Origin: an uncultured Marinicella sp.
GTDB lineage: Bacteria > Pseudomonadota > Gammaproteobacteria > Xanthomonadales > Marinicellaceae
Assembly: GCA_937942365.1 (NCBI GenBank)
Contig: CALDFB010000182.1
Span: forward strand, 1 to 37,736
Length of the DNA stretch: 37,736 nucleotides
Direction: 5' to 3'
The position numbers and the translations under genes are program-made. This document shows positions 1 through 37,736 of this stretch, piece after piece (the first letter of the stretch is position 1; every line of letters begins with the position of its first letter). Under the pieces are notes generated by a model. It did not search any database. It was not told the origin of the DNA and saw only the letters and a program-made list of their open reading frames with translations.

Positions 1-1
1 T

Positions 2-1075
2 AACCGTTGTTATTTTACCGTAGTAAACGGTCTTCTTGACGACCCATTGGTGCCATCAACTATCATCACGCTGGGTGAACAAGGAGTAGCAGAAGAGTTC
101 CACCCCCAAACAGGCATTCCAACAATCGTTTGGCTTTTTCCACACCATAATAGGCTCTATGCCTTAGCTGGTGAAGATGACTTGTATAACGGCATTTATC
201 GCTTTAAAGAAAACATAGAGGGTTATGACGCTCAGTATATTCTTGGCGGTGGCAGTGAGTTCGGGTTTGCTTTTTCCACCAATCAACTGATTACTGCTTC
301 CACCAAATCCGATGATGATGTCTTTGCAACATCTTTGACTTTTTTTGATAGTGACCTTAATTTTGTACCATCTTACCCTTATTCCAGTGACTATTTGCTT
401 GCTAACTCAAATGCAACACAAACTAAAGTCATTGCTGGTTTCGACAAAGACAATAAAACAACCATCATCCAAGAGTTTGACTCACAAAACAACCTCACAA
501 TCACACATATAGAAAACTTTCGTTTTACACAAGTAATTACCAACCCAAATATCGATGACTCCTTTGTTGTACTAGGACCTCCTTCAGCTCAACCTAAAAT
601 CTACTCGATTAACGAAAAGCCAATCTTAAATGATTTAATCAATGGAACTTGGCATGACCCTCAGGTTCCAAACCAAGGCTTAGTGGTGCAAAAAGGCAGG
701 AGAAACGATGGCAGCGAATACGTATTCACTACTTTGTACACTTATGATCAAGGGGAGCCATTATGGTTAGCTGGTGTGAGTGATTTAAAAGCAGAACAGC
801 AACAGCTGTTTATTTCGCTGTTTCAATATGATGGCCCACAATTATTTGAATACAACATAACCCCAAACCAGGAATTTTTTGGTGAACTAACTTTAGAACT
901 ATTAAACTGTGAACAGCTTAAATTAACGGTTAACAGTGAAGTACATAATAAATCTTTAAATTTGTTGCGCATTGATGACACATCATTTAATCACCTGTGT
1001 GCTGACATTTCATACCTATCATTGAATCAACTCAACGAAACTTCACCCGGTAAAAAGGAGCTCACTCATGAATAA
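2..1075 (+). CDS. Secreted-type protein with C-terminal GxWxDP domain, 5' truncated
   Basis: The reading frame is open to the left edge of the window, so the gene starts outside; an internal TTG at 47 is not a convincing start. The visible part is about 357 residues. The first two thirds look like beta-strand-rich propeller-type sequence with no motif I can name. The last ~120 residues form a domain with NGTWHDP, QGL, then YTYDQGEPLWLAGV and a late Cys pair. The same domain ends the next gene, so the two are tandem paralogues. GxWYDPxxxGxG...YTYD..GxPxWL domains of this sort are common at the C-termini of exported proteobacterial proteins and have no defined function that I know of. The stop overlaps the next start by 8 bases (ATGAATAA), which implies translational coupling. 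The function is unknown. Confidence 0.8.
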   Translation, partial: NRCYFTVVNGLLDDPLVPSTIITLGEQGVAEEFHPQTGIPTIVWLFPHHNRLYALAGEDDLYNGIYRFKENIEGYDAQYILGGGSEFGFAFSTNQLITASTKSDDDVFATSLTFFDSDLNFVPSYPYSSDYLLANSNATQTKVIAGFDKDNKTTIIQEFDSQNNLTITHIENFRFTQVITNPNIDDSFVVLGPPSAQPKIYSINEKPILNDLINGTWHDPQVPNQGLVVQKGRRNDGSEYVFTTLYTYDQGEPLWLAGVSDLKAEQQQLFISLFQYDGPQLFEYNITPNQEFFGELTLELLNCEQLKLTVNSEVHNKSLNLLRIDDTSFNHLCADISYLSLNQLNETSPGKKELTHE

Positions 1076-2756
1076 GGTTTTATTGACATTCGCACTGATT
1101 ATAATCGGCCACCTATCAAATGCTCAAAACCAATACTGGCATACTATACTTTCTGAAAATGAACATTTAAAATTTATATCATCCGTCCAGATTTTAGATA
1201 ATGACACCATTGTTTTTACCGCGAGTTCTGATGGTGTAAGGCATTTATATTCTTTTTCTATAGTGTCCAATCAATTAAATCAAATTAATACTGTAGGTAC
1301 TCGAGGTGCTCCGCGAGATTTAGTGTTTTATAATAATGAAATTTATTTCTTAACACTTATTCAAGGAGCAGGTTTTCATCGCTTATGGAAAACTGATGGC
1401 ACCGCTTCAGGAACGAGCCAAGTCAGTGATATAACTTTTATTTCCCACGGTTCCAATCAACCCTCTTTGTATGTCCACCAAAACACCCTCTTCGGAACAG
1501 GTGACGACAATGCTGTGATTGAATTCAAAGATGGCATTCTAACCAGACATAGCGAACCCTTTTTTAGACCGTCTATCAATCAAATGTGCGTATTCGGGGC
1601 GCAGGATTTCATCGTTTCTAGCTTGTCTGTAAACCCTATGTTATTACACGTTAATGGTTCTATTCGTACAGAATTAACATCACTGATTCCACAAGGTTTC
1701 AGGGTAATTAACTTTGAACAAACCGGCAACGACTGCTTTATCAACTTTAAATTACGAGACGAAGAGTATTCACCAAGAGGTGTTTTAAAAGTGTCTCAGT
1801 CTGGTGCAACCAAGCTATTTAGAGAGGATGAGTTTGAATTTCAAGTCAATATCCTACAAATTTTTATCCACAAAGATCAAAAATATGCTTTTACTCGCGA
1901 TAATAACATCACTTCATTTGTTCAATTAGGTGATGATGAAAGCATTACCTCCACTATTTTTTCAGATGACACGGGAGCCTTCACTGAATATACATCTACT
2001 GCAAACATGCTTTATTTGAACTACAAAAACTCAACCATAAACCAGAACACCCATTATACTTATGATTCTGAAAACAATAGTCTGACACAATTTCAAACTG
2101 GCTCAAATTTATCACTGCCTTCAATCCATACCACAACTCAATCAGATTTTTTTGTCAACAGACCAGCTTCCAGACGTTATTTATCTGCTTTTCAAATTAA
2201 CACTTTAAACGAGAGCAGCCCTTTAACTCAATTAGAATCGAATGGGTTTGGTTTCAACGGAATAATTACTTCAAACTATTTTAATGCCACATATTTCTTT
2301 TTAACTGATCAATCCAGTGGTCTAAAAAGTATCTTTAGTCTAAATACAAAACCAAAGATAGATACCTTATTGAATGGTATTTGGCATGATCCAACACTGG
2401 AAAACCAAGGTTTATTTATCCGACAAGGCAATCGCTTTAATGGCTCTAGGTATATCTTTTCAACAATATACACCTACCTCGAAGGGAAGCCTTTGTGGCT
2501 TGCAGGGGTTGCAGATTACTCACCTGATCAAGACACCATAACTATTAATCTAACAGACTATAAAGGTGGTTCGTTTCTTGAGCCAGACCCACAGCCGACA
2601 CAGTCCATCTTTGGCACACTGACAATTGAGCCAACCACTTGTCACGAACTGAGAGCACTGGTTTCAAGCGAGTCTCAAGAGTTTGAACTCAACTTAATCA
2701 GAATTGATAATACCAGCTTTGATAAATATTGTTTACAAGCAATAGATAATAACTGA
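1068..2756 (+). CDS. Secreted beta-propeller-like protein with C-terminal GxWxDP domain
   Basis: This is a 562-residue protein. The ATG has a good AAGGAG site a few bases upstream, inside the end of the preceding gene. Residues 1-19 are a signal peptide (hydrophobic core, cleavage near SNA-Q). Around residues 105-120 is one LWKTDGTASGT segment, the ELWKSDGT-type repeat found in secreted propeller-like proteins; the rest of the N-terminal 400 residues reads as degenerate strands of the same kind. The C-terminal ~120 residues carry NGIWHDP, QGLFIRQG, YTYLEGKPLWLAGV and two Cys, matching the preceding gene. It is probably exported to the periplasm or cell surface. The pair looks like a duplication with a diverged N-terminal part. 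No catalytic residues are recognised. Confidence 0.85.
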   Translation: MNKVLLTFALIIIGHLSNAQNQYWHTILSENEHLKFISSVQILDNDTIVFTASSDGVRHLYSFSIVSNQLNQINTVGTRGAPRDLVFYNNEIYFLTLIQGAGFHRLWKTDGTASGTSQVSDITFISHGSNQPSLYVHQNTLFGTGDDNAVIEFKDGILTRHSEPFFRPSINQMCVFGAQDFIVSSLSVNPMLLHVNGSIRTELTSLIPQGFRVINFEQTGNDCFINFKLRDEEYSPRGVLKVSQSGATKLFREDEFEFQVNILQIFIHKDQKYAFTRDNNITSFVQLGDDESITSTIFSDDTGAFTEYTSTANMLYLNYKNSTINQNTHYTYDSENNSLTQFQTGSNLSLPSIHTTTQSDFFVNRPASRRYLSAFQINTLNESSPLTQLESNGFGFNGIITSNYFNATYFFLTDQSSGLKSIFSLNTKPKIDTLLNGIWHDPTLENQGLFIRQGNRFNGSRYIFSTIYTYLEGKPLWLAGVADYSPDQDTITINLTDYKGGSFLEPDPQPTQSIFGTLTIEPTTCHELRALVSSESQEFELNLIRIDNTSFDKYCLQAIDNN

Positions 2757-2833
2757 ATCAAATCGGGTCCAAGCACAGAATATGGTGTTTCAAGGTTAAA
2801 TTATTTATTTTCAGCATTATTTATAATTGTTCT

Positions 2834-4321
2834 TTAATCAACTAAGTAATTTATCTGGTTTTCTTTCCTTGATTCTTTAACCATTTCCCTAACCGCTTTA
2901 AGCATGGTCGGGGCGTGGTAAGGAATACCATCTTTGATTGTCCATTCGATACCTCCCGTGCTTTTATCACCTGTTAAAGGTTTGATGTTTCTGGGCCATA
3001 AAACCGATAAGTCTGCCATTGGATTACCCTTTACTATGACTAAATCTGCAGTATAGCCAATGCGGACTTGCCCCAACGTGTCACCTTGGCCCAACACTTT
3101 TGCTGAGTTAACTGTGGCATGCTTTAACACCTCTAAGGGATGGAACCCCGCTTCTTGGTGCAGTTGTAGTTCGCGTAGGTAACCAAAACCATACAGCTGA
3201 TAGATGTAACCGCCATCTTCTCCCGTAGTAATGATGCCACCTTTATCAGCAAAGTCTCTGAGCGCTTTAAACCAAATCTGATAATTGTTTTTCCAAAAGA
3301 CCTCATCTGAAGAGGTCCAACCCCAAAAGAAAGAACCATGTGAGTCGGCGTTGGGTTGAAAAAACTTCTCTAAACCAGGGTGTAAATAGTCTTTGAACCA
3401 CGGTGATGAAACCGCCCTTTGTAAATCTCTTGAAGCCTCATAAATGACCAAAGTAGGATCCCATGCCACACCGGCCTCAACCAGCCCATCTAGAACCTGA
3501 TCGAGCTTTCCTAAGTCTGCTTCACGCCATAAACGACCCGCATACCTGAATCGATGCAACTCATTGGAGTAGTTCATATCTGGTGGGAAGTTCTGCACAC
3601 CATTAAGTGCCGCATCTGGAACGCCATACCAATGCTCAATGGTGGTGGTACCTGCTTCGATGTTATCCCAGGCATTCATATCTTCAACACCTACATGATT
3701 GGCCACTGGTAATTTATATTCTTTGGCCAGTTTTGATGCGGCATGAAAGGTTTGTTTATCCATACTGCCAAACTTCAAGCCATCTACCCCCTGTTTCTTG
3801 AATTCAGTAATCTTTTGTTTCAATTCTTTTTCGCTGTGATTACCCCAAATCATCGGATAAACAAACATCCGTGGCGCAATGATATCACCATCGGCACTTT
3901 GCTTTTTTTCTTTTAAAGTCACTTCAGTGTGGCTGCCAAGATCTCTAACCGTGGTGATTCCACTGGCCAACCAAAGGTAATGTTGATAAGGTTGTGCCAT
4001 ATCGATACCTGCTCGGGTGTACATGGTGTGTGCGTGCATATTAATAAAGCCAGGCAAGACATATGTACCAGTGGCATCTAGCTGTTGAATCTCTTTATTG
4101 CGTATTTCTGCATCATCTTTAGCGCCTGAAATGGCATGTATCTTGCCATCCTTGATATGAATGTCATACGGGCCCTCAGCTGGTGTGCCTACACCGACAA
4201 CAACCATGGCATTGGTCACCAACAATTCATCGTTTTTTTGATTGTGTAGGCTGTTTTGTGCACTTAAACAAGTGCTTAAAAATAACAAGAAACAAGCGGT
4301 CTTTTTCATGGTTAATTTCAT
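2834..4321 (-). CDS. Secreted amidohydrolase family protein (imidazolonepropionase/prolidase-like)
   Basis: A 495-residue metal-dependent hydrolase of the amidohydrolase superfamily. A signal peptide covers about residues 1-21; the start may be Met1 or Met5, since neither has a strong ribosome site. The metal ligands are visible: HAH at 96-98 in PGFINMHAHT, a bridging-Lys candidate at 183 in GLKFGS, His209 (ANHVG), His230 (TIEHWYG) and an Asp in TTGEDGG. The C-terminal beta-sandwich segment with GYTADLVIVKGNP is typical of the Xaa-Pro dipeptidase / imidazolonepropionase-like group. The likely substrate is a cyclic amide or a dipeptide, but this cannot be told from sequence. It is transcribed convergently with the gene on its left and divergently from the Tyr-rich protein genes. 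Confidence 0.9.
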   Translation of the reverse strand: MKLTMKKTACFLLFLSTCLSAQNSLHNQKNDELLVTNAMVVVGVGTPAEGPYDIHIKDGKIHAISGAKDDAEIRNKEIQQLDATGTYVLPGFINMHAHTMYTRAGIDMAQPYQHYLWLASGITTVRDLGSHTEVTLKEKKQSADGDIIAPRMFVYPMIWGNHSEKELKQKITEFKKQGVDGLKFGSMDKQTFHAASKLAKEYKLPVANHVGVEDMNAWDNIEAGTTTIEHWYGVPDAALNGVQNFPPDMNYSNELHRFRYAGRLWREADLGKLDQVLDGLVEAGVAWDPTLVIYEASRDLQRAVSSPWFKDYLHPGLEKFFQPNADSHGSFFWGWTSSDEVFWKNNYQIWFKALRDFADKGGIITTGEDGGYIYQLYGFGYLRELQLHQEAGFHPLEVLKHATVNSAKVLGQGDTLGQVRIGYTADLVIVKGNPMADLSVLWPRNIKPLTGDKSTGGIEWTIKDGIPYHAPTMLKAVREMVKESRKENQINYLVD

Positions 4322-4421
4322 ATCTTTTAATAAGTTTTAAGATTGTATCAACCTCCTTAAAAATTAACCACCTAATATCCAACAGCAATCAATAGTCTTT
4401 AATAAACTTGCTGGGGTTCAG

Positions 4422-4482
4422 TTATTATTCAGCCAAAATCAGTAAATTAGGAAGAACAACAATAACAACAGGAGATTCAAAA
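4422..4482 (+). promoter_or_regulatory. Leader/promoter region duplicated upstream of both Tyr/His-rich genes
   Basis: This 5' region shares blocks in the same order with 5021-5089: TTATTATTCAG (containing a TATTAT -10-like hexamer), then CAGTAAATT, then AACAACAGGAGATTCAA ending at the start codon. No good -35 is evident. Conservation outside coding sequence suggests the same transcriptional or translational control for both genes. The GGAG in the last block is the ribosome binding site and fixes the start at 4483. Confidence 0.6.
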
Positions 4483-4839
4483 ATGAAATCTTTAAAAACT
4501 TACCTCACCCTCACAGCACTGATATTCAGTCTATCAGCAACAGCACAACGTAACCATGACCGCAGCCACCACAACTCTGGCAATAAACAACTTCACTCTC
4601 AAAAACACTACAATGAGTACATACAGCCAGTCCGGTACTATAAACACGGCAACTACGGCCATGGCTACAGATATGGCAAGAAATATTACGGTGGTTATGG
4701 ACGTGGTTACAAACACTATGGTTATTACAACAAATACAACCGTTACAAGCGAAGTAACCGGGCTTACAAACGCAACTATTACAAATCAAAAAGATATTAT
4801 AGAAACAAATACCGTCGCTATAATCGCTACCATTACTGA
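4483..4839 (+). CDS. Small secreted Tyr/Arg/Lys/His-rich protein
   Basis: 118 residues from the ATG at 4483, chosen because a GGAG site precedes it and a signal peptide (MKSLKTYLTL through ATAQ) begins there; the frame is open further upstream. The mature part is low complexity and strongly basic, dominated by Tyr, Arg, Lys, His, Asn and Gly (GHGYRYGKKYYGGYGRGYK), with no Cys. No known fold or enzyme motif is seen. Its final residues (RNKYRRYNRYHY) resemble an internal part of the next gene's product, which is longer. Leader, signal peptide and terminator stem are all shared with that gene, so the two units arose by duplication. Metal binding, adhesion or a matrix role are possible but unproven. 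Confidence 0.75.
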   Translation: MKSLKTYLTLTALIFSLSATAQRNHDRSHHNSGNKQLHSQKHYNEYIQPVRYYKHGNYGHGYRYGKKYYGGYGRGYKHYGYYNKYNRYKRSNRAYKRNYYKSKRYYRNKYRRYNRYHY

Positions 4840-4885
4840 ATAATGTACCATTCACAATGGTGTGAATCACGTTTAAACACAATTC

Positions 4886-4910
4886 CAAGGGCTCTGAAGA
4901 GCCCTTTTTT
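4886..4910 (+). terminator. Rho-independent terminator
   Basis: A GGGCTC stem, TGAA loop and GAGCCC return (4889-4904) are followed by six T residues. It lies about 50 bases after the first Tyr-rich gene. The same stem sequence terminates the second unit. Confidence 0.9.
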
Positions 4911-5020
4911 ATCCCCTAACTTTTCCTCATACTCACAAATAATTGTGTTGATTAATCTACACATTAACCTCCTGACTTTCCATAAGCGATTATGAAGCTT
5001 AACCTTTTCTGAACAGGTTT

Positions 5021-5089
5021 TTATTATTCAGTTTTGATTCAGTCATAACCAGTAAATTGGGATTTACAGTAACAACAGGAGATTCAATC
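5021..5089 (+). promoter_or_regulatory. Second copy of the duplicated leader
   Basis: This is the counterpart of 4422-4482: TTATTATTCAG at 5021-5031, CAGTAAATT, then AACAACAGGAGATTC just before the ATG at 5090. It contains the ribosome binding site GGAG. A TTAACC at 4999-5004 is a weak -35 candidate 17 bases before TATTAT. Confidence 0.6.
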
Positions 5090-5902
5090 ATGACATCTTT
5101 TAAAACATATTTAACCGTAATCGCGATGACGTTCAGCATCACAGCTTTGGCTGATCGCGGTAGAGACAGCGGTTATCATAACAACGATAAAGACCACCGA
5201 CATGCACAAAAGCAAAGCGGTAAAAAACACTCGCATAATAACCGCAGCTTCAAAGGCCAACACAGTGCACGCCAACAAGCCAGTGGCAGTAAACATCGCA
5301 ACAACAGCTACAATGACCGCGTTTATAACGGCCAAAGAAACAACCATGGTAACAATCATCGCCATGGCCAAACCTACAACGAACGTGCATACAACAGAAA
5401 AGGCAATAAGCATAACTCCCGACATGGCCAACGTGGTTTCAATGGCGACTACCGTTCTAACCGCCGCTTTGACCACAGTAACCGTCGCCATAACAGCTAT
5501 GGCTACAACAATAATTACAACCACAGTCGTGGGCAGCACAACAGATACAGTAACAGGTATGATCATGGCTACATAACTCACAACTACTACAAGCCTAAAA
5601 AGTATTACAAAAAATGGAAAAAGTGGAACAAGCACAACCGCAGATACTGGAAAAACAAATACCGTCACTTTAACAACTACCATACCTATCGTGATGATTA
5701 CTATCGGTATCGCCCAATTCGTGGCCTAGGTCACTACTTTGATCGCCCAGGTTACGGTTATGGTCATTGGCATGAAGGCGACTGGTGTATCAACTACCAC
5801 AATGAGGACTATTATCGTGACTACTACAGCTACTACCCATACCATGATGGCTGGAGACATGGTGATGGCGACTTCGGCATCTGGTTCAGTTTCAACCTTT
5901 AA
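5090..5902 (+). CDS. Secreted Tyr/His/Asn/Arg-rich protein, longer paralogue
   Basis: 270 residues from the ATG at 5090, placed by the GGAG site and a signal peptide (MTSFKTYLTVIAMTF to TALA). Residues ~25-150 are His/Asn/Arg/Ser-rich low-complexity sequence with imperfect repeats around YNxRxYNxxxNxH. Residues ~165-205 are basic and Tyr-rich (KKWKKWNKHNRRYWKNKYR) and match the end of the preceding gene. The last ~60 residues differ: acidic and aromatic (GYGYGHWHEGDWC, DYYRDYYSYYPYHDGW), with a single Cys. No database family is recognised. High His content suggests possible metal binding; this is inference only. It has its own terminator and, with the previous gene, forms a tandem pair of complete transcription units. 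Confidence 0.75.
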   Translation: MTSFKTYLTVIAMTFSITALADRGRDSGYHNNDKDHRHAQKQSGKKHSHNNRSFKGQHSARQQASGSKHRNNSYNDRVYNGQRNNHGNNHRHGQTYNERAYNRKGNKHNSRHGQRGFNGDYRSNRRFDHSNRRHNSYGYNNNYNHSRGQHNRYSNRYDHGYITHNYYKPKKYYKKWKKWNKHNRRYWKNKYRHFNNYHTYRDDYYRYRPIRGLGHYFDRPGYGYGHWHEGDWCINYHNEDYYRDYYSYYPYHDGWRHGDGDFGIWFSFNL

Positions 5903-5921
5903 AGTCGAAACATACCCAGTC

Positions 5922-5947
5922 AAAGGGCTCATCTGGAGCCCTTTTTT
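5922..5947 (+). terminator. Rho-independent terminator
   Basis: A GGGCTC stem (5925-5930), 5-base loop and GAGCCC (5936-5941) are followed by six T residues. The stem is identical to that of the terminator at 4886-4910. Confidence 0.9.
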
Positions 5948-5969
5948 GTGCCTGTGATATGGGTATTAA

Positions 5970-7283
5970 TTATAAATCCAGCTCACAAACTGAAGTCCTG
6001 TCCATACACTCAAAATATATGCTGTGTGACTCTGGTTTATAATCCATGGGTTTAAGCGTATATGGGTTGGTGAATTTCGAATAAGCAATCACTTGCTCAA
6101 CAGGTTTATTAGGGTTCAAAGCAATTTCTATTTGCAGCTTCAATAAATAGATCATTCCGTTGAGGTCATGGACTCTCCCAAAGTAATCCTTATAAGCTGG
6201 CATAATATAACTGATTATTTTTTTTCCTGAGGGGTTATATAATGAACTAAGTGACCACTTAACAGGTTGATTGAACTCCTTTTGTAGCTGATTGCTGTTA
6301 ACATATTGAAAATATTTTTTTGAATTATATCGAGCGACTTTTTTCATATGTTTTGTTGTTAGAAAATATCTTGTGTTGTGTGTGGCTTGAGGTTGAAATA
6401 ATAAATTTTCTACAAACCCACCAAATATTTCATTTGAGCTATAGCCGGCTATACTAATGCCATATTTAAACTCATAGTCAAACACTTGACCTAAATCAGT
6501 TTCAGCAAGCTGCAAAACATCAATTTGGGTTTGTAAATGCTTGAGTTGAATTTCGCTTAAACCATTTTTTATGGCTGTTGAAAGACTACTCATATTGTCA
6601 TTCAAAGTGGCCACTGAAACCATACTAGTGATCAGTAAATGGCTTTTTCTGAGTATCATTCTCCAAAATGCCATGTCTTTAATAACCGCTTCAACATATA
6701 CTCCTTCTGAGTGGTTAACAAATTTATCAGCTAAATATATTTGTTTGATTTTCATCAGAGGCCCAAAAGGGCCAAATGGCGTATCTACATCAATTTGCGT
6801 CACTTCTTTAAAATGATTGAATTCGATTAGGTCTGTATATCGTTCGAGCTGCTCTATTAACCGAGGATCAGAAATTGATTTGGTTTTTAACTCACCATTT
6901 AATTTCTGCGTACAGTTTTTATCAGATCTTGACTTACATGAAGAATAGCTATTTAACCAACTCTCATCATGATCTTTTCCTATTAGAGTTTCAAACTCTG
7001 CTGCATTTAAATAATCTAAGCCAGTTTCAGCAATTTTACGATTTAAAAAGTTTCTGACTGCTTCACTCTCTTCTTTTAAGCTTTTACCTGAAATGCCATT
7101 GATAGCTATCAATGCAGGATAAGCATTGTTTTCACTGTACGGTTCTGCTTTGATGTTTTTAATGGCCACCACTTCTGGCAAGAGTTCTTCATCAAAGACC
7201 GGTAGGTTGATCACCAAGGTGACGATAATAAGCAAGGCAATTAAGCCGAATAAATACAAAAGTGTTTTCTTTATTTTTCTCAT
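5970..7283 (-). CDS. Membrane-anchored protein of unknown function
   Basis: 437 residues. A basic start followed by one transmembrane segment at about residues 8-29 suggests an N-in anchor with a large periplasmic domain. I recognise no family. There are Cys residues in SCKSRSDKNC and near the C-terminus (ECMDRTSVCELDL), which could form disulfides. The body is mixed helix and strand with no repeats or visible catalytic motif. It is transcribed divergently from the CadC-like regulator, and the shared 127-base intergenic region holds phased repeats, so it may be that regulator's target. The family assignment is open. Confidence 0.75.
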   Translation of the reverse strand: MRKIKKTLLYLFGLIALLIIVTLVINLPVFDEELLPEVVAIKNIKAEPYSENNAYPALIAINGISGKSLKEESEAVRNFLNRKIAETGLDYLNAAEFETLIGKDHDESWLNSYSSCKSRSDKNCTQKLNGELKTKSISDPRLIEQLERYTDLIEFNHFKEVTQIDVDTPFGPFGPLMKIKQIYLADKFVNHSEGVYVEAVIKDMAFWRMILRKSHLLITSMVSVATLNDNMSSLSTAIKNGLSEIQLKHLQTQIDVLQLAETDLGQVFDYEFKYGISIAGYSSNEIFGGFVENLLFQPQATHNTRYFLTTKHMKKVARYNSKKYFQYVNSNQLQKEFNQPVKWSLSSLYNPSGKKIISYIMPAYKDYFGRVHDLNGMIYLLKLQIEIALNPNKPVEQVIAYSKFTNPYTLKPMDYKPESHSIYFECMDRTSVCELDL

Positions 7284-7342
7284 ATTTTTTATCTGGTTGT
7301 TTAAAGAACTGTTCCATTGTGAAATTTAAACCCCTGAATGAC

Positions 7343-7375
7343 CTGAGTAAAACCTGAGGGTGCTCTGAGTAGACA
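7343..7375. promoter_or_regulatory. Three 11-bp-phased CTGAG direct repeats, candidate operator
   Basis: CTGAG begins at 7343, 7354 and 7365, exactly 11 bases apart, in the divergent region between the 437-residue membrane protein gene and the CadC-like regulator gene. A weaker CTGAA lies at 7334. Tandem repeats with ~11-bp spacing are the usual layout for OmpR/PhoB-type winged-helix binding sites, which is the DNA-binding domain type of the adjacent regulator. That the regulator binds here is inference. Confidence 0.5.
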
Positions 7376-7410
7376 TCAATTAAACGAATTCAAGTGCTAA
7401 ACTGTGCACC

Positions 7411-8235
7411 ATGAGTAAGGAACACCCACATCATACCAGCTCGGCTGGTTTAACCATAAACACCCAGACCGGTGAAGTGATCAGTGACACCGCAAAACTG
7501 CGTTTGAGCCCAGTTAATACTCGGGTACTGAAAGAGTTGTTACAACAAGCGCCGAACACCGTCTCTCGGCAACAGTTATTTGATGGCGTTTGGCCAAATC
7601 AAGAAATCAGTGACGATGCCTTAACTCGCTGCATTTCTGATTTACGTGCCCAACTCAAAAGCTTAACCATAACCACACCATTGATTGAAACCATTCCTAA
7701 AATTGGTTATCGCTGGCAACCTAAACTTAATTCGAAAAACACAACTCACAAAAAGACAGACCATAAAAACACCTCGTTCTGGTCTCAAAACTTAAGACCC
7801 GTACTGATGGCTGTAACCGTTTTTCTGTTGTTACTATGGAGCATGTTAGGCTGGTTGTATTTTTGGTCCAAACCCAACGCTACATCCGTTGTGGTGTTAC
7901 CCACTGAACACAGCTTACCCAACGCGAAAGCACATTGGGATGTTGCTGCATGTATAAAACGAGCCATCTTGTCACAAGCTGATTTGCAATATTTATCAGC
8001 CATTGCCTTAGACGCTTATTCAGGCAACCCTTTTCCATACTACAACCATGAATATGGTGTCAGGTGGATTATGACCAGCCAAGTCAGGGCAACCAAGGAA
8101 AAAAAATCAATTACCTTTAACTTAGTCGACGCCAAAACGGCTTTGGTTACGTACAGCGAACAACACCCTGTTGATGCTGCAGATGAACTGAAGCTTGTGT
8201 GTCAAAATTTCGTTGCTTTTGTGGCATCTCTTTGA
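7411..8235 (+). CDS. CadC/ToxR-like membrane-bound winged-helix transcriptional regulator
   Basis: 274 residues. Residues ~12-104 are an OmpR/PhoB-type winged helix: LRLSPVNTRVLKELLQ, then VSRQQLFDGVWPN, DDALTRCISDLRAQL as the recognition helix region, and the beta-hairpin ETIPKIGYRW. A basic linker is followed by one transmembrane segment at about 130-152. The remaining ~120 residues would be a periplasmic sensing domain with two Cys (AACIKR and LVCQNF). This is the one-component architecture of CadC, ToxR and TcpP: periplasmic signal, cytoplasmic DNA binding. There is no receiver domain. The signal is unknown. No clear ribosome site precedes the ATG. Confidence 0.88.
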   Translation: MSKEHPHHTSSAGLTINTQTGEVISDTAKLRLSPVNTRVLKELLQQAPNTVSRQQLFDGVWPNQEISDDALTRCISDLRAQLKSLTITTPLIETIPKIGYRWQPKLNSKNTTHKKTDHKNTSFWSQNLRPVLMAVTVFLLLLWSMLGWLYFWSKPNATSVVVLPTEHSLPNAKAHWDVAACIKRAILSQADLQYLSAIALDAYSGNPFPYYNHEYGVRWIMTSQVRATKEKKSITFNLVDAKTALVTYSEQHPVDAADELKLVCQNFVAFVASL

Positions 8236-8292
8236 ATATATCATTCAACTTCTCTAATGACAGCCAGGCATTGGACAAGTAATATATAACAT

Positions 8293-8706
8293 ATGAACCA
8301 ACATAAATTTGTCGTACACCTTCAGTTAGTTGCAGACAGTCACGAGTTATTTAGGTGGAAGTCATGTCACCTCAGACTGCATAAAAATGCCACCTTACCA
8401 TGGTTGATTGTCATACCCGAAACAACAGAAATTGAGTTTCATGATTTGCCCACTGAACTACAAACTGAGGTCACTCACATCAGTCAAGTGGTCAGTGATT
8501 ATTTTAAAAATGAACTCGCTACCGAAAAAATCAACTTTGCTGCCATCGGGAATGTAGTTCAACAACTGCACATTCATGTGATTGGACGAAACCACCAAGA
8601 CCCTTTATGGCCAGATGTGGTTTGGGGCCGTGAATTACCACGAAAAATTTATGATCAAAAACAGCTTAAAAACCTGGTGGATCATTTAAAAGGGCTGCTT
8701 AATTGA
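8293..8706 (+). CDS. HIT family nucleotide hydrolase/transferase-like protein
   Basis: 137 residues, a single HIT domain. The histidine-triad motif reads QLHIHVIGR at residues 91-99: the first His of HxHxHxx is Gln, while the nucleophile-equivalent His93 and His95 are kept. It is followed by HQDPLWPDVVWG, characteristic of the small proteobacterial HIT group. Members act on nucleotide phosphoramidates or dinucleoside polyphosphates; the substrate here is not known. Residues 37-42 (PWLIVIP) form the usual strand before the loop. It probably stands alone; the downstream kinase operon is separated by ~150 bases. Confidence 0.88.
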   Translation: MNQHKFVVHLQLVADSHELFRWKSCHLRLHKNATLPWLIVIPETTEIEFHDLPTELQTEVTHISQVVSDYFKNELATEKINFAAIGNVVQQLHIHVIGRNHQDPLWPDVVWGRELPRKIYDQKQLKNLVDHLKGLLN

Positions 8707-8855
8707 CTTAAACTCAGTCTTTTAACGTTCATTACCAACCTAAAAAAACCATATATATTTTAAGGGTTTAAGTGAAGTACTTCATATTTATTCACATTTT
8801 TTGTGATATTTCACCTCTGGCCTGTTCTACTTTTTACTTCACACTGAAAAACAAA

Positions 8856-9626
8856 ATGGGCCTGAGAAAAAAATTCAACCTACTATTGGTCATTTGCCTG
8901 GCGCTCAGTTTTTTTGTCATCTATTGGTGTCACAAAGAATCTGTGTTGTTAAAGACCGAAATGAATTTAACCCATCAAGCTGAAATTGCCTTTGAAATAA
9001 CTGAATCAATAAGAACTTACAATGAAAATGAAGTCCGCCCATTAATCAACAATGCAAACTCCGGGTTCTTGCCCCAAACTGTTGGTTCATATGCAGCCAC
9101 ACAGGTCATGAAGTCTGTGACAAAAATGGTCCCATCCTTGCATTATAAAGTGGCGATTGATGAAACCGAAATAGATATATACAAACCCAATATCTGGCAA
9201 CAAAACATCATTGAACAGTTCAAAAACGACTCGACTTTACCGATAATAAACGACAAAGTCGCTGATGAAGAAGGGCGTTTTTTGGTTTATGCGAAACCCA
9301 TATTAACCAATGACAAGGTCGTCGGTACTAAAATAGTTCGAATCAATGAAGAGGATTTATACAGTGCTGTTGATAAAAACGTATTCCTATTTTCTGGCAT
9401 AGTTCTGGGTTTGTTGTTTGCAGTCTTCATATTTCTGAATTTAGTGATGAATATTTTAGTTTTTAAACCGCTTAATGCTTTGGCTGAACAAAGCAATAAA
9501 ATCAGCCAAGGACAGTCTAAAATAGAAGAGCTTGAGGTCAGTGGACAAGATGAAATCAATCAAGTTGCTGCCTCATTCAACCGCATGCAAAGAAGCCTTA
9601 AAGCTGCCATGGGCATGCTCAGTTAA
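8856..9626 (+). CDS. Membrane sensor with Tll0287/DUF3365-like periplasmic domain and HAMP
   Basis: 256 residues from the ATG at 8856; a GTG at 8772 would add 28 residues that disrupt the N-terminal anchor. Transmembrane segments lie at ~7-25 and ~177-198, enclosing a ~150-residue periplasmic domain. That domain begins with a helix (IRTYNENEVRPLI), continues with VGSYAATQVMKSV and IDIYKPNIWQQNIIEQF, and ends with GRFLVYAKPI, the layout of the DUF3365 (Tll0287-like) sensor fold. A CxxCH haem site is absent. A HAMP domain follows (VFKPLNALAEQSNKISQG ... DEINQVAASFNRM). There is no output domain. The Ser/Thr kinase starts 2 bases after the stop, so this is probably its receptor. Confidence 0.82.
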   Translation: MGLRKKFNLLLVICLALSFFVIYWCHKESVLLKTEMNLTHQAEIAFEITESIRTYNENEVRPLINNANSGFLPQTVGSYAATQVMKSVTKMVPSLHYKVAIDETEIDIYKPNIWQQNIIEQFKNDSTLPIINDKVADEEGRFLVYAKPILTNDKVVGTKIVRINEEDLYSAVDKNVFLFSGIVLGLLFAVFIFLNLVMNILVFKPLNALAEQSNKISQGQSKIEELEVSGQDEINQVAASFNRMQRSLKAAMGMLS

Positions 9627-9628
9627 GT

Positions 9629-10756
9629 ATGAATACAACACCTAAAAAAATCAGTAAATACGTCATCAAAAAAATTCTGGGCCAAGGGGCTATGGGCGTA
9701 GTTTATCTGGGGTATGATGAGCAAATCGAACGTTATGTAGCCATTAAAACAGTTGCTTTTGATCAATTAAACCAACAAAGCTCAGGCCAAGAGTTTGCTG
9801 AAAGGTTTATACAAGAAGCCAAGTTATTGGCCAAGTGCACACACCCCAATATTGTCACCATTTTAGAGTTCGGCCAAGAAAATAACATGGCTTTCATGGT
9901 CATGGAATACATCAAAGGACCCAGTCTTAAAGATGTGTTGAAACGAAAACAATCCATCCCTTTGATGTTGGTGATGACGTGGTTTGTCCAACTACTTAAA
10001 GCACTGAATGAAGCCCACTCTCAAGAAATCATTCACCGTGACTTAAAACCTGAAAATATATTATTGGTCAACAATAAAACAACCAAATTAACCGATTTTG
10101 GTATCGCTAAAAGTGATGACAATGAAACCAAAACACAGATTGGCATTACCGTTGGAACACCTAAATACATGTCCCCAGAACAAATTTTCGGTTCAGCCGA
10201 ACTTGGCCCGTATACTGATATTTATAGCTTGTTCGTTATTTTATACGAGCTATTAGGACATGTCTCAAACATCAACAAATACCAAGCAGAACCTCTGAAA
10301 GGCCTCTCTTCGTTGGCCAAACACAATAAATTTAAACAAGACACCCTGGTACCAGCTCATATGCAGACCTTTATTCTCAAAGGCTTGAGCTTATCTCACA
10401 CGGATCGTTATGAAACTGTAACTGAAGTATTAGAAGACCTGAGGCCTTTGATCAAAAACATACGTGCCCAATCAGATAATCAGGTCACAACAAAAAAAGA
10501 AGAGGATAACACCAGTGGTTTTTTTACTACCGGCACGGTCATAACTCAAAACACTCAAGATTGGATTGTTGAAGAAAACGACTTTGATGCCATGCGAGAC
10601 CACCTTTCTGAACTCATGGGCCCAATGGCTGATTTCATTTTAACCAACGCCTTGAAAAACGCGCACTCCCAAGATCAGTTCATCATGCAAATTGCGGAAA
10701 AAATAGACAATCAAACAATCAGAGAAGTTTTCGTTGAACAATGGCGAACCCTCTGA
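9629..10756 (+). CDS. Hanks-type serine/threonine protein kinase
   Basis: 375 residues, soluble. All catalytic elements of a eukaryotic-like kinase are present: the Gly loop GQGAMGVVYLGYD (18-30), VAIK with Lys40, alpha-C Glu63, HRDLKPEN (136-143), DFG (156-158), GTPKYMSPEQ (176-185) and Asp197. It should be active. The kinase domain ends near 280. A Thr/Ser-rich linker follows, then a ~55-residue helical tail (LSELMGPMADFILTNAL ... IREVFVEQW) resembling the short helical domain appended to many bacterial Hanks kinases. Unlike PknB it has no transmembrane segment or PASTA repeats. It is flanked at 2 and 11 bases by two HAMP-containing membrane proteins, which suggests those provide membrane sensing and this one provides the output. 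Its substrates are unknown. Confidence 0.93.
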   Translation: MNTTPKKISKYVIKKILGQGAMGVVYLGYDEQIERYVAIKTVAFDQLNQQSSGQEFAERFIQEAKLLAKCTHPNIVTILEFGQENNMAFMVMEYIKGPSLKDVLKRKQSIPLMLVMTWFVQLLKALNEAHSQEIIHRDLKPENILLVNNKTTKLTDFGIAKSDDNETKTQIGITVGTPKYMSPEQIFGSAELGPYTDIYSLFVILYELLGHVSNINKYQAEPLKGLSSLAKHNKFKQDTLVPAHMQTFILKGLSLSHTDRYETVTEVLEDLRPLIKNIRAQSDNQVTTKKEEDNTSGFFTTGTVITQNTQDWIVEENDFDAMRDHLSELMGPMADFILTNALKNAHSQDQFIMQIAEKIDNQTIREVFVEQWRTL

Positions 10757-10767
10757 AGGAGACATAA

Positions 10768-12018
10768 ATGAAATTCGGATTAAATAAAAAAATGATGGCT
10801 GTTGGTGCTTTGGTATTGGTAGTTTCTTTTGTGGTCTTATTTTTAAGTAATCGAGCCATCACTCAATTATCAGAAGACATTGAACTATCCAAACAAACCG
10901 GCCAGTTGAATCAGTTATTAAAATTGGTCAAAGAGCAGTCTATTCAGTACGGAGAAAATGCACCTCGGGACTATGAGTCTTACAACCGAGACTTGAAGGT
11001 TTATTACTCCCAACTACAAGAGAATTTGAACACCGCCGACCAACTTATCAAAGAGGCATCTCACGGCTATTTCAACCGCAACCGCAGCACCAATTTTTTA
11101 ATTGATGGCATGTTAATCGAAAACAACAACAAAGCGTTTAAGCAAATGTTGCAGCGCCACCAAGAGTTTGAGAGCGGTTTCAGTGAAGAAATTGGTGAAG
11201 ACATTGAAAACCCTCGGCTTGAGTGGGGTAATAATTATATTATTTCCGATCAAGCAGGGTTGTTTTCACAAGTTTCTACCACTCACATGGTTTTTGAAGA
11301 ATTACTGGTTGCAGAACAAAAAGCCACGGTAAGGTTTAATTGGCTGGCCATCGGTATTATTGCTGCCATGTTGATGCTGATGTTTCTTTGGTTCAACCAA
11401 ACGATTGTTAAAAGGATCATTAAAGTTGCAGGAGCATGTAGAGAAGTCGCACTGGGAAATTATGGACTTAAGATCAAAGACAACAGTCATGATGAAATCG
11501 GACAGTTGGTCAACGACTTTAACCAATTATCAAGCCGCTCTAAAAGTATTTTGGTTATTTTGGATCAACTTCAAACAGCGCCCACCAAACAACATGCCTT
11601 GGATGTTATTCGTACCGAAACACAATCAATAGTTAATTCTTCCAATGCATATTTCCTGACACCAAAAAAGGACTCCTTTATGGTTACTTTGGTTTCGTCC
11701 AATCAATCTCAGAAAGGTCTTATCAACAAAGCTTTGGTTTCAAACGATTCAACCATTGATCACATTTCTACGTTGTCACATATTTCTATTGCAGACGTGC
11801 TTTCACATACCATAACCAATAAGAATGCGCATTTTGCCAAATATTTACTGAATCAAGTTAATGCCAATTCAATATTGGTTTTAAAACTGACCATGGCTGG
11901 TAATACCGGGCTGCTGTTATTAACCAAAAACAGTAAATCTGAATTCAGTGGTGAACAAATCGCCACATTAGAAAGCTTATCACCATTGTTTGCAGATGCT
12001 TTGCTTGGGCACTCTTGA
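10768..12018 (+). CDS. Membrane protein with periplasmic helical domain, HAMP and GAF-like domain
   Basis: 416 residues; AAGGAG lies 5 bases before the ATG. The first transmembrane segment is at ~10-28, followed by a ~160-residue mostly helical periplasmic domain and a second transmembrane segment at ~193-212. A HAMP domain follows (VGxxREVALGNYGLK-like region ... HDEIGQLVNDFNQL). From ~260 to the end is a GAF-like domain, with helix LDQLQTAPTKQHALDVIRTE and a strand-rich core finishing in FSGEQIATLESLSPLFADAL. There is no histidine kinase, GGDEF or methyl-accepting region. As third gene of the kinase operon it is likely a second sensor or scaffold, joining periplasmic and cytoplasmic signals to the kinase. 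That role is inference. Confidence 0.85.
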   Translation: MKFGLNKKMMAVGALVLVVSFVVLFLSNRAITQLSEDIELSKQTGQLNQLLKLVKEQSIQYGENAPRDYESYNRDLKVYYSQLQENLNTADQLIKEASHGYFNRNRSTNFLIDGMLIENNNKAFKQMLQRHQEFESGFSEEIGEDIENPRLEWGNNYIISDQAGLFSQVSTTHMVFEELLVAEQKATVRFNWLAIGIIAAMLMLMFLWFNQTIVKRIIKVAGACREVALGNYGLKIKDNSHDEIGQLVNDFNQLSSRSKSILVILDQLQTAPTKQHALDVIRTETQSIVNSSNAYFLTPKKDSFMVTLVSSNQSQKGLINKALVSNDSTIDHISTLSHISIADVLSHTITNKNAHFAKYLLNQVNANSILVLKLTMAGNTGLLLLTKNSKSEFSGEQIATLESLSPLFADALLGHS

Positions 12019-12082
12019 TTTGCTTCTATTTAAAACTTATCTTTAAGCAGCTCTGACACACAGGTGATGTTCATTTCTTATT

Positions 12083-12097
12083 GATTGTATTACAATC
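12083..12097. promoter_or_regulatory. 15-bp palindrome just upstream of the AraC-type regulator
   Basis: GATTGTA-T-TACAATC is a perfect 7-bp inverted repeat ending 6 bases before the ATG at 12104. A five-T run follows, and no ribosome binding site is visible. It could be an autoregulatory operator, or the hairpin could end transcription coming from the kinase operon. The sequence cannot decide between these. Confidence 0.4.
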
Positions 12098-12103
12098 TTT
12101 TTA

Positions 12104-13237
12104 ATGAACGATGAAGCAAGCCTACAAATCACTTGGCGCTCAGCATTGATGCTGGCTGTTTGTGTGCCTGTTTTGATGTCAGCACTGGTGTTGTTATGGC
12201 AAAAAACTGAACCAAAAGCGGCTTTTTATTTAGGTTTTTTCTTGGTCACGGCCGTTATTAAAGTTGTGCCACAGATTATTGGATTCGCCGGATTTTACGC
12301 GGTTTGGCCAGGTTTAACCTTTGCCCCATTCAATGTTGAGCTGATGTTTGGGCCCTTGTTGTTTTTCCACGCCCATCAATTGATGTATCAACGACCTTTG
12401 GGGCGTCTCAAATGGTTGCTTATTCCAGGTATCTTACAATTCATTTATTACACGTGGGCTTTTTTATTTTTGGGTGATTACAAAAACAAGTGGGCTTATA
12501 ACAGTCGTTTTCATGAACCCTACATCATTCCAATTGAGACTATACTTGCTGTACTTATGTTCATTTTTTGTTGGGTTAAAACCTTCCAGCTCACTCGTCA
12601 ATATGAAAATTTTCTAGAGCACAGCCATTCTGCGGCACTGGATTTTACACCTGTTTGGTTGCACCGTCTTTTGGTTGCATCATTGGTGTTACTGGTACTT
12701 TTTATCATTACACAACTGGTTCCCGTGTTTATTACGGATATGTCTTATATCGAAGAGTTTCCATTGGTGGTTCTCATGATGTTGATACTCTCTTGGGTTG
12801 GGTTTGAAGCCTTGCGCAAACTGAATCACAGCTTTCCTAAAGTATCGATTGCCATAACAAGTAAAGATGATGAGCCTCCAACAATTCGGTCATGGCATCA
12901 TGAAGCCACACAACTAGAATCTCAAATGAAGCAAGAGAAATGGTTTCTTGAACCCAGATTATCACTTCATGATTTAGCTACTGCTTTAGGTTCAAACGAA
13001 ACTTATGTGTCCCGCACCATTAATCAGGGCCTCGGCATGTCATTCAACCAATACATCAACCAATGGCGCATCGAGTTTTCACAACAACTCCTACAACAAT
13101 CCAAGTCTTCTGTTCTGAATTCCGCACTACAATCAGGCTTTAATTCTAAGGCCACTTTCAATCGAGTCTTTAAAGAACAACTCGGTATGACGCCAAGCCA
13201 ATATAAAAAATCACTTAAAACGTCTCAAATCAAGTAA
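12104..13237 (+). CDS. AraC family regulator with N-terminal multi-pass membrane domain
   Basis: 377 residues. The first ~240 residues contain about seven hydrophobic segments (MLAVCVPVLMSALVLLW onward), making an integral membrane sensor. The last ~105 residues are the AraC double helix-turn-helix: LSLHDLATALGSNETYVSRTINQ, FNQYINQWRIEFS, then the second HTH ending FNRVFKEQLGMTPSQYKKS. Proteins with this architecture are known as membrane-bound AraC regulators; their signal is usually undefined. The S41 peptidase gene follows in the same direction after 84 bases. A direct repeat spanning this gene's stop codon is a likely binding site. Confidence 0.9.
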   Translation: MNDEASLQITWRSALMLAVCVPVLMSALVLLWQKTEPKAAFYLGFFLVTAVIKVVPQIIGFAGFYAVWPGLTFAPFNVELMFGPLLFFHAHQLMYQRPLGRLKWLLIPGILQFIYYTWAFLFLGDYKNKWAYNSRFHEPYIIPIETILAVLMFIFCWVKTFQLTRQYENFLEHSHSAALDFTPVWLHRLLVASLVLLVLFIITQLVPVFITDMSYIEEFPLVVLMMLILSWVGFEALRKLNHSFPKVSIAITSKDDEPPTIRSWHHEATQLESQMKQEKWFLEPRLSLHDLATALGSNETYVSRTINQGLGMSFNQYINQWRIEFSQQLLQQSKSSVLNSALQSGFNSKATFNRVFKEQLGMTPSQYKKSLKTSQIK

Positions 13238-13255
13238 ATTCCGTCTCATATCAAG
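13221..13255 (+). promoter_or_regulatory. 21-bp-phased direct repeat, candidate AraC-type operator
   Basis: CGTCTCAAATCAAG (13221-13234) recurs as CGTCTCATATCAAG (13242-13255): 13 of 14 bases agree, and the start-to-start distance is 21 bases, two helical turns. It spans the stop of the AraC-type gene and lies upstream of the S41 peptidase gene. AraC-type activators classically bind such half-sites next to a poor -35. A TAAATT at 13286-13291 is a possible -10 with no matching -35. The binding is inferred. Confidence 0.5.
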
Positions 13256-13321
13256 GCTTAAGACGCCTTCATCTCATCTTTTCAGTAAATTAAAACCTTT
13301 CTAATTAATGAGGTACTCATC

Positions 13322-14776
13322 ATGAAGGCTTTACTCTTTATCACTTTATTTTTTACCCAACCTCTCTGGGCTGAACACCCTAGAGATCAGTGGTTGAGTC
13401 TTGAACAAGTTAACCAAGATATCAACTTAGCAGCATCTGCCTACCAACAAATTCATCCAGGGTATGATCGCTATATTGATAGCGAGGAATTAAAACAGGC
13501 TTGGCAAAAAATCAGGCTCAATGCACAACAAAATAACGGCATGCGTTTAGCTGACTTCTATTTGCAGCTCAGTGAGACGCTGGCCCTTATTCGCTGTGAT
13601 CACACCAAAGCAGAGCTTCCTAAAAACATGGCTGATGCCCGTGAAACTACCCCTGTTTACTTACCTTTCCAATGGCAAATGATCGAAAATCAAATGGTGG
13701 TGCTTAATGCCACAGTTGAGTCAGGTTTAGAGTTAGGCGATGTCATCACCCACATCAATGACGATCCGATAAAAAATCGCATCGAACAACTTTATAAATA
13801 CGTCCCTACTGATGGCTTCACTGACCACAGTAAAATCAATGCCATTGCTGCATCATCTGAACACCGTGGTGGTGCCTTGGATCATTTTGGCGCTTTAATG
13901 TGGCCAACCCAAACAAACGTTAATATCACTTATACCAGCCTGACAACAGGCAATAGCCATAAAAAAACCTTGCGAAGGGTTGTCTATGCTGATTGGAAAA
14001 AACTCAATGCCAACAATAAAAGAAACTTTATTGATGCCGTGAAGTACCAACAACTGAGTGAAGATACCGGTTATCTTAAAATAGACACCTTTGTCAATTA
14101 CCGCAACCCCATTAAACCAGACAAACTGTATGACCCCATCTTCAAAGAGCTACAAAAAAATAAAACCACTGATCTGATTTTAGATTTACGCCAAAACGGT
14201 GGTGGCTCTAATGAACCACACCATCGCTTGCTGGCTTATTTAATGAACGCTCCATTCAGACCTGCTAAAGATGTGAGGATTAAAACCTTAAACCTTGAAG
14301 ACGTAAAAGAACATATTTTTACTTGGGAAAAAAGGGCATTAAACCCCAAAGCATCCCGTTTCAATAAAAATACTGATGGCAGCTATAGTTTTAAGCCCAA
14401 TGTACTGGATGATACCCAATGGATCAAACCGGACAAAACTGCTTTCACCGGCCGCTTAATCGTATTAACCAGCCGCAACAATTCATCCGGCAGTACCAAC
14501 TTAATGAGCGCACTAAAATCTCGACCCAATACCACATTCTTAGGTGAAAAAACCGGCGGCTCTGTCGAAGGTCCAACCGCAGGAGTCCTTTTTTTTCTTA
14601 AATTACCTCAAAGCGGAATCACCGCACGTATACCTGTCTTCAGATATTACAACGATGTAGATAACTTCGATTCTGGCTTGGGCATCACACCTGATGTGCC
14701 AGTCACCCAAAGTAAAAGTGATTTGATCAAAGGCATTGATACCATCTTACAGGCTGCATTAAAACTATCTAAATAA
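13322..14776 (+). CDS. Secreted S41 family (tail-specific type) serine peptidase
   Basis: 484 residues with a signal peptide (about 1-17, ending LWA) and a GAGGT ribosome site. A PDZ-like segment (LELGDVITHINDDPI, ~137-150) is followed by the S41 catalytic region: TDLILDLRQNGGGSNE (283-298), LIVLTSRNNSSGSTN (379-393) with the nucleophile probably Ser389, and TFLGEKTGGS with the general-base Lys at 410. It should act in the periplasm on proteins or peptides; the natural substrate is not known. It sits downstream of the AraC-type membrane regulator and the phased repeat, so it is that regulator's probable target. It ends at a hairpin shared with the convergent thioesterase gene. Confidence 0.9.
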   Translation: MKALLFITLFFTQPLWAEHPRDQWLSLEQVNQDINLAASAYQQIHPGYDRYIDSEELKQAWQKIRLNAQQNNGMRLADFYLQLSETLALIRCDHTKAELPKNMADARETTPVYLPFQWQMIENQMVVLNATVESGLELGDVITHINDDPIKNRIEQLYKYVPTDGFTDHSKINAIAASSEHRGGALDHFGALMWPTQTNVNITYTSLTTGNSHKKTLRRVVYADWKKLNANNKRNFIDAVKYQQLSEDTGYLKIDTFVNYRNPIKPDKLYDPIFKELQKNKTTDLILDLRQNGGGSNEPHHRLLAYLMNAPFRPAKDVRIKTLNLEDVKEHIFTWEKRALNPKASRFNKNTDGSYSFKPNVLDDTQWIKPDKTAFTGRLIVLTSRNNSSGSTNLMSALKSRPNTTFLGEKTGGSVEGPTAGVLFFLKLPQSGITARIPVFRYYNDVDNFDSGLGITPDVPVTQSKSDLIKGIDTILQAALKLSK

Positions 14777-14787
14777 GCATTCTTATT

Positions 14788-14815
14788 ACCGACGGTTGTC
14801 AACACAACCGTCGGT
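14788..14815. terminator. Convergent-gene hairpin, 12-bp perfect stem without T-tract
   Basis: ACCGACGGTTGT (14788-14799), a 4-base loop and ACAACCGTCGGT (14804-14815) form a perfect GC-rich stem between the S41 peptidase and the convergent thioesterase, touching the latter's stop codon. Neither strand has a proper T-run, so intrinsic termination is uncertain; it may protect 3' ends. Confidence 0.55.
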
Positions 14816-15276
14816 CAAGCTTCATGGCCCTTTGTTCGGTTGTTCTCTTCAAGCGCTTGAATGGAATGGAGTAGTTTATTAGAGGGCTTAACTTTTTTTC
14901 CACTTTTATAATCGACCATAACTATGCGACCAACACCCAGTGTGGTAATGGTTTGCTGTTGTTTACTGAATACACCATATTGCATCAAAAACCCATACTC
15001 ATGTTTTTCTGTTACATTCGCTCCCACTGTGACTTGATCAGGGAACACCAGAGCCCTTTTGAATTTCGCATTGGTCTCAGCCAGTATCGGGCCCAGCTGA
15101 TTATCTTGCATGTCCTGCATCACGCCAACCGCGTTAAAATAGGCCAGTCGTGCGGTTTCAAAATATTTAAAATAAACCGTGTTATTAACATGACCAAACG
15201 CATCCATCTCACCCCATTGAACAGGAATGCGCACTTGGATGGGGAAGCTGGAATTAAACTCTTCTTTTGTTCTCAT
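14815..15276 (-). CDS. Acyl-CoA thioesterase, 4HBT/hotdog fold
   Basis: 153 residues. The N-terminal region has RIPVQWGEMDAFGHVNNTVY with Asp25, the catalytic residue and motif of the 4-hydroxybenzoyl-CoA thioesterase (YbgC/FadM-like) group, followed by the hotdog helix YFETARLAYFNAVGVM. Length and layout are normal for the family. The substrate would be an acyl-CoA; chain length is unknown. Its start lies 2 bases after the stop of the P-loop gene, which itself follows the cupin gene by 6 bases, so the three form an operon. Confidence 0.9.
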   Translation of the reverse strand: MRTKEEFNSSFPIQVRIPVQWGEMDAFGHVNNTVYFKYFETARLAYFNAVGVMQDMQDNQLGPILAETNAKFKRALVFPDQVTVGANVTEKHEYGFLMQYGVFSKQQQTITTLGVGRIVMVDYKSGKKVKPSNKLLHSIQALEENNRTKGHEA

Positions 15277-15278
15277 GT

Positions 15279-15767
15279 CTATCTTCTGGTTACGTTCTTT
15301 GTTATTTGCCGTTTCAATCCATTGAAACTTTGGAACAATGAAGCATGCGCTTGATATGAAAATTCATCTGTACGTGCTGTATATGCGTCTATCCACTCCA
15401 ATAACATGGGTAGATTGGCATCTTGTTCGGCTTGGCTGCTGTATTTATGTGATTCCCAAGGTCTGTTTTTGGCATTTTCTTGACACAGTAAGACAGGTAA
15501 ATTCATGAATATCGCTTGGTCAGCTTGATCAGCCACTATATCCAATAAATCAGCATAGCACCCTTCAATCACCCAACCATCATTTTCAGCGCAAAATTGC
15601 TTTATCAGCTGCTCTGATTCTAACAGTGGCTTTCTGGATGGTGGATCAGTGGCCTGCCATGCCAACTTATCCAGGTCTAAGTGTGCCAGCTGATGTTCCT
15701 TCACCAAGCTTTTGGCCAAGGTAGATTTACCTGACCCTGAATTACCGAAAATAATGGTCTTTTTCAT
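15279..15767 (-). CDS. P-loop NTPase, adenylate/shikimate kinase-like
   Basis: 162 residues. Walker A is GNSGSGKST (8-16) at the very N-terminus, followed by LDLDKLAW and, later, WVIEGCYADLL, IFMNLPVLLC and an ENAKNRPWESHKY lid-like basic segment. This is the pattern of small nucleoside/shikimate-kinase-like proteins often annotated as AAA family ATPase or topology modulation protein. The phosphate acceptor is unknown. It is the middle gene of the cupin / P-loop / thioesterase operon. Confidence 0.85.
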   Translation of the reverse strand: MKKTIIFGNSGSGKSTLAKSLVKEHQLAHLDLDKLAWQATDPPSRKPLLESEQLIKQFCAENDGWVIEGCYADLLDIVADQADQAIFMNLPVLLCQENAKNRPWESHKYSSQAEQDANLPMLLEWIDAYTARTDEFSYQAHASLFQSFNGLKRQITKNVTRR

Positions 15768-15773
15768 GATGGA

Positions 15774-16157
15774 TTATAACGGTTTTAACTGTTGTTCAAT
15801 ACTTTGGGTTAAATCGGCTTCCACATCACCGGTATGTGCGGTGGTTTTCTTTTCAAACAACAGCAAAGTACACTCTTCCTCTGCCACAGGGTTATGCATG
15901 ACCCCTTTGGGAACCACATAAATTTCACCTTGGCTGAGCTTGACAGACTCTTGTTTGTCATCGATTTTTAATTCAATGGTCAGGCTGCCATCAATGATCA
16001 TAAAAAACTCATCCTCTGCATGGTCGTGCCATGTGAACGCTCCTTTTACTTTAGCAATTTTGACATAACTGTCGTCTACCGAAGCGATGACTCTTGGAGA
16101 CCAATGATCAGTTATTAGTTTGGCTTTTTGTTTGAGGTTAATGGCTTTTTCTGACAT
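15774..16157 (-). CDS. Cupin domain protein
   Basis: 127 residues from the ATG at 16157; the frame is open further upstream but this Met is followed by the normal fold. The two cupin motifs are complete: HDHAEDEFFMIIDG (44-57), with His44, His46 and Glu50, then QGEIYVVPKGVMHNP with His88. These four residues bind the metal in single-domain cupins. The reaction is unknown; members include isomerases, dioxygenases and small-molecule binders. It is the first gene of a three-gene minus-strand operon. Confidence 0.88.
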   Translation of the reverse strand: MSEKAINLKQKAKLITDHWSPRVIASVDDSYVKIAKVKGAFTWHDHAEDEFFMIIDGSLTIELKIDDKQESVKLSQGEIYVVPKGVMHNPVAEEECTLLLFEKKTTAHTGDVEADLTQSIEQQLKPL

Positions 16158-16228
16158 AGGTTCTTTAAATTCAATTATAGTGACATGAGTATAAGCCTTT
16201 ATCAATAAATGATGACTTGGTTATTTAT

Positions 16229-16927
16229 CTAGTTGTTTTTCTCTCGTTTCTCTTTATTGAGGGCTTGGTCAGCTTGTTGAATCCAATCAAGACAAGAATC
16301 CATACTTGATGAATAAGCTGCTATCCCAATACTGCAAGTGGTATGGAACTTTTTTTCACCATACAAGACTTGTGTACCTTCAAGTGTTCTGCGCACCTCT
16401 TCTGCAATTTTTTGTGCAGGCTCCGCTGTGGTATCACGTAACAACACCCAAAAAGTGTCTACAGAGAAGCGGCCACATAGGTCGGTGTTTCTGACCCGGT
16501 CTTGTATCAAGTTGGCAGCAGTTTGTGCCACCAAATCTCCTGCTGATTGACCGTGGTCATTAACCAACGATTGAAAACCCTGTATACCAACCATCATGAG
16601 CACACTGTTAGAAGACTTGTTTCTGATGTGTCGTTCAAATATATGATAAAGTCTTTTTTCAAAATACCTGCGATTAAATAACTGGGTTAAGTCATCAGTG
16701 CGACTTAAGTATTTGAGCTCATTGCGCAGCGTTTCTAAAACTTGGGCATTACTTCTGACTTTAAGAATTAACACAACGATTACAACAAACAACAACAGCA
16801 ACAGCAACAAGTAAACAGGTTTAAATACAGATGTGGCTTCATGATTTACAGCGAACACCAGATTACTTTGAACCACACATGTAAAAGCGATGATAGACTT
16901 AAGAATAAACTGTGCTTTGTGATTCAT
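16229..16927 (-). CDS. Membrane-anchored degenerate GGDEF domain protein
   Basis: 232 residues from the ATG at 16927, which has GAGGG 7 bases upstream; a GTG two codons earlier is less likely. A signal peptide (1-26) and one transmembrane segment (~37-56) precede a GGDEF fold (SRTDDLTQLFNRRYFEKRL onward). The active-site motif is SVDTF in place of GGDEF, and the first metal Asp region reads MVGIQGFQSLVND where LDxDxFK is expected. It should therefore not make cyclic di-GMP. The CSIGIA strand and the final helix are kept. It may bind nucleotide or act as a protein-protein module. It appears monocistronic. Confidence 0.85.
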   Translation of the reverse strand: MNHKAQFILKSIIAFTCVVQSNLVFAVNHEATSVFKPVYLLLLLLLFVVIVVLILKVRSNAQVLETLRNELKYLSRTDDLTQLFNRRYFEKRLYHIFERHIRNKSSNSVLMMVGIQGFQSLVNDHGQSAGDLVAQTAANLIQDRVRNTDLCGRFSVDTFWVLLRDTTAEPAQKIAEEVRRTLEGTQVLYGEKKFHTTCSIGIAAYSSSMDSCLDWIQQADQALNKEKREKNN

Positions 16928-17002
16928 GATCACACCCTCTTTGAATAAAATAAACCCTTATGTTTATTATTATAAGGTGATTTGATCTGCTTGAGAAAGA
17001 TT

Positions 17003-17926
17003 TTATTTATTCACACCACCTTGCAAACCACCGGTATGAATAACCAAAGGCCTGTCTTTTGCGGTAACCACACCTGTTTTAATCAAGTGGGCCAACGCAT
17101 AAAAAGATTTGCTGTTATAGATTTTATCCAACTGAATTTGGTGCTGTTGTTCAAATGTGACACAAAATCGACTTAATTCTTGAGTTTTTTTTGCATAACC
17201 TCCGGCATGGTAATCATCTAAAATAACAAAGTTTGGATCAAACTGCACCCCCTTTAGCCATTGATTTATATCTGTTTTCACACCATGTAAACCTTTCAAT
17301 ACAGCAACACCAAAAACTTTACAGTCCCAGTTTTGTTTTGTCACACCTTTAACCAAACCAGCAAACGTTCCTCCGGTGCCAACAGGACAAAACAAGTGAG
17401 TGGGTGAGGTGGTCAGTTGTTGTTCCATTTCTGGAATCAGTTCAGACACACCTTCCAGCGCTAAATGGTTGCTACCACCTTCTGGCAGCATATAACTGTT
17501 TGGCTTACTTTTGATCAAATGCTGAAATATTTGGCTCTTTTCTTTCAATCGATAATCTGATCTGGATATGAACACCAGCTGCATGCCAAACTCCTGACAG
17601 TTAAAGAGTGTCTCCGACCAAATAGCCGCATTACCCGCCAACTCATCACCTCTGACCACCCCAACCGACTTAAAGCCACAAGCCTGCGCGGCAAAAGCAG
17701 TCGCCAATAAATGATTCGAATAAGCACCACCAAAAGTGATGAGTGTATCCACAGATTTTCTTTTGGCTTCAATTAAGTTGTATTTAAGTTTACGCAGCTT
17801 GTTGCCTTGCACATACTCATGGTTTAAATCATCACGTTTGACCACCACATCAACCCCACCAATCTGGATGGTTTCACAGGGCGTGATGGGTTGGCTAAGC
17901 CAGAAATCACTGATGTCCTTAATCAC
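17003..17926 (-). CDS. PLP-dependent enzyme, ACC deaminase / D-cysteine desulfhydrase family
   Basis: 307 residues, fold type II PLP enzyme. The PLP lysine is in QGNKLRKLKYN (Lys43). GGAYSNHLLATA (66-77) holds the substrate-binding Ser70, and LPEGGSNHLALEGVSEL and the phosphate-binding GTGGTFAGL are intact. The family deaminates 1-aminocyclopropane-1-carboxylate or desulfurates D-cysteine; most bacterial members are the latter or uncharacterised. Which applies here cannot be told. It follows the radical SAM gene by 21 bases in the same direction and may be cotranscribed. Confidence 0.88.
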   Translation of the reverse strand: MIKDISDFWLSQPITPCETIQIGGVDVVVKRDDLNHEYVQGNKLRKLKYNLIEAKRKSVDTLITFGGAYSNHLLATAFAAQACGFKSVGVVRGDELAGNAAIWSETLFNCQEFGMQLVFISRSDYRLKEKSQIFQHLIKSKPNSYMLPEGGSNHLALEGVSELIPEMEQQLTTSPTHLFCPVGTGGTFAGLVKGVTKQNWDCKVFGVAVLKGLHGVKTDINQWLKGVQFDPNFVILDDYHAGGYAKKTQELSRFCVTFEQQHQIQLDKIYNSKSFYALAHLIKTGVVTAKDRPLVIHTGGLQGGVNK

Positions 17927-17947
17927 TTTTGACTCCTTTGGTTTGCT

Positions 17948-19495
17948 TCACAAGTGTCTTTTTTGACGGGCATTGGCTTGATTGGTTTTTTGGCTGGGTA
18001 AACGATTTAATATATTCTCTAAACGCCCCTTTTGTTTTGAACGAGCAAAGTCCAGTTGTAAAGCATTCATCACTGTTGTCTCTGAATAATTAAATAGATT
18101 GGGCAACAGTTGATACATCAATTCAAACTGGCGTTTCAATGAAATTTTCCAGGTACTTTGTTCTGTTGCAAAGAGACCATCTGAAAAACACATGAAGCGA
18201 TTGAATGCATCACTGGTTCCTTTTGAGTTATTGGCATCTTCCATGATCAAAGGCAGTGTGAACTTAAAACGACCTTGATTACCAAACAAATCCCAGTAAC
18301 GAGCAAAGCGGCCAACCCGTTGTAATTCTTCAAAAGTGATGTCTTTGGTTTTTAATACCGTATATGGAGGCGCTGGGCTGTAGACCATTTCATAGTCTTT
18401 GGTGTGGCGGTTGATGGGGGCTCCACGTAAGCGTTTTAATATACCCAGCTGTATTTCTTGAGGTTTAAGTACGTATAACTGATCAAAACTGGTCGCAAAC
18501 CCAACCAAAGTGTCTCCAGGCAAACCAAAAATCAAATCTGCGTGTATATGAGCCAAGGTCTGTTCACGCAACCACAAAAGGTTGGCTTTGGTTTGTTCGT
18601 TGTTTTGTCTGCGGCTTATCAGGCTTTGAATCTCTGGATCAAACGTCTGTACCCCAACCTCAAACTGTAAACTGTTGGCCGGAAATTGAACCAACAGGTC
18701 TTTCAAAGCATCTGGTAAACGGTCAGGGATCACCTCAAAATGTACCATCAACTCTTTATCCATGCGATCTAGAAAAAACTGTAATATGGCCGTTGAATGC
18801 GCCACTTTAAGATTAAAAGTTCGGTCTATGAATTTAAAGTTGCGTGCGCCTTTTTGATACAACCTATCCATTTCCTGTAAAAATCGATCCAATGTGAATG
18901 TTTTGGAGGTTTTATCCAAAGATGACAAACAGAACTCACACTTAAATGGACAACCTCGTGAAGCCTCAACATAAATGATTCGATTTTGTAAGTCTTCATC
19001 ATCATAATACTCATAAGGCATATTCAATTCTTCCAATGCCTGAGGAATGCCTTGTATGATTTTTTCTTGTGGCTTATCGCCTGAGATTAACCGTTCACAC
19101 AGTGCTTTAAAGCTACTTTCACCGGCTCCTTTGATTACATAATCAGCCATTTCGACCACTTCTGGCTGGTCAGGGATGTGGCTGACTTCTGGGCCACCCA
19201 ATACGACCACCACGCTCGGCTCAATGGTTTTTAACAACTTAACCACCGATGTTGTTTCTACCACATTCCAGATATAGACACTGAAAGCCACCACTTTCGG
19301 GTTCATAGCCAATAACTTCTCGGCCATATCTACGGCTCGATCATGAATGGTGAACTCCTTGATGGTCGCTAGTTGCTGTGTTTCACCTAAATTGGCATAG
19401 AGATATCGAAGGCTGAAAGATGAATGGATGTATCGGCTGTTCAAAGTCGAAAGCACAATCGGGTTTTCGGCACTGATCGGGTCGACTTTCATCAT
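17948..19495 (-). CDS. B12-binding-domain radical SAM protein, DUF4080 type
   Basis: 515 residues. Residues ~12-130 form a cobalamin-binding-like Rossmann domain (RYIHSSFSLRYLYANLG, VVVVLGGPEVSH). The radical SAM cluster motif is RGCPFKCEFC with Cys182, Cys186 and Cys189, followed by a TIM-barrel core (LQFEVGVQTFDPEIQ, HADLIFGLPGDT). The last ~130 residues match the DUF4080 C-terminal region as I recall it. A His-loop motif for B12 (DxHxxG) is not seen, so the N-terminal domain may not bind cobalamin. Possible tasks are methylation or other C-H modification of an unknown substrate. It overlaps the hydrolase start by 4 bases, which indicates coupled expression. Confidence 0.88.
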   Translation of the reverse strand: MMKVDPISAENPIVLSTLNSRYIHSSFSLRYLYANLGETQQLATIKEFTIHDRAVDMAEKLLAMNPKVVAFSVYIWNVVETTSVVKLLKTIEPSVVVVLGGPEVSHIPDQPEVVEMADYVIKGAGESSFKALCERLISGDKPQEKIIQGIPQALEELNMPYEYYDDEDLQNRIIYVEASRGCPFKCEFCLSSLDKTSKTFTLDRFLQEMDRLYQKGARNFKFIDRTFNLKVAHSTAILQFFLDRMDKELMVHFEVIPDRLPDALKDLLVQFPANSLQFEVGVQTFDPEIQSLISRRQNNEQTKANLLWLREQTLAHIHADLIFGLPGDTLVGFATSFDQLYVLKPQEIQLGILKRLRGAPINRHTKDYEMVYSPAPPYTVLKTKDITFEELQRVGRFARYWDLFGNQGRFKFTLPLIMEDANNSKGTSDAFNRFMCFSDGLFATEQSTWKISLKRQFELMYQLLPNLFNYSETTVMNALQLDFARSKQKGRLENILNRLPSQKTNQANARQKRHL

Positions 19496-20328
19496 GATAA
19501 ATGCTTTTGAATGAATGGCATCATCGTCTTTACCACTGCACCAGGATTTTCTAGGGGTAACAAGTGACCATTATCAGGAAAGCCTATACACTGATGGTTA
19601 ATGTTGTTTTGCCAGCTTGACCAAAACTCAGCTGAAATGGTGTCAGAATGAGCACCGCGCATTGCCAATATGGGTAACTTTGATTTTAACAACTGGTTCC
19701 TGAAATAGGTCACCGTACCGTATATCTGCGCTTCCCATTCTCTTGGATAAACCAAACGATACACACCATCCCTGTCTTGGCTCACTGCTGCACGAATATA
19801 ATGCATTAGGTTTTCATCTGAAACCCGTTTAAAAACACGCGGCTTTCTGTGAAAATCAAAAGCAGCTTGAAGCGATTCAAATTCATTAGGGCGATTCAAT
19901 GCTTTGTCAACAATTTTGACCCGCCTTATAACCAACCACGGAAAGTACTTTACCATCCAACAGTAAAACCAAGGCAGTGTTACAGGCTCTATCATCACCA
20001 TGGCTTTGATCAAATCAGGTCTTTTCTGCGCAGCCAAAAAAGCCGTAACTGAGCCCAATGAATGACCTACGGCCACCACATTTTTCATGTTGTTTTGTTC
20101 AAAAAACTGAATCACATCATCGGCCAATTGTTGCCATGTTTTTAAATCATTGGGGTTGGGTTTCGGGTTCCACAGGGGTCGCTGCGGGTATGAAACCACT
20201 TGGCGATGCCCTGCCAAAGCCTCAATGATTGGCTGGTATGTTTCTGGCGGAAAACCATTGGCATGCGCGAAATAGATGGGCTGATAATCTGAAGCTTCTC
20301 CCCACGCTTGTATGGGCAATGATTTCAT
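19492..20328 (-). CDS. Alpha/beta hydrolase
   Basis: 278 residues with an alpha/beta hydrolase fold. The oxyanion region is YFAHANGFPPETY, the nucleophile elbow is GHSLGS with Ser90, a candidate acid lies in MRGAHSDTIS, and the catalytic His is in FPDNGHLLPLENP. No signal peptide is present, so it is cytoplasmic. Family members are esterases, lipases or related; the substrate is unknown. It is the first gene of the hydrolase / radical SAM / PLP enzyme group and overlaps the next gene by 4 bases. Confidence 0.9.
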   Translation of the reverse strand: MKSLPIQAWGEASDYQPIYFAHANGFPPETYQPIIEALAGHRQVVSYPQRPLWNPKPNPNDLKTWQQLADDVIQFFEQNNMKNVVAVGHSLGSVTAFLAAQKRPDLIKAMVMIEPVTLPWFYCWMVKYFPWLVIRRVKIVDKALNRPNEFESLQAAFDFHRKPRVFKRVSDENLMHYIRAAVSQDRDGVYRLVYPREWEAQIYGTVTYFRNQLLKSKLPILAMRGAHSDTISAEFWSSWQNNINHQCIGFPDNGHLLPLENPGAVVKTMMPFIQKHLS

Positions 20329-20556
20329 GAATTGGTTAAAACAGATGTGTATGTCATATCTTTACTATTGGTCACGCCAACAAAGGCAGAAATCTTAATG
20401 GGGCTCTATTTTAACTCCAAATAGAAATCATCTGGCCATGTTTGATTACGACTAAATATGAAAAACCAGCAAGACTGGTGGATGCACCGATCTAGGATTG
20501 TTTGAAAATATATAACGCGCTTAGGCGAGTTCCCTGTGCTTTGATTTGATGAAAAC

Positions 20557-20982
20557 CTAAATCCCTTCTGGATACTTCTTGGCCATGTGGGCTAAATCAG
20601 CCGTGATGATCTCTTCTAAGACATCTAATTTAATGTCTTTAAGGTGGTTTACATACAAACAAGATTTACCTATTTTGTGTTTACCTAATCTCTCCAGTAG
20701 ATGCTGGTGTTCTGCAAAACCAGAAACAATATACAAAGAGTGTTTCGCTTTCCTTGGCGAAAAACCAATGCGCATCATATCGCCTTCACGACCTGAGTCA
20801 TATTTATAGTGGTATTGTCCAAATCCAATGATACTGGCCCCCCACATTTTGGCATTGTAGCCACTCAAACGCTCCATCATTTCCAGTAACTTAAAAGCGT
20901 CTTGTCTTTTTGACTCTGGCTCAACGGCAGTGATGAACTTAATCACGCTTTCATCGGTTGGTTGGGTTTTGTTTTGTGCCAT
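20557..20982 (-). CDS. DUF1801 domain protein
   Basis: 141 residues from the ATG at 20982; the frame extends 10 codons further to a less likely start. The sequence runs ESKRQDAFKLLEMMERLSG, MWGASIIGFGQYHYKYDSG, MRIGFSPRKAKHSLYI and ends in a helix after CLYVNHLKDI, the pattern of the DUF1801 (YdhG-like) family. Function is not established; the fold is distantly related to iron chaperone frataxin-like proteins. It is a single gene with no close neighbours on its strand. Confidence 0.85.
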   Translation of the reverse strand: MAQNKTQPTDESVIKFITAVEPESKRQDAFKLLEMMERLSGYNAKMWGASIIGFGQYHYKYDSGREGDMMRIGFSPRKAKHSLYIVSGFAEHQHLLERLGKHKIGKSCLYVNHLKDIKLDVLEEIITADLAHMAKKYPEGI

Positions 20983-21125
20983 ATGGTTTCTTTTTGTGTT
21001 ACTTCTTGGCAATTATGGCATAGACAACACCCTTAAAGACGGGTATTTTTTTATTAATGCAACTCATGCCTCATATTACCTAAAACACTGACTGCTGGTA
21101 TCAGTGGTTGTCCAGATCATTATTT

Positions 21126-21200
21126 TTGGATTGTCGACTTGATTCGACCCTAAATTAAACTTAACTCAATCATCAGGTCGGCTGAAGCCGACAACCCAAT
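21126..21200. repeat. REPIN-like inverted pair 1
   Basis: Copy 1 (plus orientation, ~21126-21151) contains GTCGACTTGATTCGAC, an imperfect hairpin. Copy 2 (minus orientation, ~21172-21200) contains the perfect palindrome GTCGGCTGAAGCCGAC at 21177-21192. On its own strand copy 2 reads GGGTTGTCGGCTTCAGCC, aligning with copy 1. Head-to-head hairpin pairs like this are typical of REP doublets (REPINs). No RAYT transposase is in the window. Confidence 0.6.
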
Positions 21201-21249
21201 AAAACGCAAAGCTCTTTAGCTGATGCCGAGAACCGAAACGAAAGCATTT

Positions 21250-21403
21250 CACTGGATAGTTGACTTCAGTCAACCCGATGTACTGAAAAATAGCAGTCTA
21301 CTATTTGTTTTCTGATGCGTCCCTTAGCATGTTTAAGCCTCTCTTAAAAAAACCAACAACTACTTCGATGACATTTCGGCCGACTGAAGTCGACTATCCA
21401 GAG
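21250..21403. repeat. REPIN-like inverted pair 2
   Basis: Copy 3 (plus, ~21250-21280) reads CTGGATAGTTGACTTCAGTC, with the perfect stem GTTGACT/AGTCAAC at 21259-21274. Copy 4 (minus, ~21374-21403) reads CTGGATAGTCGACTTCAGTC on its own strand. These 20 bases differ at one position. The pair brackets ~95 bases and ends ~15 bases after the stop of the FG-GAP remnant gene. Confidence 0.65.
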
Positions 21404-21418
21404 GACCACTTCTGCGGC

Positions 21419-21733
21419 CTAATGATTTAAAGGTTGATCACCCTCAAACCCATCAATAAAAATGGGTTTTTCACGACCAAATATAACATAAGATGTTCCC
21501 GCAACTGGTGCATCTGGCGCACCAATGATCAAGTCATCAATACCATCATCATTGATATCTCCTGCTGAGCTGACATATGACCCTGAAACATCACCAGGAT
21601 TAAGGCCATTGATAACAAAACCTGTGGCTGGGGTGATGTCGCTTACGTTAATTTCTGCATCAAACTGCGCCTGTGCTGATGTCATCGACAGTGCCAATGA
21701 AATTCCTAAATAGAGTTTTTTATGCTGTTGCAT
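21419..21733 (-). CDS. Short FG-GAP/integrin-alpha-like secreted protein, probably a collapsed repeat protein
   Basis: 104 residues. AGGAGA precedes the ATG. A signal peptide (~1-22, ending AQA) leads into a single FG-GAP unit: FVINGLNPGDVSGSYVSSAG, then DINDDGIDDLIIGAPDA and SYVIFG, with its Ca-binding-type DxNxDGxxD loop. The product then goes directly to a C-terminal tail PIFIDGFEGDQ. FG-GAP proteins normally carry many such repeats before this kind of tail, so this looks like an in-frame deletion between repeats. It may still be expressed, as frame and ribosome site are intact. It could also be a decayed gene beside repeat elements. Confidence 0.65.
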   Translation of the reverse strand: MQQHKKLYLGISLALSMTSAQAQFDAEINVSDITPATGFVINGLNPGDVSGSYVSSAGDINDDGIDDLIIGAPDAPVAGTSYVIFGREKPIFIDGFEGDQPLNH

Positions 21734-22089
21734 GTCCTGTTCTCCTACTTTTTATACCTGTTACTTACAGTTTTAAGGGCAAGTCTTACAAATCTAAAAG
21801 CAATCAGCCAATATATTCACTGTGTACTTACCTTTGGTTCAATTTTGAAGTGATTAGATCGAAAACCAGGTGCAATGAAAAACCAACCAACCTTTTGTTA
21901 AACCCATAAAATCAAAACCTGAAAATCAGCCTTAATGTTTATTAATCAGTAACGAATAACACCAAGCCTAATTGACCAAGTGATCCAAAACGCCGTAACT
22001 ACCGCTGTACTGAGCACCCTAATTTATAACAACAATGCTAATGAAAGTGATTCTTGTTACCTTTCAAGTTATTGATTTATAAGGTTTTT
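21734..22089. other. Intergenic region with no gene seen
   Basis: About 360 bases between the divergent FG-GAP remnant and bacterioferritin genes. I find no open frame of interest or strong hairpin. It holds the upstream control region of both genes; a TAACAA/TTGTTA inverted pair flanks 22027-22059. Confidence 0.5.
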
Positions 22090-22118
22090 TTGACTTGTTG
22101 TTCATTTTATTATATAAT
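22090..22118 (+). promoter_or_regulatory. Strong sigma70-type promoter for the bacterioferritin operon
   Basis: TTGACT (22090-22095), a spacer of exactly 17 bases and a perfect TATAAT (22113-22118). Transcription would begin near 22125, leaving a leader of about 20 bases before the ATG at 22147. Confidence 0.8.
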
Positions 22119-22146
22119 CCAATTTAACCTCACGAAAAATGCCGTA

Positions 22147-22623
22147 ATGAATTTAAAAGCCAACACCCACCAACAACTTAACCAGGTACTTACCAGTAAG
22201 CTAACCTCTATCAACCAATTTTTCCTGCATGCAAGAATGACCAAGGACTGGGGTTTAAACGAATTGGATTCGACTTTCTATAAAAAATCCATCAAAGACA
22301 TGAAACATGCCGATGCCTTGATCGAACGCATTTTGCTGTTAGGCGGTCTGCCCAATTTACAAAAGTTAGATCATCTAAACATTGGTGAAAACACCGAAGA
22401 GGTTCTCAGCTGCAATGAAAGCTTCCTTAACAAGCAACATGTGGTAATTCAAGATGCGATAGCAGTTTGTGAAGCAAGTCACGACTTTGTCAGCCGAGAT
22501 TTATTAAGTGATATTTTAGCGTATGAAGAAGAAGCGATCGATTGGAATGAAACCCAACTGTCTTTAATCAAAGACATTGGCATACAAAACTACCTACAAG
22601 CCCAAATCGGAGAAAACGAATGA
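22147..22623 (+). CDS. bfrB: Bacterioferritin subunit, haem-ligand type lacking the ferroxidase centre
   Basis: 158 residues from the ATG at 22147; the upstream extension of the frame crosses the promoter and is excluded. The ferritin four-helix fold is clear (SINQFFLHARMTKDWGLNEL, DMKHADALIERIL, NYLQAQIGE). Compared with E. coli Bfr numbering, Met52, the axial haem ligand, is kept. Of the di-iron ligands, however, Glu18 is Lys, Glu51 is Asp, Glu94 is Leu and His130 is Ala; Glu127 and His54 remain. It should bind haem between subunits but not oxidise iron. It overlaps the next gene by 4 bases (ATGA). Such subunits coassemble with an active partner in species with two bacterioferritins. The symbol follows that usage loosely. 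Confidence 0.88.
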   Translation: MNLKANTHQQLNQVLTSKLTSINQFFLHARMTKDWGLNELDSTFYKKSIKDMKHADALIERILLLGGLPNLQKLDHLNIGENTEEVLSCNESFLNKQHVVIQDAIAVCEASHDFVSRDLLSDILAYEEEAIDWNETQLSLIKDIGIQNYLQAQIGENE

Positions 22624-23087
22624 AAGGTCACACTGAAATAATCAATGCACTCAACGAACTGTTGGTCTTTGAACTCACTGCCATGGACCAATATTTTGTT
22701 CATTCTCGCATGTATGATGACATGGGCCTATCTAAGTTATTCGAACGAATAGATCATGAGTTTGATGATGAAAAGGGTCATGCGGCGGTTTTAATTGAGC
22801 GCATTTTATTCCTAGAAGGCACACCTGATTTAACAAAACGAGACGGTTTAAATATCGGCAAAACTGTTCCTGAAATGTTACAAAGTGACTTGGATATAGA
22901 GTACGGTGTACAAGCAGCCCTCAAGAAGGTCATGGCTTTGTGTGAAGAGAAAAAAGATTATGTCACCCGAGACCAGTTGTTGGTGTTGTTAGATGACACC
23001 GAAACAGATCATGCCTATTGGCTAGAAAAACAGTTGAGACTGATTAAGCTCACAGGCTTACCAAACTATTTACAATCACAAATGTAA
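22620..23087 (+). CDS. bfrA: Bacterioferritin subunit, ferroxidase type lacking the haem Met
   Basis: 155 residues. The di-iron ligands are complete: Glu18 (VFELTAMDQYF), Glu51 and His54 (DEKGH), Glu94 (DLDIEYG), and Glu128 and His131 (ETDHAYWLE, shifted by one through a single-residue insertion). Position 52, the haem Met in classical Bfr, is Lys. It should carry the iron-oxidising activity of a mixed 24-subunit shell, with haem supplied by the partner. The start overlaps the first subunit's stop, giving coupled, near-equal synthesis. The role is iron storage and detoxification in the cytoplasm. Confidence 0.88.
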   Translation: MKGHTEIINALNELLVFELTAMDQYFVHSRMYDDMGLSKLFERIDHEFDDEKGHAAVLIERILFLEGTPDLTKRDGLNIGKTVPEMLQSDLDIEYGVQAALKKVMALCEEKKDYVTRDQLLVLLDDTETDHAYWLEKQLRLIKLTGLPNYLQSQM

Positions 23088-23210
23088 TTTTATCTGGGTG
23101 GTTTAGTCCAAGAGCTAATCACCCTCGACCAAGCCTACACATTTATTGGTATGGGTTTTTACTCACGAACCACATGCCGAATAAAAAAGAGACCCTGATG
23201 TATTCCGATA

Positions 23211-23654
23211 CTAATTACCGGTCATAATAAAGTGGTAAAAAGCCCAATTCCAAACAACAAAAAACACCAGAGTATAGAGATGAAACACCCTAATGCCGAC
23301 TACCAAAGCTGCCTGTTTGGGGTTTTTCGGGTTGACATAAACGGTTGTTTTCGGTGAGGAATCGGTGGCCTCAAGATATGGCTTAAGTACAAAGCTTTCA
23401 ACGGTCGATGGAAACAAACCATAAGCCAACCTTTTACCTTTAAAGGCTTTGTTGTTATGCCTGTAGTGGTATCGAATTTTTGCATTAAAAAACGTTTCAT
23501 CAACATCCTCTGTTATGAAAAAACTTGCGTCATCAATTTGACCAGATACTGGTTGCCAGGACTTTGCCTGATAAGACATGATGGTGTTATAAAGCGCATT
23601 AAGAAAAGCAAATACGCCAACCAAACCAAACAAAAACTTAACCAATTCATCCAT
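23211..23654 (-). CDS. DUF3592 membrane protein
   Basis: 147 residues with transmembrane segments at ~4-22 and ~122-142. Between them is the DUF3592 core: WQPVSGQIDDASF, then AKIRYHYRHNNKAFKG and a VYVNPKNPKQAALV segment, which is the family signature. The function is unknown. It is a single gene, divergent from the ABC exporter. DUF3592 proteins are widespread, and no specific process is indicated by its neighbours. Confidence 0.85.
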   Translation of the reverse strand: MDELVKFLFGLVGVFAFLNALYNTIMSYQAKSWQPVSGQIDDASFFITEDVDETFFNAKIRYHYRHNNKAFKGKRLAYGLFPSTVESFVLKPYLEATDSSPKTTVYVNPKNPKQAALVVGIRVFHLYTLVFFVVWNWAFYHFIMTGN

Positions 23655-23747
23655 AATAATTAATATAACACCTTAACAACATGGTTCACAAAAGCTTTTT
23701 TCAAGTAAAATAGCAAGCACCATCAATCAAACAAACTCTCTAGCTCA

Positions 23748-25526
23748 ATGAACAACCCCTCGAAAGAAGAAGAAATCAACAAAGCTTCTCTCAACCATCT
23801 GCGGTTAATTGGCCCTTTGGTCACACCTTACAAAAAGCACATTTTACTGGCCTTGTTATTATTGGTTCTGGGAGCGGCTGCTAACCTGGCCATACCGGTG
23901 GCATTTAAACAGATGATTGACTTGGGTTTTGCTGCAGAAAACCAAGACACCTTGTCTTATTATTTTCTTTTGGTGTTTGTGGTTTCATCGTTAATGATCC
24001 TGTTCACTTCTTTGCGGTATTATTGGGTGTCATGGATCGGCCAAAAAGTCGTCACTGATTTGCGTAAGCAGGTGTATTCCAAAGTCATGACGCAGTCTCA
24101 GGAATTCTTTGAAAAAACCAAAACGGGTGAGATTTTATCTCGAATAAATACCGACACCACACTGGTTGAAACCGTTGTAGGTAGTACTTTTTCGATCGCT
24201 TTACGCAGTGCCGTGACCTTTATCGGCGCCGCTTTTATGATGATAGTAACCACTCCAAAGCTGTCGATGTATATCGCGTTTTTAATTCCTTTGGTGGTGC
24301 TGCCCATCGTAGTAACTGGCCGTAAAATTCAAAAACTGTCCAAAGCCGAACAAGACCGCATTGCTGATTCATCAGCGCTGGCAACCGAAACCATCAATGC
24401 CATGCACACGGTTCAATCTTATGCCCAAGAAACTGCTGAAAACAACAAATTCATCTCTGCCATAAACAATGCTTTTAAAGCAGCCGTGGCGTCCATTCGC
24501 ATGACCACAATCATGTCCTTATTGGTGGGTTTTGTGATTTTTGGTGGCATTGTTTTTGTGTTGTGGTTAGGGGCTCAAGATGTCATCACCGGTGTGATGA
24601 CCGCTGGCACTTTGAGTCAATTTGTCATGTATGCCATCATGGCCGCCACCTCTGTGGGTGCCCTTTCTACCGTATGGAGTGAGCTTAAAAAAGCTGCAGG
24701 TGCCTTAGAACGCATTATCGAACTGATGAACACAGAGTCAACCATTAAAGATCCGGCTGTGCCGATTAAACTTGCCAAAACCGTTCTGGGCAATGTTCAC
24801 CTTGAAAATGTTCATTTCGCCTACCCAAGTCGACCTGATTTAAATGTGCTACAAGACATTTCTTTTGAGGTTGTACCTGGCCAAACCGTGGCCTTAGTTG
24901 GACCTTCCGGTTCCGGAAAGTCGACTTTGTTTCAGCTCTTGATGCGCTTTTATGAACCACAATCTGGTGCCATTAAGTTAGATGGTGAATCAATAGAGTC
25001 ATTGAGCTTAAATGATTTGCGCTCACAATTTTCTTTGGTCGCTCAAGACGTAACGATCTTTTCAACCACAGCCAAAGAAAACATCGCTTACGGTAGGCCA
25101 GATGCCACTGATGAAGAAATTAAGGCTGCGGCTCAACTGGCTCATGCTGGTGAGTTTATTGAAAATCTGGAAAACGATTATGAAACTTACTTGGGTGAGC
25201 GCGGTGTGCGATTATCTGGCGGTCAAGCCCAACGCTTATCCATTGCGCGTGCAGTGATTACTAACCCTCCCGTATTGCTTCTAGATGAGGCCACCAGTGC
25301 CCTTGACGCAAGCAGCGAAAAATTGGTCCAAGAGGCTTTAAACACCATCATGAAAGATCGCACCACTTTGGTCATCGCTCATCGACTGGCCACCATTCGC
25401 CAAGCTGATCAGATCGTTGTTTTAGACCAAGGAAAAATAGTTGCCATTGGTAAGCATGAACAATTGATTCGTGATAACACCCTGTATGCAGAGTTGGCCC
25501 AACTTCAATTTACAGATAAACCTTAA
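23748..25526 (+). CDS. ABC exporter half-transporter, MsbA/MDR-like, fused permease and ATPase
   Basis: 592 residues. About six transmembrane helices occupy residues ~30-320, with intracellular loops such as QKVVTDLRKQVYSKV and FFEKTKTGEILSRINTDT. The nucleotide-binding domain (~350-585) has Walker A GPSGSGKST, Q-loop VAQDVTIF, signature LSGGQAQR, Walker B VLLLDEATSALD and H-loop IAHRLATI. It should work as a homodimer in the inner membrane, exporting a lipid or hydrophobic compound. Similarity to MsbA is general, and a glycosyltransferase or lpxK neighbour is missing, so lipid A flipping is not indicated. A weak terminator follows. Confidence 0.92.
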   Translation: MNNPSKEEEINKASLNHLRLIGPLVTPYKKHILLALLLLVLGAAANLAIPVAFKQMIDLGFAAENQDTLSYYFLLVFVVSSLMILFTSLRYYWVSWIGQKVVTDLRKQVYSKVMTQSQEFFEKTKTGEILSRINTDTTLVETVVGSTFSIALRSAVTFIGAAFMMIVTTPKLSMYIAFLIPLVVLPIVVTGRKIQKLSKAEQDRIADSSALATETINAMHTVQSYAQETAENNKFISAINNAFKAAVASIRMTTIMSLLVGFVIFGGIVFVLWLGAQDVITGVMTAGTLSQFVMYAIMAATSVGALSTVWSELKKAAGALERIIELMNTESTIKDPAVPIKLAKTVLGNVHLENVHFAYPSRPDLNVLQDISFEVVPGQTVALVGPSGSGKSTLFQLLMRFYEPQSGAIKLDGESIESLSLNDLRSQFSLVAQDVTIFSTTAKENIAYGRPDATDEEIKAAAQLAHAGEFIENLENDYETYLGERGVRLSGGQAQRLSIARAVITNPPVLLLDEATSALDASSEKLVQEALNTIMKDRTTLVIAHRLATIRQADQIVVLDQGKIVAIGKHEQLIRDNTLYAELAQLQFTDKP

Positions 25527-25532
25527 TCAAGT

Positions 25533-25556
25533 AAAACCGTTGAACAAGGTTTTTTT
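25533..25556. terminator. Convergent terminator-like hairpin
   Basis: AAAACC (25533-25538), a 9-base loop and GGTTTT followed by further T residues. It lies between the ABC exporter and the convergent OsmC gene. The stem is short and could serve both strands. Confidence 0.5.
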
Positions 25557-25975
25557 CAATTCAACTCATAACTGTGGGTGATATTTACTGTATCTTGCAA
25601 CATATGTGAAACAGAGCAGTATTTTTCAGCAGACAGTTTAATGGCTCGCGCCACTTGTTTTTCAGAGAGCTCGGTACCTGTCACAATAAAATGTAAATTG
25701 ATGTCGGTATAAATTCTGGGTATTTCCTCGCGCCTGTCAGCAGATACTTTAACTTGAATGTCATTGAAGTTTTGCTTGGCTTTGCTGAGTATGAGTTTCA
25801 CATCAATACCAGCACAAGCGCTTAAACCCATTAATACCATTTCCATTGGCAAAGGGCCAATTTTTTCATCCCCTTTTGAGGCAGGTGAATCCATCACCAC
25901 GCTTTGGTTGTCTTCATTGGTGCTGATAAATGTATAATTATCAACCCATTGTGTATTCAGTTCACTTTTACTCAT
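25556..25975 (-). CDS. OsmC family protein
   Basis: 139 residues from the ATG at 25975; an upstream TTG overlapping the decarboxylase stop is unlikely. The two redox Cys are present: Cys54 in GLSACAGIDVK and Cys120 in AEKYCSVSHML. The layout (GPLPMEMVLMGL, then VSADRREEIPRIY) is closer to the YhfA-like OsmC branch than to Ohr. Members reduce organic hydroperoxides or serve unknown roles. It is the last gene of the long minus-strand block, 41 bases after the decarboxylase. Confidence 0.88.
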   Translation of the reverse strand: MSKSELNTQWVDNYTFISTNEDNQSVVMDSPASKGDEKIGPLPMEMVLMGLSACAGIDVKLILSKAKQNFNDIQVKVSADRREEIPRIYTDINLHFIVTGTELSEKQVARAIKLSAEKYCSVSHMLQDTVNITHSYELN

Positions 25976-26016
25976 AATTTTTTCTTTGGTTATTAAAGGC
26001 TCTTGGAAAGTTAGTT

Positions 26017-27456
26017 TTACCAACGTTCCTCTATGATTTTTATCAGGCTTTCGATGGTTTGTTCTGTGGTGGCCGTGGTCATGATGGTTATCCGAAGGTA
26101 GCGTTTTCCGTTGAAAGACGTCGAGGTTAAATGAAAAACACCCGTTTTCAATAAGGACTCACGAATTTCAACCTGTAAATCATCATCATTCTTGTACCTA
26201 AAACACAATATATTACTTTGAGGAACATAGGGACAGATAAAGTTTTCCCTTGAACGGATCATATCATAAGCTTTGCTCGTCATTGCTACCCTGTTTTCAA
26301 TGTATTGTGCAACGGCTTGTTCTCCTTTCCAAGCCAAGGTTAAGAAAAGTTTTGTACCCAGTGCTGTTTTGGTACACTCCACCGTTCTGTGCAAATAGTC
26401 TTTACCCATTGAGGGACTGCCATAAAACAAATAACTGGCTTGTTGTTTAAATGCGTTTTGTAAGTGTGCTGCATTTTTTACTAACACAGCTGTGCACAAA
26501 CCAGATACTCGCATCATTTTATGCGCATCCCAAACGAAAGAGTCTGCCTGTTCAGCACCCTCTAAGAGGTGCTTCAATTTGCTTGAAATCAGAAAAGAAG
26601 CGCCATGACAAGCATCAACGTGCAGCCAAACTTGCTCTTTTTGACACACCTGAGCTATTTCCTTTAACGGGTCAAACAAACCACTGCCTGTGGCACAGGC
26701 GTTGGCAACCACAGCCATCACACGATGACCGGCTGCTTGAGTTTGTTTTATGACCTCATGCAAAGCAGACGGAATCATTCGTTCATTTTCATCAACCTCG
26801 ACTGGAACCAATGATTGACTACCTAAGCCCATGATGGATAAGGACCTTTCAACAGAGTAGTGACTGTTTGCAGGAACCAATACCTTCAGACCAGCAGGGT
26901 TGCCTTGTTCCCAAGCCTCTGGTGCAATGTGTGATCTGGCTGCCAATAAAGAAACTAAATTAGCCAGAGATCCTCCATTCATTAATGCGCCTGCACCGTG
27001 GCTTTCTGTGGTTGCTTTCAATGGCTCTGGTTTCCAGTTCAGTTTTTTCAACATCCAATTCAAAACCACATGCTCTAAACTCGCTGCTGTTGAGCCCATT
27101 TCATAAATAGCACCAGGGTTATTAATTGACCCATGAATCAATTCTGCCAACGCAGATGGAATTGCCGGTGAGGCCACCTGATGAGCCATGTAATTCGGAT
27201 GATGAAGTTGGGTGCTGTACCTCAAGTAAGTATTTAAAAAAACACTGAAACCTGATTCTGCCAAAGCACCCGACTCCATCAAGTTCTGAGCTTCCAGCTC
27301 AAGTTGGTTTTCCTCCATCGGCCGCAAATTAGCTACTGGGACAGTTGCCGCCTGGTCGACATATTGAACCAGATGAGCCACCGTTTGATCGATTGCTTGA
27401 ACAAACTGGTCCGTGTTCCAGTCCAGTTCTTCCGATTTACTTCTGTTGTTTATCAT
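26017..27456 (-). CDS. PLP-dependent group II amino-acid decarboxylase
   Basis: 479 residues, fold type I. The PLP lysine is Lys313 in VWDAHKMMRVSG, the ring-stacking His is in NSHYSVERS (His199), the Asp is in HVDACHGAS (Asp281), and GSTAASLEHVVLNWM and GGSLANLVSL are typical of the glutamate / aromatic / diaminobutyrate decarboxylase family. Substrate cannot be assigned by eye. It follows the DUF3144 gene by 40 bases, far from any siderophore or polyamine genes. Confidence 0.9.
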   Translation of the reverse strand: MINNRSKSEELDWNTDQFVQAIDQTVAHLVQYVDQAATVPVANLRPMEENQLELEAQNLMESGALAESGFSVFLNTYLRYSTQLHHPNYMAHQVASPAIPSALAELIHGSINNPGAIYEMGSTAASLEHVVLNWMLKKLNWKPEPLKATTESHGAGALMNGGSLANLVSLLAARSHIAPEAWEQGNPAGLKVLVPANSHYSVERSLSIMGLGSQSLVPVEVDENERMIPSALHEVIKQTQAAGHRVMAVVANACATGSGLFDPLKEIAQVCQKEQVWLHVDACHGASFLISSKLKHLLEGAEQADSFVWDAHKMMRVSGLCTAVLVKNAAHLQNAFKQQASYLFYGSPSMGKDYLHRTVECTKTALGTKLFLTLAWKGEQAVAQYIENRVAMTSKAYDMIRSRENFICPYVPQSNILCFRYKNDDDLQVEIRESLLKTGVFHLTSTSFNGKRYLRITIMTTATTEQTIESLIKIIEERW

Positions 27457-27496
27457 ATCAAAACGATTTATTTAAGCTGTTTAAGGCAATTACTTT

Positions 27497-28090
27497 TTAG
27501 TCTTCTTTCAAATAGGTCTTTTTATTTGCAATATAATCATTTAAATTATCAACAAACATTTCTTTGAATCTCAAAGCATAGTAATCGATGATTTCAGCTT
27601 TGTTTTTTTCTATGTCTTTAGCCATTAATGTGGCTTCAAAAGCTGAAAAACGAGACGCAGCAAATAAAAAAGATTCACTGGTGTCCTCTATTTTTTCTTT
27701 TTGGTTTTTATTACCCAGATCAATGTGCGCATCTGCCAATTCAAAAAACTTGTCAATGTTCTTGTTATCGGGAACATATGTAATCGACATATCAGCAGGG
27801 TTTAATGCCAGCTGTTTGTCTTTTAAATCTTCAAAACAAGCCATACATAAAACCTTTATATCAGCTTGTTTTTCCAGTAAATCATTCCACTCATACCCTA
27901 CCTGTGCAAAACTTGTTTCACATGATTTGCACCAAGCGTTGTACTCATATTTTTCAGCAAACAAGTCAATATAAGACTGATAAAACCCAACGGCTTCATT
28001 GTCTAGTGAGTCAGCCAAGTGACAGCAAACCAGTGCTGTTTCACAGGTGCCGTGTTCTTCACATTCAATGGTATCTACTTTCTTACTCAT
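27497..28090 (-). CDS. Cys-rich zinc-ribbon-like domain fused to DUF3144
   Basis: 197 residues. The N-terminal ~90 residues are rich in Cys/His: Cys10, His13, Cys16, Cys22, Cys23, His24, then WCKSC (54/57) and CMAC (82/85). This is consistent with one or two structural zinc sites, as paired CxxC knuckles. Residues ~113-197 (KFFELADAHIDLGN, FLFAASRFSAFEATLMA, RFKEMFVDNLNDYI) match the DUF3144 family, normally a free-standing ~80-residue protein. It starts 1 base after the tolB stop, in the position where pal is usually found. Function is unknown; no signal peptide, so it is cytoplasmic. Confidence 0.75.
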   Translation of the reverse strand: MSKKVDTIECEEHGTCETALVCCHLADSLDNEAVGFYQSYIDLFAEKYEYNAWCKSCETSFAQVGYEWNDLLEKQADIKVLCMACFEDLKDKQLALNPADMSITYVPDNKNIDKFFELADAHIDLGNKNQKEKIEDTSESFLFAASRFSAFEATLMAKDIEKNKAEIIDYYALRFKEMFVDNLNDYIANKKTYLKED

Positions 28091-28091
28091 C

Positions 28092-29375
28092 TTACTTCAA
28101 CAACGGCGACCAGCTCGGTTCACGAACATGGCCACTGGATAACACCAAATCATTAGATGTTTGACCATCTGTTGATACCGCTTTTAATAAACCTTTGCCC
28201 GCGGGTGTCTTGGTGGCGAATAAAACCATGGCACCATTGGGCGCAAAGCTGGGAGTCTCATCTAAACTGCCATTACTGATGAGTTGCAGTGTATTTGAAG
28301 GCCGATGCAGTAAACCAATTTGGTAGCGGTTGTTATTACCATGAACCATCGCTATGTATTTACCATCTGGTGATAAACTGGGGCGGGCGTTGTAATCACC
28401 TTCGAAAGTGACTCGCTTGGCTTTTTTACTGATGATATTAGACTGATATATTTGTGGCTTACCACCTCGGTCCGAAGTGAAAAATATTGACTGTCCATCC
28501 GGCGACCACTCAGGCTCTGTGTCTATACCCCAGTGGTTGGTAATTTGTGTCAGTTGTTTATCAAAAATATTGATGGTATAAATTTCCGGGTTTCCTGATT
28601 TTGATAATGCAACAGCTAAGCGCTGACCATTGGGTGAGAACTTGGGCGCACCATTGATGCCTTTAAAGTTTGATATCAGTGTTCTTGCACCAGAACTGAG
28701 GTCTTGAACGTATATAGCTGAGTTACCTTGTTCAAATGATACGTAAGCTAACTTCTTACCATCCGGTGACCATGAAGGTGATAACAAAGGCTCCTTTGAG
28801 GTGACCAGTGACTGTGGCCCGTAACCATCGGAGTCAGACACGATTAATTGATACTTAAAGTCTTGACCTGTTTTTACTGCTGTGACGTATGCCAATTTAG
28901 TCGAAAATACGCCTGGTATTCCTATGATTTCTTCATAAATTCGATCTGCAATGTAGTGCGCACCCGCCCTGGCTTGGGCTTGGTTCAATGGCAAGGTCAA
29001 TGCCAACAGCTGTTTCTGTTCCGCCACAGAAGACAATCTGAAGCGAACTTCCATACGCCCACCATCTAAATAGGTGATGTCACCATAGGATAAATAGTCC
29101 GCGCCTAACAGGCGCCAAGTTCCAAAATTGATATCAGCATCAGAGCCAGGTTGATCTACCATCAACTCTTTATTCAACGGTTTGAACTGTCCTGATCGAG
29201 CCAAATCATTGCGAATGACTTCAGCCATATCCGTGGCTAAAGCATCATTGGGGTTGACAAAATCTACCACAGCAATGGGTAAAGCGGATGCATTGCCATC
29301 TTCAATGGTGATGTTTAGTTGGGCTTGGCTGTTGAGGGTAAATACAGCTGTGAACAATAGAACCAGTCGTTTCAT
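28092..29375 (-). CDS. tolB: Tol-Pal system periplasmic protein TolB
   Basis: 427 residues with a signal peptide (~1-18). The N-terminal alpha/beta domain (~25-150) is followed by a six-bladed propeller with repeated SPDG strands (SWSPDGKKLAYVS, EWSPDGQSIFFTSDRGG, SLSPDGKYIAMV, SFAPNG). It binds Pal in other bacteria and links the inner-membrane TolQRA complex to the outer membrane during constriction. It starts 3 bases after the tolA stop. Pal itself does not follow in this window. Confidence 0.95.
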   Translation of the reverse strand: MKRLVLLFTAVFTLNSQAQLNITIEDGNASALPIAVVDFVNPNDALATDMAEVIRNDLARSGQFKPLNKELMVDQPGSDADINFGTWRLLGADYLSYGDITYLDGGRMEVRFRLSSVAEQKQLLALTLPLNQAQARAGAHYIADRIYEEIIGIPGVFSTKLAYVTAVKTGQDFKYQLIVSDSDGYGPQSLVTSKEPLLSPSWSPDGKKLAYVSFEQGNSAIYVQDLSSGARTLISNFKGINGAPKFSPNGQRLAVALSKSGNPEIYTINIFDKQLTQITNHWGIDTEPEWSPDGQSIFFTSDRGGKPQIYQSNIISKKAKRVTFEGDYNARPSLSPDGKYIAMVHGNNNRYQIGLLHRPSNTLQLISNGSLDETPSFAPNGAMVLFATKTPAGKGLLKAVSTDGQTSNDLVLSSGHVREPSWSPLLK

Positions 29376-29378
29376 GGA

Positions 29379-30203
29379 TCATTCTCCTTGGTATTGAAAA
29401 GTAAAGTTAAGGCGACGATCAAACACTTGTTCGAAGCCAGTATAAGGTAAGGGGTCGGCTTTTTTAACCGCATTGATAATTGAGTTTCGTACTACAGCGC
29501 TGGCGTTACAGGGTGTGCCTATAGAAACATCTATCACACCTCCACCAGGAATTTGTTTCACCTTGATTTGACACCTCAATCCCGCAGGAGTGCCACTGGG
29601 TCGAGACCATTCTTTGGTGACCGCAGAAGTTATCGCAGCTTGGTACAAGGTAGACAACGTTCTTTCTGCCTTTTCATCACCATTTTCAACCCCAACAGGC
29701 GGTGTGGTCTGGGTACTTGGGTCCGTTGTATCAGTGGTTGGCTCATTCGTCGGTTCAGCAGTTGGTGGTTTTTTGGCCTGTTCCTCTGCTTCTTGTCTTT
29801 TACGCCTGATTTCTTCCAGCTTTTTTTGTCTTTCTGTTTTTTCTTGCCGTTTCACCGGGTCTACTTCTGGTTTAATAACTGGCTTGGGCTCAACTTTCGG
29901 TTCGATTTTGGGTTCAGGTTTTGGCTCGACCTTAGGCTCTGGTTTAGGGGGTTCAACTTTCGGTTCAGGCTTGGGTTGCTCGACTTTAGGTTCAGGTTTA
30001 ACCGGGGTTTTTGGTGGCGTTTTTTGACTATTCATGAACTGGTCCAAGTCCATAATTTCAGCCTGAATGGCTATGCCTTTTGGTGGAATAATACTGGGGC
30101 CTTGTTGGGTAGAAAAAACCAACAACAAAACAATGGCCAAATGCAAGCCAATTGAATAAATCAGTCCTTGTCTTTTTTCTGGCTCTAAGCTCAATACCGA
30201 CAT
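29379..30203 (-). CDS. tolA: Tol-Pal system protein TolA
   Basis: 274 residues. An N-terminal transmembrane segment (~14-32) anchors it to TolQR. Residues ~58-115 are a Pro/Lys/Glu repeat tract (PKPEPKVEP units), followed by a charged helical stretch (KRQEKTERQKKLEEIRRKRQ) much shorter than in E. coli, a Thr/Pro linker, and a TonB/TolA-like C-terminal domain from ~185 with two Cys (LRCQIKVK, TPCNAS) as in classical TolA. It spans the periplasm and transmits proton-motive-force energy to the outer membrane side. It is 12 bases after tolR. Confidence 0.92.
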   Translation of the reverse strand: MSVLSLEPEKRQGLIYSIGLHLAIVLLLVFSTQQGPSIIPPKGIAIQAEIMDLDQFMNSQKTPPKTPVKPEPKVEQPKPEPKVEPPKPEPKVEPKPEPKIEPKVEPKPVIKPEVDPVKRQEKTERQKKLEEIRRKRQEAEEQAKKPPTAEPTNEPTTDTTDPSTQTTPPVGVENGDEKAERTLSTLYQAAITSAVTKEWSRPSGTPAGLRCQIKVKQIPGGGVIDVSIGTPCNASAVVRNSIINAVKKADPLPYTGFEQVFDRRLNFTFQYQGE

Positions 30204-30215
30204 GTGTTTAGGCCA

Positions 30216-30632
30216 TCATTGTCCTGGCTTAATCGGATCGCTGATTAAGCCCACTTTTTTAGCACCCGCCTGCTGTGCAATCGCCATGGCTTGATAAACC
30301 TGTCCATAACTGACTGATTTATCAGCACCAATCATGATTGGTATCTCGTCATTAACTTGGACAAAAGCGGCCAATTTTTTAGTTAATGACTCACCGTCTA
30401 TGAGCTCATACTCACCACCAATACTCAGGTATAAGTCACCATTGGCTGTGACATTAATAACCGCAGGTTCGGTCTCAATGGTGATGGTATTGGCGTTGGA
30501 TTCCGGTAAGTTTACATCCACACCCAAGTTCATCAGTGGCGTCGTGATCATAAAAATGATCAACAACACCAACGTCACATCGATATAAGGTACCACGTTA
30601 ATTTCTGCTTTTACTTTTCGGGGTCGCCTCAT
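30216..30632 (-). CDS. tolR: Tol-Pal system protein TolR
   Basis: 138 residues. The single transmembrane helix NVVPYIDVTLVLLIIFMI carries Asp18, the proton-path Asp of TolR/ExbD. The periplasmic domain ends in VSYGQVYQAMAIAQQAGAKK, the family's C-terminal helix. It works with TolQ as the stator. It follows tolQ by 4 bases. Confidence 0.95.
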   Translation of the reverse strand: MRRPRKVKAEINVVPYIDVTLVLLIIFMITTPLMNLGVDVNLPESNANTITIETEPAVINVTANGDLYLSIGGEYELIDGESLTKKLAAFVQVNDEIPIMIGADKSVSYGQVYQAMAIAQQAGAKKVGLISDPIKPGQ

Positions 30633-30636
30633 GTGA

Positions 30637-31302
30637 TCAACCTATTTGGCGGTGCAAAATAGTAGAAAACTCTTCTTTAAAAGCATCATATTGGGCATAA
30701 ATTCTTTCCACTTTATCACTGAATTTATTGTAAAAAATAACCGCAGGTATGGCAGCAAACAGTCCCATTGCGGTAGCAATCAAAGCTTCCGAAATACCTG
30801 GTGCTACCAACGCTATGGTGGCCTGTGTTACATCTGATAAGGCATGAAAAGCCAACATGATGCCCACCACTGTACCAAATAAACCAATATAAGGACTGGT
30901 TGAGCCAATGGTCGCCAAGGTTGGTAAGTTGCTTTCCATGTCTTCGATTTCTCGGTTCAATGCAACACGCATCGCACGATCTGACCCCTCTACTGATAAG
31001 ATAGAACCATTATTGACTGTTTTTTTACGTTGAAACTCCTTAAAACCGGCTTCGAAAATTTTTGCCAAACCTGAGTTTTTTTTGCTTGATAATGAGTTGT
31101 AAAGCTTATTAAGATCAACCCCAGACCAAAAATGTTCCTCAAATTTTTTTGCCCTGTTTTGTGCAGTGGCCAACATGCGCCCTTTGGAAAAGATAATCAG
31201 CCAGGACCACACCGAAGCCAAAATTAATATCACCATGACCGCCTTCACCGGAAATGACGCACTCATAATAATTTCGTAATAAAATTGTCCGCTGTCGTTC
31301 AA
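30637..31302 (-). CDS. tolQ: Tol-Pal system protein TolQ
   Basis: 221 residues with three transmembrane segments (~17-35, ~133-155, ~165-190). The conserved SPYIGLFGTVVGIM and GISEALIATAMGLFAAIPAV stretches are those of the TolQ/ExbB proton channel. The order ybgC-tolQ-tolR-tolA-tolB confirms TolQ over ExbB. Its start overlaps the ybgC stop by 4 bases. Confidence 0.95.
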   Translation of the reverse strand: MNDSGQFYYEIIMSASFPVKAVMVILILASVWSWLIIFSKGRMLATAQNRAKKFEEHFWSGVDLNKLYNSLSSKKNSGLAKIFEAGFKEFQRKKTVNNGSILSVEGSDRAMRVALNREIEDMESNLPTLATIGSTSPYIGLFGTVVGIMLAFHALSDVTQATIALVAPGISEALIATAMGLFAAIPAVIFYNKFSDKVERIYAQYDAFKEEFSTILHRQIG

Positions 31303-31697
31303 AACAATAACTCCTCTAAATATTGGGTTGGAAAGCGCATCGGTTTGAACTTTTCAGCGTTCAAACTGACTATTTGTACCTGTGCTTTTGCAACTAAGGT
31401 GTTTTTAACATGCATCTCTTGAGAAACTTGCATGGTAATTTTACTGTGACTGACTACTTCAGTACTCACGGTTAATAAATCATCTAACCGTGCAGGCAGT
31501 ATAAAATCAATGTTCATATTGCGGATCGCTAATATCACATTGGCTTGTTCTCGCATCACGCTTTGTTGTAAACCTTTAGAACGTAACCATTCTGTCCGCG
31601 TGCGCTCGAAAAAGTTCAAATAATTGGCATGATAAACCACACCACCAGCATCTGTGTCTTCGTAATAAACCCTGAATTGGTGGGTGTATTTACTCAT
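31299..31697 (-). CDS. ybgC: Acyl-CoA thioesterase YbgC of the tol-pal operon
   Basis: 132 residues from the ATG at 31697, chosen because AGGA lies 9 bases before it; an upstream ATG at 31718 has no ribosome site. The hotdog motif YYEDTDAGGVVYHANYLNF contains the catalytic Asp, followed by ERTRTEWL. It is the usual first gene of the tol operon and hydrolyses acyl-CoA or acyl-ACP. It overlaps tolQ by 4 bases. Confidence 0.93.
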   Translation of the reverse strand: MSKYTHQFRVYYEDTDAGGVVYHANYLNFFERTRTEWLRSKGLQQSVMREQANVILAIRNMNIDFILPARLDDLLTVSTEVVSHSKITMQVSQEMHVKNTLVAKAQVQIVSLNAEKFKPMRFPTQYLEELLF

Positions 31698-31745
31698 TAG
31701 CACCGTTCCTAGCTTCATTTTTTATCGATAAAAAAATTAGTAAGC

Positions 31746-32783
31746 TCATTCAAATATGTCCTGATTAAATTTATCTTTGGGCGGTCTGATACCCATGGTT
31801 TGCCATGTTTTAGCTGTAGCCACGCGACCTCGAGCCGTCCGAGCAATCAAACCTTGTTGAATCAAATAAGGCTCAATCACGTCTTCAACCGTACCTCTTT
31901 CTTCTGATAAGGCCGCGGCCAAAGAGTTAATACCAACCGGCCCACCTTCAAATTGTTGAATGATGATTTCTAGTAATTTCCTGTCCATTTCATCCAAGCC
32001 CTTTTGATCAACCTGTAGCATATTCATCGCAGCTGAAGCGATGGGTTCTGTGATCACGCCTTCACCTTTAACTTCAGCAAAATCTCTGACTCGTCGCAAC
32101 AGTCTGTTCGCAATCCGAGGTGTGCCTCTTGAGCGCTTGGCCACTTCAACACAACCTGCATGTTCTGAAGGTATATTTAAAATATTCGCCGACCTTTCAA
32201 CTATCTGCGTCAGATCTTCGGTGTTATAAAACTTAAGTCTCTGCACAATCCCAAATCGATCCCGCAAAGGAGATGTGAGTAGGCCTGCTCTAGTGGTGGC
32301 ACCGACTAATGTAAAAGGCGGTAAATCTAGCTTGATAGAACGCGCTGCTGGGCCTTCACCAATCATGATGTCAATTTGAAAATCTTCCATAGCAGGATAT
32401 AAAACTTCTTCGACCACCGGTGATAAGCGGTGAATTTCGTCAATAAACAACACATCATGTGGTTGTAAATTGGTTAACAGTGCAGCCAAATCTCCTGCTT
32501 TTTCTAATACCGGACCCGAAGTTTGTCGCATCTGCACACCCATTTCATTGGCTATCACATGAGCCATGGTGGTTTTACCCAATCCTGGTGGCCCAAATAT
32601 CAGCACATGATCAAGCGACTCATGGCGATTTTTAGCAGCTTGAATAAACAGGGCCATTTGGTCTTTAACTTCTTGTTGTCCTAAATAATCTTGTAATACT
32701 TTTGGCCGAATACTGGCTTCAATCATTTTTTCTTGGGCGCTTTCTGGCAAACCACCCATCAAACGATCTTCTTCAAAGTCCAT
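31746..32783 (-). CDS. ruvB: Holliday junction branch migration helicase RuvB
   Basis: 345 residues. Walker A is [10 protein letters not shown], Walker B is [10 protein letters not shown], sensor 1 is [11 protein letters not shown], the arginine-finger region is SPLRDRFG, and the C-terminal winged helix has [18 protein letters not shown] and RTARGRVAT. It forms the hexameric motor with RuvA. The start overlaps the ruvA stop by 1 base, and ybgC follows after 48 bases. Confidence 0.97.
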
Positions 32784-33394
32784 CAGCTGCCACCTTTCAG
32801 TTGTAAACAGATGCGGATGATGTCTTCTACTGCCATATCATCTTTGGCGACTTTCTTAACCATTTGTGACGCTTCCATCGCTTTAAATCCAAGGGCCTGT
32901 AATGCGCTTTCAGCCTCTGCCTGAACACTGAAACGGTTGGCAAAACGACTGGGCTGAGGTTGGTTGGGATCGCCATTATCTATCGTGGTCACATCCACTT
33001 TATCTTTCATTTCTATGATCAATCGCTGCGCTGTTTTCTTACCAATGCCGGGTACTTTTACTATGGCTGTGACGTTTTGTTCTTGAATCACTTGAGCAAA
33101 CTCCGCCGAACTCATGGTTGATAAAATAGCCAATGCTGATTTGGCGCCAATTCCATTGACCTTTAATAAGGTTCGAAATAAGTCTCGTTGTGCAAAACTG
33201 CGAAAACCATATAAGATAGATGCATCCTCCCGCACCAAATGATGAATCACCAAAGTTATCGAATGTTTTAGCTCTGGTAGTTCAAAAAAGACGCTGGTAG
33301 GTGTCTCAACTTCATATCCCACACCAGCCACATCCACAATTAAGTGTGAGGGTGGTTCGGTATGTACCAACAGCCCCTTCAGTCTACCTATCAT
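32783..33394 (-). CDS. ruvA: Holliday junction-binding protein RuvA
   Basis: 203 residues. The N-terminal OB fold begins [10 protein letters not shown], then two helix-hairpin-helix motifs ([32 protein letters not shown]). The C-terminal domain III ([19 protein letters not shown]) binds RuvB. It lies between ruvC (12 bases upstream) and ruvB (1-base overlap). Confidence 0.97.
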
Positions 33395-33406
33395 GACATC
33401 TGCTTA

Positions 33407-33925
33407 TCATTTAAAATTTCTCCAGTTACTGGTGTTGTTGTTGACCAAACGTTGCTGTGCCCAACGATTATTGGCATGACAAATCGCCACCGCTAAACCA
33501 TCGGCCGCATCATTTTGTACCTTCACTGTCATATTCAATAACAGCTTGACCATATATTGTACTTGAGCTTTTTCAGCACCTCCTTTACCAACCACTGCTT
33601 GTTTAATGGCTTTTGGTGCATATTCATGAACCACGATGTCATTAATTACTGTGGCACAAATAGCAGCGCCACGGGCTTGACCCAGTTTAATGGCAGCGTT
33701 GGCGTTTTTCGACATAAACACAGTTTCAATCGCCATTTCATTCGGATGAAACTGTTTAATCAATTCGTTCACCCCAACAAAAATAGTTTTCAAACGCTCA
33801 GGAAAATCACCGTCTCCACACTTGATGGTCTCATGGTGCACATGTTGAATGGCCTGGTTTTGAGTATCAATGATCCCAATGCCTGTGAAGCGCGAACCAG
33901 GATCAATACCAATGATGCGTTGCAT
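33407..33925 (-). CDS. ruvC: Holliday junction resolvase RuvC
   Basis: 172 residues. The four acidic catalytic residues are Asp8 (IGIDPGSRFTG), Glu67 (AIETVFM), Asp139 and Asp142 (QNDAADGLAVAICH). The length is normal. It is the first gene of the long minus-strand block and divergent from the exonuclease III gene. Confidence 0.97.
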   Translation of the reverse strand: MQRIIGIDPGSRFTGIGIIDTQNQAIQHVHHETIKCGDGDFPERLKTIFVGVNELIKQFHPNEMAIETVFMSKNANAAIKLGQARGAAICATVINDIVVHEYAPKAIKQAVVGKGGAEKAQVQYMVKLLLNMTVKVQNDAADGLAVAICHANNRWAQQRLVNNNTSNWRNFK

Positions 33926-34056
33926 TGAATACGTATAAATTTATTGACTGATCACTATTTTAAGTGATTGGTTATTTGGTTTGTTATGTTTTATTAACCT
34001 TTATAGATCTTTACTCGTTTTGTTTGTTAAAATTAATATTTTACTTCTGTCCCATC

Positions 34057-34824
34057 ATGAAAATTGCCTCTTGGAATGTCAATTCGTTGAATGTTCGCCT
34101 AGAACATGTTTTACAGTGGCTTGATTCTGCCCAACCGGATGTGTTGGCTTTACAAGAAACCAAAATGACTGATGAGGTATTTCCACAATCGGCCATTGAA
34201 GCGGCTGGTTACCATGTAGTTTATTCGGGACAAAAAACTTATAACGGTGTGGCCATTATTGCCAAATCCAAACCTGAAGATGTGATTACTGATATTCCCG
34301 AGTTGGAGGACCCTCAACGCCGAATATTAGCTGCGACTGTTGATGATGTTCGAATCATAGATTTATATGTGGTGAATGGTTCAGCACCAGGCACTGAAAA
34401 ATTCACCTATAAACTTAACTGGCTAGATAAAGTCACGCGTTTTATTGAACAACAAATGACTGAATACGATGATGTGGTGGTGTTAGGAGATTTTAACATA
34501 GCACCAGATGACCGAGATGTTCATGACCCTGAAAAGTGGCATGAAAAAATATTATGTACCACTGAAGAGCGTAAAGCGTTGAATGATATTTTGGATTTGG
34601 GTTTACAAGACAGTTTTCGCTTATTGCACGATGATGGCGGGTTGTTTAGTTGGTGGGATTACCGAATGAATGGCTTTGTTCGTGGATTAGGATTAAGAAT
34701 TGATTTAGTACTTTGTAGTGATGAAATGTCAGAAGCCATCACAGCAGCTTACATTGATGTCGAACCCAGAACCTGGGAACGTCCTTCTGATCATACACCA
34801 GTAATAGCAGAGTTTGATTGGTGA
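34057..34824 (+). CDS. xth: Exodeoxyribonuclease III
   Basis: 255 residues from the ATG at 34057; the 31-codon upstream extension is hydrophobic and lies before the conserved MKIASWNVNSL. The catalytic set is visible: Asn7, LQETK with Glu, VLGDFNIAP with Asp and Asn, WWDYR, and the final PSDHTPVIAEF with Asp-His. The DRDVHDPEKW loop is typical of ExoIII. It repairs abasic sites and 3' blocks. The b561 gene follows after 4 bases. Confidence 0.95.
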   Translation: MKIASWNVNSLNVRLEHVLQWLDSAQPDVLALQETKMTDEVFPQSAIEAAGYHVVYSGQKTYNGVAIIAKSKPEDVITDIPELEDPQRRILAATVDDVRIIDLYVVNGSAPGTEKFTYKLNWLDKVTRFIEQQMTEYDDVVVLGDFNIAPDDRDVHDPEKWHEKILCTTEERKALNDILDLGLQDSFRLLHDDGGLFSWWDYRMNGFVRGLGLRIDLVLCSDEMSEAITAAYIDVEPRTWERPSDHTPVIAEFDW

Positions 34825-34828
34825 TTAA

Positions 34829-35353
34829 ATGATTGAAAAACACCCCCTAATCACACGTTTATTGCATTGGCTTTCCGCTTTTTTGGTTATAGGTTTATTT
34901 GTATCTGGTTGGTATATGGTTGAACTTGATTATTACAGCTCTTGGTACCAAACCCTGCCAGAACTTCACATTGTGGCTGGTGTCATTTTGACCTTTTTTT
35001 GGATTTGGATTTTAATTCGATTATTTTCTTCAAAAAATGCTGATATTAACCACACACATAAAAAGTTTGAGCAGATAGCAGCCAAGTGGATTAAAAGCAT
35101 GTTCTACTTGTTGGTTTTATTGATGGTCATCACAGGTTATCTAATAGCTACAGGACAAGGTGAAACATTGATTTTATTTAATGAACTCAAATTGCCGGCG
35201 ATTTCACACTTTAGTTCCGCCCAAATCGATACCATGGGCTTAATACACGAATACACGTCTTATATATTAATGGTGTTGGTGCTCTTTCATACCTTCGGAG
35301 CTTTGAAACATCACTTGATTGATAAAGACAATACTTTAAAACACATGTTATAG
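34829..35353 (+). CDS. Cytochrome b561
   Basis: 174 residues with four transmembrane helices. Haem-ligand His candidates are in TRLLHWLSAF, LPELHIVAGV, MGLIHEYTSYI and LVLFHTFGALKHH, the di-haem b561 pattern. It probably passes electrons between quinones and periplasmic partners. The following gene encodes YceI; the same pair occurs as yceJ-yceI in E. coli, suggesting isoprenoid quinone or lipid handling. Confidence 0.92.
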   Translation: MIEKHPLITRLLHWLSAFLVIGLFVSGWYMVELDYYSSWYQTLPELHIVAGVILTFFWIWILIRLFSSKNADINHTHKKFEQIAAKWIKSMFYLLVLLMVITGYLIATGQGETLILFNELKLPAISHFSSAQIDTMGLIHEYTSYILMVLVLFHTFGALKHHLIDKDNTLKHML

Positions 35354-35363
35354 GAAAATTACT

Positions 35364-35924
35364 ATGAAATACTTACTGATGATTTTAATTCTGGGTACCA
35401 CTCTGGCCAATGCTGATAAATATACCATTGACACCAAAGGTGCTCACGCTTTTGTTCAGTTTAAAATTAAACATTTAGGGTACAGTTGGCTGTATGGTCG
35501 TTTTGATACTTTTTCCGGAGAGTTTGAGTTTGATGAGGCCAACCCTGAAAAAGCTCGAATTGAAATGACTGTAGATACCGCCAGTGTCAATTCTAACCAT
35601 ACAGCTCGAGATAAACATTTACGCAATGAAGATTTTTTGAATGTCACAGCTCATCCTACAGCAACCTTCAAAAGCACTTCTTTTACTCCAACTGAAAATG
35701 GTCATGGAAAAATGGTTGGGAATTTAACTTTGAACGGCGTTACCAATGAAATAAGTTTTGACGTTGAATTTATCGGCGGTGGTAAAGATCCTTGGGGTGG
35801 TTTTCGCCGGGGTTATGAAGCCACTTCAACAATTACCTTGGCAGATTTTAAAATTAAGAAAAACTTGGGCCCTACATCACAAACTTTAGAACTCACCGTT
35901 TCGGTTGAGGGTATTAAACAATAA
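35364..35924 (+). CDS. yceI: YceI family periplasmic lipid-binding protein
   Basis: 186 residues. GGAAA precedes the ATG. A signal peptide (~1-17) is followed by the lipocalin-like beta-barrel (FVQFKIKHLGYSWLYGRFD, VNSNHTARDKHLRNEDFLN, TATFKSTSF, GNLTLNGVTNEISFDVEF). Members hold polyisoprenoids in their barrel. It is cotranscribed with b561 and ended by a strong terminator. Confidence 0.94.
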   Translation: MKYLLMILILGTTLANADKYTIDTKGAHAFVQFKIKHLGYSWLYGRFDTFSGEFEFDEANPEKARIEMTVDTASVNSNHTARDKHLRNEDFLNVTAHPTATFKSTSFTPTENGHGKMVGNLTLNGVTNEISFDVEFIGGGKDPWGGFRRGYEATSTITLADFKIKKNLGPTSQTLELTVSVEGIKQ

Positions 35925-35950
35925 GTCAAAGTTTCCATTTTTAACCTAAA

Positions 35951-35989
35951 AAAAGCTTTTACCCGTCGGTTAGTAAAAGCTTTTTTTTT
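35951..35989 (+). terminator. Rho-independent terminator
   Basis: An AAAAGCTTTTAC / GTAAAAGCTTTT stem with a 10-base loop runs directly into a T-run ending at 35989. It lies 26 bases after the yceI stop. Confidence 0.93.
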
Positions 35990-36255
35990 GCGCTGTACAG
36001 TGCCTGAAATTTAATTTGTAAGCCCAAGGTATAGTTGTTTCATCAAAATTCATATGTTATATGGGTTTTAAAAATCCTATCTTATTGAATATAAAGGGTT
36101 ATTTGATTATATATGACTCTGTTTTTGTTGGGGTAATATTGGGCATTTTTTAACCAGAAGGTACCGGCTTATTTCATACTGAAAATCATTCATACAAAAA
36201 GACTAAATTGAATCGTTTTTCTATCAATTTGGGATTTTAAACTGAAAAATTTGAA
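35990..36255. other. Intergenic interval without a gene
   Basis: Nothing coding is seen. A short palindrome CTGTACAG lies at 35993-36000; the rest is AT-rich, and no clear terminator for the tRNA-Lys is visible on the minus strand. Confidence 0.5.
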
Positions 36256-36331
36256 TGGTGGGTCGTATAGGATTTGAACCTATGACCAATGGATTAAAAG
36301 TCCACTGCTCTACCAGCTGAGCTAACGACCC
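36256..36331 (-). tRNA. tRNA-Lys (UUU)
   Basis: Read on the minus strand it begins GGGTCGTTAGCTCAGCTGGT and ends ACGACCCACCA. The acceptor stem GGGTCGT/ACGACCC, D-loop AGCTCAGCTGGTAGAGC, anticodon loop CTTTTAA (anticodon TTT) and T arm GGTTCAAATCC are intact. CCA is encoded. Length is 76. Confidence 0.97.
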
Positions 36332-36359
36332 ATTTGAATCATGATAATACAATTGGGAA

Positions 36360-36379
36360 TTGAAACAAGCTTGTTTCAA
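36360..36379. promoter_or_regulatory. Perfect 20-bp palindrome upstream of tRNA-Lys
   Basis: TTGAAACAAG/CTTGTTTCAA is perfectly symmetric, 28 bases before the tRNA's first base on the minus strand. A TATTAT -10-like hexamer lies between the two. It could be an operator or upstream promoter element; its function is unknown. Confidence 0.45.
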
Positions 36380-36429
36380 GGTGCGCAATAATAAAATATA
36401 TCAATGAATTAGGCAAGTAATTTTAAGGC

Positions 36430-36864
36430 TTATTTAAACTTTTTTCCATTCAACTCAATCCAACCTCCAACACGTTTATTTTGTGGGTCATGATGAGTCC
36501 AGTGAACCACACCTCCTTGATCATTCCACTCATATTCTCCGCGTATATTGATTACATCCCCTTTTTTAACCGGAACTCTGGGAGCTAAATCAATATTATG
36601 TGCAACTAAAATTGTATTGCTGTTGAATTTCACTATAAATTTCTGATGTCTTGAACCCTTGTTATCATCTGCCAACAGTTTAATAATTTCTGCTTGAAAC
36701 TCAACAAACACATCACTTCTTTGCTGAATTATGGCATCTTGTAACACATTGTTAGATTTTGGCTGCTGTTGTTGAAACCACCAAGATAAAAACATCACAA
36801 CTAATAAAAAAGCGCCTTGAACAAGACGCTTTAAAGGTGGTAGTTTTTTGGGATTTTTATTCAT
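36430..36864 (-). CDS. DUF3465 membrane-anchored protein
   Basis: 144 residues from the ATG at 36864, which overlaps the glutaredoxin stop by 8 bases (ATGAATAA); an alternative ATG at 36873 adds 3 residues. One transmembrane segment (~14-31) precedes the periplasmic DUF3465 domain: GSRHQKFIVKF, VAHNIDLAPRVP, GDVINIRGEYEWND, GGVVHWTHHDPQ, GGWIELNGK. The invariant pattern suggests an OB-like fold; function is unknown. Coupled to the upstream gene. Confidence 0.88.
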   Translation of the reverse strand: MNKNPKKLPPLKRLVQGAFLLVVMFLSWWFQQQQPKSNNVLQDAIIQQRSDVFVEFQAEIIKLLADDNKGSRHQKFIVKFNSNTILVAHNIDLAPRVPVKKGDVINIRGEYEWNDQGGVVHWTHHDPQNKRVGGWIELNGKKFK

Positions 36865-37736
36865 TCCACGCATTATATCCGCCGGTTAAATTAAACACTT
36901 TGGTGTATCCTTTTTTGCGAAAAAACTCTGCTGCCGACATCGATGATTGACCCACTTGACAAACAAAAACTAACGGTGTGTCTTTATCCATTGCTTCGAT
37001 AGATTCAATCGCACTTTTATCCAAACGAATGGCTTTATCAACAGTCCCTTCAGCCATTTTATCAGCTGATCTGACATCAAAAACATGCGGATCTTTAACA
37101 TCTGTAGCCAACCAATCTTGCAACTCTGCCACTGATAAGTTTTGAACAGCTGGTGGTTCATTGGGGTTAACTATACGTAATCCAGATCCTTGTAGCTCAT
37201 CTATCCAACTGATTTCAACACCATCAGATCGTTTAGCTGTGCCTATATCCATATACACTTTTAAATCCCCAATATCAGCAATGATCTCATACCCTTTTGG
37301 CATTTCAAGACTGAAACGGGTATTGAACTCATCATCTACAGACAAGAATAACTGGTGGTCTCCCATGTCTTTCAAACCTTCTTTGATGTGGTTTAAAGCA
37401 TCATCTGTGATGCTGATTTTAGGAGGTGTTCGGTCTGGCTGACTTAAATTAAATAACTCATGTAACTCTCCTGTATTGAACATTTCAGAAATGATGTCAT
37501 TACCACCTATCAACTCTTTATTGACATACAGCTGCGGTATAGTTGGCCATTGTCCGTATGCTTTGATACCTTCTCTGATTTCAGGGTCTTCTAAAACATT
37601 GAATGAGCCAAATCCGTCTCCTATTAAATCTTTAAGGATTTTCACTGTATTACTAGAAAAACCGCACATTGGAGTTTGTGGGTTACCTTTCATAAATAAA
37701 AAAACTGGGTTTTCTTCCAGCATGTGCTCTATTCTT
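36857..37736 (-). CDS. Monothiol glutaredoxin (Grx4 type) fused to IscA-like and rhodanese domains, 5' truncated
   Basis: The frame is open beyond the first Met at 37723 to the window edge (RIEH before MLEENPVFLF), and the family normally has ~20 more residues, so the start lies outside. Domain 1: glutaredoxin with CGFS at 20-23 (counted from that Met) and WPTIPQLYVNKELIGG, the monothiol iron-sulfur type. Domain 2 (~100-190): an A-type carrier-like fold (ISITDDALNHIKEGL, GSGLRIVNPNEPP) lacking the Cys ligands. Domain 3 (~195-288): rhodanese with VFDVRSADKM, active-site loop CQVGQSS and GGYNAW. The same three-part protein is known in Xanthomonas-type bacteria. It handles iron-sulfur transfer or sulfur trafficking. 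Confidence 0.9.
   Translation of the reverse strand, partial: RIEHMLEENPVFLFMKGNPQTPMCGFSSNTVKILKDLIGDGFGSFNVLEDPEIREGIKAYGQWPTIPQLYVNKELIGGNDIISEMFNTGELHELFNLSQPDRTPPKISITDDALNHIKEGLKDMGDHQLFLSVDDEFNTRFSLEMPKGYEIIADIGDLKVYMDIGTAKRSDGVEISWIDELQGSGLRIVNPNEPPAVQNLSVAELQDWLATDVKDPHVFDVRSADKMAEGTVDKAIRLDKSAIESIEAMDKDTPLVFVCQVGQSSMSAAEFFRKKGYTKVFNLTGGYNAWNE

What the first reader, a model, noticed from the sequence alone, without database searches (positions are those of the whole stretch)
8856..12018. Ser/Thr kinase sandwiched between two HAMP membrane sensors without output domains
Three tightly spaced genes (gaps of 2 and 11 bases) encode a DUF3365-like/HAMP sensor, a soluble Hanks kinase with all catalytic residues, and a second membrane protein with HAMP and GAF-like domain. 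Neither membrane protein has a kinase, cyclase or chemotaxis output, and the kinase has no membrane or sensing domain. The arrangement suggests a split receptor: sensors signal to a Ser/Thr kinase in place of a histidine kinase. No phosphatase or FHA protein is adjacent.
Basis: partly seen in the sequence, partly recalled or inferred. Interest (0 to 1): 0.65.

Follow-up and report, generated by a model that had tools for sequence, protein, structure and literature searches.

The report
Kinase plugged into tail-only membrane sensors
A bacterial Ser/Thr kinase carries a small docking domain and sits beside a membrane sensor that has no output of its own; the same pairing recurs in many bacteria with kinases, cyclases or TIR proteins as the output, and it resembles an archaeal receptor-partner pair whose effector has been unknown.

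Summary
The three genes are real and tightly spaced (gaps 2 and 11 bases). All three occur together, in order, in the same 5 of 18 genomes of the genus. A profile of that domain alone hit 16 further genomes of the class; in all 16 a HAMP protein lies beside it (two partial or cut). In 75 of 80 named loci an output-less sCache-TM-HAMP sensor lies next to a gene with this domain, fused to a Hanks kinase, a class III cyclase, or both; elsewhere to TIR. None of 53 control DUF3365 loci (fused to other outputs, or without HAMP) has it. The domain resembles STAC (best PDB sequence hit, though weak: Af1502), and the sensors' HAMP-plus-tail profile finds Af1503 first, the archaeal HAMP-only receptor encoded beside Af1502. 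Best reading: a split receptor whose HAMP tail is read by a STAC-like domain on an exchangeable output enzyme. The second sensor (HAMP-GAF) was found only in this genus, and this clade lacks the heme-binding insert of its relatives. Physical contact is inferred, not shown.

The parts
8856..9626 (+). Sensor 1: TM - Tll0287-like (sCache type, no CXXCH) - TM - HAMP, ends right after HAMP
   Evidence: Pfam; orthologues in 5 of 18 genus genomes; alignment with heme-type relatives
8958..9308 (+). Tll0287-like periplasmic domain lacking the CXXCH insert
   Evidence: PF11845 7.5e-8; insert absent in 5 of 5 window-clade sensors
9465..9602 (+). HAMP domain of sensor 1
   Evidence: PF00672 4e-10; the family profile finds Af1503 first among solved chains
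9582..9623 (+). C-terminal HAMP tail, ...NRMQRSLKAAMGMLS, proposed docking element
   Evidence: S and A of SLxxA invariant in the 22 sequences of A8; motif S-[LMIV]-x-x-[ASC]-[MLIVF] in the last 35 residues of 80 of 80 named relatives
9629..10756 (+). Hanks-type Ser/Thr kinase with C-terminal STAC-like domain
   Evidence: Pkinase 1.6e-52; catalytic residues invariant
10514..10549 (+). Conserved linker SGFFTTGTVITQ between kinase and STAC-like domain (role unknown; possible phospho-site, inference)
   Evidence: alignments
10550..10753 (+). STAC-like (GPxA) four-helix domain
   Evidence: model pLDDT 85.8, four helices; likeness to Af1502
10768..12018 (+). Sensor 2: TM - ~160-residue periplasmic region - TM - HAMP - GAF-like
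   Evidence: HAMP; GAF; genus-restricted among loci scanned; TM segments by eye

Best explanation
A split transmembrane receptor. Sensor 1 is a receptor (probably dimeric, as HAMP receptors are and as one relative was measured to be) whose only cytosolic part is a HAMP domain with a short SLxxAM tail. A periplasmic signal changes the HAMP/tail conformation; a STAC-like domain at the C terminus of the soluble Ser/Thr kinase binds that tail, so that the kinase is recruited to, and switched at, the receptor (perhaps by bringing two kinases together for trans-autophosphorylation). Sensor 2 (HAMP-GAF) feeds a second, genus-specific input, possibly a cytosolic small-molecule signal, into the same module. 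Shown here: gene order, co-occurrence, domain content, likeness to Af1503/Af1502. Inferred: contact of tail and STAC-like domain, direction and sign of control, role of sensor 2, ligand. Because this clade lacks the CXXCH insert, sensor 1 should not be a c-heme NO sensor, unlike what is expected of its relatives.
For: All three genes in the same 5 of 18 genus genomes, same order. The C-terminal domain profile A4, built from window-clade kinases only, hit 17 of 369 class genomes, 16 besides the own; a HAMP protein lies beside it in 16 of 16 (L098 partial, L110 cut at the contig end). 75 of 80 named sensor loci have a same-strand gene with this domain. Controls: 0 of 20 DUF3365 loci fused to other outputs and 0 of 33 without HAMP. 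The domain is carried by different outputs: of 80 domain-bearing genes in those 75 loci, kinase 29, kinase+cyclase 28, cyclase 22, other 1; TIR in 3 of 3 loci L046-L048. Tail motif in 80 of 80 named HAMP-only sensors, and by eye in none of the 8 fused controls in which a HAMP was found. PDB top hit for the HAMP+tail profile is Af1503 (4gn0, 4e-14), against 0.016 for the same entry with the fused-HAMP control profile. PDB top sequence hit for the domain is Af1502, E 0.077 and 0.6. Af1503-like receptors are HAMP-only and often genomically coupled to Af1502-like STAC proteins (PMC4834066, passages read).
Against: No interaction data. The STAC link rests on weak scores (E 0.077 at best; Foldseek rank 3 at E 2.1; VIA Z 5.0 over 61 residues, below KIX domains at 5.8-6.4). 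Direct comparison with CbrA's STAC could not be made. Some HAMP-only sensors lack a visible partner: L205 with 4.5 kb on both sides (the same locus as L111), L172 with 3.1 kb downstream but 153 bases upstream, and a cyanobacterial plasmid locus L369. The window kinase has one copy of the domain where 56 of 57 named kinase or kinase-cyclase genes have two. Published deletion of STAC in CbrA/CrbS gave no obvious growth difference (PMC5715377, passages). The 80 named loci are not independent: many are close relatives (Zoogloea, Methyloversatilis, Accumulibacter) and at least six appear to be loci already in the training set.
Confidence: 0.75

Rival explanations
1. The sensor and the kinase work in one pathway but do not touch: the STAC-like domain only dimerises the kinase or binds another protein, and the operon serves co-expression.
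For: No contact evidence; tandem copies in most kinases would suit self-association. The STAC domain of CbrA packs on an SLC5 transporter, not on a HAMP (PMC13022988, passages).
Against: The domain follows the HAMP-only sensor whatever the enzyme is (kinase, cyclase, TIR) and is absent near 53 of 53 control DUF3365 genes; HAMP-only sensors need some cytosolic partner (inference).
Confidence: 0.18
2. Sensor 2 is the real receptor of the kinase (or its substrate), and sensor 1 is accessory.
For: Sensor 2 is better conserved than sensor 1 within the genus (56-65% against 37-50% identity to the window protein).
Against: Sensor 2 was found only in this genus (4 of 126 loci), whereas sensor 1 plus domain-bearing output is widespread; sensor 2 lacks the SLxxAM tail (by eye).
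Confidence: 0.1
3. Chance neighbourhood of unrelated genes.
For: The genome has many Ser/Thr kinases (29 matches), so a kinase beside a sensor is not rare a priori.
Against: Conserved order in 5 genomes and the class-wide association.
Confidence: 0.01

Closest known systems
Af1503/Af1502 of Archaeoglobus fulgidus (HAMP-only receptor with stand-alone STAC protein)
   Same: Receptor whose sole cytosolic part is HAMP, with the same RRSLxxAM tail; small four-helix GPxA partner encoded beside it.
   Different: Af1502 is a lone 68-residue protein without enzyme; here the domain is fused to a Ser/Thr kinase and, in relatives, to cyclases, TIR and others. Bacterial, not archaeal.
SLC5-STAC histidine kinases (CbrA, CrbS, RpuS)
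   Same: STAC(-like) domain between a membrane unit and a signalling enzyme (passages of PMC5715377, PMC9100948, PMC13022988).
   Different: There one polypeptide with a transporter and a histidine kinase; here two polypeptides, HAMP sensor and Hanks kinase.
sCache_heme (DUF3365/Tll0287) HAMP protein of Pseudomonas azotoformans
   Same: TM-sCache-TM-HAMP protein without an output domain (PMC12889525; abstract, sections 7, 12, 13 and passages).
   Different: It carries c-heme and binds NO; the window sensor lacks CXXCH. In what I read the preprint names no cytosolic partner (the words 'partner' and 'operon' do not occur in its text). I did not look at the genes beside the P. azotoformans protein itself.
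Receptor-type Hanks kinases (PknB/Stk1)
   Same: Hanks catalytic domain, best NCBIfam match NF033483, 234 bits against a cut-off of 450.
   Different: PknB has its own TM and PASTA sensor (recalled; the model name says PASTA); here sensing is on other polypeptides.

Membership tests
STAC domain | GPx(x)A motif linking helices 1 and 2 | tested here: met
   GP in 163 of 168 domain hits; G invariant and P, A at 90% or more in A7; GP lies between helices 9-23 and 26-37 of the model. The published motif begins with L; the window has M there
STAC domain | Four-helix bundle of two hairpins | tested here: met
   Predicted helices 9-23, 26-37, 41-49, 55-66, pLDDT 85.8; prediction only
STAC domain | Significant sequence or fold match to a known STAC | tested here: inconclusive
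   Af1502 top PDB sequence hit but E 0.077 and 0.6; Foldseek rank 3, E 2.1; VIA Z 5.0
STAC domain | Coupled to a HAMP-only receptor or fused to SLC5 | tested here: met
   HAMP neighbour in 16 of 16 and domain beside the HAMP-only sensor in 75 of 80 loci
sCache_heme (DUF3365/Tll0287) | CXXCH c-heme motif | tested here: not met
   Absent from 5 of 5 window-clade sensors; present in 80 of 80 named relatives
Af1503-type HAMP-only receptor | HAMP is the sole cytosolic part | tested here: met
   Protein ends 7 residues after the Pfam HAMP match
Af1503-type HAMP-only receptor | HAMP plus tail closer to Af1503 than to other solved HAMPs | tested here: met
   For the 22-sequence family profile: 4gn0 4e-14, best other chain (aromatic acid chemoreceptor) 5.5e-7, NarQ 4e-6; the control profile of 8 fused HAMPs puts NarQ first, 1e-6, and 4gn0 at 0.016. 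Not tested with the window protein alone
Hanks-type Ser/Thr kinase | Catalytic K, E, HRD, N, DFG | tested here: met
   Invariant in 5 of 5
Hanks-type Ser/Thr kinase | Kinase activity | not testable with these tools
   -

The most novel reading that the evidence does not exclude
Bacteria and archaea share a plug-and-socket signalling system: HAMP-only receptors with a common SLxxAM tail (socket) and a STAC-like domain (plug) that can be mounted on many outputs, so far Hanks kinases, class III cyclases, kinase-cyclase fusions, TIR proteins, a soluble histidine kinase and others. It is a further way, besides direct fusion and CheW-type coupling, to link membrane sensors to enzymes, and it supplies the missing effectors of Af1503-type receptors and of the HAMP-type c-heme NO sensors.
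Probability: 0.65. Interest if true: 0.87.

Novelty: new variant of a known kind. Interest (0 to 1): 0.77.

Why it matters
Af1503 is a model of HAMP signalling that lacks a recognizable effector, and the job of STAC is called unknown or unclear in the passages read. Here a like receptor tail and a like partner domain are attached to enzymes whose activity can be measured, which makes both questions testable. It also gives a candidate output to the HAMP-type c-heme NO sensors of PMC12889525, predicts NO- or redox-controlled Ser/Thr phosphorylation and cyclic-nucleotide signalling in many Proteobacteria, and in some plasmid loci places the pair near type VI secretion genes.

Tried and rejected
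Chance neighbourhood: rejected. Names for the kinase C-terminal domain in Pfam and NCBIfam: only weak hits on which members disagree (YbaJ 3 of 5 members, best 4.1e-4; HetE-N 2 of 5, best 0.0011; best CysG_dimeriser 9e-4 in 1 of 72; best 0.012 in 1 of 72). KIX domains score as high or higher than Af1502 in the fold comparison; I take this as a common helical arrangement since no sequence or context link to KIX was seen. CbrA's STAC region as a direct test: two SSF searches (36 and 24 genomes) listed no SLC5 gene of histidine-kinase length (longest open frame 780 aa, not examined further), so the comparison was not made. First genome-contig scan with the kinase found nothing. Phylum-wide search with the short domain (5 of 398 genomes including the own) scores at most 15 candidates per genome and is no frequency estimate; in 3 of its 4 other genomes the sensor is adjacent, the fourth locus (L212) is cut at the kinase start. 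Of 17 further loci fetched because of a sensor hit, 13 have the domain by the iterated model, which had been trained on them; L111 lacks it, L122 and L123 are cut by contig ends, L124 has a GP-containing ORF below threshold. Sensor 2 model failed (pLDDT 39.9); its two halves found no convincing solved relative (best 0.37 and 0.016). Viral fold search gave nothing at E <= 0.001. One search, a short DNA pattern, was uninformative and wasted a slot. Tree: HAMP-only sensors separate from fused ones with 99/98 support, but the tool warns that long branches meet there, and the place of the window clade inside is unresolved, so loss of the heme insert is by parsimony only (the fused rows had been picked for having CXXCH).
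Full report
In the window, sensor 1 (8856-9626), a soluble Hanks kinase (9629-10756) and sensor 2 (10768-12018) follow each other with gaps of 2 and 11 bases. Pfam gives Tll0287-like plus HAMP, Pkinase, and HAMP; the end of sensor 2 is GAF-like when its orthologues are scanned. The catalytic residues of the kinase are complete and invariant in five orthologues.

Conservation. In 18 held genomes of the genus, sensor 1 (E <= 1e-6), kinase (E <= 1e-60) and sensor 2 (E <= 1e-6) each occur in 5, the same 5; the other 13, some of them incomplete, have no match at these limits. In the four relatives the order is the same and the spacing tight; the HIT gene lies upstream in 4 of 4, the AraC and S41 genes downstream in 2 of 4. 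So this is inherited as a unit.

After the kinase domain come an almost invariant linker and a ~68-residue helical domain with a GPxA motif. I searched 369 genomes of the class with a profile of this domain alone. It hit the own genome and 16 others. I fetched all 16. In 15 a gene matched by the sensor/HAMP model lies beside the domain-bearing gene (in L098 only a 69-residue HAMP piece), and in the 16th, L110, the contig begins inside the HAMP end. The domain-bearing proteins are not all kinases: class III cyclases (some below Pfam's cut-off), an ACT-like protein (L098; weak Pfam match) and a protein without a Pfam name (L106). In the three loci of another family of the order that the sensor search had brought in, the neighbour is a TIR protein with the domain (L046-L048; TIR by Pfam in L046 and L047). 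In L106, L124 and L126 the HAMP protein has no Tll0287-like match (L124 and L126 by Pfam; L106 by the extent of its match); HAMP and tail are what stay constant.

Named genomes. A scan with 30 sensors kept the best 80 of 258 loci, mostly Beta- and Gammaproteobacteria (Zoogloea, Methyloversatilis, Accumulibacter, Thiothrix, Polaromonas) with three Myxococcaceae. In 75 of 80 a same-strand gene carries the domain; 65 of these 75 gaps lie between -20 and 94 bases. Of the 5 misses, L153 and L187 have a kinase cut by the contig end, L191 has 156 bases left downstream and nothing found in 2 kb upstream, L172 has nothing in 3.1 kb downstream and 153 bases upstream, and L205 is a true miss with 4.5 kb on both sides. 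Outputs of the 80 domain-bearing genes: kinase 29, kinase plus cyclase 28, cyclase 22, and one other, a GAF-HisKA-HATPase histidine kinase (L139). Two copies of the domain are the rule in kinases (28 of 29) and kinase-cyclases (28 of 28); the window has one.

Controls. From the listed rows of a class-wide Pfam search for Tll0287-like (its list was cut) I picked 20 loci in which it sits in a longer frame, 13 of middle length and 20 short (about 4 kb on each side where the contig allowed). None of the 53 has a domain hit (E <= 1e-3), and no HAMP was found in the CXXCH proteins of the 33 middle or short ones. A HAMP was found in 8 of the 20 fused ones, and these 8 lack the SLxxAM tail on inspection, while 80 of 80 named HAMP-only sensors have it in the form S-[LMIV]-x-x-[ASC]-[MLIVF]. 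The A is not absolute: L109 and L114 have S there.

Link to Af1503/Af1502. The profile of HAMP plus tail from 22 output-less sensors finds Af1503 first among all solved chains (4gn0, 4e-14, aligned through RRSLKVAM); the first 17 rows look like Af1503 or constructs with it (several are named only 'HAMP' or 'uncharacterized protein'; that these are Af1503 is recalled), and the next chain is an aromatic acid chemoreceptor at 5.5e-7. The profile of 8 fused HAMPs puts NarQ first (1e-6) and Af1503 rows at 0.007-0.026, so this is not just a general HAMP likeness. Independently, the kinase-borne domain finds Af1502 first by sequence (E 0.077; 0.6), and its model (pLDDT 85.8) matches Af1502 in fold comparison, though not best (rank 3 in Foldseek at E 2.1; Z 5.0, behind KIX domains). 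According to PMC4834066 (passages read), Af1503-type receptors have HAMP as sole cytosolic part and are often genomically coupled to small STAC proteins such as Af1502, with an LGPx(x)A motif and four helices. The domain match alone is weak; that both halves of an adjacent pair point to the same archaeal pair is the strong point.

Mechanism. Most likely the STAC-like domain reads the HAMP tail and so places and switches the kinase at the receptor. Gene order, co-occurrence, domain content and the two likenesses are shown; contact, sign of control and ligand are inferred. Sensor 2 seems confined to the genus: models of its two halves match only the four orthologues among 126 loci scanned. It may add a second input through its GAF.

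Ligand. The 80 named relatives carry CXXCH and, per the preprint PMC12889525 (abstract, sections 7, 12, 13 and other passages), this family binds c-heme and the HAMP-type member from P. azotoformans binds NO. The window clade lacks that insert in 5 of 5, so NO sensing through c-heme is not expected. The preprint calls the motif universal for the family; this clade is an exception at the level of a Pfam match. Whether it is a loss is by parsimony only.

Wider hints. On plasmids, of 12 records hit I opened 6. The 4 proteobacterial ones all have sensor plus kinase with two copies of the domain; in 3 of these 4 type VI secretion genes are near, and in Caballeronia a PP2C phosphatase follows. Of the two cyanobacterial ones, Rippkaea has a HAMP-only sensor without detectable partner and Kovacikia a longer protein.

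Literature. Searches for Tll0287, DUF3365, sCache_heme, Af1502, Af1503, STAC domain with HAMP, STAC with SLC5 and CbrA, the full STAC name, and STAC with kinase and cyclase terms turned up no paper describing STAC or a STAC-like domain on Ser/Thr kinases or class III cyclases, within the listings and passages I saw; the word 'threonine' does not occur in the three STAC papers that I queried for it, and one of them mentions STAC with GGDEF cyclases. The original STAC paper (Korycinski 2015) is cited in what I read but was not itself seen, and subscription journals are mostly not held.

Noticed in passing
L042 2162-2590, L044 10715-11143 and same position in L043, L045; window 8707-8855: Relatives have a small ion channel gene (Ion_trans_2; Pfam-checked in L042 and L044 only) between the HIT gene and sensor 1; the window has only 149 bases there.
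   Followed up: partly
L046 7887-8567, L047 7937-8617, L048 6901-7572: TIR-domain protein with a C-terminal STAC-like domain, next to a heme-type HAMP-only sensor: a possible receptor-controlled TIR protein.
   Followed up: partly
L366, L368, L370 (plasmids of Caballeronia, Paraburkholderia, Skermanella): Sensor-kinase pair lies near type VI secretion genes, in Caballeronia with a PP2C phosphatase directly after the kinase.
   Followed up: partly
L138, L145-L149, L154 and others: Kinase and class III cyclase fused in one protein with two STAC-like domains beside the sensor, common in Zoogloea and Methyloversatilis (cyclase part by my own model; Pfam did not call it in the one scanned, L138).
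   Followed up: partly
L139 3-1595: Soluble GAF-HisKA-HATPase histidine kinase with a C-terminal STAC-like hit upstream of a HAMP-only sensor.
   Followed up: partly
10514-10549: Near-invariant linker SG[FI]FTTGTV[IV]TQ in the five orthologous kinases, rich in Thr; could be a regulatory phosphorylation site.
   Followed up: no
22054-23087: Two neighbouring, similar genes that look like bacterioferritin-type ferritins (by eye).
   Followed up: no
4408-5902: Two neighbouring genes for very His/Tyr/Arg/Asn-rich, probably exported proteins (by eye).
   Followed up: no
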